NCBI RefSeq assembly: GCF_000226255.1
Contig: NZ_AGFG01000019.1
Span: 113,168-177,167 of the forward strand
DNA length: 64,000 nt
From: Desulfovibrio sp. A2
Lineage (GTDB): Bacteria; Desulfobacterota; Desulfovibrionia; Desulfovibrionales; Desulfovibrionaceae
Reading direction: 5' to 3'
The notes under the pieces: model-generated
What the model was told of the DNA's origin: nothing
Database searches by the model: none
The model's input: only the letters and a program-made list of their open reading frames with translations
Shown: in pieces, positions 1 through 64,000 of the stretch
Position numbering within the stretch: position 1 is the first letter of the stretch
Layout of the letters: each line of letters starts with the position of its first letter
Program-made: the position numbers and the translations under genes

Positions 1-2
1 AC

Positions 3-230
3 TGCGGCTTTCTGGGCCAGCACGCCGTGCACGCCGCCATGGCGGGCCGCACCGGCATGGTGGTGTCCAAGCTTATGGACAGGTACGTGCACCTGCCGCT
101 GGACCTGGTGACGCGTACCCGGCGCAAGCTGAACGTGGCGTCCGACTACTGGCGGGCGGTGCTGGAGTCCACCGGCCAGGTGGATCTGGCGGGGATGGTG
201 CCGGATACCACGCGTGCCTGCCCGATCTAG
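3..230 (+). CDS. pfkA: ATP-dependent 6-phosphofructokinase, 3' end only
   Basis: Only the last 75 codons are in the window; the reading frame is open from base 3 and ends at TAG 228-230. The segment G-Q-H-A-V-H-A-A-M-A-G-R-T followed by a basic stretch and V-H-L-P-L matches the C-terminal part of group III phosphofructokinases, where G-x-x-A-x-x-A-A-x-x-G-x-T-x-x-M-V is well conserved. The enzyme phosphorylates fructose 6-phosphate in glycolysis in the cytoplasm. The active site lies outside the window, so ATP versus pyrophosphate specificity cannot be judged here. A structured repeat starts two bases after the stop codon. Confidence 0.75.
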   Translation, partial: CGFLGQHAVHAAMAGRTGMVVSKLMDRYVHLPLDLVTRTRRKLNVASDYWRAVLESTGQVDLAGMVPDTTRACPI

Positions 231-231
231 T

Positions 232-358
232 TTCCGGAGGGGCTTTCCCCCTCTGGCGGCGTCAGCCACCGTGTTCCGCTCGGGTCACGTACCGAAGAGT
301 ACGCTCCCCTCGCGGAACATGGGGCTTCCTTGCCAGATGACGAAATCCCCGTCCGGAA
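232..358 (+). repeat. Structured intergenic element, copy A (core 258-334)
   Basis: A large imperfect hairpin fills the gap after pfkA. The outer stem pairs 232-247 with 342-358 (one mismatch, one bulge). Inside are a stem TGTTCCGC (272-279) with GCGGAACA (312-319) and a hairpin CGTAC (288-292) with GTACG (299-303). The core 258-334 is homologous to 8659-8734 (+) and 47937-48013 (-). Conserved unpaired blocks are GCRTCA, GGTCACG, CGCTCCC and TTCCTTGCC. Stem sequences differ between copies but still pair. Function unknown. Confidence 0.7.
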
Positions 359-446
359 ACGGTGTTGCGCCCCGGCGCAACATTTTTGCCCACACGTTTC
401 GCATCGTAAGGTCACGTTCCTTCTTCCTTCCGGACACACCCACCCC

Positions 447-3400
447 ATGCCTACGCCAACGCTGACGCAGATCAAGGCCTCCGCCGGTTCGGGAAAGACC
501 TACACCCTGACCCGGCGGTTCCTGTCGTTGCTGGCGGGCGCGCGCGACGAGGACCGACGGGCCTGCGCGCTGGCCGCGGAGGGCGGGCACTGCTGGCCGG
601 ACATCCTGGCGGTGACCTTCACCAACAAGGCCGCGTCCGAGATGAAGGAGCGGGTCATACGCCTGCTCAAGGAACACGCCCTGGCCGATCCGGCCAAGAC
701 AGCAAAAGACGGGGGCGACAGTAGCGGTGCCGCGTGGCCCCCGGCCCGCGCGGCCCGCTGGGTGGACATCATCCTGCGGCGCTACGGCGCGCTGAACATC
801 CGCACCATCGACAGCCTGCTGACCATGCTGGTGCGCCTTGCCGCGCTGGAACTGTCCCTGCCGCCCGACTTCGAGCCGTCCTTCTCGCCCGACGAGTATT
901 TCGATCCGCTGTACGACCTGGTGCTGGACCGCGCCCGCCGGGGCGACGTGCAGTTGCGGGATGACGTGCGCGACGCCTGCCGCCTGCTGCTCTTCCACAC
1001 AGATTTTGAAGGGTTCACCGTGGGCGACAGACTGCGCGGCATTCTGTCGAAGCTGCTGCAACGGCATCTGGCCGAAGGCGGCCTGCCCGATGTCGATACC
1101 GACGCGCTGGCCGCCAAGCTGGTCGCCATCCACGCCGACATGCGCAATGCAACCGGAACGCTAGTGCGCATACTTGGCGAGGAACAGTTGGCCGTGGCCG
1201 TCCACTTCGGCAATTTCCTTGGCAAATGCACCGCCTGCGACGTGTTCGCCAAACCTCCCGAATCCTCCTATCTCCAAAAAGGCGGTCTTGACGACTGCCT
1301 GCTCAAGAAGTCGAAGGGCGTTGCCAGCGATGACGCGCGTGCCGCGTTCGCCGCTTGGCGCGACGCCTTCGCGGACTTCGCCGGACGGGGGCGGCTCATC
1401 CAGCGCGCCTTGCAGGTGGTCCCGCTGGCCGGGCTGGCGCGAGCCGTGGCCGCACAACTACCCGACTTCCAACGGCGCGAGGGCAAACTGCCCCAGCCGC
1501 TCATCCCGCTGCATGCCCGCGACATCCTGAACAACGAATTCGGCGTGTCCGAAGCCTTCTGCCGCATGGGCACGCGCCTCGCGCACATCCTCATCGACGA
1601 ATTCCAGGACACCAGCCGCGATCAGTGGGCCGCCATCGAGCCGCTGGCCGTGGAATGCCTGTCGCGCGGGGGCGGGCTGACCTGGGTGGGCGACGTGAAG
1701 CAGGCCATCTACGGCTGGCGCGGCGGCGATTCCGCCCTGTTCGACGACATCCTGGCATCCCCGGCGCTTACCGCCATCGTCCCGACGCCCGAGCGCGACA
1801 CCCTACCCCGCAACTGGCGCAGCCGCGTGGCCATCGTGCAGCACAACAACATGGTGTTCGCGCAACTGGACGACCCGCTGCGCGCGCGGGGCGTGCTTTC
1901 GGCCATGCTGGGCGAAAAGACGCCAACCCACGTGCTGGACGAGGCCGCAGCGTCGGTGGCACAGGCCTTCACCGGGGCGGCGCAGGGCGTGCCCGACAGG
2001 CCCGACGCGCAAGGCGGGCTGGTACGCATCGTCCCCCTGCACGGCGAGGACAACGGAGACCTGCGCGACAAGGTGCGCCAGCAGCTGCGCGCGCTGTTCC
2101 TGGACGATCTGGCCGCTCGCCGCCCGTGGCGCGACGTGGCCGTACTGGTGCGCAAGAACGACGAATCCGCCCTGGTGGCCTCGTGGCTCATGGACTGGGG
2201 CGTGCCGGTGGTCACCGAGAACAGCCTGCGCCTTGCCGACCATCCCCTTGTAACGCAAACCGTGGCCCTGCTGGCCTTCCTGGACTACCCGCCCAACGCG
2301 CTGGCCCTGTGGGAGGTGCTGACCGGCGCGGAACTGTTCGGCGGGGCAAGCGGTCTTTCCGACCGCGCGTTGCGCGACTGGCTGGCGGAGCGATCCGCCC
2401 GCGCCACCGACGATCCGCGCGGCGGCAAGGGGCTGCTGGCCGATTTCCGCGCCACCTTCCCCGTGGCGTGGGAAACGTGGCTGGCTCCGTTCTACGCCCG
2501 CGCCGGACTGATGGGCCCCTACGACACGGTGCGCGAAATCTTCGAGCGCTTCCGCGTGGCGCAGCGCCACCCCGAGGACATCGGCTACGTGCGCCGCTTT
2601 CTGGAGGTGGTGCACAACGCGGAATCGCGCGGGCTCACCTCGCTGGCCACCTTCCTGGAATTCTGGGTCGAAAGCGGCGGCGAGGAAAAGGTGCCCATGC
2701 CGGAAGCCATGGACGCCGTGCGGGTGATGACCATGCACAAGTCCAAGGGGCTGGAGTTTCCGGTGGTGGTCATTCCCTTCCACCACCAGCCCGACCGCAC
2801 CGACCCGCCGCTGGTGGTGGCGGAACTGGACGGCCAGCCGCTGCTGGCCCCGCTGTGCCCGGAAATGGGCGACCGCTACCACCGCGCGCAGGCGGCGGCC
2901 GCCGCCGAAAAACTGCACCTGCTCTACGTGGGCTGGACGCGGCCGGTGGACGAACTGCACGCCTACGTCACCTCTACCCCGTTTGCGGAACGGAGTTCGT
3001 CACTGCTGGCCGGGGTGCGCGCCCTGCTCACCGGGTGCGGCATCGACACGGAGCAGGAATACGTGACCGGCGCGGTGCCCCCGGCGCAGGAGGCAGAGAC
3101 GCCGAGTGATGCGACGCCGGAAGTCCCGCAGGACATGGAAGATGCGCGAGCCGTGCCGCATGCCGCACCAGACGGACCGCAGACCACGCCACCCGCCACC
3201 CCGCACGCGCCGCCTGCCCAGTCACCGGAGCAATTGCCGGACGCCGCCCCGTGGCGGCCCATGCAGTGGCTGCCGCGCCTGAAAATTTTCCGCAACCAGT
3301 TGGAGGAATTCACCTTCACCGAACGGCGACGCGGCATGCTGGTGCATGCCTGCCTGGAACAACTGCGCCTGACGGGCAACCCGGAGCAGGACGCCGCGCG

Positions 3401-3836
3401 CGCCGTGGGCCACGGCATGCGCGCCTTCCCCCTGCCGGTGCCGGAGCCGGAGGCCACCGCCCGCGAGCTCACCGCCATGCTGGCGTGGCTGGCGGCGCTG
3501 CCGCAGGCCGCGCACTGGTTCACCCACGGCGTGCCGGAACAGTCCATCATGGATGCGCAGGGCAGCATCCACCGCACCGACCTCATGGTGGACGACGGGG
3601 AAACCTGCACCGTGGTGGAATGGAAGACGGGCCGCCCCTCCGACGACCACGTGGCCCAGGTGCGCCGCTACCTCGGCCTGCTGGCAGAGGCCACGGGGCG
3701 CGGCTCCGCCGGCGTGCGGGGCGTGCTGGTGTACCTTGACGGGCGCACCGTGCGGCCCGTGGAACTGCGCGCCACCGACGCCGCCCCGCATAGCGACGCC
3801 CCCCCGAACGATGCCAATGAAGGACACCGCCCGTGA
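447..3836 (+). CDS. UvrD/RecB-family helicase with C-terminal nuclease domain (AddA-like)
   Basis: A 1129-residue superfamily 1 helicase-nuclease for processing double-strand DNA ends. Walker A is A-S-A-G-S-G-K-T at residues 11-18, Walker B D-E-F-Q-D near 383-387, followed by the motif III region G-D-x-K-Q-A-I-Y-x-W-R-G. Motif VI reads L-L-Y-V-G-W-T-R, slightly unlike the usual L-Y-V-A-L-T-R. A proline/alanine-rich linker (about 875-930) leads to a RecB-type nuclease domain with G-x-L-V-H-x-C-L and E-W-K-T-G-R near residue 1058. The frame is open upstream to an ATG at 330, but homology begins at ATG 447, since such proteins start a few residues before Walker A; no good ribosome binding site is visible. 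It overlaps the next gene by 4 bases and probably works with it as an AddAB-type complex. Confidence 0.85.
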   Translation: MPTPTLTQIKASAGSGKTYTLTRRFLSLLAGARDEDRRACALAAEGGHCWPDILAVTFTNKAASEMKERVIRLLKEHALADPAKTAKDGGDSSGAAWPPARAARWVDIILRRYGALNIRTIDSLLTMLVRLAALELSLPPDFEPSFSPDEYFDPLYDLVLDRARRGDVQLRDDVRDACRLLLFHTDFEGFTVGDRLRGILSKLLQRHLAEGGLPDVDTDALAAKLVAIHADMRNATGTLVRILGEEQLAVAVHFGNFLGKCTACDVFAKPPESSYLQKGGLDDCLLKKSKGVASDDARAAFAAWRDAFADFAGRGRLIQRALQVVPLAGLARAVAAQLPDFQRREGKLPQPLIPLHARDILNNEFGVSEAFCRMGTRLAHILIDEFQDTSRDQWAAIEPLAVECLSRGGGLTWVGDVKQAIYGWRGGDSALFDDILASPALTAIVPTPERDTLPRNWRSRVAIVQHNNMVFAQLDDPLRARGVLSAMLGEKTPTHVLDEAAASVAQAFTGAAQGVPDRPDAQGGLVRIVPLHGEDNGDLRDKVRQQLRALFLDDLAARRPWRDVAVLVRKNDESALVASWLMDWGVPVVTENSLRLADHPLVTQTVALLAFLDYPPNALALWEVLTGAELFGGASGLSDRALRDWLAERSARATDDPRGGKGLLADFRATFPVAWETWLAPFYARAGLMGPYDTVREIFERFRVAQRHPEDIGYVRRFLEVVHNAESRGLTSLATFLEFWVESGGEEKVPMPEAMDAVRVMTMHKSKGLEFPVVVIPFHHQPDRTDPPLVVAELDGQPLLAPLCPEMGDRYHRAQAAAAAEKLHLLYVGWTRPVDELHAYVTSTPFAERSSSLLAGVRALLTGCGIDTEQEYVTGAVPPAQEAETPSDATPEVPQDMEDARAVPHAAPDGPQTTPPATPHAPPAQSPEQLPDAAPWRPMQWLPRLKIFRNQLEEFTFTERRRGMLVHACLEQLRLTGNPEQDAARAVGHGMRAFPLPVPEPEATARELTAMLAWLAALPQAAHWFTHGVPEQSIMDAQGSIHRTDLMVDDGETCTVVEWKTGRPSDDHVAQVRRYLGLLAEATGRGSAGVRGVLVYLDGRTVRPVELRATDAAPHSDAPPNDANEGHRP

Positions 3837-6800
3837 CCGGCCCAGACGACATCCTCATGCCCGGCGCGGCCGCCGCCCGGCCCAGACGGTCAGCCGCCCG
3901 CCGCGCCGCCCCGCGCGCGTCATCCCGCGCCCCGCATGACGGGTCCGGCCCGCGACCGTTCCTGATCTTTCCGTGGGACACGGACTTCCTGGCCGGGCTC
4001 ACCGCCACGCTCGTCGAGGTCACCGGCGGCCGCCCCGGCGACGCCGTGTTCGTCTTTCCGCACGGTCGCCCCGGCCGCTACCTGGTGGACCGCATCCGCC
4101 GCGCCCCCGGCATTGCCCGCCCCTGCCTGCTGCCCCGTGTGTTCACGGTACGCCAGATGTTCACCCTGCTGCGCGCCCACGCCGAAGACCCCGCCGCGCG
4201 CCCGGCCCGGCCCATCCCCCTGCTGGACCGGGTGGGCCTGCTCATGGACTGCGTGCGCGGCCTGGCGCGGCCCGGCGACGAACTGTACGAGCACCTCGCC
4301 GCCACGGACCAGCGCCGCTTCTTTCCCTGGGGCGTGCGCCTTGCCTCGCTGATGGAGGAATTCTTCGTCCAGAACCGCGTGCCGGAAGACTACCAGTACA
4401 TGGAAGGCCAGGTGGCCCCCTTTGCCGCCGCCCTGCTGGGCGCGCTGGGCCGTATCCACGAGGCGTACGCGGCGGCGCTGACGGAACGCGGCTGGACCAC
4501 GCCGGGCTTCGACGCCTTCCGTTCCGTGCGCCTGCTGCCCGGCCCCGGTGAAACGGGGCGCGCCACCGAACGCCCGGACGGCTTCACCCTGCCCCCGCTG
4601 CTGGCGGGCAAACGGCTGTTCGTGGCCGGGTTCTCCACCCTCACCGGCACGGAAGAGGCGTTGTTCCTGCACCTGTGGCGGCACGAAGGGGCCACGGTGT
4701 GCCTGCACACCGACGCGGCCGTGGCCGACATGGGCGCGCGCCCGGTGCACTGGACTTGCGAGGACCACGTGCGCTGGCTGACCTCATGGCGAGCTGGCGC
4801 CGATCTGGCCTGCCCGCCCTCCGGGCATACGCCGTCGATCATGTTTCATGAAGGCTACGACCTACATTCGCAATTACTGGTCATGGAAAAGGAATTGCGC
4901 TCCGAAAGGGAAGGCGCGCGCGGGTCCGGCAATCACAGCGAGGCCGCTCCCTCCGACAACGCGGCCCCATCCGGCAATTTGAAGGAATCAAGTCTAACGC
5001 CAGCAATCGAAAGCGCCGAAGGCTCCATCCCCCCCGCGCCGGACGCCGATGAACTGGCGGGCACAGCCGTGGTGCTGCCCGATACCGGGCTGCTCATGCC
5101 CGTGTTGCACCACCTGCCGGACAAGGACGTGAACATCTCCATGGGCTATCCGCTGGTGCGTTCCACCATGGTGCGGCTGGTGGAAACCCTGATGCGCCTG
5201 CAGGAGACCGCCCGGCCCGCCACCTCGCTGGCCGGGTTGGAAGGGGCACCGGGCGAGTTGCCGGACGAAGGAGGGAGCAGCCCCACCGAAGGCTATGCGG
5301 GCGCAACGCCGACCGACCTGCGCTACCACTGGCGCACGGTCATCGAGTGCATCCGCCACCCCTACCTGAAGATGCTGGAACTGGATGGTGAACGCCCCCT
5401 GCGCGACCTGTTCCACCTCATGGAAAACGCGGTGCGCGGCGGGGCCAGCTTCGTGAACCCGCGCGCGCTGGCCCGCGAGGTGGCCCGGAAGGCCCCCGGC
5501 GGCGAACACGGCCCGGCGGCCGCCCTGCTGCACCGCGTGCTGGAGCTGTGCCTGACCCGCTGGGAAACGGCGGACACCCCGGCCCGCGTGGCCGAGGCCG
5601 TGGGCGCGCTGTGCGACCTCTTGCTGGCCCACGGCGGCACCCTGTGGGAACGCTTTCCCATCGACGCGGAATGCCTGTTCCGGCTCATGCAGCGGGTCAT
5701 CCCCGCCCTGCGCGACTGCGAACTGGCGGACACCCCCTTCCCGCGCGAGGTGCTGCACACCATTTTGCGCGAAACCCTGCGCGAGGAGCGCGTGCCCTTC
5801 GAGGCCACGCCCCTGGCCGGGTTGCAGGTGCTGGGCATGCTGGAAACGCGCCTGCTGCGCTTTCGCCGGGTTATCGTGCTGGACGCCACGGAAGACCGCC
5901 TGCCCGGCGCGCCGGGGCACGACCCGCTGCTGCCCGACAGCCTGCGCGCCATGGCCGGGCTGCCCGATTCGCGCCGCCGCGAACGGGTGGCCGCGCACAA
6001 CTTCCACCGCCTGCTGGCCGGTGCGGAAGAGGCCGTGCTGTGCTACCAGACCGGCGTGGACCGCAGCGGCCTGCTGGACGAAAAGAAAATCCGCAGCCGC
6101 TTTGTCGAAGAATTGCTGTGGCGCGAGGAACGCGCGCGGGGCAGCCTGCTCTCTCCCGGCCAGCCCCCACTGCATGCCGCCGCCTGCACGGTGCGTCCGT
6201 TCCGTTCCGCGCCGCGCCCCATCGAGCGTACCCCGGCCATCGACGCGGCCTTGGGGCGGCTGCTGGACGCGCCCGTGTCGCCCTCTACACTCGACGCCTG
6301 GCTGACCTGCCCGGTGCGCTTCTTTCACGAACGGCTGGCCGGGCTGGCCCCGCCGGACGAAGTGAACGAAGGCGACGACCCCATTGCCGTGGGCGACCTG
6401 CTGCACAAGGTGCTGCTGGACTTTCACCAGCCCCACAAGGGGCGCGAGGTGCGCCGCGACGAGCTTTCCGCCGAGCACCTCGCCCGGCTGTTCCTGCAAC
6501 GACTGGGCACCTCCGGCCTTTCCGCCCAGTTGCCGCCCGACGCCTTGCTGATGCTAGAGGTGGCCGGACCGGAACGCCTTGGCCGCTACCTGTCCCGCCA
6601 GCCGGAACGGTTCACCGTGCTGAAACTGGAGGAACCGGTGGAGGCCACCATCGACGTGCCGGGCAGCGCGGGCCGCCGCGTACGCCGCCTGCATGGCCGG
6701 GTGGACCGGGTGGACCTGCGCGGATTCGAAGACGGCGAAGGTGCGGTGATCCTGGACTACAAGACCGGCAAGGTGGAGTGGAAGCCGTCCGCGTGGTCCG

Positions 6801-7162
6801 ACGACGCGCTGTGGGAACGCATCGAGGTGTGGACCCCGGAGCGCGACCCCGGCCTGCTGGCCGACGTGGCCGGTGCCCTGCACGGCGTGCAACTGCCCGC
6901 CTACGTGTACATGTACGGCCAGCATTCCGGACGCGACGTGCACGACGCCGCCTGGGTCATCCTGCGCGATGCCGGGCAGGAGCTGCCCCTGTTCGGCGAC
7001 GGCGTGGACGACGAAACCCGTGATGCGGCCATCACCACCCGCATCCCCGCCCTGCTCGCCCTCCTGTTGCGGCACATGGCCGAAGCGCCGTTGCTGCTGC
7101 CGCGCGACGGCAAACATTGCGACTGGTGCTCCTGCGCAAAACTGTGTAAAATGCGTGCTTGA
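3833..7162 (+). CDS. PD-(D/E)XK nuclease family protein, AddB-like partner
   Basis: An 1109-residue protein translated from GTG 3833, overlapping the helicase stop by 4 bases (GTGA), which suggests translational coupling. The N-terminal half resembles an inactivated helicase core as in AddB. The C-terminal nuclease domain starts near residue 815 with S-x-x-x-L-D-A-W-L-T-C-P-x-R-F-F and carries the catalytic D-Y-K-T-G-K near 972. Cysteine 825 or so together with the C-terminal C-D-W-C-S-C-A-K-L-C (about 1096-1105) fits the split iron-sulfur cluster ligands of AddB-type nucleases. Residues 1-40 are a basic, low-complexity extension, so a later start is possible. Role inferred: recombinational repair of DNA ends with the preceding gene. 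Confidence 0.8.
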   Translation: MTGPDDILMPGAAAARPRRSAARRAAPRASSRAPHDGSGPRPFLIFPWDTDFLAGLTATLVEVTGGRPGDAVFVFPHGRPGRYLVDRIRRAPGIARPCLLPRVFTVRQMFTLLRAHAEDPAARPARPIPLLDRVGLLMDCVRGLARPGDELYEHLAATDQRRFFPWGVRLASLMEEFFVQNRVPEDYQYMEGQVAPFAAALLGALGRIHEAYAAALTERGWTTPGFDAFRSVRLLPGPGETGRATERPDGFTLPPLLAGKRLFVAGFSTLTGTEEALFLHLWRHEGATVCLHTDAAVADMGARPVHWTCEDHVRWLTSWRAGADLACPPSGHTPSIMFHEGYDLHSQLLVMEKELRSEREGARGSGNHSEAAPSDNAAPSGNLKESSLTPAIESAEGSIPPAPDADELAGTAVVLPDTGLLMPVLHHLPDKDVNISMGYPLVRSTMVRLVETLMRLQETARPATSLAGLEGAPGELPDEGGSSPTEGYAGATPTDLRYHWRTVIECIRHPYLKMLELDGERPLRDLFHLMENAVRGGASFVNPRALAREVARKAPGGEHGPAAALLHRVLELCLTRWETADTPARVAEAVGALCDLLLAHGGTLWERFPIDAECLFRLMQRVIPALRDCELADTPFPREVLHTILRETLREERVPFEATPLAGLQVLGMLETRLLRFRRVIVLDATEDRLPGAPGHDPLLPDSLRAMAGLPDSRRRERVAAHNFHRLLAGAEEAVLCYQTGVDRSGLLDEKKIRSRFVEELLWREERARGSLLSPGQPPLHAAACTVRPFRSAPRPIERTPAIDAALGRLLDAPVSPSTLDAWLTCPVRFFHERLAGLAPPDEVNEGDDPIAVGDLLHKVLLDFHQPHKGREVRRDELSAEHLARLFLQRLGTSGLSAQLPPDALLMLEVAGPERLGRYLSRQPERFTVLKLEEPVEATIDVPGSAGRRVRRLHGRVDRVDLRGFEDGEGAVILDYKTGKVEWKPSAWSDDALWERIEVWTPERDPGLLADVAGALHGVQLPAYVYMYGQHSGRDVHDAAWVILRDAGQELPLFGDGVDDETRDAAITTRIPALLALLLRHMAEAPLLLPRDGKHCDWCSCAKLCKMRA

Positions 7163-7504
7163 GGGAACGGGCCGCATCGGCCCTTCCGCGCCGCCAGCGC
7201 GGCGTCCGCCCGGCCACGGCCCGGCGGCGGTTGCGCCCATGCAGTGGGGACTGCACGGGAAACAACGCACCGCCGCCACCGCACCGCACGACGCCACCCA
7301 GCGTTTGCTGCCCGAAAGACTCCGATGCAGCCCACGGAGACCACTTGGAATCCGGCCATGCCGCTGGACCGTGCGTCTTCCGCGCGCCGCCCGCGCATGG
7401 TGGCACACCGGAGCGCCCACTCCCATGCCCTTGGCATGCACGCGGGCCCGGTTCATTCCGCGTGCCTTCACCGGCACGCACGCACCGCACCGGAGGACTG
7501 AATC
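7163..7504. other. Intergenic region without a recognised gene
   Basis: This 342-base gap separates the AddB-like gene from the flavoprotein gene. Short open frames run through it in several frames, but none has a ribosome binding site or a recognisable product. The only clear signal is the GGAGG at about 7491-7495, the ribosome binding site of the next gene. Confidence 0.5.
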
Positions 7505-8626
7505 ATGCCTTTTCCGACCCTGAACATTGGCGACCTGGTCGCCCGCATACCCATCGTGCAAGGCGGCATGGGCGTCGGCATCTCGCTGTCGCGCCTGGCG
7601 TCCGCCGTGGCCAACGAAGGCGGCATCGGCGTCATCGCCGCCGCCATGATCGGGATGAAAGAGCCCGACGTTGCCAAGAACCCCATCGAAGCCAACGTCC
7701 GCGCCCTGCGCCGCGAACTGCAGAAAGCCCGCGAACTGACCCAGGGCATCGTGGGCGTGAACATCATGGTGGCCCTGACCACCTTTGGCGAAATGGTCCG
7801 CACCTCCATCGAGGAACGGGCCGACATCATCTTCTCCGGCGCGGGCCTGCCGCTGGACCTGCCCAGGCACCTGCGCGACGCCTGCGACCAGAAGAAGGAA
7901 GAATTCCGCACCAAGCTCGTGCCCATCGTGTCGTCCGCCCGGGCGGCCTCGGTCATCGCCAAGAAGTGGATATCCCGCTTCGACTACGTGCCCGACGCCT
8001 TCGTGGTGGAAGGCCCCAAGGCGGGCGGGCACCTCGGCTTCAAGGCCGAGGAGATCGACGACCCCAACCATTCGCTGGAAGCGGTCATCCCGCAGGTGGT
8101 GGAAGCGGTGAAGCCCTTCGAGGACGAAAAGGGCCGCCGCATTCCGGTCATCGCCGCTGGCGGCGTGTACACCGGCGAGGACATCACCCGGTTCATGGAA
8201 CTGGGCGCGGCCGGCGTGCAGATGGGCACCCGCTTCGTGGCCACCCATGAATGCGATGCCGACGACCGCTTCAAACAGGCCTACGTGGACGCCACCGAGC
8301 AGGACGTGACCATCATCAAGAGCCCCGTGGGCATGCCGGGCCGCGCCATCGGCAACTCGTTCATCGAGTCCATGCGCGAAGGCGCGAAAAAGCCCTTCAA
8401 GTGCGTGTTCAAGTGCATCAGCACTTGCGAGCAGGAGCAGACCCCGTACTGCATCGCCGCCGCGCTGATCAACGCCATGAAGGGGAATCTGGAGAAGGGG
8501 TTTGCCTTCTCCGGGGCCAACGTGTTCCGGGTGGACCGCATCCAGTCGGTGCACGAACTGGTGTCCTCGCTCCAGCAGGAGTTCGAGGAGGCTATCAGCA
8601 AGCGCTTTGGCATGTTGCGCGCGTAG
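7505..8626 (+). CDS. Nitronate monooxygenase family FMN protein
   Basis: A 373-residue TIM-barrel flavoprotein of the 2-nitropropane dioxygenase / nitronate monooxygenase family. Seen in the sequence: the N-terminal FMN-binding segment with Q-G-G-M-G-V-G-I and G-G-I-G-V-I, the family motif E-G-P-K-A-G-G-H-x-G near residue 170 carrying the conserved histidine, and A-A-G-G-V-Y-T-G-E-D with G-A-x-G-V-Q-M-G-T-R-F phosphate-binding segments near 220-245. The C-terminal part has four cysteines (C-V-F-K-C-I-S-T-C and Y-C-I-A), a feature of a clostridial/delta subgroup. Members oxidise alkyl nitronates; related FabK enzymes reduce enoyl-ACP, so substrate is uncertain. GGAGG lies 10 bases before the ATG. 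It is followed by a structured repeat and a terminator. Confidence 0.85.
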   Translation: MPFPTLNIGDLVARIPIVQGGMGVGISLSRLASAVANEGGIGVIAAAMIGMKEPDVAKNPIEANVRALRRELQKARELTQGIVGVNIMVALTTFGEMVRTSIEERADIIFSGAGLPLDLPRHLRDACDQKKEEFRTKLVPIVSSARAASVIAKKWISRFDYVPDAFVVEGPKAGGHLGFKAEEIDDPNHSLEAVIPQVVEAVKPFEDEKGRRIPVIAAGGVYTGEDITRFMELGAAGVQMGTRFVATHECDADDRFKQAYVDATEQDVTIIKSPVGMPGRAIGNSFIESMREGAKKPFKCVFKCISTCEQEQTPYCIAAALINAMKGNLEKGFAFSGANVFRVDRIQSVHELVSSLQQEFEEAISKRFGMLRA

Positions 8627-8631
8627 GCGTT

Positions 8632-8760
8632 GCGCGTTGCGCTCTTTCGCTCTCGGGCGGCATCAGGCCGCGCCGTTTGCTCTGGTCACGCACCTTTAGT
8701 GCGCTCCCGTCGCAACCGGCTTGCCTTCCTTGCCGGAGAGCGAAATTTCCGCAACGCCCG
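8632..8760 (+). repeat. Structured intergenic element, copy B (core 8659-8734)
   Basis: Second copy of the element seen at 232-358, starting just after the stop codon at 8626. The outer stem has TTTCGCTCTC (8645-8654) pairing with GAGAGCGAAA (8736-8745), plus a further GCGTTGCG pairing outside an internal loop. The inner stem is GCCGTTTGC (8672-8680) with GCAACCGGC (8712-8720, one mismatch), and the hairpin is CGCAC (8689-8693) with GTGCG (8699-8703), a compensated change from copy A. Core length is 76 against 77 nt in the other two copies. Confidence 0.7.
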
Positions 8761-8785
8761 CAACGTGCCCCGCCCAAAAAACACC

Positions 8786-8813
8786 GGGCCGGAACCCTGC
8801 AAGGTTCCGGCCC
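8786..8813. terminator. Bidirectional rho-independent terminator
   Basis: A perfect 11-bp stem (8786-8796 with 8803-8813) and a 6-base loop lie between convergent genes. The + side runs into GTTTCTT; on the - side the stem is followed by TGTTTTTT. It can end both the flavoprotein gene and the long minus-strand unit whose last gene is the Xer recombinase. Confidence 0.85.
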
Positions 8814-8840
8814 GTTTCTTATGTTGTGGGGAAAAGTTCT

Positions 8841-10127
8841 CTACCGTTTGGCCGTAGGCTTGCCCCCCTTGCGGGGCGTGGCGGCGCGGGCCGTTTTTTC
8901 CGGCGTTGCGACGGGCTTGCGCCGAGCCGCACGGTCTGCCGGGTCCGCGGGTTTCGCCATGTCCGATCGGGGATGCGCCCGGTCATACACGTCCACCAGG
9001 CGCGAAAGGGTCAGGTGGGTGTAGCGCTGGGTGGTGGAAAGCCGGGCATGGCCCAGCAGTTCCTGCACGCTGCGCAGGTCGGCCCCGGCCTCCAGCAGGT
9101 GAGTGGCGAAGGAGTGGCGCAGCCCGTGCGGGGATATGGCCTGCGGCAGACCGGCCCGCAAGCACAGCGCCTCGATGATCCGCGCGGCCTGCCGCCGGTT
9201 CAGGCGGCCGCCCCGCGTTCCCAGGAACAGGGCGGGTTCGCCCCGACCCTCGTCCACCTCGTGGCGCACCGCCAGCCATGCGGACAGCGCGTCGCGGGCG
9301 GTATCGCTGAGCGGGCTCATGCGTTCGCGCCCGCCCTTGCCCATCACCCGCACCACGCCCGATGCCGGGTCCGCGTCCAGCACGTCCAGTCCCAGCGCCT
9401 CGGACACGCGCAGCCCGGAACCGTACAGCAGTTCGGCCAGGGCCAGGTCGCGCGCCAGCAGTGTCGCGTCGGCAGGTCCCGAATCCGTGGCCTGACCGGC
9501 GTGGGCAATGGCAAGGCCCTTGCGCTGCCGCCGCTCGTCCAGCAGGGCAAAGGCCTGGTCCACGTTCAGGGCGTGGGGGTGGCGCTGTTCCTGCTTGGGG
9601 TTGTGCACGCCCGCCGTGGGGTCCGCCGTGACCCGGCGCAGCCGCAGCAAAAAGCGAAAGAACGCCCGCAGCGCCGACAGCTTGCGGGCCACGCTGGACT
9701 TGGCGATGCGCAGGCGATGCAGTTCGGCCAGAAACCGCTGCACGTGGCGCTTGGTGATGCGTTCCGGAGTGTCGAGGGAAAGCGGCGGCAGCGGGATGAC
9801 CGAAGCCGGGCGAGGGACGGCTCCGGGCCCGTCGGCCATGCCGCCAAGGAACGCGGCGAACTGGTCCATGTCGGTGCCATAGGCCGTCACCGTGGCTTCG
9901 GCGTAGCCCTTTTCCATGCCCAGGTGGGCCAGGAACATGTCCAGCAGTTCGGCGCGGGCGGGGGCAAGGTAGGCGTCGGGTGCAGCGGCTTCACCGGCTG
10001 CTGGATGGCCGGAGGCAGGCTGCGCGCGGCGAGAACCGGGTCGCTCCGCACGCTGGCGGCGATCTGCGCCGCCCCCATCGCTAGGCCTGCCACCGCCACG
10101 GTCAGGTCTGTCGCCGGTCGAAGACAT
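8841..10127 (-). CDS. xerC: Tyrosine recombinase, XerC/XerD type
   Basis: A 428-residue tyrosine recombinase. The SAM-like core-binding domain is at about 55-175. The catalytic set is present in order: Arg in G-S-G-L-R-V-S-E, Lys in G-K-G-G-R-E-R, H-x-x-R in H-G-L-R-H-S-F-A-T-H, His in L-L-G-H-A-R-L and Tyr in T-Q-R-Y-T-H-L. Xer proteins resolve chromosome dimers at dif. It is about 130 residues longer than usual because of a disordered N-terminal 50 residues and a basic Ala/Lys/Pro tail of about 45 residues. The start lies 26 bases inside the preceding GGDEF gene, so it is last in that minus-strand unit. XerC versus XerD cannot be decided from one sequence; a later start near residue 50 is possible. 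Confidence 0.85.
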   Translation of the reverse strand: MSSTGDRPDRGGGRPSDGGGADRRQRAERPGSRRAQPASGHPAAGEAAAPDAYLAPARAELLDMFLAHLGMEKGYAEATVTAYGTDMDQFAAFLGGMADGPGAVPRPASVIPLPPLSLDTPERITKRHVQRFLAELHRLRIAKSSVARKLSALRAFFRFLLRLRRVTADPTAGVHNPKQEQRHPHALNVDQAFALLDERRQRKGLAIAHAGQATDSGPADATLLARDLALAELLYGSGLRVSEALGLDVLDADPASGVVRVMGKGGRERMSPLSDTARDALSAWLAVRHEVDEGRGEPALFLGTRGGRLNRRQAARIIEALCLRAGLPQAISPHGLRHSFATHLLEAGADLRSVQELLGHARLSTTQRYTHLTLSRLVDVYDRAHPRSDMAKPADPADRAARRKPVATPEKTARAATPRKGGKPTAKR

Positions 10128-11154
10128 AGCAGCTGCCCGTCCTGTCCTTGGCCAGCTTCTTCACCTGGCTGGCCCGGTACGAGGCCTCGCCGTAGTGGGC
10201 CAGCGAAAATCCCGCGCTGGGCCGGTTGCACACCACGGCGATGGACACGGCCATCAGCGGAAAGCTGCGCACCTGCCCCTGGCGGTCGTGGGCCACGATG
10301 GCCCCGCGCTCGCGGTCCTCGGCATCGTAGAAGCCGGGCACGATGGCGTCGAAGGCCCCCACCACGCGGCGGCAGGCGTCCTCCGCCTCGTCCACCGGGG
10401 TGACGAACACATAGTCGTCGCCGCCCACGTGCCCCACGAAGGCGGGCTGGCCGCGCACCTCGCGCGCCGTGGTGGCGATGAGCCGCGCGGTGAGCATGAG
10501 CACCTCGTCGCCGCGCGAAAAGCCGTACTTGTCGTTGAAGGCCTTGAAGTTGTCGAGGTCGGCGTAGGCCAGCGCGAAATCCACGCGCCGGTCGATGAGC
10601 CCCTGGATGTACTTGATGATCGAGGTGTTGCCCGGCAGCTTGGTCAGCGGGCTGGCGTCCAGGGCGCGGCCCGCGCGGGTCAGGGCCAGATCCACGCGCG
10701 CCCGCAGTTCCGTGGCCAGAGGCGGCGGCAGCGGCGCGCAGGCCACGTCACCCTCCGTCCTCGGTGCTGCCTGCGCGGGCAGCACCATGAAATCATCGGC
10801 ATCGATGGACGACCACTCCACCCCGGCCACGCCCGGCGCATCCAGGCACAGCAGCGTGGCCACCTGACGGTAGACGTTCTCGCCCTTCACCAACTGGATC
10901 AGCGACACGCCCGACATGTCCGGCAGCGTGGCCGACACCAGCAGCAGGTCCGGCGGGTCGAGAAAGAACTGCTCCAGCACGGCGCGGCCGTTGTCGAACA
11001 CCCGCCAGTCCATGGGGCGGCCCGAAGCAGCGCCGCCCTCGCCGGACCACAGGGCGCGCACCGTGGCGGACAGGCACCCGTCGGCGGTGACCAGCCAGCA
11101 GCGCGGCACGCCCGCCGACGCGACGTCGCCGAAACCAGGGGGGCGCGTGCTCAC
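10102..11154 (-). CDS. Receiver-like / GGDEF domain protein, both domains degenerate
   Basis: A protein of 350 residues with a response-regulator-like fold followed by a GGDEF domain. In the receiver part the strand that normally ends in the phosphorylated Asp reads L-L-L-V-S-A-T-L-P-D-M-S-G, with Ser in place of Asp. The GGDEF domain has D-x-D-N-F-K-x-F-N-D near its metal site and a signature G-G-D-D-Y instead of G-G-D/E-E-F, so diguanylate cyclase activity is uncertain; it may bind c-di-GMP or GTP or be weakly active. I chose GTG 11154 because GGAGAGGA sits 7 bases before it; an in-frame GTG at 11187 is the alternative. The next gene, xerC, starts inside its 3' end. Confidence 0.75.
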   Translation of the reverse strand: MSTRPPGFGDVASAGVPRCWLVTADGCLSATVRALWSGEGGAASGRPMDWRVFDNGRAVLEQFFLDPPDLLLVSATLPDMSGVSLIQLVKGENVYRQVATLLCLDAPGVAGVEWSSIDADDFMVLPAQAAPRTEGDVACAPLPPPLATELRARVDLALTRAGRALDASPLTKLPGNTSIIKYIQGLIDRRVDFALAYADLDNFKAFNDKYGFSRGDEVLMLTARLIATTAREVRGQPAFVGHVGGDDYVFVTPVDEAEDACRRVVGAFDAIVPGFYDAEDRERGAIVAHDRQGQVRSFPLMAVSIAVVCNRPSAGFSLAHYGEASYRASQVKKLAKDRTGSCYVFDRRQT

Positions 11155-11248
11155 GACGGCGTCCTCTCCGCGCGGCGCGCGCGCCACATCCGAATGCAGC
11201 GGAGCTCTCGGTGAAAACGAAGATTCGGCAACACGGCGGCGTCACGGA

Positions 11249-12088
11249 TCATGCGAAGCCCAGTTCCCCGGCGTCGGCGAATTTCTCGCACAGGTTGTCC
11301 AGCAGCGCCTCCAGCGAGCGCTGGTTCATGCCCAGCAGCTTCAGGGCGTGGGGCGACAGCGGGGGCACGTTGTCGTCGCCGCCGGAACCGTACTCGAACA
11401 GCCGGGCCATGAAGTTGCCCACGTGCACCACGCAGGCCATCTGCGGGTAGATGCGCGCGCTCATGGGCTTGTGGTGGAAGGCCATGCCCTCGCGGATGGC
11501 CGGGGGCAGGTTCCAGTGTTCGGCCAGCCAAGCGTTGATGCGGTCGTGCCCGAAGCCGAGCACCTGGGTTTCCGCGTCGATGTAGAAAAGGTCCTGTTCC
11601 TTCACCACGCCGTCCACGCGGGCCTTGGCCTCGGGCAGTTGCAGGGCCGAGACCACCTTGCCGAGGTCGTGCAGCAGCCCGGCCACGGCGTATTCCTCGG
11701 GGTCCTTCATGCCCAGCGCCCGCGCCAGTTCGCCGCAGGCCAGCGAACAGCCCACGCTGTGGTCCCACAGGCCGCGCATGGCGCGATTCATGTCGTCGTA
11801 GACCGAGGTGGAGATGATCAGCCCCCGGATGACGTTGAACCCCAGCAGCACCAGGGCGTGCTTCACCGTGCCGATGCGCCCCGGAAAACCGTAGATGGGC
11901 GAGTTGACCATCTTCAGCACCTTGGCCGCCAGCACCTGGTCGAAGGAAATGACCTTGGCCACCTGGTCGGTGGTGGTGTTGGGCAACTCCAGCAGGCGCG
12001 AAACTTCCTGCAGGGCCGTGGGCAGCGTCGGCAGGTCCTTCACCGCCAGCAGCCGCCCCTTGTAGGTGGTGCGCAGATCTTCGCTCAT
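11249..12088 (-). CDS. HDOD domain protein
   Basis: A 279-residue protein made almost wholly of an HDOD domain, the catalytically atypical relative of HD phosphohydrolases found in bacterial signalling proteins. Visible: the N-terminal L-P-T-L-P segment typical of HDOD starts, V-L-A-A-K-V-L-K-M-V-N-S-P near residue 55, and A-G-L-L-H-D-L-G-K near 135, so unlike many HDOD proteins it keeps an H-D pair. Its ATG overlaps the stop of the preceding small gene (ATGA), which points to coupled translation. The neighbouring degenerate GGDEF protein and the HD-GYP-front-like gene suggest a signalling module, but target and ligand are unknown. Confidence 0.8.
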   Translation of the reverse strand: MSEDLRTTYKGRLLAVKDLPTLPTALQEVSRLLELPNTTTDQVAKVISFDQVLAAKVLKMVNSPIYGFPGRIGTVKHALVLLGFNVIRGLIISTSVYDDMNRAMRGLWDHSVGCSLACGELARALGMKDPEEYAVAGLLHDLGKVVSALQLPEAKARVDGVVKEQDLFYIDAETQVLGFGHDRINAWLAEHWNLPPAIREGMAFHHKPMSARIYPQMACVVHVGNFMARLFEYGSGGDDNVPPLSPHALKLLGMNQRSLEALLDNLCEKFADAGELGFA

Positions 12089-12579
12089 CGCCCGTTTTCC
12101 CGCGACGCGCCGTTGCCGTCCGCCATTTCGGGCCGGGCGGGCATGCCGTCCGGCTCGTCATCGACGAGCGAAATGCGGTTCTGCGCGGCTTGGGCTTCCG
12201 CCTCTTCGCGCGCGGCTTCGGCGGCGGCGGCGATGGCGGCGGCCTCGGCCTCTTCCGCCGCCCTGGCGGCGGCGATGCGCTCGGCAAAGAAGCGGCGCAG
12301 CATGTTGCGCAGGGTGGTCATGAACCGGTCCTGCCCGTGCTTGCGGAACAGGTGGTCCAGCCGCCCGGCGATGCGCTCCAGATCGTTGCCGCCGTCGTCG
12401 TCAAGGTCCACGGGGCGGCCCTGCACGGTGAGCGACTGCACCCCGCTGGCCCGGAAACGGGAAATGATGGTGGTGGTCAATTCAACGCCCGCGCCCACCA
12501 GCACCAGCCCGTCGGCCTTGGTGACGGGCTTGGCCAGCTTCATGCCGGGCGCGGCGAGGTCTAGCGGTATCTTCTGCAT
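12085..12579 (-). CDS. Small protein resembling the front part of HD-GYP regulators
   Basis: A 164-residue protein. Residues 1-45 (L-D-L-A-A-P-G-M-K-L-A-K-P-V, then G-V-E-L-T-T-T-I-I-S-R-F, then G-V-Q-S-L-T-V) resemble the short domain that precedes HD-GYP or HDOD domains in other proteins. The middle is charged and the region about 95-140 is a long Ala/Glu-rich helix. There is no signal peptide or membrane segment. The start at 12579 is preceded by GAGAGAG. The stop overlaps the HDOD start by 4 bases, so the two together may correspond to one split two-domain regulator. Function not known. Confidence 0.65.
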   Translation of the reverse strand: MQKIPLDLAAPGMKLAKPVTKADGLVLVGAGVELTTTIISRFRASGVQSLTVQGRPVDLDDDGGNDLERIAGRLDHLFRKHGQDRFMTTLRNMLRRFFAERIAAARAAEEAEAAAIAAAAEAAREEAEAQAAQNRISLVDDEPDGMPARPEMADGNGASRENGR

Positions 12580-12635
12580 GTCTCTCTCCGGCGGCGCGTG
12601 CGCGCCGCCGCGTGATCTGCCGTTGGGGCGTCCTT

Positions 12636-14360
12636 CTACATACGCTCGTAGCGCATGCCGGGCAACCGGCGCACCGCGCCCTTTACCTCCAGCAACACAA
12701 GGCGGGCGCTGACGTCGGCCGCGCCCAGGCCAAGCGCGCGGCACACGTCGTCCGCGTGCGCGCCGGGCCTGTCGCGCAGGAAGGCGAGGATGGCGTCTTC
12801 GGGGCTGCCGCCTGACGCGGGGACGGGCACGGGGCCATCCACCGGTGCTGCCCGATGATCACGCGCGGATCGCGCCGCCTTGCGCGGAGCGGCCGGTACG
12901 GACGACGCGGGCGGTGCTGGCGTCGTCGGCGGCGGAGGCGGCGGGATGTCCGCCGTGGCCGGGGTTGCGACGGCCGTGGCCGTTCCCGCGAGTTCCGGCC
13001 TGGCCGGATTGGCCGGACTGCCCGTATTGGCCGTATTGACCGGATTGGCCGGACGGGCCGACGTCGGCGCGGTATCGACAGGGTACGCCGGCGCCCGCGC
13101 CGCATGGCCGTCATGGGAAGAAACGGCGGATTCGTCGGAAATCTTTAACCCCTGCGGGGCCGCGCCGCGCGGGTCGGCGCATGCGCACGGGGCTGCCCGC
13201 GAGATGTGGGCGGGACAAGGGTCCGCCGACGAGGTTTCGCCGCCACTGGCCGCGCAAGGCCGCGCTCCCCCTCCTGCCGCAGGCGGGACATCCGCCGGAA
13301 AGATATCGTCCAGCGGGTCGTCGTCCCACCCCGGCGGCGGGCACGGCGCGGCCAGGGCGGCCAGTTCCATGCCCAGCACCGGGGCGAGGTCGGCCAGCAT
13401 CTCTTCCGCCGTGGACACGGGCCGCGCGCCCTGCTCGATGAGCCCCCGGCAGCCGCAGGTATACTGCGCCGTGGCCGGACCGGGCACGGCATACACCTCG
13501 CGCCCCTGTTCCAGAGCCAGGCGGGCGGTGATCAGGCTGCCGCTGCGGGCCGCCGCCTCCACCACCAGCACCCCCACGGAAAGTCCGCTGATTATGCGGT
13601 TGCGCACGGGGAAATGGCCAGGCAGGGGCAGTGTGCCGGGGGCGTATTCCGACAGCAGCAGCCCCGTGGATTCCATGCGCTCGAACACATCCGCGTGCTC
13701 CGGCGGGTAGACCACGTCGATGCCGGTGCCCAGCACGCCGATGGTGGACCCCACCTCTTCCAGCGCGGCCACGTGGGCTTCGCGGTCTATGCCGCGCGCA
13801 AGGCCGGACACCACGGTGACGCCAGCCGAGGAAAGACTGTAGGCGATGTCCGCCGCCACGCCGCGCCCCGCCCGCGAGGACAGGCGCGACCCCACCACCG
13901 CCACGGCGTGGTTGGCCAGCAGCGAGGCGTCGCCCCGGCAGTACAGCACGGCGGGGGCATCCGGAACCTCGCGCAGCCGGACCGGATAGCGCGGATCGGT
14001 CCACAGCAGGATGGCGCAGCGGCATCCGCGCACCGCGTCCCACTCCTGTCGGGCGGCCTCGCGCCAGCGGCCTTCCGCCACCGGCGCGGCCATGTGCGGG
14101 CGCACTCCGGCTTGCGCCCATTCGCGCCCGCCGCCATTGGCCGCCTGCACGGCGGCCAGCGCGGAGTCGAACCCCGCCAGCAGGCGGCGCACGGTGCGCG
14201 GCCCGATGCCGGGGCTGTGGCGCAAGGCCAGGGCGGCCCACAACTCGGCGCGGCCCGCCTCGTCCAGATCGGCGAAGGCGGGCAGCACGGCGGAACCGGG
14301 GCGCGTGGAAGCAGCCACGGGTGTTCGTTTGGCGGGAGACGCCGGGGAAGCGGGGGCCAT
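12636..14360 (-). CDS. dprA: DNA processing protein DprA
   Basis: A 574-residue DprA/Smf protein, which binds incoming single-stranded DNA and loads RecA during transformation. Residues 1-110 include a helix-hairpin-helix-like start (L-R-H-S-P-G-I-G-P-R-T-V). The Rossmann core follows, with A-V-V-G-S-R near 155, V-S-G-L-A-R-G-I-D near 185, S-E-Y-A-P-G and F-P-V-R-N-R-I-I-S-G-L near 245, and G-S-L-I-T-A near 275. A DML1-type winged helix forms the last 65 residues. Between them lies a linker of roughly 170 residues rich in Pro/Ala/Asn, making the protein about 200 residues longer than typical. Part of the linker is coded by an imperfect 9-base repeat at 12999-13056. It starts 16 bases after the cpoB-like gene. 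Confidence 0.9.
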   Translation of the reverse strand: MAPASPASPAKRTPVAASTRPGSAVLPAFADLDEAGRAELWAALALRHSPGIGPRTVRRLLAGFDSALAAVQAANGGGREWAQAGVRPHMAAPVAEGRWREAARQEWDAVRGCRCAILLWTDPRYPVRLREVPDAPAVLYCRGDASLLANHAVAVVGSRLSSRAGRGVAADIAYSLSSAGVTVVSGLARGIDREAHVAALEEVGSTIGVLGTGIDVVYPPEHADVFERMESTGLLLSEYAPGTLPLPGHFPVRNRIISGLSVGVLVVEAAARSGSLITARLALEQGREVYAVPGPATAQYTCGCRGLIEQGARPVSTAEEMLADLAPVLGMELAALAAPCPPPGWDDDPLDDIFPADVPPAAGGGARPCAASGGETSSADPCPAHISRAAPCACADPRGAAPQGLKISDESAVSSHDGHAARAPAYPVDTAPTSARPANPVNTANTGSPANPARPELAGTATAVATPATADIPPPPPPTTPAPPASSVPAAPRKAARSARDHRAAPVDGPVPVPASGGSPEDAILAFLRDRPGAHADDVCRALGLGAADVSARLVLLEVKGAVRRLPGMRYERM

Positions 14361-14376
14361 GCGCGACGCGGGGCGG

Positions 14377-15300
14377 CTACCCGTTGGGGAAGCGCTGCCG
14401 CGCCAGCTTGGCGGCGGGGGAATCTGGGTGATCTTCGCGCAGCGCCTTCAGGTGGAAGCGCACGTTCTCGTCGTCGCCAAGCTGCTTGTAGGCCAGCGCC
14501 GTCTTCAGCAGCGAATCCGCCGCCTTGTGATGCCTGGGGAAGCGCGCCGTGACCTCCTTGAAGGCCACGATGGCATCCGCGTAGCGACGCTGGGCGTACA
14601 GGGCCTCGCCCTTCCAGTACAGCCCGTTGGGCACCAGCGGACTGTGGGGGTAATCGCCCAGAAACCCGTCGAAGCGCACGCGGGCCTCGTCGGTCTTGCC
14701 GCGTTGCAGCAGGCTCAGCGCGGCCTCGTAGGCGGCCTTGTCGGACACGCCCCTGGCGGGCTTGGGCGCGGGTTCGGCCTTCTGGGCGGCTTTGGCGGGG
14801 GGGGAGGCGGATTTGGCGGGCTCGGGCTGCACGCGGCGGCCCCCCTTGCCAAGGTCGTCGGCGTTCACCGAGGGAACGGACACGGCGGCGTCCCCGCCCG
14901 GCTCCACAGGTTCGGCGGACGGAGCCGGGGCCGTGGCGGCCTCCTGCGCGGGCGCGGGTGCGGATGCGGGTGCAGCCACGGCGGCGCGCCCGGGCTTCAC
15001 CCCGGTCAGGGCGCTTTCCAGCGCGTCCAGCCTGCGCCCGTCGGATTCCCGATCGCCGTCCACGCGCGCGGACAGCGCGGCCTGCTTTTCCTCCAGCGCC
15101 TGCAACCGTTCGTCCACGGAGCCATCGCGAGCCTTTCGGGCCTCTTCGTAGGACAGGTACTTTTCCTCCAGCATGCGCAGCCGCCATTCGGTGCTGCCCT
15201 GCGCCCCACCCTGCCCGGCGCAGCCGGAAGAAAGAGCCATGGCAAGGAGAAGGGCCGGGACAAGCGATGCCGCCGATGCGCGAAGCCGCCGATGCTGCAT
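14377..15300 (-). CDS. CpoB/YbgF-like TPR lipoprotein
   Basis: A 307-residue envelope protein. The N-terminus has a basic start, a hydrophobic stretch and a likely lipobox S-S-G-C near residue 27, so it is probably a lipoprotein. Residues 38-95 form a heptad-like coiled coil (R-L-R-M-L-E-E-K, R-L-Q-A-L-E-E-K). An Ala/Pro linker follows to about 185, then TPR-like helices carrying the YbgF pattern Y-E-A-A-L-S-L-L-Q-R-G-K, F-x-x-F-L-x-x-Y-P-x-S-P-L-x-P-N and Y-W-K-G-E-A-L-Y. In other bacteria CpoB works with the Tol system and PBP1B in cell division. Tol genes are not seen here; it heads the unit that continues with dprA. Confidence 0.75.
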   Translation of the reverse strand: MQHRRLRASAASLVPALLLAMALSSGCAGQGGAQGSTEWRLRMLEEKYLSYEEARKARDGSVDERLQALEEKQAALSARVDGDRESDGRRLDALESALTGVKPGRAAVAAPASAPAPAQEAATAPAPSAEPVEPGGDAAVSVPSVNADDLGKGGRRVQPEPAKSASPPAKAAQKAEPAPKPARGVSDKAAYEAALSLLQRGKTDEARVRFDGFLGDYPHSPLVPNGLYWKGEALYAQRRYADAIVAFKEVTARFPRHHKAADSLLKTALAYKQLGDDENVRFHLKALREDHPDSPAAKLARQRFPNG

Positions 15301-15657
15301 GAGGAATCTCCGAACTGGCCGAGTACGTTGACGGAACTGTACCCTCCATAGGCGATGGCCGTCATTTTTTCAAGGAAATGAATGCGCAGCGGCGCTCCGG
15401 ACGGGCGGACGCGCGTTTCCGCCCACGCCGTGGGGCAAACGCCGGCTGCGCGCGGCCCTCAACATACCGGCGCGCCCCACGGCGAACCGGCGACCCTTGC
15501 CCGGCTTTGTCGGCCCGGCCCGGTTCCACCCGGCTCCCCGCGCCCCGCCGCGCTGCCATTGGCCCCGGCACCTTGCGCCCCAAGCAGTTTTGGGGCACAA
15601 GACCGGTGCGGCAACGCCCGCGCGCGTCGCCGCATCACCCCAACGGAGCTTTCGCGC
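15301..15657. other. Divergent intergenic region with a strong cruciform
   Basis: This 357-base gap lies between divergent cpoB-like and membrane-protein genes. At 15426-15484 is a long inverted repeat: an 11-bp arm CGCCGTGGGGC (15426-15436) with GCCCCACGGCG (15474-15484) and an inner 6-bp arm (15440-15445 with 15467-15472). A second hairpin GCCCCAA/TTGGGGC is at 15577-15596. GGAG at about 15645 serves the + gene. No promoter is convincing. Confidence 0.6.
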
Positions 15658-16614
15658 ATGACCCTTTTTCCCGATGCCGCCGTCTGGTCGCTGGCGCTGC
15701 CGGGCGGCATTCTGGCCTGCCTGCTGCTGGCCGTGACGGGCATTCCCTTCCTGTGCCTGGCCGCCCAGCGTCTTGCCGTGACGCAACGCACCTCGTTCCC
15801 CGACAAGCTGGCCCGCCAGGGGGCCCTGCTGGCCGCCCTTGCCGCCGCATTGCTGGTGGCCGTGAGCGCGGTGGTCATTTTCCGCATGGCCCAGCTGCAG
15901 CCCGACCTCATGGCGGGGCCGTTCCGCGTGCCGCTGCTCTCCCTGCCCGCGTTGCTGGTGGGCACGGGGGCCTGCGCCGCCCTGTATCTGGTGGGCTGGA
16001 AATACATCAAGGGTTCGGCCATGCACCGCTTCGTGGGCCTTGCCGCCGGGATTGGCGGCATAGAGGCCACGGTGTCCGGCTTTGCCCTGGCCCGCGCCCT
16101 GCTGCTTCCGGGGCATCCACTGCCCACCGACGCATCTCCCATGGACACCATGCGCGCCCTCGTCGGCGCGCCCGCGGATTCCCTGTTGTGGCCGGTGCTG
16201 GGCCAGTCGGCCTTCGTGGCCGCCGGGGCCGCCGGGGCGCTGTGCCTGGCCTGGTTGCTGACCCGGCGCGAAAAGGACGACTTCGGCCGCGATTATTACA
16301 ACTACGCCCTGGGCGTGTGCGCCCGCTGGGCGCTGGGCGGCACCCTGTGCGCCGTGCCCGTGGGCGTGTACGTGCTGTACCGCGCCGCCACCCTCACCAG
16401 CCCGGACCTGACCATGCTGCCCCCCCTGTTGCCCCTGGCGGGCACGCTGGTGCTGCCGCTGGCCGCCTGCGGCCTGTGGGGCACGGTGATCCGCTCCGCC
16501 ACGCCGCTGCGCCACAAGGTAGGCATCGTGGGCGCGCTGGTGCTGCTGATGGTGGCCTGCGGCTGCGAGGCCAGCACTTTGGCCTACGTGGTGCGGCTGC
16601 ACGCGCCCATGTAG
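15658..16614 (+). CDS. Eight-helix integral membrane protein of unknown function
   Basis: A 318-residue protein with about eight hydrophobic segments (roughly 10-32, 47-70, 80-103, 120-148, 172-195, 212-240, 250-275, 285-312) and little soluble sequence. The loop near residue 205 contains the charged stretch R-R-E-K-D-D-F-G-R-D-Y-Y-N-Y. I see no motif of a known transporter or enzyme. The start at ATG 15658 has GGAG about 9 bases upstream; the frame is open farther upstream but that extension is Arg/Pro-rich and unlike protein. It is a single-gene unit, divergent from cpoB-like and convergent with cheA. Confidence 0.7.
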   Translation: MTLFPDAAVWSLALPGGILACLLLAVTGIPFLCLAAQRLAVTQRTSFPDKLARQGALLAALAAALLVAVSAVVIFRMAQLQPDLMAGPFRVPLLSLPALLVGTGACAALYLVGWKYIKGSAMHRFVGLAAGIGGIEATVSGFALARALLLPGHPLPTDASPMDTMRALVGAPADSLLWPVLGQSAFVAAGAAGALCLAWLLTRREKDDFGRDYYNYALGVCARWALGGTLCAVPVGVYVLYRAATLTSPDLTMLPPLLPLAGTLVLPLAACGLWGTVIRSATPLRHKVGIVGALVLLMVACGCEASTLAYVVRLHAPM

Positions 16615-16638
16615 GGAATCCCCGAATCCAAAAGAAAA

Positions 16639-16669
16639 CGCCCCCGCCCGGTGCTGCCGGACGGGGGCG
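16639..16669. terminator. Rho-independent terminator between convergent genes
   Basis: A 13-bp stem with one mismatch (16639-16651 with 16657-16669) and a 5-base loop. On the minus strand it is followed by TTTTCTTTT, a good U-tract for the end of the chemotaxis operon 32 bases after the cheA stop; the + side tail is weaker. Confidence 0.8.
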
Positions 16670-16700
16670 TTCTGATTGTGCTGCTACGGCGGATCGAGCC

Positions 16701-19700
16701 CTAAATGGCTTTCGAGGTGGCCATCATGTACACCTCGTGCGGGTCCAGAATCAGGATGACGCTGCCGTCGCCCATGATGGTCGCGCCGGAGATGCCCTTG
16801 AGGTCGCCAAGGTAGGCCCCCAGGGGCTTGATGACGATTTCCTGGCGTTCCAGCAACCGGTCCACCACCAGGCCCAACCTGCGGTCGTTGTCGTGGATGA
16901 CCACCACGGACAGCACCTCCTGCTTGTCGCCCTTGGGCAGGCCAAGCAGTTCGGACAGCGAGGCGATGCCCAGCACTTCGCCGCGCAGGGTCACGGCCTT
17001 GCGGCCCTTGACGTCCGTCAGGCGGCGCGCCTCGATCTTGGTGGTTTCCGACACGGCGTCCAGCGGGATGGCGTACATCTCGCCCGCCACGTTGACCATC
17101 AGCGCGTCGATGATGGCCAGGGTGAGCGGCAGCGACAGGGTGAAGCGCGTGCCCTTTCCGATCTCGGAATGGATGCTGACGCTGCCCTTCAGGTTCTTGA
17201 TGTTGGTGCGCACCACGTCCATGCCCACGCCGCGCCCGGAAATGTCGGTGATCTTCTCCGCCGACGAGAAGCCCGGGGCGAAGATGAGTTCCATGGCCTC
17301 GCGGTCGTCCATGGCCTTTGCTTCGTCGGGCGTGATGATGCCCTTGCGCACGGCCACTTCGCGCATCTTCTCGGGGTCGATGCCCTTGCCGTCGTCCTCG
17401 ATCTCGATGGCGACGGAGTTGCCCTTGTGGTAGGCGCGCAGGGTCACCTTGCCCTTGGCCTTCTTGCCCTTGGCCACGCGCTCGTCCTCGGACTCCACGC
17501 CGTGGTCCACCGCGTTGCGGATGAGGTGCACCAGCGGGTCGCCGATGACTTCCACCACGCTCTTGTCCAGTTCCGTCTCCTCGCCTTCCAGGATCAGGTC
17601 CACTTCCTTGCCGCTCTTGCGCGACAGGTCGCGCACCAGGCGGGGAAAGCGCGAGAACACCGACGACACCGGCACCATGCGCACCTTCATGATGGTGTCT
17701 TGCAGGTCGTCCGAAATGCGCGCCATGGCGTAGGTGGTTTCGGACAGGTCCTGGGCCACTTCCGCGATGACGACGTTGGTGTCGTCCTCCAGGCGGCGGG
17801 CCAGCATGGTGTAGCGGTTGCGGTTTATGATCAGTTCACCGATGAGGTTCATCAGGTGGTCGAGCTTTTCGTGGTCCACGCGGATGGTGGACGAGGCCTT
17901 GGCCGTACCGGCCTGCTGGGCCTGCTGAGCCTGGGCCGCTGCTGCAGCGCCGCCCTGGCCCCCTGCTGACGCGGGCGCGGCGGGGGCTGCCGGGGCAGCG
18001 GGCGCTGCTGGCTTGGGGGGCGTTGCCGGGGCGGCAGGCTTGGGGGGCGCTGCCGGAGCAGGCTTGGCCACGGGGGCGGCAGCCGGGGCTGGCGCGGCGG
18101 GCTTCACCGCTTCTGCGGGCGCGGCCTGGGCGGCCGCACCGGTCACCGAGGAAATGGTGACCACGGCGGTATCGTCGTCTTCCGGCTCTTCGTCCTCGTC
18201 GTCGCCCTGCGGCGTGGCGGCGGTGGGGGCGGCCGGGGCCGGAGCGGGTGCCGCCGCAGCCTTGGGCTGGGAAGCCGGGGCGGCAACGGGTGCCGCCGCT
18301 TCGGGCGCGGGCGTGCTGATGCGGGCGGTCTGCTTTTCCAGCATGTCGCCGATGATGGAGGTTTCCTGCTCCATCAGGTCCACCATCAGGCTGAAATCCA
18401 TGCCCGAAAAGCGCGCCTGGTCCACGAGACCGGCGGTGCGCTCGGCATAGACGCGAACCTCGTCCAGCCCCATGTAGCCCGAGGAATTCTGGATGGTGAC
18501 CAGGCACCGGTACAGCGCATCGATGTACTCGCGCTGCGTGCCGTCTCCGGCAAGGGTCTTCAGGGCAACGCCGATGTTGTCCATCTGCTGGCGCACCGTG
18601 TTGACGAACAGCGCCACGTCGTCCGGGTCGTAGCCGGGGGCCACGGGCGGCGACGGCGCATCCTCGTCGTCCTCTGCGTTGGGCGCGTTGGCCGCCTGCG
18701 CGGCCTCAGGCGCGGCTTCTGGCGCGGAGGGCTCCGCCACGGGGCCGCCGTTGCGGCGACCGCCAAGGCCTGCGGGCAGGGTGATTTCTTCGCCCGCCAC
18801 CGCCTTGCGCAGGCAGTCGAGGATGGCCGAAATGTCGAACGGGGTGACGTTGCCGGTGGCCGGGTCGATGCGGGACACCAGCGCCTCCAGCAGGTCCACC
18901 ACCAGCAACAGCAGGTCCACCAGCTCGTGCGAGCCGGTCATTTCGCCCCGGCGCACGTTGTTGAGCAGGGTTTCCGCCTCGTGGGTCAGGCTGTTCAGTT
19001 CGGCAAAGCCGATGATGCCGCTGTTGCCCTTGAGGTTGTGGAAGAAGCGGAACAGATCGTTGACCAGTTCGCCCTGTTCGGTGGGGTTGCGTTCCAGCTC
19101 CAGCAGCCCGGAACTGAGGTTTTCCGCCATCTCGCGGGCCTCGTCGATGAAGTCCTTCAGGTGTCCCTCGCCAAACGCGGTCAGGGCGTAGGGCTCCATG
19201 GGCTCCAGCGTGGCGATCCACTCGGCGGATCCGCCCTCGGCCTGGGCGACGGGCTCCGGCTCCTGCCGGGGCGGCGCGGCGGGCGGAATGGCCGCAGGCT
19301 CCGGTTCAACGGGCGCGGCAACCGCCACGGGCTCCGGCTCCGCCGCCGCGACGGGTTCGGGCTCCGGCTCGGGGGCCGCCACCGGTGCGGCGGGCGCGGG
19401 GCGCGGGGCCGCAGCGGGCGCATCGCCCGCCATGATGGCGTCGATGGTGGTGATGATGGATTCGGTCTCCACGTCGCCTTCGCCGCCGGTGGAATCCAGG
19501 TTGTCCACCATCTGGCGCAACGCGTCCGTGGCCGAAAGGATGACGTCCATGATCTCGGAGGTGACGGTCATGTCCCCCTTGCGCAACTCGTCCATGATGT
19601 TTTCGGCGCGGTGCGCAAGGCCGTTGATCCGGTTCAGCCCCAGAAAGCCGGACGCCCCCTTCAGCGAATGCATGGGGCGGAATATCTCGTTCAGCAACGC

Positions 19701-19817
19701 GAGATTGTCCGGCGCTTTCTCGAGTTCGAGCAGGTTGGGCTCGATGGTCTCGAGGTGCTCTTTGGCTTCGACGATGAAATCGGCGAATATTTCCGGATCC
19801 ATGAAATCCTGACTCAT
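16701..19817 (-). CDS. cheA: Chemotaxis histidine kinase CheA with two HPt domains and one pseudo-HPt
   Basis: A 1038-residue CheA. HPt1 has the phosphorylatable His at about residue 50 in P-M-H-S-L-K-G-A-S-G-F-L-G. HPt2 has F-F-H-N-L-K-G-N-S-G-I-I-G near 260. A third domain at about 395-505 keeps the fold pattern (N-S-S-G-Y-M-G-L) but has Val where the His should be. Ala/Pro linkers separate these. The dimerisation helix (D-H-L-M-N-L-I-G-E-L) follows, then the ATPase with N box H-L-I-R-N-A-V-D-H-G, D-D-G-K-G-I-D and G-R-G-V-G-M-D-V-V, and a CheW-like C-terminal domain. It is last in the che operon. In Desulfovibrio vulgaris the CheA of the equivalent cluster is, as I recall, CheA3. Confidence 0.95.
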   Translation of the reverse strand: MSQDFMDPEIFADFIVEAKEHLETIEPNLLELEKAPDNLALLNEIFRPMHSLKGASGFLGLNRINGLAHRAENIMDELRKGDMTVTSEIMDVILSATDALRQMVDNLDSTGGEGDVETESIITTIDAIMAGDAPAAAPRPAPAAPVAAPEPEPEPVAAAEPEPVAVAAPVEPEPAAIPPAAPPRQEPEPVAQAEGGSAEWIATLEPMEPYALTAFGEGHLKDFIDEAREMAENLSSGLLELERNPTEQGELVNDLFRFFHNLKGNSGIIGFAELNSLTHEAETLLNNVRRGEMTGSHELVDLLLLVVDLLEALVSRIDPATGNVTPFDISAILDCLRKAVAGEEITLPAGLGGRRNGGPVAEPSAPEAAPEAAQAANAPNAEDDEDAPSPPVAPGYDPDDVALFVNTVRQQMDNIGVALKTLAGDGTQREYIDALYRCLVTIQNSSGYMGLDEVRVYAERTAGLVDQARFSGMDFSLMVDLMEQETSIIGDMLEKQTARISTPAPEAAAPVAAPASQPKAAAAPAPAPAAPTAATPQGDDEDEEPEDDDTAVVTISSVTGAAAQAAPAEAVKPAAPAPAAAPVAKPAPAAPPKPAAPATPPKPAAPAAPAAPAAPASAGGQGGAAAAAQAQQAQQAGTAKASSTIRVDHEKLDHLMNLIGELIINRNRYTMLARRLEDDTNVVIAEVAQDLSETTYAMARISDDLQDTIMKVRMVPVSSVFSRFPRLVRDLSRKSGKEVDLILEGEETELDKSVVEVIGDPLVHLIRNAVDHGVESEDERVAKGKKAKGKVTLRAYHKGNSVAIEIEDDGKGIDPEKMREVAVRKGIITPDEAKAMDDREAMELIFAPGFSSAEKITDISGRGVGMDVVRTNIKNLKGSVSIHSEIGKGTRFTLSLPLTLAIIDALMVNVAGEMYAIPLDAVSETTKIEARRLTDVKGRKAVTLRGEVLGIASLSELLGLPKGDKQEVLSVVVIHDNDRRLGLVVDRLLERQEIVIKPLGAYLGDLKGISGATIMGDGSVILILDPHEVYMMATSKAI

Positions 19818-19976
19818 ACCCTCACCTCAGGTAGGCCGGGGCGTGGCCGTGGTCGATAGCCGGGATGCCGTCCGGCGCGGCACGACGGCCGCGTCCGCCG
19901 GGGCCCCCGGGCCCCCAGAAATCCTTGGCGCGGCGGCATGCCGCGCGTTGCGTTCCGCTACACATGTCCCTATCGG

Positions 19977-20345
19977 TCAACCGAGCAGCATCTTTATGTT
20001 CTTGACCATCTTTTCCGGCTGGGCGGGCTTGACCATGTACAGGTTGGCCCCAAGGCTCATGCCCATCTGGATGTCCTTTTCCTGCCCTTCGGTGGACAGC
20101 ACCACGATGGGCAGGTCGCGGTAGGCTTCCTGCTCGCGCACCGTCTTGATGAAGGTGAACCCGTCCATGCGCGGCATGTTCACGTCCGAGATGATCAGGT
20201 CTACCTTTTCGGAGGAGTACAGTTTCTCCAGACCGTCGAGACCGTCCTCCGCCGTGGTCACCTTGAAGCCTTCTTTTTTCATTATGAAGGCGACAAGGTT
20301 GCGAACGGTCTTGGAGTCGTCCACGATCAATATATGCTTGCTCAT
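19977..20345 (-). CDS. cheY: Chemotaxis response regulator CheY
   Basis: A 122-residue single receiver domain. The acidic pair is D-D at residues 9-10, the phosphorylated Asp is D54 in I-S-D-V-N-M-P-R-M-D-G, the switch Thr lies in V-L-S-T-E-G-Q, and the conserved Lys is in V-K-P-A-Q-P. All CheY signature residues are present, so it should accept phosphate from the CheA encoded just downstream and act on the flagellar motor switch. It starts 10 bases after the CheW-like gene. The 159 bases between cheY and cheA hold no gene I recognise. Confidence 0.93.
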   Translation of the reverse strand: MSKHILIVDDSKTVRNLVAFIMKKEGFKVTTAEDGLDGLEKLYSSEKVDLIISDVNMPRMDGFTFIKTVREQEAYRDLPIVVLSTEGQEKDIQMGMSLGANLYMVKPAQPEKMVKNIKMLLG

Positions 20346-20355
20346 GCATGCCTCC

Positions 20356-21054
20356 TCAGCGTTTCAGAACACAGTCGAGTATCTTGTCCACCGAAACGAT
20401 GCTCACCAGGCGTTCGTCGGCCTTGAGCAGGCCGGACACGAAATCCACGCTGATGCCGAGATGCGCCTCGATGGCCCAGTCGATATCCTGTTGCGGCACA
20501 CGGTACATGGTGTGCACCCGCTCGATCATCATGCCCATTTGCAGGCCGCGCCTGCGGCAGACGATGATGAACTTGTCCTCTTCACCGGCGCTGGCGGAGC
20601 TTCCGCCGCCCTCGTACACGCCCAGCAGTTCGCGCAACCGCACCAGCGGCGTGACCCGTCCGCGCAGGTTGACGATGCCCGCCACGAACGAGGGCGCGGC
20701 GGGAAGGCGCGTGGGCGCGGAATACTTGATGACTTCCTGCACGGCCTCGGTGGGCACGGCGAATTCCTGCGCGCCCAGGAAAAATCCAACCATCTGCAGC
20801 ACGGGTTCGCGGCGCAGGCGGGCTTCCAGCGTTTCCGCCTCGTCTTCGCCCCCGGCGAGCCCGGCGGCGACGCCCGCCCCCCCCGCACGTGCCGGGTCGA
20901 TGCCGATGCGGCGCAGGATGTCGCCTTCCTCCACGCCAAGATACTTCTGCATGAAGGCCCGTTCGGCGGCGGTGAACTCGCCCCCGCCGCCCGTGGCCGC
21001 TTCCGAGCCGAAGTCGTGCTGGCGGAAGTATTCCTCGGGTGAACGTTGGGTCAT
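20356..21054 (-). CDS. cheW: Chemotaxis coupling protein CheW with N-terminal extension
   Basis: A 232-residue protein. Residues about 85-225 are a CheW domain: F-F-L-G-A-Q-E-F-A-V-P-T near its start, L-P-A-A-P-S-F-V-A-G-I-V-N-L-R-G-R-V-T-P in the middle, and a second subdomain with M-I-E-R-V. The 80-residue N-terminal extension is unusual for CheW and contains Y-L-G-V-E-E-G-D-I-L-R-R-I-G. I start at ATG 21054 because it overlaps the stop of the ParA gene in an ATGA, as elsewhere in this operon; the open frame upstream lies in the ParA gene. It likely couples receptors to CheA. Confidence 0.88.
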   Translation of the reverse strand: MTQRSPEEYFRQHDFGSEAATGGGGEFTAAERAFMQKYLGVEEGDILRRIGIDPARAGGAGVAAGLAGGEDEAETLEARLRREPVLQMVGFFLGAQEFAVPTEAVQEVIKYSAPTRLPAAPSFVAGIVNLRGRVTPLVRLRELLGVYEGGGSSASAGEEDKFIIVCRRRGLQMGMMIERVHTMYRVPQQDIDWAIEAHLGISVDFVSGLLKADERLVSIVSVDKILDCVLKR

Positions 21055-21824
21055 GATTGCAGCATCTCTTCGGCCAGCGCGTCGTAAGCGCGCGCGCCCC
21101 GGCTGTCGGGGTCGAGATCGTAGATCACCCTGCCCTGCGCGCTGGCCTCGCGAAAGCGGGTATCCATGCCGACCACCGTGTTGAACATCTTCGGCCCCAT
21201 CTTCTGCGCCAGCAGTTCGAGCACCCTGTTGCACGCCCTGGCCCGCTTGTCGAACATGGTGGCCAGGGCCCTGTACCGTATGGGCTGCGGCAGCACCTTG
21301 TTGAGCACCCGGATGGTGTCAAACAACAGCTTCAGGCCGTGCAGCGCCAGAAAATCCGTCTGGATGGGAATGACAAGCAAATCGCAGGCCACCAGCGCGT
21401 TCACCAGCAGGATGCCCACGTGCGGCGGGCAGTCTATGATGATGAAGTCGTAGTCGTCGCGCACGTGCGCGATGGCCTGTTGCAGTATCGCTCCCTTGCC
21501 CTTGCGCCCTTTCAGGTCCACGTCCAGTTCGGCAAGCTGGATGCTTGCCGGGGCCACGTCCCAGGCCTGTCCCTCGTTGCGGCGCACCAGGCGCTTCCAC
21601 AGTGCGGGCCAGGCCGCCTCGTCGACCATGAACAGGTCGTACATGGTCACGTCCAGGTCCTCCGGATAAAACCGGAGGTGCACCGAGGCGTTGGCGTGCG
21701 GATCAAGATCCATGATCAGCACGCGCTGGCCCCGGCGCGCGAGCGCCGCGCCGAGCGTCAGGGTGGACGTGGTCTTGCCCACCCCACCCTTCTGGTTGGC
21801 GATGGCCACTACCCGCGCGCCCAT
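21051..21824 (-). CDS. ParA-family ATPase of the chemotaxis operon
   Basis: A 257-residue MinD/ParA ATPase with the deviant Walker A K-G-G-V-G-K-T-T at residues 12-19, D-L-D-P-H-A-N-A near 42 and the Walker B region F-I-I-I-D-C-P-P near 125. There is no ParB gene or parS-like site near it. Within che operons such ATPases (ParC in Vibrio, PpfA in Rhodobacter) place or segregate chemoreceptor arrays; that role is inferred here from position between cheR and cheW. It overlaps cheW by 4 bases, and a 108-base gap separates it from cheR. Confidence 0.88.
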   Translation of the reverse strand: MGARVVAIANQKGGVGKTTSTLTLGAALARRGQRVLIMDLDPHANASVHLRFYPEDLDVTMYDLFMVDEAAWPALWKRLVRRNEGQAWDVAPASIQLAELDVDLKGRKGKGAILQQAIAHVRDDYDFIIIDCPPHVGILLVNALVACDLLVIPIQTDFLALHGLKLLFDTIRVLNKVLPQPIRYRALATMFDKRARACNRVLELLAQKMGPKMFNTVVGMDTRFREASAQGRVIYDLDPDSRGARAYDALAEEMLQS

Positions 21825-21932
21825 CGACCATCCCTTGCGCCGCCCGCCAACGCCCGCCCCATGGGGCGGGGCGCACCGGGCGCGGGCCTGTTCCGTTCCG
21901 TCACGTTGCCGTCTCCCTGTCCTTCGCCGCCG

Positions 21933-22811
21933 TCACTCCAGCTTGCGGTAGATGATGGCCCCGGTATGGTGTTCCGGCTTGAAGGCGCGGGTGATGTTAT
22001 GCAGCGATTCCGAGTGCCCGATGAGCAGGTACCCGCCCTGCAGCAGGTTGTCGTAGAACGAGCCGATGACCTGCTTCTTCATCTCGTCGTCGAAGTAGAT
22101 GATGACGTTGCGGCAGAACACGATGTGCGAGCGCTCCACCCGCTTCAGCCCGGCGCGGTCGCTGAGGTTGATCTGCCCGAAGTTCACCAGCTGCTTCAGC
22201 TTGGGGTCCACCTTGAACTGGGTGCCTTCCTTGATGAAGTAGCGGTCGATGATTTCCTTGGGCGTGGTGCGCAGGGCGTAGTCGGAATAGACGCCGCGCC
22301 GGGCCGAGGCCAACACCGCCTCGGACAGGTCGTTGGCGGTGATCTTGATGTCCCAGCTCGCAAGCTCGGTCTTCAGCACCTCGTGCAGGATGATGGCGAG
22401 GGTGTACGGCTCTTCCCCGGTGGAGCACCCGGCGGACCAGATGCGCAGCCGCTTCTGCCCCTTGGAGCGCAGGTCGTTCAGGGTGGTCTTCAGCACGTGT
22501 TCCTGAAACACCTGCAACTGCGGCGGATTGCGGTAGAAGCTGGTCTCGTTGGTGGTCACCACCTCGAACAGCCGGTTGAGCTCGACGCGCTTGTTGGCGT
22601 CGTAGCGCAGGAAGTAATAGTACTCGCCGAAGTTCTTGAGGTTCAGTTCCTTGAGGCGGTTCGACAGGCGGTTTTCCACCAGGTACTTGCGGTTTTCGGC
22701 GATGTAGATGCCGCATTGCTGGTAGATGAAGTCGCGCAGTTGCACGAACTCCTCGTCGGAGATCTTCAGTTCCTTGCGCAGGGTGATGGAGTTGGAGAAC
22801 AGCGAGGACAT
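21933..22811 (-). CDS. cheR: Chemotaxis receptor methyltransferase CheR
   Basis: A 292-residue CheR that methylates receptor glutamates with S-adenosylmethionine. The N-terminal helical domain (about 15-85) precedes T-N-E-T-S-F-Y-R, which is the family signature. The SAM site has W-S-A-G-C-S-T-G-E-E-P-Y-T near residue 130, and later I-V-F-C-R-N-V-I-I-Y-F near 235. Length is typical. The ATG shares one base with the stop of the upstream HEAT-repeat gene (TGATG), a sign of translational coupling. It works against CheB of the same operon in adaptation. Confidence 0.94.
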   Translation of the reverse strand: MSSLFSNSITLRKELKISDEEFVQLRDFIYQQCGIYIAENRKYLVENRLSNRLKELNLKNFGEYYYFLRYDANKRVELNRLFEVVTTNETSFYRNPPQLQVFQEHVLKTTLNDLRSKGQKRLRIWSAGCSTGEEPYTLAIILHEVLKTELASWDIKITANDLSEAVLASARRGVYSDYALRTTPKEIIDRYFIKEGTQFKVDPKLKQLVNFGQINLSDRAGLKRVERSHIVFCRNVIIYFDDEMKKQVIGSFYDNLLQGGYLLIGHSESLHNITRAFKPEHHTGAIIYRKLE

Positions 22812-24736
22812 CAGTCATCCACTCCTTGTTCTTCGTGGATGCGGGCGGCTGCCGTCTCGGCGGCCTGCTGGACTTCCGGATCCTCCGAATCCATCAGGTT
22901 CAGCAACGCCCTGAACGCGACGTTGCCGCCGATGGCCCCCAGCGCCTCCACCACCTTCAGCAGCACCAGATGCCCGGCGTTTTCGGTAAGCGCCACCAAC
23001 TGCGGCACCGCGTCGGAATCCTTCAGCGTGCCCAGCGCCTCGATGGCCCGCACCCGCACCCAGTCGTCCGGGTCGTCCAGGGCCTGGAGCAGATAGGGGA
23101 AGACATTGCCCTCGCCGCAGTTGCCCAGCAGCTCGATGAGGGCCAGGCGCACCTCGCGGTTTTCGTCGTGCAGCCGGGGCACCACCAGTTCCAGCCGTTC
23201 GCTGGTGAAGGGGCAGACGTTGGCCACCGCCTCCAGCGCCACCTTGCGCACGTCGGGCACCTCGTCTTCCAGCGCCTCGGTGAGTTCGGCGAGGTTCTCG
23301 TCCACGTCAAAGCGCCCCATGGCGTACACGGCCATCATGCGGTGCAGCGGGTCGGGGCTGCGGAACGATTCGCGGAAGCGTGCGTTCATGCCCGGGTCGT
23401 TCAGGGCGATGCACGCGTTGAGGGCGGCTTCCTTCACGTCGTCGTAGGGGTGTTCCAGCAGGGCCAGCATGCGCTCGCCCGCTTCCACCGCCTTGGCCCT
23501 GCGGCCCAGGTAGTGCAGCGCGGCCTTCAGCACGTGGGCGTCGTTGTGCCGGTCCAGCACGTCGATGAAGAAGTCGCGGTCGCTGGGGTCGCAGCGTTCG
23601 GACAACACCGTGGACATGGCCCGCTGCGCGTCGCGGGGCTTGTCCCAGAACACCCCGCGCATGAGGTCTATGCCGTGGCGGCTGGGCATGCCCCGGATTG
23701 CCTCGATAAGGATGAGCAGGGTGTGCTCGTCGTCGCCGCGCACGTGCCGGTCCACCGCGCTGTTGAAGCCGATGTCGGCCAGGCTCTGCACGCAGCCCAC
23801 TAGGCGCTCGTGATCGCGGTCTGGGTCCAGCGCCACGGCCACCTTCAGCACCGCCTCGGTGGCCTCTGCCCCGCCGATGCTGGCAAGGCCGCGCATGGCG
23901 GCGTTCTGCACGTCCTCGTCCTCGTCGTCCATGGCGGCCAGCAGGTAGTCGCGCAGACGCAGCCGGTCCTTCTCGCCCAGCAGGGACAGCGACTTGCCGC
24001 CCAGCACGTTGACGATGGCCTTGGCGATCTTGTTGCGCAGCGGGCCGGGCGACTTGTCCAGGCGTTTGAGCAGGAGAGGCACGGCCTTGATGTTGCCCAT
24101 CTCGCCCAGGGCGTCCACGATCATGGAGGCCACCAGGTCCGACGCCGCGTCCAGCGCCTTGACCAGGGCATTGACCGAGGATTCGGCCCGGATCTTGGTC
24201 AGCGCCTCGATGACCGAGAACTGCACCCATTCCTCGTCCATCATAGCCTTGTTCAGGCATTCCGCCGCGTCGGGAAAGGCCAGCGTGCCCAGGCTGACGG
24301 CGGCCTGGTAGCGCACGTTCACTTCCGGGTCGCGCAGCAGCGCCTCGCACAGCGAGGGCACGGCAAGGATGCTGCCGGAGGTGCCAAGGATGTCGGAGGC
24401 GAAGATGCGCATGTCCACGTCGTCGTCATGCAGCAGCTGCTTCAGCGATTCGAAGTCGTCGGCCCCGATCTCGCGCAGCACGTCCATGGCGATGTTGCGG
24501 ATGGGCGCGTCGTCCGACCGCAAGAGGGGCAGCACCCCGCGCACGGCGGTCACGCCCCCGATCTTGCGGATGGCCCGGTCGGCCGCTTCTTGCACCCCGA
24601 TGTTGTGACTCTGGATCTGCGCCACCAGATGCGGCACGGCGCTTTCCAGCCGAAGGTTCCCGGCGGCGTAGGCCGCCTCGCGGATTTCCTCGACGTTGTC
24701 GCCTTGGAGTTGCTCGATGATCTGCTGTTCGGACAT
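22811..24736 (-). CDS. HEAT-repeat protein of the chemotaxis operon
   Basis: A 641-residue protein built almost entirely from HEAT/PBS-lyase-type repeats, about 18-20 units of 30-37 residues. Typical repeat cores read D-x-x-x-x-V-R-x-x-A-I-E-A-L-G-x-L-x-D-x-x-A-V-P-x-L. Acidic residues are common and there is no signal peptide or enzyme motif. Such proteins are scaffolds for protein contacts. Its place between cheB and cheR, with a one-base overlap to cheR, suggests a structural or assembly role in the chemosensory array or with the ParA protein; the partner is not known. Confidence 0.85.
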   Translation of the reverse strand: MSEQQIIEQLQGDNVEEIREAAYAAGNLRLESAVPHLVAQIQSHNIGVQEAADRAIRKIGGVTAVRGVLPLLRSDDAPIRNIAMDVLREIGADDFESLKQLLHDDDVDMRIFASDILGTSGSILAVPSLCEALLRDPEVNVRYQAAVSLGTLAFPDAAECLNKAMMDEEWVQFSVIEALTKIRAESSVNALVKALDAASDLVASMIVDALGEMGNIKAVPLLLKRLDKSPGPLRNKIAKAIVNVLGGKSLSLLGEKDRLRLRDYLLAAMDDEDEDVQNAAMRGLASIGGAEATEAVLKVAVALDPDRDHERLVGCVQSLADIGFNSAVDRHVRGDDEHTLLILIEAIRGMPSRHGIDLMRGVFWDKPRDAQRAMSTVLSERCDPSDRDFFIDVLDRHNDAHVLKAALHYLGRRAKAVEAGERMLALLEHPYDDVKEAALNACIALNDPGMNARFRESFRSPDPLHRMMAVYAMGRFDVDENLAELTEALEDEVPDVRKVALEAVANVCPFTSERLELVVPRLHDENREVRLALIELLGNCGEGNVFPYLLQALDDPDDWVRVRAIEALGTLKDSDAVPQLVALTENAGHLVLLKVVEALGAIGGNVAFRALLNLMDSEDPEVQQAAETAAARIHEEQGVDD

Positions 24737-24964
24737 ACTCCCGTCCTTCCGTGGAATGGCTGGCCTTATTGCCTACCCCATGCCGCCCTGCGGCTTCCCG
24801 CCCCCCGACTGCCGTTCACGTCGTCCGCGTCTTGCGTCCACGTACCTTCGCGACCGTTCGCCCGTGGGCACTCCGGGCCTGCTCCGCGTCCACCGGGACG
24901 CCTTCGCGGTTCGGGGCCCAGCCGGCCGGGCGAGCCAGGCGGGCCGGGCGAATCGCGGCGTAGG

Positions 24965-26071
24965 CTATTTGTACAGTCCCGACATTATGGCAGAGGCCAT
25001 GTCGTCTATGTCTATGATTTCATCGGCCAGACCCGCATCCACGATGGCCTTGGGCATGCCGTAGACCACGCAGGTGGCGTCGCTCTGGGCCAGGGCCCGG
25101 CCGCCCTTCTGTTTCAGCACGCGCACGCCTTCCAGGCCGTCGCTGCCCATGCCGGTAAGGATGACCCCCAGGGTGCGGCGACCCATGGCCTGCGCCACCG
25201 ATTCGATGAGCACGTTGGCCGAGGGCTTGTACAGCGCCTCCGCCGGTTCCGGGGTAACCACCACCTCCACCATGCTTATCCGCTGGTCCACCCGCAAGTG
25301 CTTGCCGCCGGGCGCGATGTAGGCAGTGCCGGGGCGCAGGCGCTCGCCGTTTTCCGCCTCTTTCACGGTGATGCGGCACACGCCGTCCAGCCGCTTGGCG
25401 AAGGGGCCGGTGAAGGCGGCGGGCATGTGCTGGGCGATGAGGATGCTGGCCGGAAAGTCTGCCGGAAGCTGCGAAAGCACCTTCTGCACGGCGGGCGGCC
25501 CGCCGGTGGAAACGCCGATGGCCACGATGTCGCGCACCGGGCGGCCGCTGCGCGGGGTAAGCACCGGGCGCGGCGCGCCGTCAGCCGCCGCGCCGCCTGC
25601 CCCGCCCGAAGAAACGGGAGCGCCCCCATCGCCCACTGGGCGGGGGGCACGCAGGGCGCGGGGGGCGCGCAGAAACTTGCGGCGCGAAATTTCCTTCACC
25701 TTCTCGCGTAGTTCATCCTCTATGCGCACGATGTCCAGCGACACCTTGGACAACTGCTTGGGGATGAAATCCACGGCGCCCAGTTCAAGGGCCTTCAGGG
25801 TGGATTCGGCCCCCTCGGTGGTCAGCGAGCTGACCATCAGCACCGGGCGGGGCATTTCCATCATGATGCGGCGCAGCGCGGTCAACCCGTCCATGCGCGG
25901 CATCTCGATGTCGAGCGTCACCACGTCGGGGTTGTGCTTGCGCACCAGTTCAAGCCCTTCCTCGCCGTCGCGGCCCACGGCCACCACGCTGATTTCGGGG
26001 TCCTTCTCGAGCATGCTCGAAAGCGCCTTGCGCATGAAGGCGGAATCATCAACAACGACAACCGTGATCAC
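24965..26071 (-). CDS. cheB: Chemotaxis response regulator / receptor methylesterase CheB
   Basis: A 368-residue CheB. The receiver domain has D-D at 8-9 and the phospho-acceptor D54 in L-D-I-E-M-P-R-M-D-G. A basic and glycine-rich linker (about 130-175) connects to the methylesterase domain with the catalytic Ser in G-V-S-T-G-G-P-P-A, the His in A-Q-H-M-P and the Asp region L-T-G-M-G-S-D-G. The enzyme removes receptor methyl groups and deamidates glutamine. It is the first gene of the che unit; a 228-base gap to the HEAT gene might hold a secondary promoter, but none is clear. Confidence 0.95.
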   Translation of the reverse strand: MITVVVVDDSAFMRKALSSMLEKDPEISVVAVGRDGEEGLELVRKHNPDVVTLDIEMPRMDGLTALRRIMMEMPRPVLMVSSLTTEGAESTLKALELGAVDFIPKQLSKVSLDIVRIEDELREKVKEISRRKFLRAPRALRAPRPVGDGGAPVSSGGAGGAAADGAPRPVLTPRSGRPVRDIVAIGVSTGGPPAVQKVLSQLPADFPASILIAQHMPAAFTGPFAKRLDGVCRITVKEAENGERLRPGTAYIAPGGKHLRVDQRISMVEVVVTPEPAEALYKPSANVLIESVAQAMGRRTLGVILTGMGSDGLEGVRVLKQKGGRALAQSDATCVVYGMPKAIVDAGLADEIIDIDDMASAIMSGLYK

Positions 26072-26305
26072 TCGGGTCTCCTAGGGAACGTCCGGGCGTC
26101 GGGTTCCTCCCTCTACCGGAACGAGATGTTCCGGCCCCGGAACTCGCGTGCGATTCGCAATGCCTGTTCGTGTCGTGGCCGGCTACCGGCAGGCGGGCAG
26201 CCCGAACGCGCGCGGGCCGCGCCGACAGGGCCTTCCGCCCGCGCCCCTTGGCGGCGGGACTGCCAGTAAACTGGGCCGTATGTACAATAGGTGAACCCAC
26301 TCTTT
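26072..26305. other. Leader region between cheB and tRNA-Pro
   Basis: No gene is seen. A perfect hairpin CCGGAAC (26116-26122) / GTTCCGG (26128-26134) with a 5-base loop lies about 45 bases before the cheB start and would be in its mRNA leader. I cannot name a promoter for cheB with confidence. Confidence 0.4.
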
Positions 26306-26334
26306 TTGACAACCGCCCATAAAAACGCTTGCCA
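26306..26334 (+). promoter_or_regulatory. Likely tRNA-Pro promoter
   Basis: A perfect TTGACA box at 26306-26311 is followed after 17 bases by TTGCCA (26329-26334), a poor -10 box. It lies 36 bases before the tRNA start, a normal distance. The -35 box and position support it; the -10 is weak. Confidence 0.45.
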
Positions 26335-26369
26335 TTCCCACCCACCCGCGCTAAACACCACTTCCTCGA

Positions 26370-26447
26370 CGGGATGTGGCTCAGTTTGGCTAGAGCGCAG
26401 CGTTCGGGACGCTGAGGCCGGAGGTTCGAATCCTCTCATCCCGACCA
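26370..26447 (+). tRNA. tRNA-Pro (anticodon CGG)
   Basis: A full cloverleaf of 78 nt including encoded CCA. The acceptor stem pairs CGGGATG (26370-26376) with CATCCCG (26437-26443). The anticodon stem CAGCG/CGCTG holds a 7-base loop TTCGGGA with anticodon CGG, reading CCG. The T arm GAGG-TTCGAAT-CCTC is canonical. Proline tRNAs typically begin with C1-G72 as here. It is followed by a terminator and then a toxin-antitoxin pair. Confidence 0.97.
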
Positions 26448-26457
26448 GAATGGTCGA

Positions 26458-26489
26458 AGGGCTTGTGGTTACCGCCACAAGCCCTTTTT
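26458..26489 (+). terminator. Terminator after tRNA-Pro
   Basis: An 11-bp perfect stem (26458-26468 with 26475-26485), 6-base loop, then a T-run to 26489. It begins 11 bases after the encoded CCA and separates the tRNA from the HigBA promoter. Confidence 0.92.
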
Positions 26490-26517
26490 CGTTGGTGCGC
26501 ATGCATGCCGGACAAGA

Positions 26518-26546
26518 TTGACAGAGCAGACGACACAGCCTAGCTT
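26518..26546 (+). promoter_or_regulatory. Promoter of the toxin-antitoxin operon
   Basis: TTGACA (26518-26523), a 17-base spacer and TAGCTT (26541-26546) form a sigma-70-type promoter about 30 bases before the toxin start. The operator palindrome overlaps the end of the -10 box. Confidence 0.6.
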
Positions 26547-26561
26547 ACCGACAAACGGTAA
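26545..26561. promoter_or_regulatory. Operator palindrome TTACCG-N5-CGGTAA
   Basis: A perfect 6-bp inverted repeat with a 5-base spacer sits on the -10/+1 region of the HigBA promoter. HigA-type antitoxins bind such palindromes in their own promoter, so this is the expected autoregulation site. Confidence 0.65.
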
Positions 26562-26575
26562 ACGCTGGACGGACA

Positions 26576-26854
26576 ATGATCTCGTCATTCAAGTGCAAGG
26601 AAACACGGGCTCTCTTCGAAGGGACACCAGCCCGCAGATTCACCGCCTTCGCCAGCGTCGCCCTGCGCAAGCTCGACATGCTCGACGCCGCTGCCTGCCT
26701 TGACGACCTGCGCATTCCGCCCGCCAACCGCCTCGAAGCGCTCAAAGGCAACCGGCAAGGGCAGCATAGCATACGGATCAACGACCAGTGGCGCATTTGC
26801 TTCGTCTGGCGAGACGGAGCAGCCCACGCGGTCGAAATAGTGGATTACCATTAA
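26576..26854 (+). CDS. higB: RelE/HigB-family toxin
   Basis: A 92-residue HigB-type ribosome-dependent mRNA interferase. It begins M-I-S-S-F-K-C-K-E-T and has R-R-F-T-A-F-A, the helix A-L-R-K-L-D-M-L-D-A-A, and the C-terminal core L-K-G-N-R-x-G-Q-H-S-I-R-I-N-D-Q-W-R-I-C-F-V-W typical of the HigB/RelE fold, with the Arg and Trp residues used in catalysis or ribosome contact. Toxin-first gene order is normal for higBA. Ten bases separate it from the antitoxin. The pair sits beside a tRNA gene, a usual place for acquired DNA, but I see no integrase or attachment repeat. Confidence 0.9.
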   Translation: MISSFKCKETRALFEGTPARRFTAFASVALRKLDMLDAAACLDDLRIPPANRLEALKGNRQGQHSIRINDQWRICFVWRDGAAHAVEIVDYH

Positions 26855-26864
26855 GGAGACCGCC

Positions 26865-27170
26865 ATGCGCATCCGCACCCACCCCGGCGAAATCCTGCGC
26901 GAAGAATTCCTGGCCCCGCTGGGCATCACGCCGCACGCCCTTGCCGTTGCCCTTGGCGTGCCCGCCACGCGCATCGCGGACATCGTCCACCAACGGCGCG
27001 GCGTCACCGCCGACACGGCGGCACGGCTGGCGCGGTTCTTCGGCACCAGCGCCGCATTCTGGATGAACCTTCAGGCAGCGTACGACCTGTCCATAGTGGA
27101 GCGCGACAAGGGCGACGACCTGCTGCACATACGCCCGCACCATTCCGCTGGCACATCCCTGGCTGGCTGA
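26865..27170 (+). CDS. higA: HigA-family antitoxin
   Basis: A 101-residue XRE-type DNA-binding antitoxin. It starts with the HigA signature H-P-G-E-I-L-R-E-E-F-L near residues 6-16, followed by the helix-turn-helix L-A-V-A-L-G-V-P-A-T-R-I-A-D-I-V-H-Q-R-R-G-V and the family stretch T-A-x-R-L-A-R-F-F-G-T-S-x-x-F-W-M-N-L-Q. It should neutralise the toxin just upstream and repress the operon through the palindrome at 26545-26561. AAGGAG precedes the start. No terminator is obvious behind it. Confidence 0.9.
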   Translation: MRIRTHPGEILREEFLAPLGITPHALAVALGVPATRIADIVHQRRGVTADTAARLARFFGTSAAFWMNLQAAYDLSIVERDKGDDLLHIRPHHSAGTSLAG

Positions 27171-27453
27171 CCCCAAGACAGCGCGACCCTCTGTTGTTCT
27201 TCAAGAAATCCCCCGCACACGGGCGGCGGCTTGCGCCCGCCGTCACATGCGGGTTGCCAAAATGTCTTTTTCTTGGCACCAAGGAACCGTCGGCCTGAAA
27301 CATCCGTTTCCGCCAGCCGCATACAGTACACGGACCACACCGGTTCCACCGCACGCCGGACGGCCGCTGGCCCTGCAACGCAAGGCCACGCAGCCGCGCA
27401 CGGCGAATTCGCCTCAAAATCCGCCAACACCGCAAACACCACCCAACGCCGCC

Positions 27454-28239
27454 ATGCACATGACGACAAAGCTCGGACCGTCGCCACTATTCCGCGCCTG
27501 CGCCCGCCTGTTGCCACTGCTGCTTGCCATTGCCCTTTCCGGCCCCGCCTGCGTCCGCCAGGTTGGCCCGTCCGTACAGCCCACCCAGATCACAAAGTCC
27601 GCGCATGAGGCGGACCAGCGCGCATCCGCCGCCGTGGAATCCTCCGCCGCCCCCACCGCCGAAGGGGACGCGGGCGCGTCCTGCGACATCGCGCCCCGCC
27701 TCGGCAGTGCCGATTCCCAATACGCCGAGGACGAAGAGGAAGGCGAAGACACCATGGCCGACGGCGTGCTCAGCGACATCGCCGAACTGGACGAAGCCCT
27801 GAACGCCATGGACGAAGCCGCGGGCCATCACCCGAAGGTGGAAGAAGCCGACGACGACATGTCGGCCATCGACGCCCGCATGCGGCTGGTCAACGTGGCC
27901 ATGTCCAAGCTGGGTACCCGCTACCGCCGGGGCGGCGTTGGCGAGACCGGCTTCGACTGCTCCGGCTTCACCGGGTGGGTGTACGAAAACGTGGGCGTGG
28001 ACCTGCCGCGCAGTTCGCAATCGCAATTTCTGGAAGGGCGCACCATTCGCCGCGAGCAGCTGCAAACCGGCGACCTGGTGTTCTTCAAGCGCAACAAGAA
28101 GCGCCGCATCCACCACGTGGGCATCTACCTGGAGGACGGCAAGTTCATCCACAGCAGTTCGTCCGACGGCGTGGTCATCTCCAAGCTGGACGCCAAGCCG
28201 TGGTGCAACCAGTGGGCCGGGGCCAAGCGCGTGTTCTGA
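27454..28239 (+). CDS. NlpC/P60 family cell-wall hydrolase, probable lipoprotein
   Basis: A 261-residue exported protein. The N-terminus has a signal-like hydrophobic stretch (about 14-27) ending L-S-G-P-A-C, a weak lipobox. An acidic, disordered region (about 60-120) follows, then an NlpC/P60 domain with the catalytic Cys in F-D-C-S-G-F-T, the His in H-H-V-G-I-Y-L and a polar third residue in F-I-H-S-S-S. Such enzymes cut peptide bonds in peptidoglycan stems. I start at ATG 27454, right before the basic part of the signal sequence; the open frame upstream is Pro-rich and unlike protein. It ends in a strong terminator. Confidence 0.85.
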   Translation: MHMTTKLGPSPLFRACARLLPLLLAIALSGPACVRQVGPSVQPTQITKSAHEADQRASAAVESSAAPTAEGDAGASCDIAPRLGSADSQYAEDEEEGEDTMADGVLSDIAELDEALNAMDEAAGHHPKVEEADDDMSAIDARMRLVNVAMSKLGTRYRRGGVGETGFDCSGFTGWVYENVGVDLPRSSQSQFLEGRTIRREQLQTGDLVFFKRNKKRRIHHVGIYLEDGKFIHSSSSDGVVISKLDAKPWCNQWAGAKRVF

Positions 28240-28266
28240 CGCGCCCCCATGCACAACCGCCTTCAC

Positions 28267-28297
28267 ACGCGCCGGGCCTGCCCGGCGCGTTCTTTTT
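28267..28297 (+). terminator. Terminator after the NlpC/P60 gene
   Basis: Stem 28267-28276 with 28281-28290 (10 bp, all paired), loop of 4, then TCTTTTTTG. Strong rho-independent terminator 28 bases after the stop codon. Confidence 0.92.
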
Positions 28298-28511
28298 TGA
28301 TGGCCCGCTCCGCCGCCAACCCTTCGCCGCTTTCATCGCGGGCAGCAGCGCCCGGCACGTGCCCGCGCTCAACCGCAACCGCCCCGCCTGCGTCGACTCT
28401 CCTTCATCCACCTGTCTTCATCCCCCCTTCATCACTGTTGCGGGCCGGGCCGCGCTCTGGTACGCCGAAACCGCGCGGCATTCGCCGCCCGCAACCAAAA
28501 CCCACCCTCCC

Positions 28512-29060
28512 ATGCACCCGACACACGCAAGCTGCGTCACCCACCTGACCGTTGAACCCACCGCCGACCCGGAAATCCATCCCTACACCATCGACGCCCA
28601 CCACAACGGGCGCGTGGTGGGCCGTCTGCGGGGCTTCGTCCTTGAATACCACAACCTTGAAGGCGTGGCCGCTCTGGCGGGGCTGAACCACGACGACCTG
28701 CGCGAGGCCGTGAACGCCGTGCGCTTCGCCATGGCCGCCACCCACGACGCCCCCATTTCCTACGTGGACGTGCTGCTGGTGGCCCCCGCCTATCGGGGCT
28801 ACGGCCTGGCCCGCCAGTTGCTGGAGCGCTCGTGGCTGCACGCCGACTGCGGCGCGTCGCTGCTGCGCCCGTGCCCCCTGCAGTTCTGCCTGGACTGGCT
28901 GCGGCCCGAAGACCTGGCGCTCATCGGCCCGCAGTGCATCGGGGTGGACCCCAAGCGCTCGCTGGCCAGCCTGAACAAGTTCTACCAGCGCATCGGCTAC
29001 GCCGCCCTGCCGGGCACCGACTTCTGGTGGCGGCCCCTGCCCGCCGTGTTGCAACGCTGA
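28512..29060 (+). CDS. GNAT-fold acetyltransferase-like protein
   Basis: A 182-residue protein. The central segment V-D-V-L-L-V-A-P-A-Y-R-G-Y-G-L-A-R-Q-L-L (about 95-115) matches GNAT motif A, where the R-G-x-G-x-A turn binds acetyl-CoA. The C-terminal part has S-L-A-S-L-N-K-F-Y-Q-R-I-G-Y, the usual late GNAT segment. The N-terminal third is less conserved. Substrate cannot be told. The start at 28512 is the first ATG consistent with fold length; there is no clear ribosome binding site. No operon partner is evident, as a terminator precedes it and 213 bases follow. Confidence 0.75.
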   Translation: MHPTHASCVTHLTVEPTADPEIHPYTIDAHHNGRVVGRLRGFVLEYHNLEGVAALAGLNHDDLREAVNAVRFAMAATHDAPISYVDVLLVAPAYRGYGLARQLLERSWLHADCGASLLRPCPLQFCLDWLRPEDLALIGPQCIGVDPKRSLASLNKFYQRIGYAALPGTDFWWRPLPAVLQR

Positions 29061-29273
29061 CGCGCGCCGCGCCCGCACACGCCCGCACGCGGACCATCCT
29101 TTCCAGCGAACGGCGCTTGCCATTTTCACGCGGCCCTGCAAGGGTAACGGGCAAGGCCCGGTCCCCGCGCGGGGCCGTCCCGCGTTTGGCGCGCCCGGCA
29201 TCGGGCGCTGCCCGTCGACCGCGTCCACCGATCACGCCCACGCACCGCACCTTTCACCCCACAGGGAGGCCGC

Positions 29274-30614
<1,341 letters not shown>

Positions 30615-30793
30615 TACGCAAGGCCGGGGCGGCGATGCAGCCCTCGCGGATGCCGTCCCGGCGCGAACGTGCGGCCTTGCGCCATCGTGCCGACACGCCG
30701 ACACGCCGTCGCCGCGGGGCGGGGTTGCCATTTTCGCCGCGCGCGCTACTATCCACGGGCAGGCAGACAACACGCAACGGCCAGAGGCATGCC

Positions 30794-30997
30794 ATGGCTT
30801 CCATGCCATCCCCGAACGAAACGCGCGGCCCGTGTCGCGCCACGCCCGGCGGGTCCGCCCTGCCGAGCGGGGCATCGCGCTGGGCGCTGCTGGCGCTGGC
30901 GTGCGTCCTGGCGCTGGGCCTCGTGCTGGATGCGGGCTGCACCGTGCGTTCGCGCGGCCAGTACGACGTGAGCGCGGGCAAGACCACGCGTCCCTGA
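30794..30997 (+). CDS. Small putative lipoprotein
   Basis: A 67-residue protein. After a polar lead of about 28 residues comes a hydrophobic helix (W-A-L-L-A-L-A-C-V-L-A-L-G-L-V-L) ending in D-A-G-C, a good lipobox, leaving a mature tail of only about 19 residues that contains R-G-Q-Y-D-V-S. AGAGG lies just before the start. Small lipoproteins with this design are frequent in this group; I do not know the function. The frame is open upstream, but the ATG at 30794 best fits. Confidence 0.55.
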   Translation: MASMPSPNETRGPCRATPGGSALPSGASRWALLALACVLALGLVLDAGCTVRSRGQYDVSAGKTTRP

Positions 30998-31145
30998 ACC
31001 CGCCCGAACGCCCGCGCCATGCTCCGGGCCGCCTCCGCGCCCGGTCATGACCACGGCACGGCCTGACCATGGTTGCCCCGCAATCCGCCCCTTTTGGTTC
31101 CGGCAGTTCCAACGCACCCCTTTCACCCCCACCCCGCGCGACGCC

Positions 31146-31622
31146 ATGACCCAACCCACCCAGCCAGCCGGAACAGCCACCCCGCCCAACGCCGCGCCCC
31201 CCGGCAGCCAGGCCGCCCCCGCCCAGGCAAAGCAGCCCTCGCCCGTGGACTTTCAGGCGGTGGCCCCGGCCGCTCCGGAGGAACACGTCGAAGCAAGCTG
31301 CCCGCCGCCCCCCGCGCCCATCATCATCAACGAGGCGCAACTGATCCTGGCGGAAAAGCGCACCTCGCTGGCCGCGCTGCGCACCGGCATCGCCATCGTG
31401 GCGCTGCCCATGTCGCTGACCACCTTCCTCATCGCCACCTCGCGCTACTACGACATGGACGACGTGCTGCACTTCCTGCTGCCGGTGGGCGCGCTGAACC
31501 TCGCCCTGCTGGTGCTGGGGGCATGGCTGTCGCTGCGGGCGGTGCGCAGGCTGCGCCAGCAGGAGCAGATGCTGCGCCTGCTCAAGGAACGGCACGGCAC
31601 CCTGGCGGAATTCCTGAAATAA
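31146..31622 (+). CDS. Small membrane protein, DUF202-like
   Basis: A 158-residue protein. Residues 1-65 are Pro/Ala-rich and disordered. Then E-A-Q-L-I-L-A-E-K-R-T-S-L-A-A-L-R-T-G-I-A resembles the DUF202 start (L-A-x-x-R-T-x-L-A-x-x-R-T-G). Two transmembrane helices follow (about 88-108 and 118-138), and the C-terminal tail is charged (R-R-L-R-Q-Q-E-Q-M-L). Function unknown. I start at ATG 31146 as the first Met of the conserved-looking part; upstream in-frame ATG 31047 is possible but codes for an unlikely leader. Confidence 0.6.
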   Translation: MTQPTQPAGTATPPNAAPPGSQAAPAQAKQPSPVDFQAVAPAAPEEHVEASCPPPPAPIIINEAQLILAEKRTSLAALRTGIAIVALPMSLTTFLIATSRYYDMDDVLHFLLPVGALNLALLVLGAWLSLRAVRRLRQQEQMLRLLKERHGTLAEFLK

Positions 31623-31930
31623 CCGCATTCCCCCACGGCCGGACGGCGCAACCGCCTTCGGCCCGTCCAGTTCATCCGGCCCGCCCGGCCCGCCCGCCAC
31701 CCGTTCGAGGTGATGTGCGCGGGCTTTTTCGTTGCGCCCGCCGTGCGCCAATACCCCGGAACGGTTCCCGCACCGTGCCGGTCCCGGCCCACCCGCCGTT
31801 ATGGGGCAACCAGGCAAAAGGGACGAGCCGCGCAACCCTCCGCAAAAAATAACGCGACGGTTAACTCGTTACATTCCGGCATATTGAAGAATATCATTCA
31901 TGAAAAAACAAAAAAATGCCCACCCGGCCC
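31623..31930. other. Region before the flagellin promoter
   Basis: No gene is seen. The last 90 bases (about 31840-31930) are strikingly AT-rich for this genome, with runs of A, which fits an UP-like element or a protein-binding region before the sigma-28 promoter. The GC-rich part contains only short hairpins. Confidence 0.45.
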
Positions 31931-31957
31931 TAAAGCGCTTTTTATAGCCGCCGATAG
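31931..31957 (+). promoter_or_regulatory. Sigma-28 (FliA) promoter of flagellin
   Basis: TAAAGCGC (31931-31938), an 11-base spacer and GCCGATAG (31950-31957) match the sigma-28 consensus TAAAGTTT-N11-GCCGATAA at 12 or 13 of 16 positions with exact spacing. Transcription would begin near 31965, giving a leader of about 115 nt with several GGA motifs that could bind CsrA. Confidence 0.88.
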
Positions 31958-32080
31958 GACCTGCGAGTGGGGAGGGGAGAATCTACGGCCAACCGGAGGT
32001 GATACCGCGCCACAAGCGCAAGGCCGCGTCCCCCTGTATGGCGATGGAAGTCGTGACGACACATTCAAGGAGGAATGGTC

Positions 32081-32968
32081 ATGTCACTGATCATCAATCA
32101 CAACTTGATGGCGATGAACGCCACCAACAACCTGAGCCAGTCGTACGGCAAGCTCGCAACTTCCGTGCGCCGGCTCTCTTCGGGCCTGCGCGTGGGCACG
32201 GCGGCCGACGACGCCGCGGGCCTCGCCATTCGCGAACTGATGCGGGCCGACATCGCGTCGCTCAACCAGGGCGCACGCAACGCCAACGACGCCATCTCGC
32301 TGATCCAGACCGCCGACGGTGCCCTGGGCGTCATCGACGAAAAGCTGATCCGCATGAAGGAACTGGCCGAACAGGCCGCCACCGGCACCTATACGTCGGA
32401 CCAACGGCTGATCATCGATTCGGAATACCAGGCCATGGCCTCGGAAATCACCCGAATCGCCAATTCCACCGACTTCAACGGCGTGCACCTGCTGAACGGG
32501 CACCTTTCCGGCGCCCACGACGGCTCCGGCATTGAGTCCACCGGCAAACTCAAGGTGCACTTCGGCTCCGCCAACGACTGCGCCGAGGACTACTACTACA
32601 TCAAGATCGGCAACGCGACCGCGTCCGCCCTTGGTGTGGGCAGCCAGGCCGCCGCAGGCAAGGGGCAGTCCATATCCACCCAGTCCGCGGCGCAGGCGGC
32701 CCTTGAAGGCCTGACCAACGCCATCATCTCCAAGGACAAGATTCGCGCCTCGCTCGGCGCGCTTCAGAACCGCCTGGAGAACACCATCAGCAACCTGCAG
32801 ATCCAGGCCGAAAACCTTCAGGCAGCCGAGTCGCGCATATCGGACGTGGACGTGTCGATGGAAATGACGGAATTTGTGCGCCAGCAGATTCTGTCGCAGG
32901 CGTCGGTGGCCATGCTTTCGCAAGCCAACGCCCTGCCCCGTCTCGCGTTGAACCTGTTGGGCACCTAG
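32081..32968 (+). CDS. Flagellin
   Basis: A 295-residue flagellin, the filament subunit, exported by the flagellar type III apparatus. The N-terminal D0/D1 part has S-L-I-I-N-H-N-L-M-A-M-N-A-T-N-N-L and R-R-L-S-S-G-L-R-V-G-T-A-A-D-D-A-A-G-L-A-I; the C-terminal D1/D0 part has L-G-A-L-Q-N-R-L-E-N-T-I-S-N-L, E-S-R-I-S-D-V-D and A-N-A-L-P-R-L-A-L-N-L-L. The variable D2/D3 middle is short. AAGGAGG at 32067-32073 lies 7 bases before ATG 32081, so this is preferred over ATG 32075. It is a single gene with its own sigma-28 promoter and terminator. Confidence 0.96.
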   Translation: MSLIINHNLMAMNATNNLSQSYGKLATSVRRLSSGLRVGTAADDAAGLAIRELMRADIASLNQGARNANDAISLIQTADGALGVIDEKLIRMKELAEQAATGTYTSDQRLIIDSEYQAMASEITRIANSTDFNGVHLLNGHLSGAHDGSGIESTGKLKVHFGSANDCAEDYYYIKIGNATASALGVGSQAAAGKGQSISTQSAAQAALEGLTNAIISKDKIRASLGALQNRLENTISNLQIQAENLQAAESRISDVDVSMEMTEFVRQQILSQASVAMLSQANALPRLALNLLGT

Positions 32969-33084
32969 CCGAACGGACGATAAGGACATCGTCAATCCCG
33001 ACAAGACTTCCAGACCACGCCGGGGCCGCGGGCACACGAACCCAAGGGAATCGGCCAGCCTCTCCACTCACAAGCGCCAGCAAA

Positions 33085-33113
33085 AGGGGCCTCCGCAAGG
33101 AGGCCCCTCTTTT
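33085..33113 (+). terminator. Terminator after flagellin
   Basis: A perfect 10-bp stem (33085-33094 with 33099-33108), GCAA tetraloop, then CTTTTG. It lies 117 bases after the flagellin stop; the A-run on its other side may also serve the minus-strand RelA/SpoT gene. Confidence 0.88.
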
Positions 33114-33218
33114 GTCACACGGGTTGCAAGGAAATGCTCGCGGATTGCGAAAAAGTGCGGATGGATTGCGCGAAAATGCGTGCGCCGGGCCGCAGCCCGG
33201 CACCAAGCGCCCCCGCCC

Positions 33219-35387
33219 CTATTCGATGGTCGAGGTGGAGCGCAGCACCTCCACCACCGACGGCAGCTTGCGCAGCTTGTCCAGCGCCCGGTACAGGTGC
33301 GCCACGTCGCGCACCTCCACGGTGAAGTCCACTTCCGACTTGCCGTCCACCATGGAGCGCATGGTGCCGGAGTCGATGTTGACGTTCTCTTCGGCCAGCA
33401 GCGCGGAAATCTGGGCCAGCACGCCCTTTTCGTTGCGGCACACCAGGTGGATGCGCGCCGGGTAGGGCTTGTCTTCCTGCCCGTCCCAGAACACCGAGAT
33501 GAGCCGTTCCGGCTCCATGGTCTGCACGTTGGCGCAGTCCGAGGTGTGCACGGTGACGCCGCGCCCCCGGCTGATGAAGCCGATGATGGGGTCGCCCGGC
33601 AGCGGGTTGCAGCAGCGGGCGAAGCGCACCAGGATGTCGTCCACCCCCTTGATGCTCACGCTGTCGGCCCTGCGGTTGGCCTCGCGCGTGGCGGCCGTGG
33701 CGGCGTTGGCCTCGGCGGCCCTGGCGGCTTCCTCGGCCGCGGCCTCCTCGTCCTTGGGCAGAAGGCGCTTCAGCACCTTCTTGGGGGTGTAGCGGGCGTA
33801 GCCCACGCTCGACAGCAGGTCCTCCACGCTGCCCAGCGAAAGTTCCTTCACCACGGGCAACAGGTCGCCGTCGCGCAGGGCCTTCGTGATGTTGACGCCC
33901 ATGCGCCGCCCTTCCTTTTCCAGCATCTCGCGCCCCAGCGCGATGGACCGTTCGCGCTCCTCGGTGCGGATGTAGTGCTGGATGCGGCTGCGGGCCTTGG
34001 CCGTCTTGACGAACTTCAGCCAGTCGCGGCTGGGGCGGCGGCTGTTGTCGGTAATGACCTCGATGGTGTCGCCGCTCTTCAGGGCGGTGCCAAGGGGCAC
34101 CAGCTTGCCGTTCACCTTGGCCCCGGCGCAACGGTTGCCCACCTCGGTATGGATCAGGTAGGCGAAATCTATGGGGGTTGCCCCTTCGGGCAGTTCCTTC
34201 ACGTCGCCACGCGGGGTGAACACGTAGACCTCGTCCTTGAACAGGTCGAGGCGCAGCGACTGCATGAATTCCTTGGAGTCGGTCTCCATCTTCTGGCGGT
34301 CGAGTATCTCGTGCAGCCAGGTGAACTGTTCAAGGTCGCGCGGGTTCACCCGGCCGCCTTCCTTGTACAGCCAGTGCGAGGCCACCCCGTGTTCGGCCAG
34401 GCGGTGCATCTCCTCGGTGCGGATCTGGATCTCCATGCGCTCGCCCTCCGGCCCGATGACCGTGGTGTGCAGGCTGCGGTACCCGTTGGCCTTGGGCATG
34501 GAGATGTAGTCCTTGAACCGGCCGTGCACCGGCTTCCACTGGGCGTGCATCAGCCCGAGCACGGCGTAGCAGTCGCGCAGGTCGTCCACGATCACCCGGA
34601 AGGCGATGATGTCGTGCATGTCGTCCAGCGTCAGGTCCTGCTGCACCATCTTCTTGTAGATGCTGTACTTGTGCTTGATGCGCCCGCGCACCTCGCCCTT
34701 GACTTCGTTCTTGTCCAGGATCTCCTTGATGCGGGTGATGACCCGCTCGATGTAGTGGCTTTCCACCACCTGGTTGGTGTCCAGCCATTCGTTGATCTGG
34801 GCGTAGACGTCGGGCTTCAGGTAGCGGAAGCTGAGGTCTTCCAGCTCCAGCTTGATGCGGTGCAGCCCCAGCCGGTTGGCCAGCGGGGCATAGATGTCCA
34901 TGGTTTCCTGGGCGATCAGCTTCTGCTTGTGCGGCTTCTGGAAATCCAGGGTGCGCATGTTGTGCAGGCGGTCGGCCAGCTTCACGATGAGCACGCGGAT
35001 GTCGTGCGCCATGGCCAGGATCATCTTGCGGATGTTCTCTGCCTGGGCCTCTTCCTTGCTCTCGAAGGTCATCTGGCTGATCTTGGTGACGCCATCCACC
35101 ACGTCGGCCACTTCCTCGCCGAACAGGGTGTCGATGTCCTCGATGCTCACGGTGGTGTCTTCCACCGTGTCGTGCAGCAGACCGGCGGCGATGGCCGCCT
35201 CGTCGAAGCGCATCTCGGCCAGCGAATAGGCCACAGCCAGCGGGTGCGACAGGTAGGGTTCGCCCGAAAGGCGCGTCTGGCCCGCGTGCGCGGCGGCCGC
35301 GTACACGTAGGCCTTCTGGATGAGGGCAAGGTCGGCGTCCTTGTTGACCGACGCCACCTTGTCGAGAACGTCCTGGATGCGGATCAT
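33219..35387 (-). CDS. Bifunctional (p)ppGpp synthetase/hydrolase, RelA/SpoT (Rsh)
   Basis: A 722-residue long RSH protein controlling the stringent response. The HD hydrolase domain is at about 25-180, with H-P-L-A-V-A and G-L-L-H-D-T-V-E-D-T intact. The synthetase domain is at about 240-350, with F-K-D-Y-I-S-M-P-K-x-N-G-Y-R-S-L-H-T-T-V and E-I-Q-I-R-T-x-x-M-H-x-x-A-E-H-G-V-A. A TGS domain follows (V-Y-V-F-T-P-x-G-D-V-x-x-L-P-x-G-A-T-P-I-D-F-A-Y), then a conserved helical and zinc-finger-like part (R-C-C-N-P-L-P-G-D), and an ACT domain at the end. Both active sites look complete, so a bifunctional enzyme is likely. Confidence 0.95.
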   Translation of the reverse strand: MIRIQDVLDKVASVNKDADLALIQKAYVYAAAAHAGQTRLSGEPYLSHPLAVAYSLAEMRFDEAAIAAGLLHDTVEDTTVSIEDIDTLFGEEVADVVDGVTKISQMTFESKEEAQAENIRKMILAMAHDIRVLIVKLADRLHNMRTLDFQKPHKQKLIAQETMDIYAPLANRLGLHRIKLELEDLSFRYLKPDVYAQINEWLDTNQVVESHYIERVITRIKEILDKNEVKGEVRGRIKHKYSIYKKMVQQDLTLDDMHDIIAFRVIVDDLRDCYAVLGLMHAQWKPVHGRFKDYISMPKANGYRSLHTTVIGPEGERMEIQIRTEEMHRLAEHGVASHWLYKEGGRVNPRDLEQFTWLHEILDRQKMETDSKEFMQSLRLDLFKDEVYVFTPRGDVKELPEGATPIDFAYLIHTEVGNRCAGAKVNGKLVPLGTALKSGDTIEVITDNSRRPSRDWLKFVKTAKARSRIQHYIRTEERERSIALGREMLEKEGRRMGVNITKALRDGDLLPVVKELSLGSVEDLLSSVGYARYTPKKVLKRLLPKDEEAAAEEAARAAEANAATAATREANRRADSVSIKGVDDILVRFARCCNPLPGDPIIGFISRGRGVTVHTSDCANVQTMEPERLISVFWDGQEDKPYPARIHLVCRNEKGVLAQISALLAEENVNIDSGTMRSMVDGKSEVDFTVEVRDVAHLYRALDKLRKLPSVVEVLRSTSTIE

Positions 35388-35568
35388 GCGGTTCGGGCCT
35401 GTGTATGTCGGCCACGGCGGACTGCCGCCATGGCCGGAGTTGGCTGTGTGTTCCCGCCGACCGGTGACGCGAAACCGCGCGCACCCGGCGGCGGGGCCGG
35501 GTGCGGGGGAGGAAGCTGAATATACTTCTTAATGGGCTGTTTCTGAAAAAATCCCTGGAATCAATACC

Positions 35569-37299
35569 CTACTGTTGCATGCGGTACCGCTGCTGCTCCC
35601 TCGGGGTCCACCAGCGGGTGAAGTTGTGGGTCAGGCCCGCCGGGGCGGGTTCCAGCCCCTGGAAGCGCGAACTGACGATGGGCAGCGAATAGGGCACGTA
35701 CAGGAAGCAGTACGGCTGGTCGCGGTGCAGGATTTCCTGGAACCGGTCGTACAGCTTCTTGCGCTCGGCCTGGTCGAAGGTGGAGCGGGCGCGCTCCAGC
35801 AGGTCGTCCACTTCCGGGTTCTTGTAGCCCACGAAGTTCAGCCCGCCGGGCACCGCCTTGGACGAATGCCACACGTCGTACAGGTCCGGGTCCTGCAAAA
35901 TGTTCCAGCCCAGCAGCACGGCGTCGAAGCGCCCCTTGTCCACGAATTCCTTGATGAAGGCCGCCCACTCCACCGTGCGGATCTTCACGTCGATGCCCAC
36001 GGCTTTCAGCTGGCTCTGGATGATGGTGGCCGCCTTGATGCGCTGGTCGTTGCCCTGATTGGTCAGGATGGTGAACGCGAACGGCGCGCCGTCCCTGTCC
36101 AGAAGGCCGTCGCCGTTGGTGTCGGCCCAGCCTGCCTGGGCCAACAGTTCCCTGGCCTTGGCAGCATCATACGGATAATCATCAATTTTGTCATTGTATA
36201 CCCAGGTGCCGGGCTTGTACGGCCCCACGGTGGGCATGCCCTGCCCCAGCAGCACCCCGGCCACCAGCGCCTTGCGGTCTATGGCGCAGGCCAGGGCCTG
36301 GCGCACCTTCACGTCCTTGAACATGGGCAGCGCCAGGTTGTAGCCAAGGTAGCTGTAGCCGAAGGACAGGTACTGGAACTTGCGCCAGGCCATGTCCCAT
36401 TCGGCCCCGTTGGTCTGGTGCAGGTACTGCTGCGGGCTCAGGTTCATCATGTCCAGGCGCTGGGCCTTCAGCTCCAGGAACATGGTGGAAAGGTCGGGGA
36501 TGACCCGGTAGACCACCTCGTCGATGTAGGGACGGCCCAGGAAGTACGTGGGGCTGGCCTCCAGCGTCAGGCGGGTGCCCGCCTCCCATTCCTTCAGCCG
36601 GTACGGCCCCGCGCCCACGGGCTTGCGCGACAGGGGCGTGTTCATCAGGTCATGCCCTTCCAGCAAGTGCCTGGGCATGATGCCGTGCATCCAGGTGATC
36701 AGCGAACGGGCGAAGGGCCTCGCGTAGCGCACCTCGAACGAGAGCGGCCCCGTCTTGCGGAACTCCTTGATGGCCAGGTAGTCCTCCGCGTAGGGGGTGG
36801 GGGTCTTGGGGTCCACCATCAGCTTGTAGGTGAACTCCACGTCGTCGGCGGTCAGGGGCTTGCCGTCCTCCCAGCGGATGTCGTCGCGCAGGGTGAAGCG
36901 CAACAGGGTGCCGTTTTCCAGCACCTCGTACGAGGCGGCGGCCCACTTCTCGATGTTCAGGTTCTTGTCGTAGCGCAGCGGGGCCACGAACAGCTGGTCG
37001 CTGACCTCGTGCGACGAGGCGTCCGAGGCGATGAACGGCAGCAGGTTGGACGGTTCGCCGATGGTGCCGAGGATGATCCGGTCGCCGGTCACAGGCTCCC
37101 CGGGCGCGCCCTGCGGGAGGGTTGCGTTGCCCCCGGCGGCAGTGGCGTTGGCGGCGGCCTTGTCGCCGTCCTTGCCGCCTGGGGGGGCGGAATCGCCGCA
37201 GGCGGACAGCAACAGGCACAGCAGCAGCGCGGCAAGCAGGGCGACGGGGAATGTGCCCTGGCGCGCGGGGCGCGGCGCGGTCGGGGTGGTGCGGTTCAT
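35569..37299 (-). CDS. ABC transporter solute-binding lipoprotein, family 5 (peptide/nickel type)
   Basis: A 576-residue periplasmic binding protein. The signal sequence ends in L-L-L-S-A-C-G (Cys near residue 34), a good lipobox, so it is anchored to the membrane. The mature part has the SBP_bac_5 pattern: L-R-F-T-L-R-D-D-I-R-W-E-D-G-K-P-L-T-A-D-D-V-E-F-T-Y-K near 130-160, then G-A-G-P-Y-R-L near 235, and V-R-Q-A-L-A-C-A-I-D-R near 335. The ligand is probably an oligopeptide. No permease or ATPase genes are adjacent, so it may share a transporter encoded elsewhere. The next gene upstream runs divergently. Confidence 0.9.
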   Translation of the reverse strand: MNRTTPTAPRPARQGTFPVALLAALLLCLLLSACGDSAPPGGKDGDKAAANATAAGGNATLPQGAPGEPVTGDRIILGTIGEPSNLLPFIASDASSHEVSDQLFVAPLRYDKNLNIEKWAAASYEVLENGTLLRFTLRDDIRWEDGKPLTADDVEFTYKLMVDPKTPTPYAEDYLAIKEFRKTGPLSFEVRYARPFARSLITWMHGIMPRHLLEGHDLMNTPLSRKPVGAGPYRLKEWEAGTRLTLEASPTYFLGRPYIDEVVYRVIPDLSTMFLELKAQRLDMMNLSPQQYLHQTNGAEWDMAWRKFQYLSFGYSYLGYNLALPMFKDVKVRQALACAIDRKALVAGVLLGQGMPTVGPYKPGTWVYNDKIDDYPYDAAKARELLAQAGWADTNGDGLLDRDGAPFAFTILTNQGNDQRIKAATIIQSQLKAVGIDVKIRTVEWAAFIKEFVDKGRFDAVLLGWNILQDPDLYDVWHSSKAVPGGLNFVGYKNPEVDDLLERARSTFDQAERKKLYDRFQEILHRDQPYCFLYVPYSLPIVSSRFQGLEPAPAGLTHNFTRWWTPREQQRYRMQQ

Positions 37300-37452
37300 G
37301 CGTTTGCCTCCGGCTATTGCCTATTCCCGTGGATGGGGTATGATTTCACGATAGCATGGGCGCATCCCCGCGCGTGGCGCGCCGGAACCACCCCGAGCGC
37401 GTTGGATATCATTGTCCAGCGCCGTGAGCAAACGCCCCAGCTATTGATAATG

Positions 37453-37484
37453 GCGCAATTTTGGACTAAATTAGTCAATTGCGC
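37453..37484. promoter_or_regulatory. Nested palindrome, probable operator
   Basis: Outer arms GCGCAATT (37453-37460) and AATTGCGC (37477-37484) are perfect; inside is another perfect palindrome GACTAA-A-TTAGTC (37464-37476). The inner one is off-centre by a 3-base insertion. It lies 94 bases before the SNF2 helicase start in an AT-rich part of a divergent intergenic region, where regulators commonly bind. Confidence 0.5.
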
Positions 37485-37577
37485 TTCGTACGGGGGGACA
37501 CACACGAAGCGCGCCCCGCCTGCATTCGGCCGCGCGCCTCCCCTTCCGGTTGCGACTCCAGAGGAGCACACGAGCAT

Positions 37578-40500
37578 ATGGAACTGAACGAGGAGCAATC
37601 CGTCCGTTCGCTCCTGCAGGACTTCGTCCATGATTCCATCCCGGAATACATCCTGGACGGGTCGCAGGACATCCTCGCCGAAGGCGGCGTCCAGAAGCTG
37701 AGCCTGAAGAAGGCCGACGGCTATTGGGAAGTCGAAGGGAGCATCCAGGGGGAAGACTTCCAGATATATTCGCCCAGGCTGTCCATCAGCCTTGGCGAGG
37801 GCACCACCGCGTACCATTGCAACTGCCCGGACTCGTTCTCCGGCGTGTGCAGGCACGTGGGGGCCACCGCTCTCAAGATGCTCTCGACGCTGGACACGCG
37901 CCCCGGCGGCGAGGAACCCGCCCGGCCCAAGACCGAATGGCGGCAGAATTTCCGCGCCTTCTTTTCCACCGCCATCGAGCCGGAGGCGGGCCAGCACTAC
38001 CTGATCTTCCGCTTTCACCCCGAGCCGGGGCGGCTTCTGGTTTCGCTGTTCCGGGGCCGCCAGAACAAGTCCGGCCTGTCCACCGTGCACAACGAAATCA
38101 CGCTGGAACAGATCCTGCGCAACCCCGACTGGTGCGAACTTTCGCCCCAGCTGGCGCAGGTGGCGCAGCAGATCGGCCAGATCGTGGACTACTACGGCCA
38201 CCGCATAGAAGTGCCGGACGGCCTGCTGACCTGGTTCTTGTGGGCCATCCGCAACGAATACTACCTGTTCTGGGGCGACACCGACCAGCCCTGCCGCATC
38301 GAACGCACCTCCATGCGCCTGAAGCTGAAGCCGCAACTGGCCGATGACGGGCTGTCGTTCGACGTGATGCTGCACCGCGAGGGCAAGCAGCCGTTCTCCA
38401 TCATCGGCAGCGAGGTGACCTTCCACGGCCAGATGCCGTTGTGGGTGTGCTGGAACAAGGGGTTCTACCCCGTGCACACCAGCCTGAACTCGCAACTGGT
38501 GCAGGACCTCGTCCGCCAGCCCCCGGTCATCCCGCAGGAAGACATTTCCGAATTCCTCGACCGGGTGTGGACCAAGCTGCCCACCAGCGACCTGTACGGG
38601 CAGGAAGAGTTCCTGAAGCACATGGAACCCATCTTCCAGCCGGCCACGTACAACCCCAAGCTGTTCCTGGACGAGGAAGGCAGCCTGCTGACCCTGGAAA
38701 TCCAGAACATCTACGAGACGGTGCACGGCGAATTCTACCTGCCCGGCCCCAACCCCGACTTCCAGACCGGCAGCTACACCATTGACGGCCACACCTGCCT
38801 CATCCGCCGCCATCAGGAAGAAGAGGCGTCGCTTACCGCGCTGCTGGCCGAAATGCGCTTTCAGCCGCGCAGCAACCGCATGTGGTTCCTGGAGCCGGAA
38901 GAGGCCATCAACTTCCTGCTCGACGCCTACCCCAAGCTGGTGGAACTGTACCGGGTGTACGGCGAAAAGGCCCTGTCGCGCTACAAGGTGCGCCTGTCGC
39001 AGCCCATCATCACGGCCAAGGTGGAAAGTAGCGAGGAAGACAAGTGGTTCTCGCTCGACATCACCGTGGAGTACGATGGCCAGAAGGTGCCCATCGACAA
39101 GATCTGGAAGGCCTGGAGCCAGGGCAAGCGCTACGTGCAGTTGAAGGACGGCTCGTACACCAGCCTGCCCGAAGCCTGGCTGAAGCGCATCGCCCACAAG
39201 TTGCAGGCCCTTGGACTGGACCCGGAAAAGCCGCCGCAGAAGCAGTTCCAGCAGTTCGAGGCCCCGGTGCTGGACAGCCTGCTGGACGACCTGCCGGACG
39301 CCCAGACCGACCCCTTCTGGAACAGCCTGCGCGACAAGATCCGCAATTTCCGCGAGATCCGGCCCATCGATCCGCCCAAGGGGCTTACGGCGTCACTGCG
39401 CGGCTACCAGCAGCAGGGCCTGTCGTATCTCAACTTTCTGCGCGAATACGGGTTCGGCGGCATTCTTGCCGACGAAATGGGCCTCGGCAAGACCATCCAG
39501 ACCCTCTCGTTCATCCAGCACATGGTGGAACGCGGGGCCGAGGGGCCAAACCTGATCGTGGTGCCCACCTCGGTGCTGCCCAACTGGGACCGCGAAGCCC
39601 AGAAATTCGTGCCCGAGCTGCGCCGCCTGATCATCTACGGCACCCGGCGCGAGGGCATGTTCCGCCGCATCGACGAATCGGACCTGGTGGTCACCACCTA
39701 CGCCCTTCTGCGGCGCGACCTGGAAGAATTGCAGGAGCACGAGTTCAACTCGATCATCCTGGACGAAGCCCAGAACATCAAGAACCCCAACACCATCACG
39801 GCGCGTTCCGTGCGGCGCATCAACGCCCGCATGCGGCTGTGCCTGTCGGGCACGCCCATCGAGAACAACCTGTTCGAACTGTGGTCGCTGTTCGAGTTCC
39901 TGATGCCGGGCTTTCTGGGGTCGCAGCACGCCTTCCAGCGCGGCATCATCAAGCCCATCAAGGACGGCGACAGCGAGACGCTGGACTACCTGCGCACCCG
40001 CGTGCGCCCGTTCATCCTGCGGCGCACCAAGTCCGAGGTGGCGAAAGACCTGCCTCCCAAGATCGAGAACACCTACTACTGCGCCCTGGCCGAAGAGCAG
40101 GCGGAACTGTACACCGCCCTTGCCCGCAAGCTGAAGGAACAGGTGATGGCCGACGTGGACGAGAAGGGCATCGCCAAGAGCCAGATGTCCATCCTCGACG
40201 CGCTGCTGAAGCTGCGCCAGATCTGCTGCCACCCGCGCCTCTTGAAGCTGGACATGCCGGGGCTGACCACCAACCTGCCCTCCGGCAAGTTCGACGCCTT
40301 CAAGGACATGATCACCGACATCGTGGAGGAAGGCCACAAGGTGCTGGTGTTCTCGCAGTTCGTGCAGATGCTGCACATCATCCGCTCGTGGTTGCAGATC
40401 AACGCCATTCCCTTCTGCTACCTGGACGGCACCAGCAAGGACCGTTTCGAGCAGGTGGACCGCTTCAACAACACGCCCGAGATTCCCATCTTCCTCATTT

Positions 40501-40787
40501 CGCTGAAGGCGGGCGGCACGGGCCTGAACCTGACCTCGGCCGACTACGTCATCCACTACGACCCGTGGTGGAACCCCGCCGTGGAAAGCCAGGCCACCGA
40601 CCGCACGCACCGCATTGGCCAGACCCGCCAGGTGTTCAGCTACAAGCTGATCTGCGAAAACACGGTGGAAGAAAAGATCCTGAAGTTGCAGGACATGAAG
40701 CGCGGCGTGGCCGAGGCCATCATCCCCGGCCAGGAAGCCTGGAAGTCGCTGACCCGCGAAGACCTGGAAATGCTGTTCGACGTGTAG
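37578..40787 (+). CDS. SWIM-domain SNF2-family helicase
   Basis: A 1069-residue SWI2/SNF2 ATPase. A SWIM zinc finger is at about 75-100 (Y-H-C-N-C-P, then V-C-R-H-V-G-A). A long middle region (about 140-600) has no motif I can name. The helicase core has L-R-G-Y-Q-Q-Q-G near 610, Walker A D-E-M-G-L-G-K-T near 635, D-E-A-Q-N-I-K-N near 728, S-G-T-P-I-E-N-N near 757, and in lobe 2 V-F-S-Q-F-V-Q-M, S-L-K-A-G-G-T-G-L-N-L-T and the Q-A-T-D-R-x-H-R-I-G-Q box. Bacterial relatives remodel protein-nucleic acid complexes; the target is unknown. GAGGAG precedes ATG 37578 by 11 bases. Confidence 0.9.
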   Translation: MELNEEQSVRSLLQDFVHDSIPEYILDGSQDILAEGGVQKLSLKKADGYWEVEGSIQGEDFQIYSPRLSISLGEGTTAYHCNCPDSFSGVCRHVGATALKMLSTLDTRPGGEEPARPKTEWRQNFRAFFSTAIEPEAGQHYLIFRFHPEPGRLLVSLFRGRQNKSGLSTVHNEITLEQILRNPDWCELSPQLAQVAQQIGQIVDYYGHRIEVPDGLLTWFLWAIRNEYYLFWGDTDQPCRIERTSMRLKLKPQLADDGLSFDVMLHREGKQPFSIIGSEVTFHGQMPLWVCWNKGFYPVHTSLNSQLVQDLVRQPPVIPQEDISEFLDRVWTKLPTSDLYGQEEFLKHMEPIFQPATYNPKLFLDEEGSLLTLEIQNIYETVHGEFYLPGPNPDFQTGSYTIDGHTCLIRRHQEEEASLTALLAEMRFQPRSNRMWFLEPEEAINFLLDAYPKLVELYRVYGEKALSRYKVRLSQPIITAKVESSEEDKWFSLDITVEYDGQKVPIDKIWKAWSQGKRYVQLKDGSYTSLPEAWLKRIAHKLQALGLDPEKPPQKQFQQFEAPVLDSLLDDLPDAQTDPFWNSLRDKIRNFREIRPIDPPKGLTASLRGYQQQGLSYLNFLREYGFGGILADEMGLGKTIQTLSFIQHMVERGAEGPNLIVVPTSVLPNWDREAQKFVPELRRLIIYGTRREGMFRRIDESDLVVTTYALLRRDLEELQEHEFNSIILDEAQNIKNPNTITARSVRRINARMRLCLSGTPIENNLFELWSLFEFLMPGFLGSQHAFQRGIIKPIKDGDSETLDYLRTRVRPFILRRTKSEVAKDLPPKIENTYYCALAEEQAELYTALARKLKEQVMADVDEKGIAKSQMSILDALLKLRQICCHPRLLKLDMPGLTTNLPSGKFDAFKDMITDIVEEGHKVLVFSQFVQMLHIIRSWLQINAIPFCYLDGTSKDRFEQVDRFNNTPEIPIFLISLKAGGTGLNLTSADYVIHYDPWWNPAVESQATDRTHRIGQTRQVFSYKLICENTVEEKILKLQDMKRGVAEAIIPGQEAWKSLTREDLEMLFDV

Positions 40788-40840
40788 CGGGCGGCAGCCC
40801 ACTGCCCGCCACAGCCCTGCCAGACCGGCACGATGCAACA

Positions 40841-40874
40841 ACGGCGCGCCCCCATACGGGAGGTGCGCCGTTTT
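40841..40874 (+). terminator. Terminator after the SNF2 helicase gene
   Basis: ACGGCGC (40841-40847) pairs with GCGCCGT (40865-40871), extended by some inner pairs, and is followed by TTTT. It is 54 bases after the stop codon. Confidence 0.75.
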
Positions 40875-40894
40875 GCATGCCTCGCCCCCCAACG

Positions 40895-40974
40895 CCCCCG
40901 GAAAAGTGCGAAGGCGTGAGGGCATGTCCTATGCCCCCGCGCCTTCGCGGGTGATCCGCCGCCTTTTCCGGGGG
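40895..40974. repeat. Compound inverted repeat
   Basis: A perfect 12-bp outer arm CCCCCGGAAAAG (40895-40906) / CTTTTCCGGGGG (40963-40974) encloses a hairpin of GCGAAGGCG (40908-40916) / CGCCTTCGC (40940-40948) with an inner GGGCAT/ATGCCC stem (40920-40925, 40931-40936) and a small CGG/CCG hairpin. The layout recalls REP/BIME-type extragenic elements. Confidence 0.65.
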
Positions 40975-41143
40975 GAACCCGCCGGGTCGGGGAGGGAGGC
41001 GGGTTGGCGGCGTTCCACCACGCAACGCGGGCGTTGCCGCGCGACCGGGCGCGGCGGGGGATCGCTGTGCGCGCCCTCACGCGCGGCACGCCCACGGAGC
41101 AGTCTTCAATACGCCGTCAGGTTCGGCCGGTGTCCGGGCGGCC

Positions 41144-41671
41144 TTAGTGCAGGCCGTCCAGCACGGCCTTTTCGCCCTCGCCCAGCAGCAGATCAAGGTC
41201 GAGCAGCAACAGCAGCCGCCCCTCCAGCTTGCCCACGCCACGGATGAAGTCGGACCCGCCCCCCTCGATGACGGCTGGGGGCGCCTCCACCGTGGAGGCG
41301 GGCAGACGCAGCACCTGCGATACAGAGTCCACGATGAACCCGGCCACGCGGCCTTCCATCTCCACCACCATGATGCGGGTCTTTTCGTCCGCCGCCCCGG
41401 CCCGCAGGCCGAAGCGGGCGCGCATGTCGATGACGGGGATGACCTTGCCGCGCAGGTTGATGATGCCTTCAACGAACGAGGGTGCGGCGGGCACGCGGGT
41501 GACCGGCATCATGCGGATGATCTCTTGCACCCGCAGGATATCCACGCCGAATTCCTCTTCGCCCAGGGTGAAGGTGACCAGTTGCAGCAGGCCGCCGTCG
41601 CCCGCACCCAGCCGGAACTGGCCGGACGCCCCCGGAGCAACGGTCGCGGTGGCTTCGTGAGTGGTTTCCAT
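41144..41671 (-). CDS. cheW: Chemotaxis coupling protein CheW
   Basis: A 175-residue CheW. A short polar lead (1-28) precedes the two-barrel CheW domain: L-L-Q-L-V-T-F-T-L-G-E-E-E-F-G-V-D-I near 30-47, R-V-P-A-A-P-S-F-V-E-G-I-I-N-L-R-G-K-V-I-P-V-I-D near 60-85, and G-F-I-V-D-S-V-S-Q-V-L near 115. It links receptors to CheA. It starts 7 bases after the MCP gene and is surely cotranscribed with it, so this pair probably forms a dedicated receptor-coupler unit feeding a CheA such as that encoded at 16.7-19.8 kb. Confidence 0.93.
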   Translation of the reverse strand: METTHEATATVAPGASGQFRLGAGDGGLLQLVTFTLGEEEFGVDILRVQEIIRMMPVTRVPAAPSFVEGIINLRGKVIPVIDMRARFGLRAGAADEKTRIMVVEMEGRVAGFIVDSVSQVLRLPASTVEAPPAVIEGGGSDFIRGVGKLEGRLLLLLDLDLLLGEGEKAVLDGLH

Positions 41672-41678
41672 GCCGCGC

Positions 41679-43427
41679 CTACGCCTGCTTCAGTTCTTCG
41701 ACCAGGCGACGCAGCACCTGGGCCTGGTTGGACAGTTCGGACACCGCCTTGGCCGCCTCGCGCATGGCCTGCGCCGTCTCGGCGGAGATGGTGCTCACCT
41801 GCTCCACCGCGCGGTTGATTTCCTCGCTGGCGGCGGACTGCTGCTCCGACGCGGTGGCGATGCCGCGCACCTGGTCGGTGGCCGAATCCACCAGCGCCAC
41901 GATCTCCTTCAGCGACGCGCCCGATTCCTGGGCCAGGCGGGTGGTTTCCTCGATGGCCCGCACCGAACGGTCCACATTGTCCATGTTCTTCTGGGTGCCC
42001 TGCTGGATGCCCCGGATGGCGCTGCCCACCTCGCTGGTGGCCTGCATGGTCTTTTCCGCCAGCTTGCGCACCTCGTCCGCCACCACGGCGAAACCGCGCC
42101 CGGCGTCACCGGCGCGGGCAGCCTCGATGGCGGCGTTGAGCGCCAGCAGGTTGGTCTGATCGGCGATGTCGGATATGACGTTCATGATCTGGCCGATGGC
42201 CTCGGCCTGGCGGCCCAGGTCTTCCATGTCGCGCTTCAGCTCCATGGACTGCTGCTGCACCTGCGAGATTTCGCGCACCACGTTGTTCACGATGTCCGCA
42301 CCGGCCTCCGCCTTGTTGCGGGCGTTTTCGGACGAACCGGCGGCGGTGCCCGCGTTGCGGGCCACTTCCAGCACCGAGGCGTTCATTTCCTCCATGGAGG
42401 TGGCGGTTTCGGCCACCCGCTTGGACTGTTCTTCCGCGCCCCGGTCGGACTGTTCGATCTGGGCGGAAAGTTCTTCGGAGGCGGAGGAAACAACCTCCAC
42501 CACGCCCTCCAGCTTCTGGGCGGCCTGGATCATGCCTTCACGCTTGGCGTTTTCCGCGCGCCTGCGGGCCTCTTCCGCTTCGGCCATGGCCTGCACGGCC
42601 TCGCGTTCCTTGGCCTCGGCCAGCACGGACTTCTCGTCGGCCTCGGCTATCTTGCCCTTGAGGGTGGCAACCATGGCCTGCATGGCCTGATAGACGCCGG
42701 ACAAGGGCCGTTCGGCGCGGAAGGCCACGTTCAGGTTGCCCCCGGCGATTTCGGAGGAGACCCCATGCAGGTAGCCGGGGTCTTCGCCAAGCTGGTGCAG
42801 CGTGGAACGGATGAGGAACGCCGCCGCGCCCACGCCGATCAGCAGCGCCATGGCCACCAGCGCGACATTGACCTTCTGGGCGCCTTCGGCCCTGTCGCTG
42901 GCCGCCTTGCCCGCCGCCGTGGAATCGCGGTCGTTCAGTTCCACGCAACGGGTCAGGGCGTCCATGGCCGCCGTGAACCTGGGCCGCAGGGCCTTCTTGT
43001 CCAGCTCCATGGCCTCTTGCTCATGGCGCTGCCGGGAAAGCTCCAGCGCCTTCTGCAACCCAGACACGTATTCCTCGATGTTGGAACTGTACGCCTGGAA
43101 CGCCGCGCGCTCTTCCGGCGAGGAGATGAGCTTCTCGTAGATGGTGCTGTTGGCCAGCCGCCTGCCGTTGATGGCCTTCAGGTTGCGCTCGATGTCCTCC
43201 ATCTCCTGCGCGTCGTCGGTGATGATATGCTGAAAATGCTGGCGGCGCAGTTCGTTCATGTTGCCCCGGATGTCGGCGATGGCCTTGACGCTGGGCAACA
43301 CGTTGTCCGTCAGCTTGACGATGTCGCCGAGTATGGCCCCCAACTGCACCGAAGAAAAACCGCCTACCCCCGCGATAAGCAGCAACAGTACGCCGAAACT
43401 CACAACCAGTTTCATTCTGAGTGTCAT
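41679..43427 (-). CDS. Methyl-accepting chemotaxis protein
   Basis: A 582-residue transmembrane receptor. TM1 is at about 8-28; a periplasmic four-helix-bundle domain (about 30-185) is all-alpha; TM2 is at about 188-208 ([12 protein letters not shown]). A short linker in place of a clear HAMP leads to the cytoplasmic coiled coil with the hairpin tip [20 protein letters not shown] near 430, followed by [20 protein letters not shown] precedes ATG 43427; the in-frame extension upstream to 43610 has no receptor-like sequence. The ligand is unknown. A sigma-28-like promoter lies about 150 bases upstream. Confidence 0.93.
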
Positions 43428-43578
43428 GGATGCCCCTCGTCCTGCGGTTGTGCTGCCGGTGACGCAGCATGTCGGCGGTACATTCGCGCGAAGGCTTCCC
43501 GCCCCCGGAAGAGACGCCACCCGTTCGCAGCTGCGGGGACAATCCCTAAAGCGGGGAAGCAACGCGCCGATTACAGCC

Positions 43579-43605
43579 GTATCAGTGATTGCAGACCTAA
43601 CCTTA
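43579..43605 (-). promoter_or_regulatory. Sigma-28-like promoter for the MCP-cheW pair
   Basis: Reading the minus strand: TAAGGTTA (43605-43598), 11 bases, ACTGATAC (43586-43579). It matches the sigma-28 consensus at 11 of 16 positions with exact spacing and lies about 150 bases before the MCP start. Confidence 0.45.
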
Positions 43606-43847
43606 GGCAATCACGAGCAAAGCACTTCACCAATGCGTGCTTGCCCCCCAATGGACGCTCACGAAGACAAGAATTTCACACGAAGACGAATACAGTGTGC
43701 ACGCAGCAAAAAACGTCACGCATGAAGACATGACGCCGCCATATGCCGCACCGAATGCAGCATGTTCCGCATGTTTGACCGAATCCGCCCGCAAGGCGGA
43801 ATTCGCCATGCCTATAGCTGTTCAGCATACTAAAGCGGGGTTGCGAT

Positions 43848-43872
43848 ACTTATAGTCTGTAGACTTATAGTC
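43848..43872. promoter_or_regulatory. C-box-like operator of the controller protein
   Basis: A perfect 10-base direct repeat ACTTATAGTC (43848-43857 and 43863-43872) separated by TGTAG, with AGTCT-GT-AGACT as a palindrome across the junction. Sequence and 15-base period match the operators of restriction-modification controller proteins such as C.Esp1396I as I remember them. TATAGT inside each half could serve as a -10 box. It lies 48 bases before the regulator start. Confidence 0.75.
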
Positions 43873-43919
43873 GTCAACGCAGAACCTGAATGGATTCCCG
43901 CAACCATTGGAGGAATGCC

Positions 43920-44240
43920 ATGCCAGGATACTCTGTAAAAGAAAAACAGCATCTTAGCGCGCTAGGTGCGGCAATCAGGCATTTTCGCGAAGCCCTGGGC
44001 TGGTCGCAGGAACAATTGGCCGAAAGAGTGGAGTTGCACCGCACCTACATCGGCGGTGTGGAGCGGGGCGAACGCAACCTGTGCCTGCTGAACATCATCT
44101 CCATTGCCGATGCTTTGGGGGTATCGCCGGGCAGGCTCATCGAAGCCGCGTTTCCGGGCAGGGCCAATGCCGCCGCCCCCTCCGGAGACGACGCGGATAC
44201 GCCGCCCGGACGAGTCCTGAAGCCCAAGGGTAGGGCCTGA
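43920..44240 (+). CDS. XRE-family regulator resembling R-M controller (C) proteins
   Basis: A 106-residue DNA-binding protein. Residues 12-75 form an XRE helix-turn-helix: L-G-A-A-I-R-H-F-R-E-A-L-G-W-S-Q-E-Q-L-A-E-R, then the recognition part L-H-R-T-Y-I-G-G-V-E-R-G-E-R-N-L, and the final helix I-I-S-I-A-D-A-L-G-V. The R-T-Y-I-x-G-x-E-R-x-x-R-N pattern is that of C proteins, which bind C-boxes and activate then repress their own gene. The tail of 30 residues is disordered. GGAGG precedes ATG 43920. No methylase or endonuclease gene is near, so it is an orphan in this window. Confidence 0.82.
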   Translation: MPGYSVKEKQHLSALGAAIRHFREALGWSQEQLAERVELHRTYIGGVERGERNLCLLNIISIADALGVSPGRLIEAAFPGRANAAAPSGDDADTPPGRVLKPKGRA

Positions 44241-44439
44241 TCCCGCTCCCCCTGGCCCCCGTCCGACTCGTCGACATGCCCGCCCTGCCCCATCAGGCCG
44301 GAAAATAACGCCCCCGGAACGAAACTTGCCTCTTCCGGGGCACTCCGGAAACGGGGAAAAACCTGCCGCCGTTCCTGTTGCGGCTTGATACCCCGGGGCC
44401 TAGCCCCGGGCAGACCTGGGAGGGCAGACGGAGGTACGC
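44241..44439. other. Short intergenic region with two hairpins
   Basis: CCCCGGAA (44312-44319) / TTCCGGGG (44333-44340) and CCCGGGGC (44392-44399) / GCCCCGGG (44403-44410) are perfect inverted repeats before the first EF-hand gene. Neither has a T-run. The second is about 30 bases before the start codon. Confidence 0.5.
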
Positions 44440-45624
44440 ATGAGCATCGAACATTGCGGAGGAGTTTCGTGCGACGGATGGGGCCCGTGGCGAAACCGGG
44501 GCCGGGGCAGGGCCACTGCCCGGCTGGCCAAGGCCATGATGGAGGAACTGGACGCCGACGACGACGGCAGCCTTTCCGCCACCGAATCCCCCTTGTCCGA
44601 GGCGGCGTTCGCCGCGCTGGACGAGGACGGCGACGGGGCCGTCACCACCCGCGAACTGCGCGCCGGGCTGCGCAGCAAGCGTGACGAGTTGATCGATTTG
44701 ATGCGCGCCGAGTCCGAGGGCGAAACCGGCACGGGCGAAACGCCCGATGCCGCTGGCCCCACGGCGGAACAGGCCGGGGCGGTGGCCGGGCTGCTCATCG
44801 AAAAAGGCGACGCCGACGGCGACGGCGCGCTTTCCGCCGCCGAAACCGGCCTTGCGGGCGACGTGTTCACCAGCCTGGATACCGACGGTGACGGACTGCT
44901 CTCTTCCGGCGAGCTTTCCACCGCCGCGCTGGCGGGCGCCATCGCCGCCACCCTGGACGGCAAGTTGGCCGTGCGCCTGACGGCCCCGGCCGCCCAGCAG
45001 GGCACGGGCACGACCACAACCACCGACGGGGGCACGGACACCACCGCCGCCACTACCGCCGGTACGGCAACCACCGACACCACGTCCACCCAGGCGGGCA
45101 CCGTAGGGGCGCTGGCCTCGCGCATTGCCCAGCGCATCGTGGAACGGCTGGACGCCGATGATAGCGGCGGTCTGTCGCAATCGGAATCGGGCCTTGACGA
45201 AGACCGCTTCGCGCAGATCGACGCGGACGGCGACGGCAGCGTCACCGCCAACGAGTTCGGCGGTTCGCTGCAACAGATGCTGGACGTCATGAGCGCATTG
45301 CACGCCATGAGTTCCGTGGCGCGCAACAGCTACGGCCGCAAGGCCTACGGCATGGCCGCGCGAGAGGCCGTGGAACGGTACGAGGGCAACATGGGCGGCC
45401 TGATGACCGCTCTGTTCGAAACCGCCCCCACCGGCACCACGGGCTCCACCAGTGCTGAAGCCACCGGCTCCTCGGGCGGCGTGGCCGCTACGGGCGATTC
45501 GTCCACGACCACCACGGACGGCGCCAGCGACGCCGTGGGCGACCTGACCGACGTGCTGGCGGACGCGGCCGCCGCAGAGGCTGCGCAGGCCGGAACCGAA
45601 GCCGCAGAGGACGTGACGGCCTGA
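44440..45624 (+). CDS. EF-hand calcium-binding protein (six loops)
   Basis: A 394-residue acidic protein with six EF-hand-type loops in three pairs: D-A-D-D-D-G-S-L-S-A-T-E and D-E-D-G-D-G-A-V-T-T-R-E (about 38-75), D-A-D-G-D-G-A-L-S-A-A-E and D-T-D-G-D-G-L-L-S-S-G-E (about 125-160), D-A-D-D-S-G-G-L-S-Q-S-E and D-A-D-G-D-G-S-V-T-A-N-E (about 235-275). All have acidic residues at positions 1, 3, 5 and 12, so calcium binding is likely. Linkers are Thr/Ala-rich. There is no classical signal peptide; the C-terminal Ala/Thr/Ser-rich tail could be secreted by another route. GGAGG precedes the start. A related gene follows. Confidence 0.8.
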   Translation: MSIEHCGGVSCDGWGPWRNRGRGRATARLAKAMMEELDADDDGSLSATESPLSEAAFAALDEDGDGAVTTRELRAGLRSKRDELIDLMRAESEGETGTGETPDAAGPTAEQAGAVAGLLIEKGDADGDGALSAAETGLAGDVFTSLDTDGDGLLSSGELSTAALAGAIAATLDGKLAVRLTAPAAQQGTGTTTTTDGGTDTTAATTAGTATTDTTSTQAGTVGALASRIAQRIVERLDADDSGGLSQSESGLDEDRFAQIDADGDGSVTANEFGGSLQQMLDVMSALHAMSSVARNSYGRKAYGMAAREAVERYEGNMGGLMTALFETAPTGTTGSTSAEATGSSGGVAATGDSSTTTTDGASDAVGDLTDVLADAAAAEAAQAGTEAAEDVTA

Positions 45625-45960
45625 TCCGCGCGCACCTCGCCATCACTGATCGCCTGCCGGGTGGGTTCGTTGCGGCCCACCTCGCCATGCCGCCCGGCAG
45701 GCCATGTTCCGCCGTAACGGAACTTCACCGTTCCCCGGCGCTGGCCTTCCCTTCCGCCGCCTGCCCTTCCCCGCCGTTTTCGGCGGGAGTACACCCCCCT
45801 CGCGAACGGCCGCCGCCCCCATCGCGCCACCCGGCAGGCTTTGCCGCTGGTGCGATTCTTGCTTTTCCGCGACCGTGCCGCATGGTGCGGCACGGTTTTC
45901 CTGCCCTCGGGCTGCGGGCGAGCACGGCGCTGCGCACATGAGGTACGATAGGAGGTACTC
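45625..45960. other. Intergenic region between the two EF-hand genes
   Basis: A 336-base GC-rich gap. It holds a terminator hairpin (45872-45900) and, at 45950-45954, the AGGAGG ribosome binding site of the next gene. I see no gene or clear promoter in it. Confidence 0.5.
45872..45900 (+). terminator. Rho-independent terminator
   Basis: A perfect 11-bp stem (45872-45882 with 45886-45896) with a 3-base loop, followed by TTTTC. It lies about 250 bases after the first EF-hand gene and 60 before the second, so the second gene needs a promoter close to its start. Confidence 0.8.
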
Positions 45961-46941
45961 ATGAGCATTTCGGGAATAAGCTCCGGCAGTTCCACGCTAC
46001 AGGAATTGCTGGCGTCCTGGAGCAGCGACTACGCGTCGCAGGCCACCCAGAGCGCCACGTCCACGTTCAGCAGCCTTAGCAGTTCAAGCGATGAAGACGG
46101 CGAAAGCAGCACCACCCAGGCCACCGGGCTGTTCAGCAACCGCGACAAACTCATCGCCATGCTCAGCGAAGGCGACGAAGGCTCGGCCTTCGCGCAGACC
46201 GCCTCGCTGCTGGGGCAACTGGACAGCGACATCAGCGGCGGGCTTTCGCTGGAGGAATCCGGGCTGGAGCAGGACTCATTCGACGCCCTGGACGCGGACG
46301 GCGACGGCACGGTGACCGGCTTCGAGCTTGAAGACGCCCTCAACTCCGGCGTGGCCAGCATCGGCGACGACGGCACGCTCACCGTGGACGCCTCTGCCGC
46401 CTCCGACGCGGCCGCGCAGGCCTATTCGTCCCTCACGGCCATGATCATGGGCCTTGCGGATTCCGACCAAAGCGGTGACCTGACGCAAGAGGAATCCGGG
46501 CTGGACGAGGACACCTTCGGCCAGTTCGACCTTGACGGCGACGGCGTGATCACCAGCGACGAACTGTCCTCCGCCATCGAGAACGGCGTGGCCTCGTCGT
46601 CCGATTCCAGCCTGACGGCGGCGGTTTCCGGCTCGTCGGCCAGTTCGGCCAGTTCATCCAGTTCCTCGGATGAAGACGAGGAAGAGGAAGAATACGACGA
46701 ACTGGACACCAACAAGGACGGCATGGTCTCCACCGAAGAACTGGCCGCCGCCATCCCCGGCTACGCCGAGGCCCTGCGCCTTGCGCGCGGCGAGGACGGC
46801 TCCGGTTCCACCTCCGAACTGCGGCGGGCCATGAACGCCTACGGCAGTTCGGAAGGTTTCGACTTCACCAGCCTGTTCGCCTCCTCGGACTCGACGACCA
46901 CGTCGGCCGGGGTGTCCGGCCTGCTGGAGGAATTCGCCTAG
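45961..46941 (+). CDS. EF-hand calcium-binding protein (five loops)
   Basis: A 326-residue acidic, Ser-rich protein related in design to the preceding gene. Loops: D-S-D-I-S-G-G-L-S-L-E-E and D-A-D-G-D-G-T-V-T-G-F-E (about 82-125), D-S-D-Q-S-G-D-L-T-Q-E-E and D-L-D-G-D-G-V-I-T-S-D-E (about 162-205), and a single D-T-N-K-D-G-M-V-S-T-E-E near 245. The start M-S-I-S-G-I-S-S-G and the Ser/Thr-rich N-terminus with no signal peptide resemble proteins exported by flagellar or type I routes, which is only a guess. The end (about 285-326) is low complexity. AGGAGG precedes ATG 45961. Confidence 0.8.
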   Translation: MSISGISSGSSTLQELLASWSSDYASQATQSATSTFSSLSSSSDEDGESSTTQATGLFSNRDKLIAMLSEGDEGSAFAQTASLLGQLDSDISGGLSLEESGLEQDSFDALDADGDGTVTGFELEDALNSGVASIGDDGTLTVDASAASDAAAQAYSSLTAMIMGLADSDQSGDLTQEESGLDEDTFGQFDLDGDGVITSDELSSAIENGVASSSDSSLTAAVSGSSASSASSSSSSDEDEEEEEYDELDTNKDGMVSTEELAAAIPGYAEALRLARGEDGSGSTSELRRAMNAYGSSEGFDFTSLFASSDSTTTSAGVSGLLEEFA

Positions 46942-47014
46942 CCGACACGGTGGCCCGCCCGGCTGTCCTTCCGGGCGGCAACAACCCAATGCCGTTGCTG
47001 CATGCAATGAACAG

Positions 47015-47048
47015 CGCGGCGCTGCCCTTTCGGGAGCGCCGCGTTTTT
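47015..47048 (+). terminator. Terminator after the second EF-hand gene
   Basis: CGCGGCGCT (47015-47023) pairs perfectly with AGCGCCGCG (47035-47043), followed by TTTTT. It lies 74 bases after the stop codon. Confidence 0.88.
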
Positions 47049-47137
47049 ACGTTGCCGGACGGGGAGCAGGGAGAGAGACAAGGAGGGGGATTGCCGGGCT
47101 GCGGGCCAGGCAGCCATGCGCCGGAACAGTCGGCCAG

Positions 47138-47791
47138 CTACCCGCGCGCCGTGCGCATGGCCGCGCGCGCCACCGCGAAGCGGGCGGCAACATCGTCCGC
47201 GCCCACGATTTCCGAGACCAGCGCGCAGCAGCGCGCGCCGTGCGCGGCCACCTGGCCGATGTTGTGCAACTTGATGCCGCCGATGGCTACGAACGGCAGG
47301 TCGATGTTGGCCACCACCCAGTCCAGGTACTCGAAGCCAACGGGCGCGCAGACGTCCTTCTTGGTCCTGGTCGCGAAGATGGGCCCCACGCCGATGTAGT
47401 CCGCCCCGCTCTCCACGGCGGCGCGGGCCTGCTCCGGCGAATGGGTGGACAGCCCGATGATGCGCCCAGGCCCCACCAGTTGCCGCACCGCCTGCACGGG
47501 CAGGTCCTCCTGCCCAACGTGCACGCCGTCGGCATCGCACAGCATGGCGATGTCCACGTGGTCGTTGACGATGAAACAGGCCCCGGCCTCGTGGGTCATG
47601 CGGCGCAACTCCATGCACTCGCGCAGCATCTCACCGGCGTGCTTGTCCTTCTCGCGGTACTGCACGATGCGCGCGCCGCCGCGCAACATGGCGTCCACCA
47701 CGTCCACGGCGGACCGCCCGCGCGACAGCCCGTCGTCGGTCAGGCAATAGATGTCGGCTTCCGGCGTGCTGCCGGGAAGGATGCGCGGCAT
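47138..47791 (-). CDS. thiE: Thiamine-phosphate synthase ThiE
   Basis: A 217-residue TIM-barrel enzyme joining the pyrimidine and thiazole phosphates to thiamine phosphate. Motifs: Q-Y-R-E-K-D-K near 40-46, I-V-N-D-H-V-D-I-A near 72-80, G-V-H-V-G-Q-E-D-L-P near 88-97, G-L-S-T-H-S near 112, G-V-G-P-I-F-A-T near 136, and A-I-G-G-I near 168. All substrate-binding residues expected for ThiE are visible. It is last in the thi unit, 244 bases after thiF, and a copy of the structured repeat lies in that gap. Confidence 0.94.
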   Translation of the reverse strand: MPRILPGSTPEADIYCLTDDGLSRGRSAVDVVDAMLRGGARIVQYREKDKHAGEMLRECMELRRMTHEAGACFIVNDHVDIAMLCDADGVHVGQEDLPVQAVRQLVGPGRIIGLSTHSPEQARAAVESGADYIGVGPIFATRTKKDVCAPVGFEYLDWVVANIDLPFVAIGGIKLHNIGQVAAHGARCCALVSEIVGADDVAARFAVARAAMRTARG

Positions 47792-47936
47792 GGGATGCTC
47801 CTTGGCGGTTGGAGGAACGAAAAACTCGCGTTCTTGCCACGGGTGCCGACCTGTCCGCAGTCAGGCCGGGCATCTATCTGAAAATACGCCTCTCTGGTTC
47901 GGCACCCCGACTGTAATCGGCGTCAGGGTGGGCAGA

Positions 47937-48014
47937 GGCAAGGAAAACAGGCTTTCCGCAAGGGGAGCGTACGTCGTCGGCACGTGACCCGCGCGGAAAG
48001 CCTATTTGACGCAG
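47937..48014 (-). repeat. Structured intergenic element, copy C (core)
   Basis: Third copy, on the minus strand, beginning 22 bases after the thiF stop and in the sense direction of the thi operon. The stem GGCTTTCCGC/GCGGAAAGCC (47993-48002 with 47950-47959) is perfect over 10 bp; the hairpin CGTGC (47984-47980) / GTACG (47972-47968) keeps pairing through one G-U. GGTCACG, CGCTCCC and TTCCTTGCC are identical to the other copies. Core length is 77 nt. The stem followed by TGTTTTCC could also act as a terminator. Confidence 0.7.
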
Positions 48015-48035
48015 CATATGGCCCCGCCCCGCGCG

Positions 48036-48659
48036 TTACGCCATGAAGCCGGGGCAAGGTCCGAGGATGTGACTAAGCACCGCATCCGCCTGCATGGCCG
48101 CCGCCATGGTCACGCGCGGGGCCAGCGGCGGCAGATCGTGGCCCACCTCGCTGGTGAAGTCGCCCACCAGCACCATGCGCTCGCCCATGCGGCGCATCTG
48201 CATGGCCGGGCCGCCCCAGCCGCCCATGCCCGAGGCGGACACCACGAACGCGCCCATTTCCAGCGCGGCCTCCACGAACATGCGCTTGGCCTCGGGGTCG
48301 TCCAGGGCTTCCACCAGAATGTCGCACCCGGCGAACACGTCGGCCACGTTGGTGGGGGTCAGCTCCACGCGCCGGGCGGTGACCACCAGGCGCGGCTCGA
48401 TGACGCGCAGGCTTTCCGCCAGCGCGTCCACCTTGGACTTGCCCAGATGAAACGGCTGGTACTGCTGGCGATTGAGATTGGAGGGTTCGACCACGTCGCG
48501 GTCGGCCACCACGAGACGGCGCAGGCCGCTGCGCACCAGCATGGCGGCGCAGTTGGAGCCAAGGCCCCCTGCCCCCGCGATGCCCACGCGGGCCGCGGCC
48601 ATGCGTTCAAGGTGGTCATGTTCGAGATACCGGGCGAGACCGTCGGAAAGAATGCTCAC
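48036..48659 (-). CDS. thiF: Sulfur carrier adenylyltransferase ThiF (family 2)
   Basis: A 207-residue E1-like enzyme that adenylates the C-terminus of ThiS. The nucleotide fold has V-G-I-A-G-A-G-G-L-G-S-N near residue 25, D-x-D-V-V-E-P-S-N-L-N-R-Q near 48-60 with the conserved Asp and Arg, and K-V-D-A-L near 72. It is shorter than E. coli ThiF and lacks the C-terminal Cys/zinc part, as in the ThiF family 2 found with ThiH. The start is GTG 48659, with AGGAG 6 bases before it; the ORF upstream to 48761 has no ribosome binding site. thiH ends 102 bases upstream. Confidence 0.88.
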   Translation of the reverse strand: MSILSDGLARYLEHDHLERMAAARVGIAGAGGLGSNCAAMLVRSGLRRLVVADRDVVEPSNLNRQQYQPFHLGKSKVDALAESLRVIEPRLVVTARRVELTPTNVADVFAGCDILVEALDDPEAKRMFVEAALEMGAFVVSASGMGGWGGPAMQMRRMGERMVLVGDFTSEVGHDLPPLAPRVTMAAAMQADAVLSHILGPCPGFMA

Positions 48660-48761
48660 GAAAGCTCCTGAAAGGGGGGATTGCGACGACGGATGCCCGC
48701 CATGCCTGTCCCGCGCGCAGGGGCCTATTCCGAAAAGCTCGGCAGTTCCGGAAGGATGCAA

Positions 48762-50030
48762 TCAGGCCATGGCACGGGGGGCTGCCGGGGTGGGAGCGCC
48801 GACAGGCTCACCAGACGGGGTGCGTCGCGCGGCGCACGCTATCCCACACCCATACCCGCCGTCCAGCACCGATTCCCAGTCCTTGTACACCGGCTGGTAG
48901 CCGCGCGCGGCAATGGCGGCGGCCATTTCGTCGGCGCTGCGCGGGTCGGAAATCTCGAACTGCGGGGTGGCGCCATCGGCATCTCCCTGCCCTTCCACAT
49001 CCTTGCGGACGGCGTGGCCGTCTTGCGTACGGACGGCGTGGCCGCCGACTGCGGTGCTCACCCCGGCGGACATGCGGGTGACCCCGAGCGGAATCAGGTT
49101 GTCGCGCAGGTCCGCCCGTTCACGGGTGGAGACGGTAATGCCCGCGCTGGGCATGAAGATGCGGTAGGCCAGGATGACCTGCACCAGATCGCGGTCGGAC
49201 ACCGCGTGCGCGGGCTGAAAGGCCCCGGCATGGGGACGCAGGCGCGGCACGGAAAAGCTTACATCCACGTAGGGATAGTGGCGTTGCAGCCAGTCCCCAT
49301 GCAGGGCGGTGAAAAAGGCGTCTCGCCGCCAGTCGTCCAGCCCCAGCAGCGCGCCAAGGCCCACGCTGCGCATGCCCGCGCGGGCGGCGCGCTCCGGCGC
49401 GTCCAGGCGGAAATGATAGTCGCGCTTGGGGCCTGCGGGGTGCAGGTCCGGGTACAGGGCCTCGTTGTAGGTCTCCTGAAACATGGTCATGCCGTCGATG
49501 CCCGCATCCACCAGCAGCGCGTACTCCTCGTCCGTCAGCGAATAGACCTCCACCGACAGCGAGGGAAAGTACGGAGCCAGCAGGCGCGCGGCATGGGCGA
49601 TGTATTCCGGCCCGGACACGTGGCGCGCGTCGCCGGTGAGCAGCAGCAGGTGACGCAGCCCGGTGGCGGCAATGGCGCGGCCTTCGGCCGCTATTTCCTC
49701 GTCAGATAGCCGCTGACGGGGAATGTGGTTGCGCGCGTTGAAGCCGCAGTAGCGGCACTGGTTGGTGCAGTGGTTGGAAAGGTACAGCGGGGTGAACAAC
49801 TGGATGGTGCGGCCGAAATGGCGCACGGTCAGCTCGCTGGCGCGGCGGGCCATGGCTTCCAGTTGGGTGGCCGCCGCCGGAGAAAGCAGGGTCAGCAGGT
49901 CATGTGGGAAAAGGCGTTGCTTGCGCAGCACGCGGGCCACGTCATCCGCCGTGGCGGCATCCATGAAGGCGCGCAGGGGGGCGTCCGCCACGCGGGGGGT
50001 CCATTCACGGACCACGTCGTACATGCTCAT
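48762..50030 (-). CDS. thiH: 2-iminoacetate synthase ThiH
   Basis: A 422-residue radical SAM enzyme cleaving tyrosine to p-cresol and dehydroglycine for thiazole formation. The cluster motif C-T-N-Q-C-R-Y-C (CxxxCxxC) is near residues 93-100, in L-S-N-H-C-T-N-Q-C-R-Y-C-G-F. The Biotin/ThiH C-terminal region is present (S-V-P-R-L-R-P-H-A-G-A and Y-R-I-F-M-P). The last 55 residues are extended and Ala/Pro-rich. The anaerobic ThiH route rather than ThiO fits a sulfate reducer. GGAGCAGG precedes the start. A run of 13 C on the coding strand lies 27 bases before the start codon. Confidence 0.93.
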   Translation of the reverse strand: MSMYDVVREWTPRVADAPLRAFMDAATADDVARVLRKQRLFPHDLLTLLSPAAATQLEAMARRASELTVRHFGRTIQLFTPLYLSNHCTNQCRYCGFNARNHIPRQRLSDEEIAAEGRAIAATGLRHLLLLTGDARHVSGPEYIAHAARLLAPYFPSLSVEVYSLTDEEYALLVDAGIDGMTMFQETYNEALYPDLHPAGPKRDYHFRLDAPERAARAGMRSVGLGALLGLDDWRRDAFFTALHGDWLQRHYPYVDVSFSVPRLRPHAGAFQPAHAVSDRDLVQVILAYRIFMPSAGITVSTRERADLRDNLIPLGVTRMSAGVSTAVGGHAVRTQDGHAVRKDVEGQGDADGATPQFEISDPRSADEMAAAIAARGYQPVYKDWESVLDGGYGCGIACAARRTPSGEPVGAPTPAAPRAMA

Positions 50031-50056
50031 GTCCTGCTCCTTGTGCGGGAAGACGC

Positions 50057-50069
50057 GGGGGGGGGGGGG
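50057..50069. repeat. Homopolymer tract of 13 G (+) / 13 C (-)
   Basis: A run of 13 G in the 135-base thiG-thiH gap, 27-39 bases before the thiH start. Such tracts slip during replication. Lying in a leader, it could change spacing but not a reading frame. Confidence 0.8.
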
Positions 50070-50165
50070 CGGCGAACGCGGGTAAAGCCAGATCGGTCAA
50101 AGCTGCCAGACAGGCCAGACAGGACAAGCTGGGCATGCCCCACCGCAACGCCCCACCCGCTGCGG

Positions 50166-50966
50166 CTATTCCCCCAGAAAGCCCGTCAGCGGCGATGAGG
50201 CGCTGGCCCCGTCCGCAGTCGCTGCGGCCACAGGTCCCGCGCCCGAAAGGTATGCCGCGCGCCCGGCGCGCACCGCCTCGCCAAAGGCGCGGGCCATGGC
50301 CACCGGGTTGCCCGCCGAGGCGATGGCTGTGTTCACGAGGCACGCGGCAGCGCCCATCTCCATGGCCTCGCAGGCCTGCGAGGGCTTGCCGATGCCCGCG
50401 TCCACGATGACCGGCAGGTCGATTTCCTCGATGAGCACGCCGATCATTTCCGCCGTGCGCAGCCCCCGGTTGGTGCCGATGGGCGCACCCAGCGGCATGA
50501 CGGCGGCGGCCCCGGCGTTGACCAGGTCGCGCGCCACGTACAGGTCGGGGTTCATGTACGGCAGCACCACGAAGCCTTCCTTGGCCAGCGTTTCCGTGGC
50601 GCGGGCCGTGGCGTAGCCGTCCGGCAGCAGAAAGCGGCTGTCGGAAATGACCTCGATCTTGATCCAGTTGCCGCACCCGGCGGCCTGCGCCAGCCGGGCG
50701 ATGCGGACGGCCTCTTCAGCCGTCCGCGCGCCGGAGGTGTTCGGCAGCAGCCGCATGTGCGGCGGAATGTGGGCCAGCACGTTGGACCTGGGGTTGGCCA
50801 GGTCCACGCGCCGCAGCGCCACGGTGATGACCTGGGAGCCCGAGGCCCCGGCCACGTCAGGGATGAGGGAGTCGGTGCCGTACTTGCCGGTGCCGATGAA
50901 GAGGCGGCTTGTCAGAGCCGTCCCTCCGATCACCAGCGTGTCGTTGTCGTGTGTGTCGTGCGTCAC
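50166..50966 (-). CDS. thiG: Thiazole synthase ThiG
   Basis: A 266-residue TIM-barrel enzyme forming the thiazole ring from deoxyxylulose phosphate, dehydroglycine and ThiS thiocarboxylate. Motifs: R-L-F-I-G-T-G-K-Y near 22-30, V-A-L-R-R near 52, L-P-N-T-S-G-A near 75 and W-I-K-I-E-V with the Schiff-base Lys near 103, then [11 protein letters not shown] near 165 and D-A-G-I-G-K-P-S near 190. The start is GTG 50966, sharing one base with the thiS stop (TAGTG), so translation is coupled. The last 25 residues are an Ala/Ser-rich tail. Confidence 0.94.
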
Positions 50967-51166
50967 TAGCCCCCTCCCACGAAGTGCAGTAGTTCGAGTT
51001 CGTCTCCCTGATCGAGCCGGGTGGCCCCGTACTCCCCGGACTTCACGATGGCGCGGTTGCGCTCGACCACCACGGCCTCGGGCCGCAGGGCCATCCGCTC
51101 CAGCAACTGGAGCAGCGTCGTGCCGGTTTCGCATTCCATCTGCTGTCCGTTCACGCGTATCGTCAT
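50966..51166 (-). CDS. thiS: Sulfur carrier protein ThiS
   Basis: A 66-residue ubiquitin-like sulfur carrier. It starts M-T-I-R-V-N-G-Q and ends in V-G-G-G, with the required C-terminal Gly-Gly that becomes the thiocarboxylate. [10 protein letters not shown] near the middle is typical. It is the first gene of the thi operon and is read from the tandem TPP leader; GGAG lies a few bases before the start. Confidence 0.93.
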
Positions 51167-51206
51167 TGCCGTAAATCTCCGCTGCCGCGACGTTCGAGAA
51201 AGCGAA

Positions 51207-51231
51207 GGGAGCCTGCGAACGGCAAGCTCCC
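51207..51231 (-). terminator. Terminator-like hairpin of the proximal TPP riboswitch
   Basis: GGGAGC (51207-51212) pairs with GCTCCC (51226-51231), with a further TGC/GCA pairing past one mismatch. On the minus strand it is followed by a weak T-rich stretch (TTCGCTTTCTC) and lies 40 bases before thiS. It could be the expression platform of the proximal aptamer. Confidence 0.45.
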
Positions 51232-51255
51232 CTTTGATGGCCCGAAGGCGAGGAA

Positions 51256-51338
51256 GCTTCCCTACGGCAGGATGACCTGCATCAGGTTCTCGGGGTCGGA
51301 AGGCTGCCCTTCCCTCTCAGCCCGTGCGGGCTCCCCCA
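51256..51338 (-). promoter_or_regulatory. TPP riboswitch (thi-box), proximal copy
   Basis: Reading the minus strand, the aptamer carries GGGGGAGCCC, GGGCTGAGAG, GACCCCGAGAACCTGAT and CCGTAGGGAAG in the right order and spacing, the conserved blocks of the THI element. It senses thiamine pyrophosphate and lies about 90 bases before thiS. Confidence 0.93.
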
Positions 51339-51399
51339 GCTTCGCGTCATGGCGCGCCCGCCGTGCGGCCCGGCCTTCATCCTTGCGGCGGGCGAACAA

Positions 51400-51430
51400 A
51401 AAACGCCCGTCGCAGGGTGGACGGGCGTTT
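51400..51430 (-). terminator. Terminator between the two TPP aptamers
   Basis: A perfect 11-bp stem (51401-51411 with 51420-51430), 8-base loop and, on the minus strand, a run of T after the stem. It lies just after the distal aptamer, so that aptamer can stop transcription before the second aptamer is made. Confidence 0.88.
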
Positions 51431-51457
51431 CCGGCATTTCGGGCGCGGTACGCTCAG

Positions 51458-51538
51458 CTTCCCTACGGCAGTGTGAACTGCTTCAGGTTCAGAGGGTCTG
51501 GAGGCGTGCTCCACTCTCAGCCCTACGGGCTCCCCTAG
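51458..51538 (-). promoter_or_regulatory. TPP riboswitch (thi-box), distal copy
   Basis: A second full aptamer on the minus strand: GGGGAGCCCGTAGGGCTGAG, then GACCCTCTGAACCTGAAG and CCGTAGGGAAG. All conserved internal-loop bases for TPP binding are visible. It is the first to be transcribed and has its own terminator. Confidence 0.93.
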
Positions 51539-51550
51539 CTGAATGAGCGA

Positions 51551-51579
51551 TCAATACCCCCGGCGCGGGGGGATGTAAA
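51551..51579 (-). promoter_or_regulatory. Promoter of the thi operon leader
   Basis: Reading the minus strand: TTTACA (51579-51574), 17 bases, TATTGA (51556-51551). Transcription would start a few bases before the distal aptamer, the right place for a riboswitch promoter. Confidence 0.55.
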
Positions 51580-51702
51580 GCGCAAAACGTCGGCAGCGAC
51601 GCACTTGTGGTGCCGCGCAGATCCGCCCGGACGAATAGTGCCTGTACATTCGGCATGGTGCGCGCGGCAACTGCTTGCGCCGCAAGCAAAGCATGCCCTT
51701 GA

Positions 51703-51727
51703 GGCGGGCGCGCCAAGCGCGCCCGCC
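51703..51727. terminator. Strong hairpin after the universal stress gene
   Basis: A perfect 11-bp arm pair (51703-51713 with 51717-51727) around CAA, 72 bases past the stop of the minus-strand stress protein gene. It lacks a T-run on either strand, so termination is not certain. A second perfect hairpin TGCTTGCG/CGCAAGCA is at 51672-51688. Confidence 0.4.
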
Positions 51728-51798
51728 TTCCTGCAAATCATACACTGACAGGCGACAGGCCGAATGCACCCGAATGCATCCGGGCGCGCGGCACGGAC

Positions 51799-52215
51799 CT
51801 ACCGCACCACCAGCACCGAGCAGGCGGCGTGCGACACCACCTTGGAGGCCACGCTGCCCAGCAGGAACTTTTCAAGCCCCGTGCGGCCACGGCTGCCGGT
51901 GACGATCAGGTCCACGCCTTCCTTCTTCGCCAGTTCGATGATGTTGTCGGCGGGCGAACTGCCGCCTTCCAGCACCGGGCGCAGGGTCACGCCCTTGGCC
52001 TTGGCGATTTCGGCGGCCTTTTCCAGGGCCTTGGCGGCCAAGGCCTTGTAGTGGGCGGAAAGATCGACGGGAACGGCGATCTCGCCCATGTCCAGGGGCT
52101 GTTCGGCCACGGCAAGGGCAATCAGTTCCGCCCCACCCTTCTGGGCCATGTCCACGGCCTTGGCCAGGGCCTTTTCGGAAAACTGCGACGAATCGACGGC
52201 GACGAGAATCTTCAT
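51799..52215 (-). CDS. Universal stress protein, UspA family
   Basis: A 138-residue single Usp domain. It starts K-I-L-V-A-V-D-S-S and has the nucleotide-binding motif G-S-R-G-R-T-G-L-E-K-F-L-L-G-S-V-A-S-K-V (G-x2-G-x9-G-S type) near 105-125, ending C-S-V-L-V-V. The motif indicates an ATP-binding member. AAGGAGGAG precedes ATG 52215; the 12 extra codons upstream are not needed. It is a single gene with its own likely promoter at 52411-52439. Confidence 0.93.
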   Translation of the reverse strand: MKILVAVDSSQFSEKALAKAVDMAQKGGAELIALAVAEQPLDMGEIAVPVDLSAHYKALAAKALEKAAEIAKAKGVTLRPVLEGGSSPADNIIELAKKEGVDLIVTGSRGRTGLEKFLLGSVASKVVSHAACSVLVVR

Positions 52216-52584
52216 GGCTCCTCCTTTCCGATGTTCCGGCGTTCCGGTCAAAAGCGTGCCGCACCCCAGCGGGCGGCGCGCGTGGCAGCGGAGGAAGCGT
52301 CCGTGAAGCGTCAGGCGGAAGGGGCGTCGGCGGCTGTCAGGCCCGCCGACTTCGTGACGTCAGGAACAAGCGCGGACGCGCGGGGAAAGTATCCACTCTC
52401 CCTCACTTTCCTTATATGACGTCACACTGTCAGCGGCAATGAATTTCCGCGCCACGCCACCATCTTTCATCACGCACCGGAAAAAATGCGCACCGGGCAA
52501 GGCCCGCATGGCGCGGCGGAAGGGACGGAAGGGACAGACCGGGGAGGACGTCCGCGCGGGCATCCTCTCTGGCGGTCCGCCCCT
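52216..52584. other. Intergenic region before the universal stress gene
   Basis: A 369-base gap that holds the usp promoter (52411-52439) and two perfect TGACGTCA palindromes (52355-52362 and 52417-52424). No gene is seen between the promoter and the 3' end of the EamA gene, and that gene has no clear terminator. Confidence 0.5.
52411..52439 (-). promoter_or_regulatory. Promoter of the universal stress gene with TGACGTCA site
   Basis: Reading the minus strand: TTGCCG (52439-52434), 17 bases, TATAAG (52416-52411). The perfect palindrome TGACGTCA (52417-52424) fills the end of the spacer next to the -10 box, and a second copy is 62 bases downstream at 52355-52362. The leader would be about 190 nt. 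Confidence 0.5.
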
Positions 52585-53793
52585 TCAACGGCGCGTCACG
52601 CAGGCGATGCCGCACAACACGCAGGCCACCCCGGCCAGGTGCGCCCATCCCACCGGCTCGCCCAGCAACAGCGCGGAAAAGCCCAGTGCGCTCACCGGCA
52701 GCACGGCGGTGAAGGCCCCGGCCGTTCCGGCGGGCACGCGCGCCACGCCCCGAAACCAGAAGATGTACGCGGCCACGGTGATCACCGCGCCGTAGTACCC
52801 CACCAGCAGCCAGCCGGTGACGTCCAGTTCCGCCACCCGGTGCGCCTCGGGCAGGGCCAGCGGCAGAAACTGCACCGCCCCGAACAGGGTGCACGCCGTG
52901 GACGCCGCCAGCGGCGACACGGGCGTGCGCAGGGTGCGCCCCAGCAGCAGGAACAGCGTCTCGCAGCACACCGCGCCCAGCACCAGCAGCAGGCCCACGC
53001 CATCCACCCCGGACGCGGCGAACGGGCCGGATGCGGCGGGCACGGCGTCGCCCGCCCCCGCGCCGGAAACCGGGGCCAGCCGCAGCACCAGCACCCCGGC
53101 CACGCAGCAGACAATGCCCGCAAGGGTCCGCAGGCTGGGGCGCTCGCGCAGCAGCACCAGCGAGGCCAGGGCCATTACCGCCGGGGTGGTGCTGGTGACC
53201 ACCCCCGCCGCCGCCGCGTCCAGCCGGGCCACACCGGCCAGCAACAGCACGTTGAACAGCAGCGAACCGGCGGCGGCCTGCAGGAACAGTACGCCCCAGT
53301 CGCGCGCGGGCAGGCGCGGCAAGCCGCCTTCGCGCCGGTACAGCAGCGGCACGGCGATGCACGCGGCCACCAGAAAGCGCAGTTCCTGCACCAGGTGCGG
53401 CGGCAACGACAGAGACACGAAACGCGCCGCCGCCACCGACGAGCCCACGATGACCATGGCGGCGGCAAGGTCGAAGTACGCGCCCCATGCGGGGCCGTGC
53501 GACGCCCCGGCAGCGGGCTGCGGCAAGCGCACGACGACGCGGGACGAGCTTGCGGGGATGAGGGCCGATGGCGTGGAATGCGGCGGCATGTCCGGTGCAG
53601 TGACGTCAGGCGCAACGGAGTCAGGCGCGGACGAAGGCGTTGTGACGGAAGGCGTGGCGACGGAACGCGCCGTGCCCGAGGCCTGGAGCTCAGCGGCGGG
53701 GAGCGCTGCCTCCGCCATCTCCGTCATCTCCACTATCTGGGCGGCAGGCGTCCGCGTCTGACCGGCCATCCGGCGTGGTGCATGCGTGGTCAT
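52585..53793 (-). CDS. EamA/DMT-family inner membrane transporter
   Basis: A 402-residue protein of the drug/metabolite transporter superfamily with ten predicted helices in two EamA halves (about 110-240 and 265-400). Conserved spots include P-P-H-L-V-Q-E-L-R-F-L near 130, T-S-T-T-P-A-V-M-A-L near 200 in the first half, and G-V-A-R-V-P-A-G-T-A-G-A-F-T-A-V-L-P-V near 355 in the second. Residues 1-105 are a disordered, Ser/Thr/Pro-rich extension unusual for the family. GGAGG precedes ATG 53793, so that start is favoured even though it lies 104 bases inside the upstream AraC gene. Substrate unknown; likely regulated by that AraC protein. Confidence 0.8.
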   Translation of the reverse strand: MTTHAPRRMAGQTRTPAAQIVEMTEMAEAALPAAELQASGTARSVATPSVTTPSSAPDSVAPDVTAPDMPPHSTPSALIPASSSRVVVRLPQPAAGASHGPAWGAYFDLAAAMVIVGSSVAAARFVSLSLPPHLVQELRFLVAACIAVPLLYRREGGLPRLPARDWGVLFLQAAAGSLLFNVLLLAGVARLDAAAAGVVTSTTPAVMALASLVLLRERPSLRTLAGIVCCVAGVLVLRLAPVSGAGAGDAVPAASGPFAASGVDGVGLLLVLGAVCCETLFLLLGRTLRTPVSPLAASTACTLFGAVQFLPLALPEAHRVAELDVTGWLLVGYYGAVITVAAYIFWFRGVARVPAGTAGAFTAVLPVSALGFSALLLGEPVGWAHLAGVACVLCGIACVTRR

Positions 53794-54808
53794 GGGAATC
53801 CTCCGTGGAAGTCCTGTTTTCCACGAAGGCTACGGCCCATGTGCCGCGCGCGTCTTGAAGCATCTTGCGGAATCTGGCCGGGGTCACGCCAACTTGCGCC
53901 CGGAAGGCGCGGGTAAGGTGGCTCTGGTCGGCAAAACCCGCCGCTGCCGCCGCCTCGGCGGGGGTGGAGCCTGCGGCCAGCATGCCACGCGCCCGACGCA
54001 CCCGCGCCTGCACCAGATAGGCGTGCGGGGGCAGGCCCACGGCGGCGGCAAAGGCGCGGGCAAGGTGAAACGGACTGAGGCAGGCCACCCCGGCCAGGTC
54101 CGCCAGCCGCACGTCGTCGGCGCAGTGGGCGTCCAGATAGTCGCGGGCGCGGCGCACGGCCACGGGTTCGCCTTCGGCGCGCAACGGGCGGGCGGCGGGC
54201 GCGCGCTGGGCCGCATGGCGGGTTATCCAGCGGGTGAGCACGGCGGAAAGGCGCGTTTCCTGCGCCAGGGTGGGCATGCACGGCCCGGCGCGTTCCATGT
54301 CGCGGTGCAGGGCGTCGATGGCCGCCGCCAGTTCCGGGTCGTCCAGCACGCCGCTGGCGAAATCGGGCAGCGCGCCATGCGGCAGGCCCGCCTCTTCCCC
54401 GGCCATGCGCACGATGTCCGGGTCGAGGTAGAACATCCGGTAGGCCCAACCCGCGTCGCCATGGCCCTGCCCGTCGTGCGTCTCGCCGGGGGCCACCAGG
54501 TTCACCGCGCCGGGCGCGGCCACATGGTCGCGCCCCAGATAGCGGAATCGCAAGGCCCCGCCCTTGATGACGCCCAGCGCGTATCCCTCGTGAAAGTGCC
54601 GGGCGAACACCTGCCGCGTGTAGCGCGCCCGCAGCAGGTCCAGCCCCGGCAGGCGCGAGGCGGCCATCCAGGCCACATCTTCCTTCGGGGCGACATCTTC
54701 CTTCGGGGCCACGCCGCCCTTTGGGGCCATGTCGCCCTTCGGGGCCGTGTCGTCCCTTGGGGCGCGGGGTGCGGGCGGGGTATCGGATATGGCGGTGCGG
54801 GCACGCAT
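53690..54808 (-). CDS. AraC-family transcriptional regulator
   Basis: A 372-residue regulator. An AraC-type cupin domain covers about 55-185 (F-H-E-G-Y-A-L-G-V-I and G-A-V-N-L-V-A-P-G-E-T-H-D). The double helix-turn-helix is at about 235-330, with L-A-D-L-A-G-V-A-C-L-S-P-F-H-L-A-R-A-F and G-F-A-D-Q-S-H-L-T-R-A-F-R-A-Q-V-G-V-T-P-A-R-F. The N-terminus contains four 6-residue repeats (A-P-K-x-x-V/M). The 40-residue C-terminal tail, rich in Asp/Gly/Ser, is coded in the overlap with the EamA gene. AGGAGG precedes ATG 54808. It probably controls the overlapping transporter gene. Confidence 0.88.
   Translation of the reverse strand: MRARTAISDTPPAPRAPRDDTAPKGDMAPKGGVAPKEDVAPKEDVAWMAASRLPGLDLLRARYTRQVFARHFHEGYALGVIKGGALRFRYLGRDHVAAPGAVNLVAPGETHDGQGHGDAGWAYRMFYLDPDIVRMAGEEAGLPHGALPDFASGVLDDPELAAAIDALHRDMERAGPCMPTLAQETRLSAVLTRWITRHAAQRAPAARPLRAEGEPVAVRRARDYLDAHCADDVRLADLAGVACLSPFHLARAFAAAVGLPPHAYLVQARVRRARGMLAAGSTPAEAAAAAGFADQSHLTRAFRAQVGVTPARFRKMLQDARGTWAVAFVENRTSTEDSHDHACTTPDGRSDADACRPDSGDDGDGGGSAPRR
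54674..54745. repeat. Four 18-bp tandem repeats inside the AraC gene
   Basis: Four units of 18 bases (54674-54691, 54692-54709, 54710-54727, 54728-54745) code A-P-K-x-x-x repeats near the regulator's N-terminus. The two units nearest the core are almost identical. Unit number can vary without breaking the frame. Confidence 0.85.
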
Positions 54809-55110
54809 CCCCCTCCTGTGCGGCAGACGGCGCGGAAACGCAAGCCCCTCCGCGCGCCCGCGCGCGGAGGGGCGGCGAGGGGGATGAGGCGGAGGGAGAA
54901 GGCGAGGAACACCGGCCTTTCAGGTCAGCGGGGTCAAGGGAAATCACGGGGAATCAAGGGGAACCACCGGGCCTATGCACACCGGCTGTCGAGGCCGGTG
55001 GGGATGTGGCGGGCACGCCGCGCGAAGATGCTGCCCGCGGTTCTCCCCGTGCCCGCCCCGTGCCCGCCCCGTGCCCGCCCCGTGCCGAAGCCTTGCGGCC
55101 CCGGCAACAC
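54809..55110. other. Intergenic region with an 11-bp tandem repeat
   Basis: A 302-base gap. At 55045-55086 the unit CCCCGTGCCCG is repeated three times perfectly with a partial fourth. The rest is very GC-rich with short open frames that have no ribosome binding site. AGGAGG of the AraC gene lies at its upper end. Confidence 0.6.
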
Positions 55111-56187
55111 TCACGGGCGGGTGGCGGCCTGCGCGGGGACGGCGGGCTCGTCGGCCAGGGCGGCGGTTTCCGCAGAGGGGGTGTCGCGCCCTTGCCGCCC
55201 AGCGTGCTGCATCTCGCGGGCGTAGCGTTCGGCCAGAATGGAGCACACGAACAGCTGCAACTGGTGGTAGAACATGATGGGCAGCACGATGACCCCAAGA
55301 GCCGGATGCGCGCCAAACAGCAACCGGGCCATGGGCACGCCGGAGGCCAGGGTCTTCTTTGAGCCGCAGAACACGGCGGCGATCTCGTCGGGCTTGTCGA
55401 AGCCCAGGGCGCGGGCCACCACGGTGTTCAGCACCAGCACCACCAGCAGGATCAGGGCCGCGCCGCCGATGGTCAGGGCCAGCAGGTCCATGCCGTGGTC
55501 GCGCCACAGGCCGCCGCGCACGGAATCGCAGAACGAGTTGTACACCAGCATCAGGATGGCCAGCTTGTCGAAGGTGTTCACCTTCTTCTTGTGGCGGGCC
55601 ATGAACCGGCCCAGCCAGGGGCGTGCCATCTGTCCCAGCACGAAGGGCAGAAACAGCAGCCCCGCGATGTTGATCATGGCGTCGGTAAGCGACAGCGCCC
55701 CGCCCTGTGCGCCTGCGGCAAGGGCGATGATCACCGGAGTCAGGAAGATGCCCAGCAGGCTGGACAGGGTAGCGTTGAAGATGGCCCCCGGCACGTTGCC
55801 GTGGGCGATGGCGGTCATGGCCACCGACGAGGAAATGGTGGAGGGCAGCGCGCACAGGTACAGGAAGCCCAGCATCAGGTCCGACGGGACAAGACCGTCG
55901 AAGGCGAAGCGGAAGCCGAACCACAGCAACGGGAACACCACGAAGGTAGTCAGTTGCACCATGGTGTGCAGCTTCCAGCGGGACATGCCGTGGCGCATGC
56001 TTTCGGGCGAAATGCCCGCACCGTGGAAAAGAAAAATCAGGAAGATGCCCGCGTTGCCCAGCATGTCGGCGTGCAGCGCGCCGCCGCTGGCCCCCAGGTC
56101 GGGCAGCAGGGTGGCCAGGGCCACCGCGCCCAGCATGCCGGCCAGAAACCAGTCCCTGGCCATTCTTCGCGCGTACTTTGCAAACAT
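55111..56187 (-). CDS. Bile acid:sodium symporter (SLC10/BASS) family transporter
   Basis: A 358-residue membrane protein with nine to ten helices. Family features: an early F-L-F-H-G-A-G-I-S-P-E (about 52-62), the conserved A-L-P-S-T-I-S-S-S-V-A-M-T near 112-124 that forms a sodium site, G-N-V-P-G-A-I-F-N-A near 128, and the second half F-C-G-S-K-K-T-L-A-S-G-V-P near 280. It resembles the YfeH-type bacterial branch, whose substrates are poorly known. GGAGAGG precedes ATG 56187; a longer frame upstream has no such signal. The C-terminal 40 residues are polar. The divergent AraC gene at 56421 is its likely regulator. Confidence 0.88.
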   Translation of the reverse strand: MFAKYARRMARDWFLAGMLGAVALATLLPDLGASGGALHADMLGNAGIFLIFLFHGAGISPESMRHGMSRWKLHTMVQLTTFVVFPLLWFGFRFAFDGLVPSDLMLGFLYLCALPSTISSSVAMTAIAHGNVPGAIFNATLSSLLGIFLTPVIIALAAGAQGGALSLTDAMINIAGLLFLPFVLGQMARPWLGRFMARHKKKVNTFDKLAILMLVYNSFCDSVRGGLWRDHGMDLLALTIGGAALILLVVLVLNTVVARALGFDKPDEIAAVFCGSKKTLASGVPMARLLFGAHPALGVIVLPIMFYHQLQLFVCSILAERYAREMQHAGRQGRDTPSAETAALADEPAVPAQAATRP

Positions 56188-56420
56188 GGTCGCCTCTCCG
56201 TGTGGTCCGGCGGTCCGGGGATCGTCGGACGGCCCGTGCGCCGCCCGCACCAGACATCTAGCCACCCCCGCGCCTTCCTGCTATCGACACGACGACAAGA
56301 TATGTCGCGAATACGCCAAAACGTCTTTCCCGCGTATCACCCTGCCGTGCGCCCGCCCGCGGACCGGCCATGCACGGCCCGTGCACCCGAACCGCCCGCG
56401 CACGGCCAACGGAGTCCGCC

Positions 56421-57215
56421 ATGACCACACCCCGCGCCATACCGGACATCGCCGCCCTGCCCCGCCCCGTGTTCGCACGGGCCGAATCGCTGGCCGCCGG
56501 ATCGTGGACCCATCCGCACAGCCACGACTGGGTGCAGTTCAGCTATGCCGTGCACGGGGTGTTGGAAATACGTACCCGCCAGGGCAGCCACATGGCCCCG
56601 CCGCAGCGGGCCATCTGGATTCCGGCGGGGCTGCCGCACGAGGTGATGACCAGCGGCCCGGCCGAGCAGCGCAGCCTGTACATCGACCCCGCCGCGCTGG
56701 CTCCGCTGTGGGACCCCATGCCCGCCCGCTGCCGGGTGGTGGAGGTAACCCCGCTGGCCCGCGAACTGGTGCTGGCCTTTACCCGACTGCCCAGGGATTA
56801 CGACGAACACGGCGCGCAGGGGCGGCTTGTTGCCGTGCTTCTGGATGAACTGGTGGCCCTGCCCGAGGCCGGCCTGTCCCTGCCGTTGCCCGCCGACGCA
56901 CGGCTGGCCGCCCTGTGCGAAGCCATGCTGGACGCCCCCGGCGAGGACCATTCGCTGCCGCGCCTGGCCGCGCGCGCAGGCATGAGCGAGCGCACCCTGA
57001 CCCGGCTGTTCCGGGCTGAAACCGGCCTTTCACTGCGTGCATGGCGTCAGCAGGCACGCATGCTGGCCGCCCTGCCGGAACTGGAGCGCGGGCGCGGGGT
57101 TACCGCCGTGGCGCTGGACATGGGCTACGATTCCACCTCGGCCTTCATTGCCGCCTTCCGCCAGTTAATGGGCCGCACGCCGGGCGAATTCTTCAGCCGT
57201 GCGGCGCGAGAGTAG
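56421..57215 (+). CDS. AraC-family transcriptional regulator
   Basis: A 264-residue regulator with an N-terminal cupin (H-P-H-S-H-D-W-V-Q-F-S-Y-A-x-x-G-V-L near 33-50, A-I-W-I-P-A-G-L-P-H near 70) and a C-terminal double helix-turn-helix (L-P-R-L-A-A-R-A-G-M-S-E-R-T-L-T-R-L-F and L-D-M-G-Y-D-S-T-S-A-F-I-A-A-F). The cupin histidines and the H-D-W pattern are those of the YdeO/NimR-like group that controls adjacent efflux genes. GGAG precedes ATG 56421. It is divergent from the SLC10-type transporter across 233 bases, and probably regulates it. Confidence 0.88.
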   Translation: MTTPRAIPDIAALPRPVFARAESLAAGSWTHPHSHDWVQFSYAVHGVLEIRTRQGSHMAPPQRAIWIPAGLPHEVMTSGPAEQRSLYIDPAALAPLWDPMPARCRVVEVTPLARELVLAFTRLPRDYDEHGAQGRLVAVLLDELVALPEAGLSLPLPADARLAALCEAMLDAPGEDHSLPRLAARAGMSERTLTRLFRAETGLSLRAWRQQARMLAALPELERGRGVTAVALDMGYDSTSAFIAAFRQLMGRTPGEFFSRAARE

Positions 57216-57305
57216 TCGCGCCCGCTCCCCATTTCACGCCCCGTCGCCCTCACATCTGCCGCCGCGCATGCCCGGCACATGTTCCTGCACCACTGGCAAC
57301 GCGAA

Positions 57306-57333
57306 ACGCCGGGAAGGTTTCCCTTCCCGGCGT
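57306..57333. terminator. Hairpin between convergent genes
   Basis: A perfect 12-bp stem (57306-57317 with 57322-57333) with a 4-base loop, lying between the AraC gene (+) and glpK (-). Neither side has a long T-run, so it is terminator-like only. Confidence 0.6.
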
Positions 57334-57368
57334 CGGTCATGCGTTGGCAGACTACGAGGCGTTGCGCT

Positions 57369-58862
57369 TTATTCTTGAGCCCAGGCCTTGGCCCGCTCCA
57401 CGGCCCGCTGCCACTGGTACACCAGCTTTTCGCGCGCCTCGGCGGACATGTTGGGCTCGAAGCGGCGGTCAAGCTGCCACATGGCCTCGATTTCCTCTTC
57501 GCTCTTCCAGAAGCCCACGGCCAGACCGGCAAGGTACGCCGCGCCCAGCGCCGTGGTTTCCGTCACCTTGGGCCGTTCCACCGGCACGCCCAGCACGTCG
57601 GCCTGGAACTGCATGAGCAGGTTGTTGCGGGTGGCCCCGCCGTCGGCGCGCAGGGCCGCCAGCTTGATGCCCGCGTCCTTCTGCATGCAATCCATGATGT
57701 CCAGGGTTTGCAGGGCGATGGATTCCAGCGCCGCGCGGGCGATGTGCGCCTTGGTGGATCCTCTGGTGATGCCCACCATGGTGCCGCGCGCGTACTGGTC
57801 CCAGTGCGGCGCGCCAAGGCCCGCGAAGGCGGGCACCAGGTACACGCCGCCGTTGTCCGGCACGCTCAGGGCCAGCTGTTCCACCTCGGGGGCGTCCTTG
57901 ATGATGCCAAGGCCGTCACGCAGCCACTGCACCACCGCACCGGCGATGAACACGCTGCCTTCCAGGGCGAAGTAGCGGCCCGACGGGGTGGCCCAGGCCA
58001 TGGTGGTCAGCAGGTTGTTCTTGCTGGCGTGCACTTCCTTGCCGGTGTTCATGAGCATGAAGCAGCCGGTGCCGTAGGTGTTCTTGGCCATGCCGGGCTT
58101 CAGGCAGGCGTTGCCGTAGGTGGCGGCCTGCTGGTCGCCCGCGTTGCCCGCGATGGGAATGGCCTTGCCCAGGAACTCCGGATGGATCTCGCCCACCACT
58201 TCGGACGAGCGGGTCACCGTGGGCAGCATGGAGCGCGGCACGCCCAGGATGCCCAGCAGTTCGTCGTCCCACTGGCCGGTGTTGATGTTGAACAGCAGGG
58301 TGCGGCTGGCGTTGGATTCGTCGGTGGCGTGCACCTTGCCCTTGGTCAGGTTCCAGATGAGCCAGGTGTCGATGGTGCCGAACAGCAGTTCGCCCTTTTC
58401 GGCCTTGGCGCGCGCGCCGGGCACGTTTTCGAGAATCCAGCGCACCTTGGTGCCGGAGAAGTAGGCGTCGAGCACAAGGCCGGTCTTCTGGCGGAAGGTG
58501 TCGGCAAGGCCGCGCGCCTTCAGTTCGTCGCAGAAGCCCGCCGTGCGGCGGTCCTGCCACACGATGGCGTTGTACACCGGCGCGCCGCTGGCCTTGTCCC
58601 AGACCACCGTGGTTTCGCGCTGGTTGGTGATGCCCGCGGCAACCACCTGCGAAGCGTCGATGCCCGCCTGCTTCAGGCAGTCGCGCATGACCCACGATTC
58701 GGTGTCGAAGATTTCGTTGGCGTTGTGTTCCACCCAGCCCGGCTGCGGGTAGATCTGGGTGAATTCCTTCTGGGAAATCTGGATGATGTCGCCTTCGCGC
58801 GAGAAGAGGATGGCGCGCGAGCTGGTGGTGCCCTGGTCAAGTGCGAGAACGTACTTGGTCAT
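57369..58862 (-). CDS. glpK: Glycerol kinase GlpK
   Basis: A 497-residue FGGY-family kinase phosphorylating glycerol at the 3 position. Seen: N-terminal [12 protein letters not shown] near 6-17 (ATP site), [10 protein letters not shown] near 44-53, [10 protein letters not shown] near 78-87 with the glycerol-site Arg-Glu, D-T-W-L-I-W-N-L-T near 165, [16 protein letters not shown] near 305, and [13 protein letters not shown] near 405. Length is typical. It lies downstream of glpF with a 222-base gap that may contain a promoter. Confidence 0.96.
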
Positions 58863-58958
58863 GTCGTGCTACTCCCTGGGTTGGGGGGATTGCGGCACGG
58901 GCGGCTCGGGGTTTGGTGGCCCGGCCGCCCGCCGGGAACACTTTCAACGAATGCAAAC

Positions 58959-58972
58959 CAGGATTTTTTGTC
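58959..58972. promoter_or_regulatory. Sequence shared by the glpK and glp regulator upstream regions
   Basis: The minus-strand string GACAAAAAATCCTG lies about 100 bases before glpK; with one extra A it recurs at 63006-63020 where it spans the -35 box of the regulator promoter. It may be a common control site or a shared promoter part. Confidence 0.35.
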
Positions 58973-58992
58973 CGCTGGCAAGGAAACTAGCT

Positions 58993-59038
58993 TGGCATAA
59001 GGGAGGATACTCTTCTCGTATTCGACCGGCATGCCAAG
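58993..59038. promoter_or_regulatory. Inverted repeat between glpF and glpK
   Basis: TTGGCAT (58993-58999) and ATGCCAA (59032-59038) are perfect arms around 32 bases that include another small ATAC/GTAT pairing. It could be an operator or a weak RNA processing hairpin in the glpF-glpK gap. Confidence 0.35.
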
Positions 59039-59084
59039 AGACGTTTGACGCCGCCAGCGGGAAAAAGGACGGTTTGCACCACCA

Positions 59085-59843
59085 TTAGGCGGACTGGGCC
59101 TTGTGCACGGCACCCGTCGTCCAGTCGTAGATGAACGCGCCAAGCGGGCCGCCGATCAGCGGACCGACGATGGGCACCAGCACGATGCCGGGTTCCATCA
59201 GGTTGGGCTGGGTGAAGCCCGCCACCAGGGCGAAGAAGCGCGGACCGAAGTCGCGCGCGGGGTTGATGGCGTACCCGTGCATGGCGCCAAGGCTCATGCC
59301 GATGGCCACCACCAGCAGCGCCACCAGGATGCCGCCGATCCAGCCGATGTTGTTCTTGCCCGCGAAGTCGCCGATGGCGAGGATGCCGAACATCAGCACG
59401 GCGGTGCCGATGATCTGGTCGATGAAGCCCGGCAGGTAGGACGTGGTGATGGCCGGGAAGGTGCAGAAGATGCCCGCGGTGCTGGCCAGTTGCGGGTCAG
59501 CGCCGATCCACTTGGCGTAGAAGTCCGCGAAGACGATGGCCGCGCCGACAAAGCCGCCCGCAACCTGCGCGATGGAGTACGGCAGCACCTTCTTCCAGGG
59601 GAAGCGGCCGGTGGCGGCCAGCGCCAGACTGACGGCGGGGTTGATGTGCGCGCCCGAGGGCAGGCCGGCCATGATGCCCAGCAGCACGGCGAGACCCCAC
59701 CCGAAGGTGATGTTGTCCCAGGTTATGTTCAGGCCCTTGCCGAAAAGCACGGTCATGGCCACGTTGCCTGCGCCGAAGATGATCAGGACCATGGTGCCCA
59801 TGAATTCGGACAGCATTTCCCGGCCCAGCGAAAGTTCCTTCAT
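59085..59843 (-). CDS. glpF: Glycerol uptake facilitator GlpF (aquaglyceroporin)
   Basis: A 252-residue MIP channel with six transmembrane helices and both half-helix motifs: the first as H-I-N-P-A-V-S near 67 and the second as A-I-N-P-A-R-D near 200. The Asp after the second NPAR is the usual mark of glycerol channels as opposed to water-only aquaporins. F-G-A-G-N-V near 22 is also typical. AGGAGG precedes ATG 59843; the long open frame upstream is not coding. Glycerol enters here and is trapped by GlpK encoded downstream. Confidence 0.94.
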   Translation of the reverse strand: MKELSLGREMLSEFMGTMVLIIFGAGNVAMTVLFGKGLNITWDNITFGWGLAVLLGIMAGLPSGAHINPAVSLALAATGRFPWKKVLPYSIAQVAGGFVGAAIVFADFYAKWIGADPQLASTAGIFCTFPAITTSYLPGFIDQIIGTAVLMFGILAIGDFAGKNNIGWIGGILVALLVVAIGMSLGAMHGYAINPARDFGPRFFALVAGFTQPNLMEPGIVLVPIVGPLIGGPLGAFIYDWTTGAVHKAQSA

Positions 59844-60226
59844 AGAATCCTCCTGATGGTACACCCTCTCTTGGATACGCGGAGTACCCTGCGTTCTCCG
59901 CGCGATGGTCTGCACCCTTGCGGGTGCGGCATCCCTTCCCGGCTCTGCCTGGGCCATGCGGCCCAACCACCGGGCAGGGGCGGCTTGAACGCCACATCCC
60001 TCCTTGCGACTCGCCAGGCCTGCACCAACCCGGTGAATCCGTTGACGGTTCAAATCCATCATGCGCGGCGGGCCGGGCCGCCTCGCGCCATGTTCCGGGC
60101 AACCGCCCGGAAGTTCTGCCTGGCATGGCGCGGTGACTGTCCCGTGGCGCCCCTTGCGCCGCACGCATCTTCCGTATCACGGGGACGGGGCGCGCCGTGT
60201 GACGCCCCCGCCCCGCGTGGCAAACC
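59844..60226. other. Gap between glpD and glpF
   Basis: A 383-base region without a gene. It contains only the glpF ribosome binding site (AGGAGG near 59850) and some GC-rich pairing just after the glpD stop (CGGGGCG/CGCCCCG about 60190-60220). A separate glpF promoter is likely in it but I cannot point to one. Confidence 0.45.
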
Positions 60227-61855
60227 TTAATCCTTGGGCGCGCGCCACCCCGAAAGATACGTTTCGAGGTGTTGCAGTTCCGCGTCGGTGCGGCCCGCAT
60301 CCCAGCCGAGCTCGGCGGCCATGACGCGCGCCACCCCGGGCGCGGCCTGCAGCGTGTGCTCCACGTCCAGCAGGCCCATGGGCAGGCGGCGCACCAGCAC
60401 GTCGACAAGGCGCATGGCCAGTTCGTTGCGCACGATGAAGGCCACTTCGGCCATGATGTGCGGGTGGTCGGGGTGCACCCGGTCGCCCAGGTTCTCGTCC
60501 CGCGCGATGGCCAGCACCTGGCCGGTCTCGTCGCCGTAGGTGCCATGCAGCGCCTTGGCCAGTTCCGCCGGCACGCCGTATTCGCGGGCGATTTCCGTGT
60601 GCCCGCCGGGGATGAACCCGCGCGCGCCGACAACCTTCAGGTGGCGGGTCACGCAGGGGCGCGTCAGGTTCAGGCCGAAGGCCACGTCGGCGCGGTCCAC
60701 GGTGTCCTGGGCCATCATGCGGTAGCTGGTCCACTTGCCACCCGCGATGGTCAAGAGCCCGGCGGGGGAAACCTCGATGACGTGGGTGCGGGCCAGTTCC
60801 TGGGTGCTGCCCTTGCCGGGCGCGAACACCAGCGGCCGCAGCCCGCTCCACACCGCGCGCACGTCCCCCCGCGTGACCGGGCGCGACAGGTACTTGCTGG
60901 CGTAACGCAGCAGGTAGTCGATGTCGGCCACGTCGGGCACGGGATCGTGTTCGGGGTTGGCGTGCTCGTCGGTGGTGCCGAAGACCACGTGATTCTGCCA
61001 CGGTATCATGAACAGCACGCGACCGTCTTCGGTCTTGGGAATCATCAGCGAAAGGTCCGGCGGGGTGAAGCCCGCTTCGAGCACGATATGGATGCCCGAG
61101 CTGACCTTCAGGATTTCCTCCGCGCCGGGGTCGTCCATGCGGCGCACGGTGTCGGCCATGGGGCCGGTGGCGTTGATGATGCCCCTGGCGCGCAGGGTCC
61201 ACGTGTCGCCGGTCAGCATGTCGCGCAGTTCCGCGCCGCGCAGCCGACCGCCTTCCTTGATCAGGCGGGTGACTTCCACGTGGTTGCAGCAGGTGCCGCC
61301 GTGGGCGTTGGCGGTGCGGGCCAGGGCCACGGCCATGCGCGCGTCGTTGAACTGGCCGTCCCAGTAGGTGACGGCGGCCTTGTAGTCGCCCATGCGCAGG
61401 GTGGGGAACATGCGTTCCGCCGCCCGCTTGCCCACGAACCTGCTGTGGCCAAGGCCAAGCCGCCCGGCCAGCAGATCATACAGGGTAAGCCCCGCGAACA
61501 TGTAGCCCGCGTCCTTCCACGTGGGCACCGGCGTCAGCAGGCGCACCGCGTGGGCCAGATGGGGGGCGTTGGCCAGCAGAAAGCCGCGTTCGCGCAGTCC
61601 TTCACGCACCAGACCGAACTGTTCGCGGTCGCATTGCAGTACCGCCTTTTCCAGGTAGCGCACCCCGCCGTGCACCAGTTTGGTGCTGCGGCTGCTGGTG
61701 CCCTGGGCGAAATCGGCCCGATCGACCAGCGCGACGTCCAGCCCGCGCGTTGCCGCATCCACGGCCACGCCGCAACCGGTAGCCCCGCCGCCGATCACCA
61801 GAAGATCGAATTCGCGGCCGGACTTCAGTCGTTCCAGCAACCCTGACCTGTTCAT
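60227..61855 (-). CDS. glpD: FAD-dependent glycerol-3-phosphate dehydrogenase
   Basis: A 542-residue membrane-associated flavoenzyme oxidising glycerol 3-phosphate to dihydroxyacetone phosphate and giving electrons to quinone. The FAD fold starts D-L-L-V-I-G-G-G-A-T-G-C-G-V-A-V-D-A-A near 17-35, followed by the GlpD/GlpA signature V-D-R-A-D-F-A-Q-G-T-S-S-R-S-T-K-L-V-H-G-G near 43-65. The C-terminal DAO domain ends near 520. It overlaps the regulator gene by 4 bases (ATGA). Without a GlpB/GlpC partner in the window it looks more like GlpD than the anaerobic GlpA subunit. Confidence 0.92.
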   Translation of the reverse strand: MNRSGLLERLKSGREFDLLVIGGGATGCGVAVDAATRGLDVALVDRADFAQGTSSRSTKLVHGGVRYLEKAVLQCDREQFGLVREGLRERGFLLANAPHLAHAVRLLTPVPTWKDAGYMFAGLTLYDLLAGRLGLGHSRFVGKRAAERMFPTLRMGDYKAAVTYWDGQFNDARMAVALARTANAHGGTCCNHVEVTRLIKEGGRLRGAELRDMLTGDTWTLRARGIINATGPMADTVRRMDDPGAEEILKVSSGIHIVLEAGFTPPDLSLMIPKTEDGRVLFMIPWQNHVVFGTTDEHANPEHDPVPDVADIDYLLRYASKYLSRPVTRGDVRAVWSGLRPLVFAPGKGSTQELARTHVIEVSPAGLLTIAGGKWTSYRMMAQDTVDRADVAFGLNLTRPCVTRHLKVVGARGFIPGGHTEIAREYGVPAELAKALHGTYGDETGQVLAIARDENLGDRVHPDHPHIMAEVAFIVRNELAMRLVDVLVRRLPMGLLDVEHTLQAAPGVARVMAAELGWDAGRTDAELQHLETYLSGWRAPKD

Positions 61856-62814
61856 GCATCTCCTCCGTGTTCCCGATCGAGCAGGCGCAGCGCGGTGCCC
61901 TCGTCCGTGACCAGCACGTTGACGAAGCCGCCGGTAAGCGCCGCCCTTATGATCGCAGTCTTGTTCTCGCCGCCAGCGGCGGCGATGGTCATTGGTATGG
62001 AGCGCACCTCGTCGAGGCTGGGGCCCATGAAGCAGGCGTTCATGGGGTGGTCGACGGGCACGCCGGATGCGTCGACGAAGGTGCCGAACACCTCGCCGAC
62101 GGCGGTGGTGCGCTGCAACGAACGCACGTCATCCTGGGTTATGGCGCCGAGCACCACGTTGGTGGCGTCGGTGGCAAGCTGGCCTATGCCTATGAGCGCC
62201 ACGTCCACCCGCACCGCCCGCGCGTACACGGAGCGGAACAGCTCCTGCGACTTCAGCAGGCGGCACGATTCCGGGCTGGGGGCGAACATGGGTGCGGCGA
62301 TGTAGTAGGTCTGCGCGGCGGACAGCCGCCGGGCGAAGGTGGCGACTATTTCATAAGGATTGATCACCACGCTGTAGGGCAGGCCGCCATACAGCGAAAC
62401 CACGGTAAGCCCCTGGGCGGGCTTGCGCGGCACGGCGGTGGCGGCGGCGGCAACGGTGGTGCCCCAGCCAAGGCCCAACGAGGAGCCATCGCGCAGCACC
62501 CCGGAAAGGTACTGGGCGGCGGCGTGGCCAAGATTGCGGTTGAGCGATTTCTGCGAGGGGGGCGTGGGGATGACCACGGCGCGGCGCAGGCCGAAGGCGG
62601 CCTCCATGCTGCGCTCAAGCTCGTAGCAGACGGCCCGGTCGGCGTTGACCAGGATCTGCACATAGCCTTCGTCGCGGCAGACCTGAAGCAGCCTGTTGAC
62701 CCGCACCCGGCTGATGCCGAGCCAGTTGGCCACGTCGGACTGGGTCATGCCCTCGACATAGTAGGCCCATGCTATGCGGCTGAGCAGCCCGCGTTCCATG
62801 GGGTCGTGCATCAT
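61852..62814 (-). CDS. SorC/DeoR-type sugar-binding transcriptional regulator of the glp genes
   Basis: A 320-residue regulator of the SorC (CggR-like) family. The N-terminal helix-turn-helix is at about 20-45 (M-T-Q-S-D-V-A-N-W-L-G-I-S-R-V-R-V-N-R-L-L). The rest is a sugar-phosphate-binding NagB-like domain with G-L-G-W-G-T-T near 110 and I-G-I-G-Q-L near 210, so an effector such as glycerol 3-phosphate is likely. GGAG precedes the first of two ATGs at 62814. Its stop overlaps glpD by 4 bases, so regulator and enzyme are made together; it probably controls glpD, glpF and glpK. Confidence 0.88.
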   Translation of the reverse strand: MMHDPMERGLLSRIAWAYYVEGMTQSDVANWLGISRVRVNRLLQVCRDEGYVQILVNADRAVCYELERSMEAAFGLRRAVVIPTPPSQKSLNRNLGHAAAQYLSGVLRDGSSLGLGWGTTVAAAATAVPRKPAQGLTVVSLYGGLPYSVVINPYEIVATFARRLSAAQTYYIAAPMFAPSPESCRLLKSQELFRSVYARAVRVDVALIGIGQLATDATNVVLGAITQDDVRSLQRTTAVGEVFGTFVDASGVPVDHPMNACFMGPSLDEVRSIPMTIAAAGGENKTAIIRAALTGGFVNVLVTDEGTALRLLDREHGGDA

Positions 62815-62942
62815 CTGCGTCTCCTGCCGCGCATGGCGGCGGAAGGTGGTACCGCAGACCCTGCGCGCGTTCCCTGTTTCGTGCCCGGAAGCGGTGCGAA
62901 ACACCGGTTTCCGTCATGGCGCGCGGCCTGCCCGGCACTTTT

Positions 62943-62966
62943 GTTCACAGAACGTACATATGTCAC
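62943..62966. promoter_or_regulatory. Adjacent palindromes, probable glp operator
   Basis: GTTC-ACA-GAAC (62943-62953, perfect) is followed at once by GTACATATGTCAC (62954-62966), nearly perfect around ACATATGT. They lie downstream of the promoter at 62993-63022 and about 130 bases before the regulator start, the expected kind of site for SorC-family autoregulation. Confidence 0.45.
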
Positions 62967-62992
62967 TTTTCTGCGTCATGGCAACAGAAATC

Positions 62993-63022
62993 TTGATATG
63001 GCGCACAGGATTTTTTTGTCAA
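62993..63022 (-). promoter_or_regulatory. Promoter of the regulator-glpD unit
   Basis: Reading the minus strand: perfect TTGACA (63022-63017), 18 bases, TATCAA (62998-62993). It lies in an AT-rich stretch about 180 bases before the regulator start. Confidence 0.6.
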
Positions 63023-63133
63023 AAAAGGTTAATCGCTGCGATTTAAGACAATTAAATTATCATTTTTTGATCAGCCCATGAACATATTTGCTTCCATTTT
63101 TTAATGTGCACACCCCTCTTTCTCCTGCGCCAT

Positions 63134-63165
63134 AAAAAAACCGGCGGCTCGGGAGGAGCCACCGG
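63134..63165 (-). terminator. Terminator after ssb
   Basis: On the minus strand a 10-bp stem with one G-T pair (63156-63165 with 63141-63150) is followed by seven T. A second hairpin GGGGCCGCC/GGCGGCCCC (63182-63203) sits between it and the ssb stop. Together they form a double terminator. Confidence 0.9.
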
Positions 63166-63214
63166 GGGTGCGCAAGGCAAAGGGGCCGCCCTGCGGCGGC
63201 CCCATGCAAACTGG

Positions 63215-63751
63215 CTAGAACGGCACGTCGTCCATGCCGCTGGCTTCGGAGGGGAAGGCCGGTCCGAGATCCTCGTCCGCGCCGTAAGGGTCGCCCTGCG
63301 GGGCCTGACGGCGCTGGCCGCCCTGGCCTCCCTGTCCGGCCTGGGCACCACCCTGACCGGCGGGCTGCTGATAGGACCGCCGGGGAGCACCGCCGCCTTC
63401 GGCGGGCTGGGCGCCCGCGCCCTCGCCGCGCCGGTCGAGGAACTGGACGCGCTGGGCCTTGATTTCGGTGGAGTAGCGGTCCTGGCCGTTCTGATCCTGC
63501 CACTTGCGGGTTTGCAGGCTGCCTTCGACAAAGACAAGGCTGCCCTTGCCGAGGTAGTTGGCGCAGTTTTCCGCCGCGCGCTGAAAGACCACCACGGTGT
63601 GCCACTCCACGCGGTCGACCTTGTTGCCGTCGCGGTCGGTGTACGATTCGTCGGTGGCGATGCGCAGGTTGGCGATGGGGGTGCCGTTCTGGGCGTAGCG
63701 CAGTTCGGGGTCGCGGCCGAGACGTCCTATGATCATGACCTTGTTGAGCAT
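63215..63751 (-). CDS. ssb: Single-stranded DNA-binding protein Ssb
   Basis: A 178-residue SSB. The OB fold is at about 1-108: M-L-N-K-V-M-I-I-G-R-L-G-R-D-P-E-L-R at the start, V-E-W-H-T-V-V-V-F near 48-56, L-G-K-G-S-L-V-F-V-E-G near 67-77 and K-W-Q-D-Q-N-G near 83. A Gly/Gln-rich disordered linker follows, then the acidic tip M-D-D-V-P-F by which SSB recruits repair and replication proteins. AAGGAAA precedes ATG 63751. The 250 bases beyond it to the window edge hold no gene I can support. Confidence 0.95.
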   Translation of the reverse strand: MLNKVMIIGRLGRDPELRYAQNGTPIANLRIATDESYTDRDGNKVDRVEWHTVVVFQRAAENCANYLGKGSLVFVEGSLQTRKWQDQNGQDRYSTEIKAQRVQFLDRRGEGAGAQPAEGGGAPRRSYQQPAGQGGAQAGQGGQGGQRRQAPQGDPYGADEDLGPAFPSEASGMDDVPF

Positions 63752-64000
63752 GCGTATTTCCTTGCGATGGTCTGCTTTGTATGCGGAGGGGCGGGACGGC
63801 ATGCGCCATCCCTATGGGGTGATACCGTGGGATGCATTTTGTCGCAACCGTGATGCGCGGCGAAGACGGGCCTTGGTCATCCCCTGCCTTGCCCGAGCGG
63901 GTCCGCACGTCAGCCGAAATGCCGACTGCTCGCCCCATTTACTTCCCCTACCCCACAATTGAAAAGTTTGTGGGTGGGGAAGGGGGTCGGGGGGAAGGGG

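Follow-up and report, generated by a model that had tools for sequence, protein, structure and literature searches.

A folded, dispersed repeat at stop codons of Desulfovibrio sp. A2 and its likeness to ERIC

Copies in the window and across the order

The window (the whole stretch of DNA that was analysed, 64 kb from Desulfovibrio sp. A2) contains four strong copies of a palindromic repeat according to both covariance models used here, R1 and R2, each placed at a stop codon read in the same direction (Table 1). Three of them, A, B and C, had been recognised from the bare letters in a preliminary description, and we found them where it had placed them, with the same common blocks, folding as claimed and with a sense stop codon closely upstream of each; that account had counted three copies only, and the fourth (D) was recovered by the covariance models. 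Apart from these, the window had no R2 match with E of 10 or below; for R1, the next matches stood at E 1.5 and 2.3. Copies A, B and C form long stable hairpins (fold z-scores of -6.56, -4.96 and -3.41, respectively), the tip hairpin of copy A being GGTCACGTAC..GTACGCTCCC at 283-308. A known Rfam RNA family was rejected, as none matched a copy in the window or in 12 cross-phylum loci at the gathering score, nor in 12 loci of the own genome at E ≤ 5. The window also carries two tandem TPP riboswitches on the minus strand (51242-51347 and 51443-51546).

Table 1 Copies of the repeat in the window, with the bit scores from two covariance-model searches.
Copy	Extent	Strand	Stop codon	Modelled core	Outer arms	Scores (bits)
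A	228..360	+	TAG 228-230	243-348	~231-258, 335-359	81.5 and 107.8
B	8624..8765	+	TAG 8624-8626	8644-8748	present	78.3 and 101.8
C	47923..48038	-	TAA 48038-48036	48028-47923	no clear long outer arms	62.5 and 75.7
D (locus L103)	58940..59087	-	TAA 59087-59085	59067-58963	outer arm to ~58940	48.9 and 61.5

That the copies belong to a real structured family was borne out by the three-block pattern GGTCACG..CGCTCCC..TTCCTTGCC, which occurs at 13 exact places in the own genome (G000) and nowhere in the reversed control. Model R1 was built from those 13 copies, and the genome search with a covariance model, which the preliminary description had proposed, returned 92 places at E ≤ 1.1e-6 and 104 when the limit was set to E ≤ 10. 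This count is a lower bound, because 150 of 2574 first-look candidates were scored and three more copies lay in the flanks; the own genome therefore holds at least 92 copies, far beyond chance. In the fetched loci, 112 matches at E ≤ 0.001 were reduced to 98 copies once duplicates and copies at locus ends had been dropped. Eight genomes of the same genus, the own included, carry 66-96 copies each, R1 matched 21 of 39 genomes (E ≤ 0.1), and R2, with 26 candidates scored in each genome, matched 55 of 150 from the order at E ≤ 1e-4, where the spread was patchy even inside one genus. A copy in Nitratidesulfovibrio oxamicus (L165) closely resembles the own-genome copy L028. Inspection by eye gave no clear signal of a replication-strand bias among the copies in the sister genome G007.

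Two further kinds of repeat accompany the family. A variant subfamily, TGCTCACGTAC..GTACGCTCCGC with GGAATCCG / CGTAATTCC flanks, comprises L107, L108, L111, L112, L114, L115, L119, L121 and others, mostly not beginning at stop codons. A second dispersed repeat of ~50 nt, GCGGTCGCCATCCGTAA..AACGGCTGCCGCA, is nested in the palindromes of some copies, either in the tip loop or in place of the 5' arm; it is present at L028, L043, L039 (1312), L106, L109, L113, L116, L126 and L128, and in the 5' arms of L078, L110, L118, L122 and L125.

The folded core, its covariation and its likeness to ERIC

In the folded element a long outer stem leads through an internal loop (CGTC / CCTTG) to a second stem, which ends in a tip hairpin with a TCA/CTC 3x3 internal loop. 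The 77-nt core of the preliminary description is real, but the element reaches further: the modelled core spans 105-106 nt, and in G007 the well-kept copies are 148-149 nt long, counted from TAGGGG through CCCCTA. By eye, the tip loop of the own copies seemingly exists in two versions: TCA closed by a C-G or T-A pair, and TCG (or TCA) having an A.A mismatch at that position. They are perhaps two forms of one 3D motif.

To look for relatives we used the pattern GGTCACGTACN{2,10}GTACGCTCCC, which gave at least 118 stretches in genome_contigs (80 among the matches listed), where ~4 would be expected by chance under uniform base composition (our own arithmetic). By record title, the listed loci belong to Clostridia and Bacilli, Bacteroidales, Gamma- and Alphaproteobacteria, Deltaproteobacteria, Coriobacteria, Myxococcales and Verrucomicrobia, which suggests, as the titles among the matches listed read, relatives in about seven phyla; they include named non-metagenome records, namely Porphyromonas somerae, P. 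levii, Sporosarcina luteola, Lysinibacillus and Citrobacter. When R1 was applied to 67 of the 80 listed loci, 64 had a match with E of 0.01 or less. All 106 model positions are covered in 85 of the 87 R1 matches on cross-phylum loci. In several other bacteria the copies form short tandem arrays, with two same-direction copies ~122-130 bases apart at L149, L151, L156, L160, L163, L177 and L186.

Across these sets the loop bases are conserved in sequence, including across phyla, and the stems are kept mainly as pairing, with outer arms that differ from copy to copy in the own genome. The compensated stems that had been claimed from three copies were upheld both in a structure-fitted alignment and in a test that used no alignment. 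Of the 28 predicted pairs, 17 stay paired through two-sided changes in at least one of the 13 own copies, rising to 26 of 28 in 86 distinct cross-phylum rows, in which 88.4% of cells are paired vs. 59.3% after shuffling and 29.6-49.1% after sliding. One of five covariation measures, the number of further pair types, did not exceed the shuffles (93 vs. 89.4, a value that 63 of 500 shuffles reach). Because the cross-phylum alignment had been fitted to the structure, we added an arm-swap test, in which the pairing between the 5' arm and the 3' arm, taken beyond the pattern, within each copy was compared with that in 20 swaps between copies. Arms from the same copy paired at -40.2 kcal/mol across phyla vs. 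-21.3 when swapped (58 of 75 beat all 20 swaps) and at -46.4 vs. -24.6 kcal/mol in G000 (37 of 54), whilst the outermost G000 arms alone gave -21.6 vs. -13.0 kcal/mol (24 of 54 beat all swaps); the G000 sample is the 54 of 98 copies whose tip hairpin could be placed by script. When 58 cross-phylum copies were aligned plainly with MAFFT, RNAalifold recovered just the hairpin fixed by the pattern, with 7 pairs and no covariation. The outer pairs were noisy when cross-phylum copies were folded with the stop codon as the starting point.

The preliminary description had taken the element as apparently undescribed, while leaving room for a named family, and here it needs correction, as the folded core is common to ERIC under covariance models run in both directions. 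R1 scored an E. coli ERIC copy at 36.1 bits, two Citrobacter copies at 35.6 and 40.3 bits and a Serratia copy at 29.8 bits; the Citrobacter copy L182 aligns with E. coli over 127 bp, which is the ERIC length given in PMC2229807. In the opposite direction, R2 was built from the 87 R1 matches minus Desulfovibrio-titled and enterobacterial loci, yet its matches at E ≤ 0.1 number 92 in G000 and 88 in G007, and on 43 kb of E. coli they are the two ERICs alone (54.0 and 30.3 bits). As modelled, the kinship thus holds both ways over nearly the full model length, beyond the tip hairpin, and the element has the folded core (CGTY/CCTTG loop plus TCA/CTC tip hairpin) by which we define the ERIC superfamily here. 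Among its nearest described counterparts is ERIC / IRU / RU-1 (ISfinder MITEEc1), with MITEPlu5 of Photorhabdus. A 44-nt ERIC centre, made from the two ERIC-PCR primers, is present in 5373 of 5426 E. coli genomes. Among the titles and abstract openings listed by searches of openly licensed literature there were no ERIC relatives outside Gammaproteobacteria and no stop-codon insertion rule, and the main texts of the structured-RNA discovery papers examined contained no mention of ERIC.

The likeness to ERIC may extend to length, ERIC being an imperfect palindrome of ~127 bp and our element having the core and full lengths given above; a position at gene 3' ends is common to both, and at locus L123 the own-genome element has TA at either end. 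There are also differences: ERIC is described from Enterobacteriaceae and Vibrionaceae (PMC10969869), a host range outside which our element falls; the outer arms vary from copy to copy, and so the conserved terminal sequences of ERIC proper are missing; E. coli copies end in TATAC..GTATA, unlike the TAG..CTA seen here and the TGA..TCA or TAA..TTA often seen in other phyla; and the copies begin on the stop codon itself. The TA termini and target duplication of ERIC are seen at L123, but are weak over all copies, and many cross-phylum copies start at TGA. GTAG and CGTC REPs are likewise dispersed palindromes downstream of genes in many phyla, but they measure 20-40 bp by the description in PMC3733652, against ~105-150 nt and two internal loops here. 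The CGTC REP, given there as an 8-9 bp stem with a 4-5 nt loop and a CGTC tag at one end, was rejected because our element is a much longer two-loop structure. The preliminary description took a match to Rfam or to a REP family as evidence against an undescribed element; ERIC is indeed a known repeat, although no Rfam family matches and the element is not a 20-40 bp REP. Correia/NEMIS and RUP, MITEs with a TA target described in PMC2229807, resemble it in size (~100-155 bp), TA ends and long stem loops, and differ in their longer contiguous terminal repeats of 24 and 9 bp and in the IS630 helper that is suspected for RUP.

Stop codons, strand bias and mobility

In the own genome, 62 of 98 copies have their modelled core 0-32 nt past the same-strand stop of a called gene, and none of the 98 shows the mirror arrangement on an opposite-strand stop. 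The stops at those 62 copies are TAG (47), TAA (9) and TGA (6), so that TGA is depleted relative to the 353 of 946 stops (37%) in G007 (p = 1.2e-6), as it is relative to the other genes in the own loci (5/55 vs. 43/153, p = 0.005). By eye, the remaining 36 copies divide into ~7 on TAG/TAA after a long open frame missed by the simple gene caller, ~12 of the variant subfamily with other ends, ~7 with another repeat in the 5' arm and ~10 away from stop codons, of which some stand in tandem with a further copy. Between genes of the same direction, 57 own copies are sense and 9 antisense. In 1.2 Mb of G007, 15 of the 24 copies lie at a stop read in their own direction and a single one at a stop of the other direction, where 14% would be expected if all non-coding or stop TAG/TAA were equal targets, an expectation that does not account for selection against other insertions. 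The genes upstream are of many kinds. An intrinsic terminator was rejected, as the copies examined by eye have no consistent T-run after them (a few have one, e.g. L026).

A similar arrangement recurs in other phyla, where a same-sense stop precedes the tip hairpin by 30-70 nt in 34 of 62 loci, and an opposite one in 3 of 62. In 28 of 39 cross-phylum copies the eight bases after the stop have their reverse complement on the far side (≤ 2 mismatches), and the palindrome tends to begin at the stop codon in very different bacteria. TGA is frequent among these stops (18 of 40), and TA alone is therefore not the rule across phyla.

The small mobile element that was among the roles first proposed is borne out at L123, where the element is present in one of the eight genus genomes (G000). 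The empty sites in the other seven genomes read TGTA(A/G)CCCGCG, and the filled site reads TGTA[GGGG...CCCC]TAACCCGCG, with TA repeated at the far end and, as the right flank shows, an original TAA stop turned into TAG by the insertion. Over the own copies, TA stands at the mirrored 3' distance in 14 of 55, only a weak enrichment over the 6-13 of 55 at other offsets, which speaks against a general TA rule. At L077 the element is found in two genomes (G000 and G005) and is absent from the other six, and both of its arms differ at once between the two carriers. Copies are also exchanged between sister species: the stop codon of copy A carries a different copy in G007, and the locus of copy B, in the seven genomes with the orthologous gene, holds this type in three, the variant subfamily in two and neither in two. 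Copy B suggested that outer arms might be copied from the target flank; this was rejected for L123, whose empty site has no such arm. Comparison of L016 with its G007 counterpart shows a nearly identical inner core with both outer arms swapped for other complementary sequences.

Pairing, mobilisation and interpretation

The element as a whole is probably a non-autonomous, mobile, MITE-like palindromic repeat, which an enzyme acting in trans would insert at TA; it would represent, in Desulfovibrionaceae, a broad structural superfamily to which ERIC also belongs. Within the genus the target would be TA, mostly that of a TAG or TAA stop codon, and TA may be the general target; the usual first base of the element, G, would restore the stop (TA+G), and the far end would read C-TA. 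As TA+G remakes a stop, the protein would be left unchanged. Since loops are conserved and stems are kept by pairing, the mobilising factor probably reads the folded form, and recognition of a folded strand by the mover is thus predicted. This explanation leaves unaccounted for the 62:0 strand bias, which a symmetric TA target and near-symmetric ends would not produce; the weak TA enrichment at the mirrored distance, the frequent TGA stops across phyla and the negative searches for a mover also count against it.

Pairing kept in mRNA is expected to tolerate G-U and not A-C. Departures from pairing in the stems of G000 number 26 G-U vs. 48 A-C (101 distinct alignment rows), against 11 vs. 3 in the acceptor stems of 67 tRNAs as a control, whereas across phyla they number 75 G-U vs. 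46 A-C. As A-C exceeds G-U in the own genome, the stems give no sign of RNA-level selection there, and across phyla the sign is slight; the covariation noted in the preliminary description stands, but not as a pointer to RNA selection. The counts agree no less well with folding as single-strand DNA or with template-switch correction of palindromes. This excess of A-C, which argues against an RNA role of the stems, weighs against an element domesticated as a 3'-UTR RNA and maintained through selection on the mRNA (stability, processing or a bound protein) with only incidental mobility, as do the diversity of upstream genes and the presence, absence and exchange of copies among sister species. 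We consider such an element quite unlikely, even though the sense-only siting right past stop codons and the very stable folds speak for it, and Yersinia ERIC is described as altering the stability of upstream mRNA in an orientation-dependent manner (PMC2229807, PMC10969869).

Template switching in palindromes, or quasi-palindrome correction, copies one arm onto the other, and stem pairing might then be kept by mutation instead of selection. The lack of a G-U excess in the own stems, the simultaneous differences in both arms at L077 between G000 and G005, and L016, where the core is unchanged and both outer arms are replaced, are what such copying would leave; the loop conservation across phyla and the strand bias are not explained by it. 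It is possible, if on the whole rather unlikely, that this process maintains the pairing, and it can be compatible with a TA-inserting MITE-like repeat.

With regard to the mover, G000, whose L123 insertion is private among the eight genus genomes, has no match to DDE_3, Y1_Tnp or RVT_1, and Y1, IS630 and reverse transcriptase were rejected on that ground. In the 150 genomes of the order, DDE_3 (IS630) occurs in 33, RVT_1 in 46 and Y1_Tnp in 74; dividing these into 17 copy-rich genomes (≥ 20 scored copies) and the other 133, DDE_3 is found in 1 vs. 32, RVT_1 in 6 vs. 40 and Y1_Tnp in 10 vs. 64. If the repeat were a MITE derived from an IS630/Tc1-like transposon, the origin suggested for the ERIC-like MITEPlu5, this would agree with the TA at the ends, the TA repeat at L123 and the CCC-type IS630 ends, which resemble MITEPlu5 and whose elements are proposed as its kin in PMC6267812. 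We nevertheless judge it very unlikely: DDE_3 has no match in G000, G001, G004, G005 and G007, where the autonomous IS630 partner of an IS630-derived MITE was thus not found; it is scarce in the copy-rich genomes; and the outer arms vary between copies, unlike a fixed terminal repeat. The IS630 kinship proposed for MITEPlu5 does not fit the own genus.

Movement of a REP-type element by a Y1 (RAYT or IS200-like) transposase, which would recognise a hairpin in single-strand DNA, would account for conserved loops on variable stems, and Y1_Tnp does occur in those 10 copy-rich genomes (in G001 and G004 as short pieces only). G000, G005 and G007 have no match, however, and there is no clear association with copy-richness because 64 of the 133 other genomes match too. 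Size and ends are also unlike those of GTAG REPs as described in PMC3733652, and we regard a Y1 mover as most improbable; the GTAG REP / RAYT system proper (20-40 bp, GTAG tag, Y1 gene) was rejected by size and by the lack of Y1_Tnp in G000. No transposase appeared among the Pfam families matched by more than one protein (108 of 141 listed cross-phylum flanking frames, commonest 25 of 158 families). In the search for an autonomous partner, pairs of element ends 755-3482 bases apart do occur in the 1.2 Mb of G007.

A wider proposal is a pan-bacterial element whose insertion is coupled to translation stops, in the sense direction, at all three stop codons and in many phyla, through a widespread enzyme that reads a folded DNA or RNA strand by its loops, with ERIC as the enterobacterial branch; we advance it tentatively and think it unlikely. 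The sense-only stop-codon rule is a strong and testable clue.

After insertion the element would occupy the first part of the 3' untranslated region of the gene. There it can fold into a hairpin of great stability, which may protect the end of the transcript or take part in its processing. For Yersinia, an ERIC copy that is suitably oriented is described as acting on upstream mRNA via an RNase E site (PMC2229807, PMC10969869), and by analogy a like effect is plausible as a candidate here.

ERIC is the namesake of a PCR typing method, and its primers occur in 10 openly available papers dating up to 2012. Should ERIC form one branch of a superfamily that spans about seven phyla and has a single conserved folded core, the mobilising enzyme would become findable by comparison, for which copy-rich and copy-free sister genomes provide the contrast. 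Insertion into the TA of a stop codon, with a first base G that makes TAG again, would be a way of entering the genome that spares the gene.
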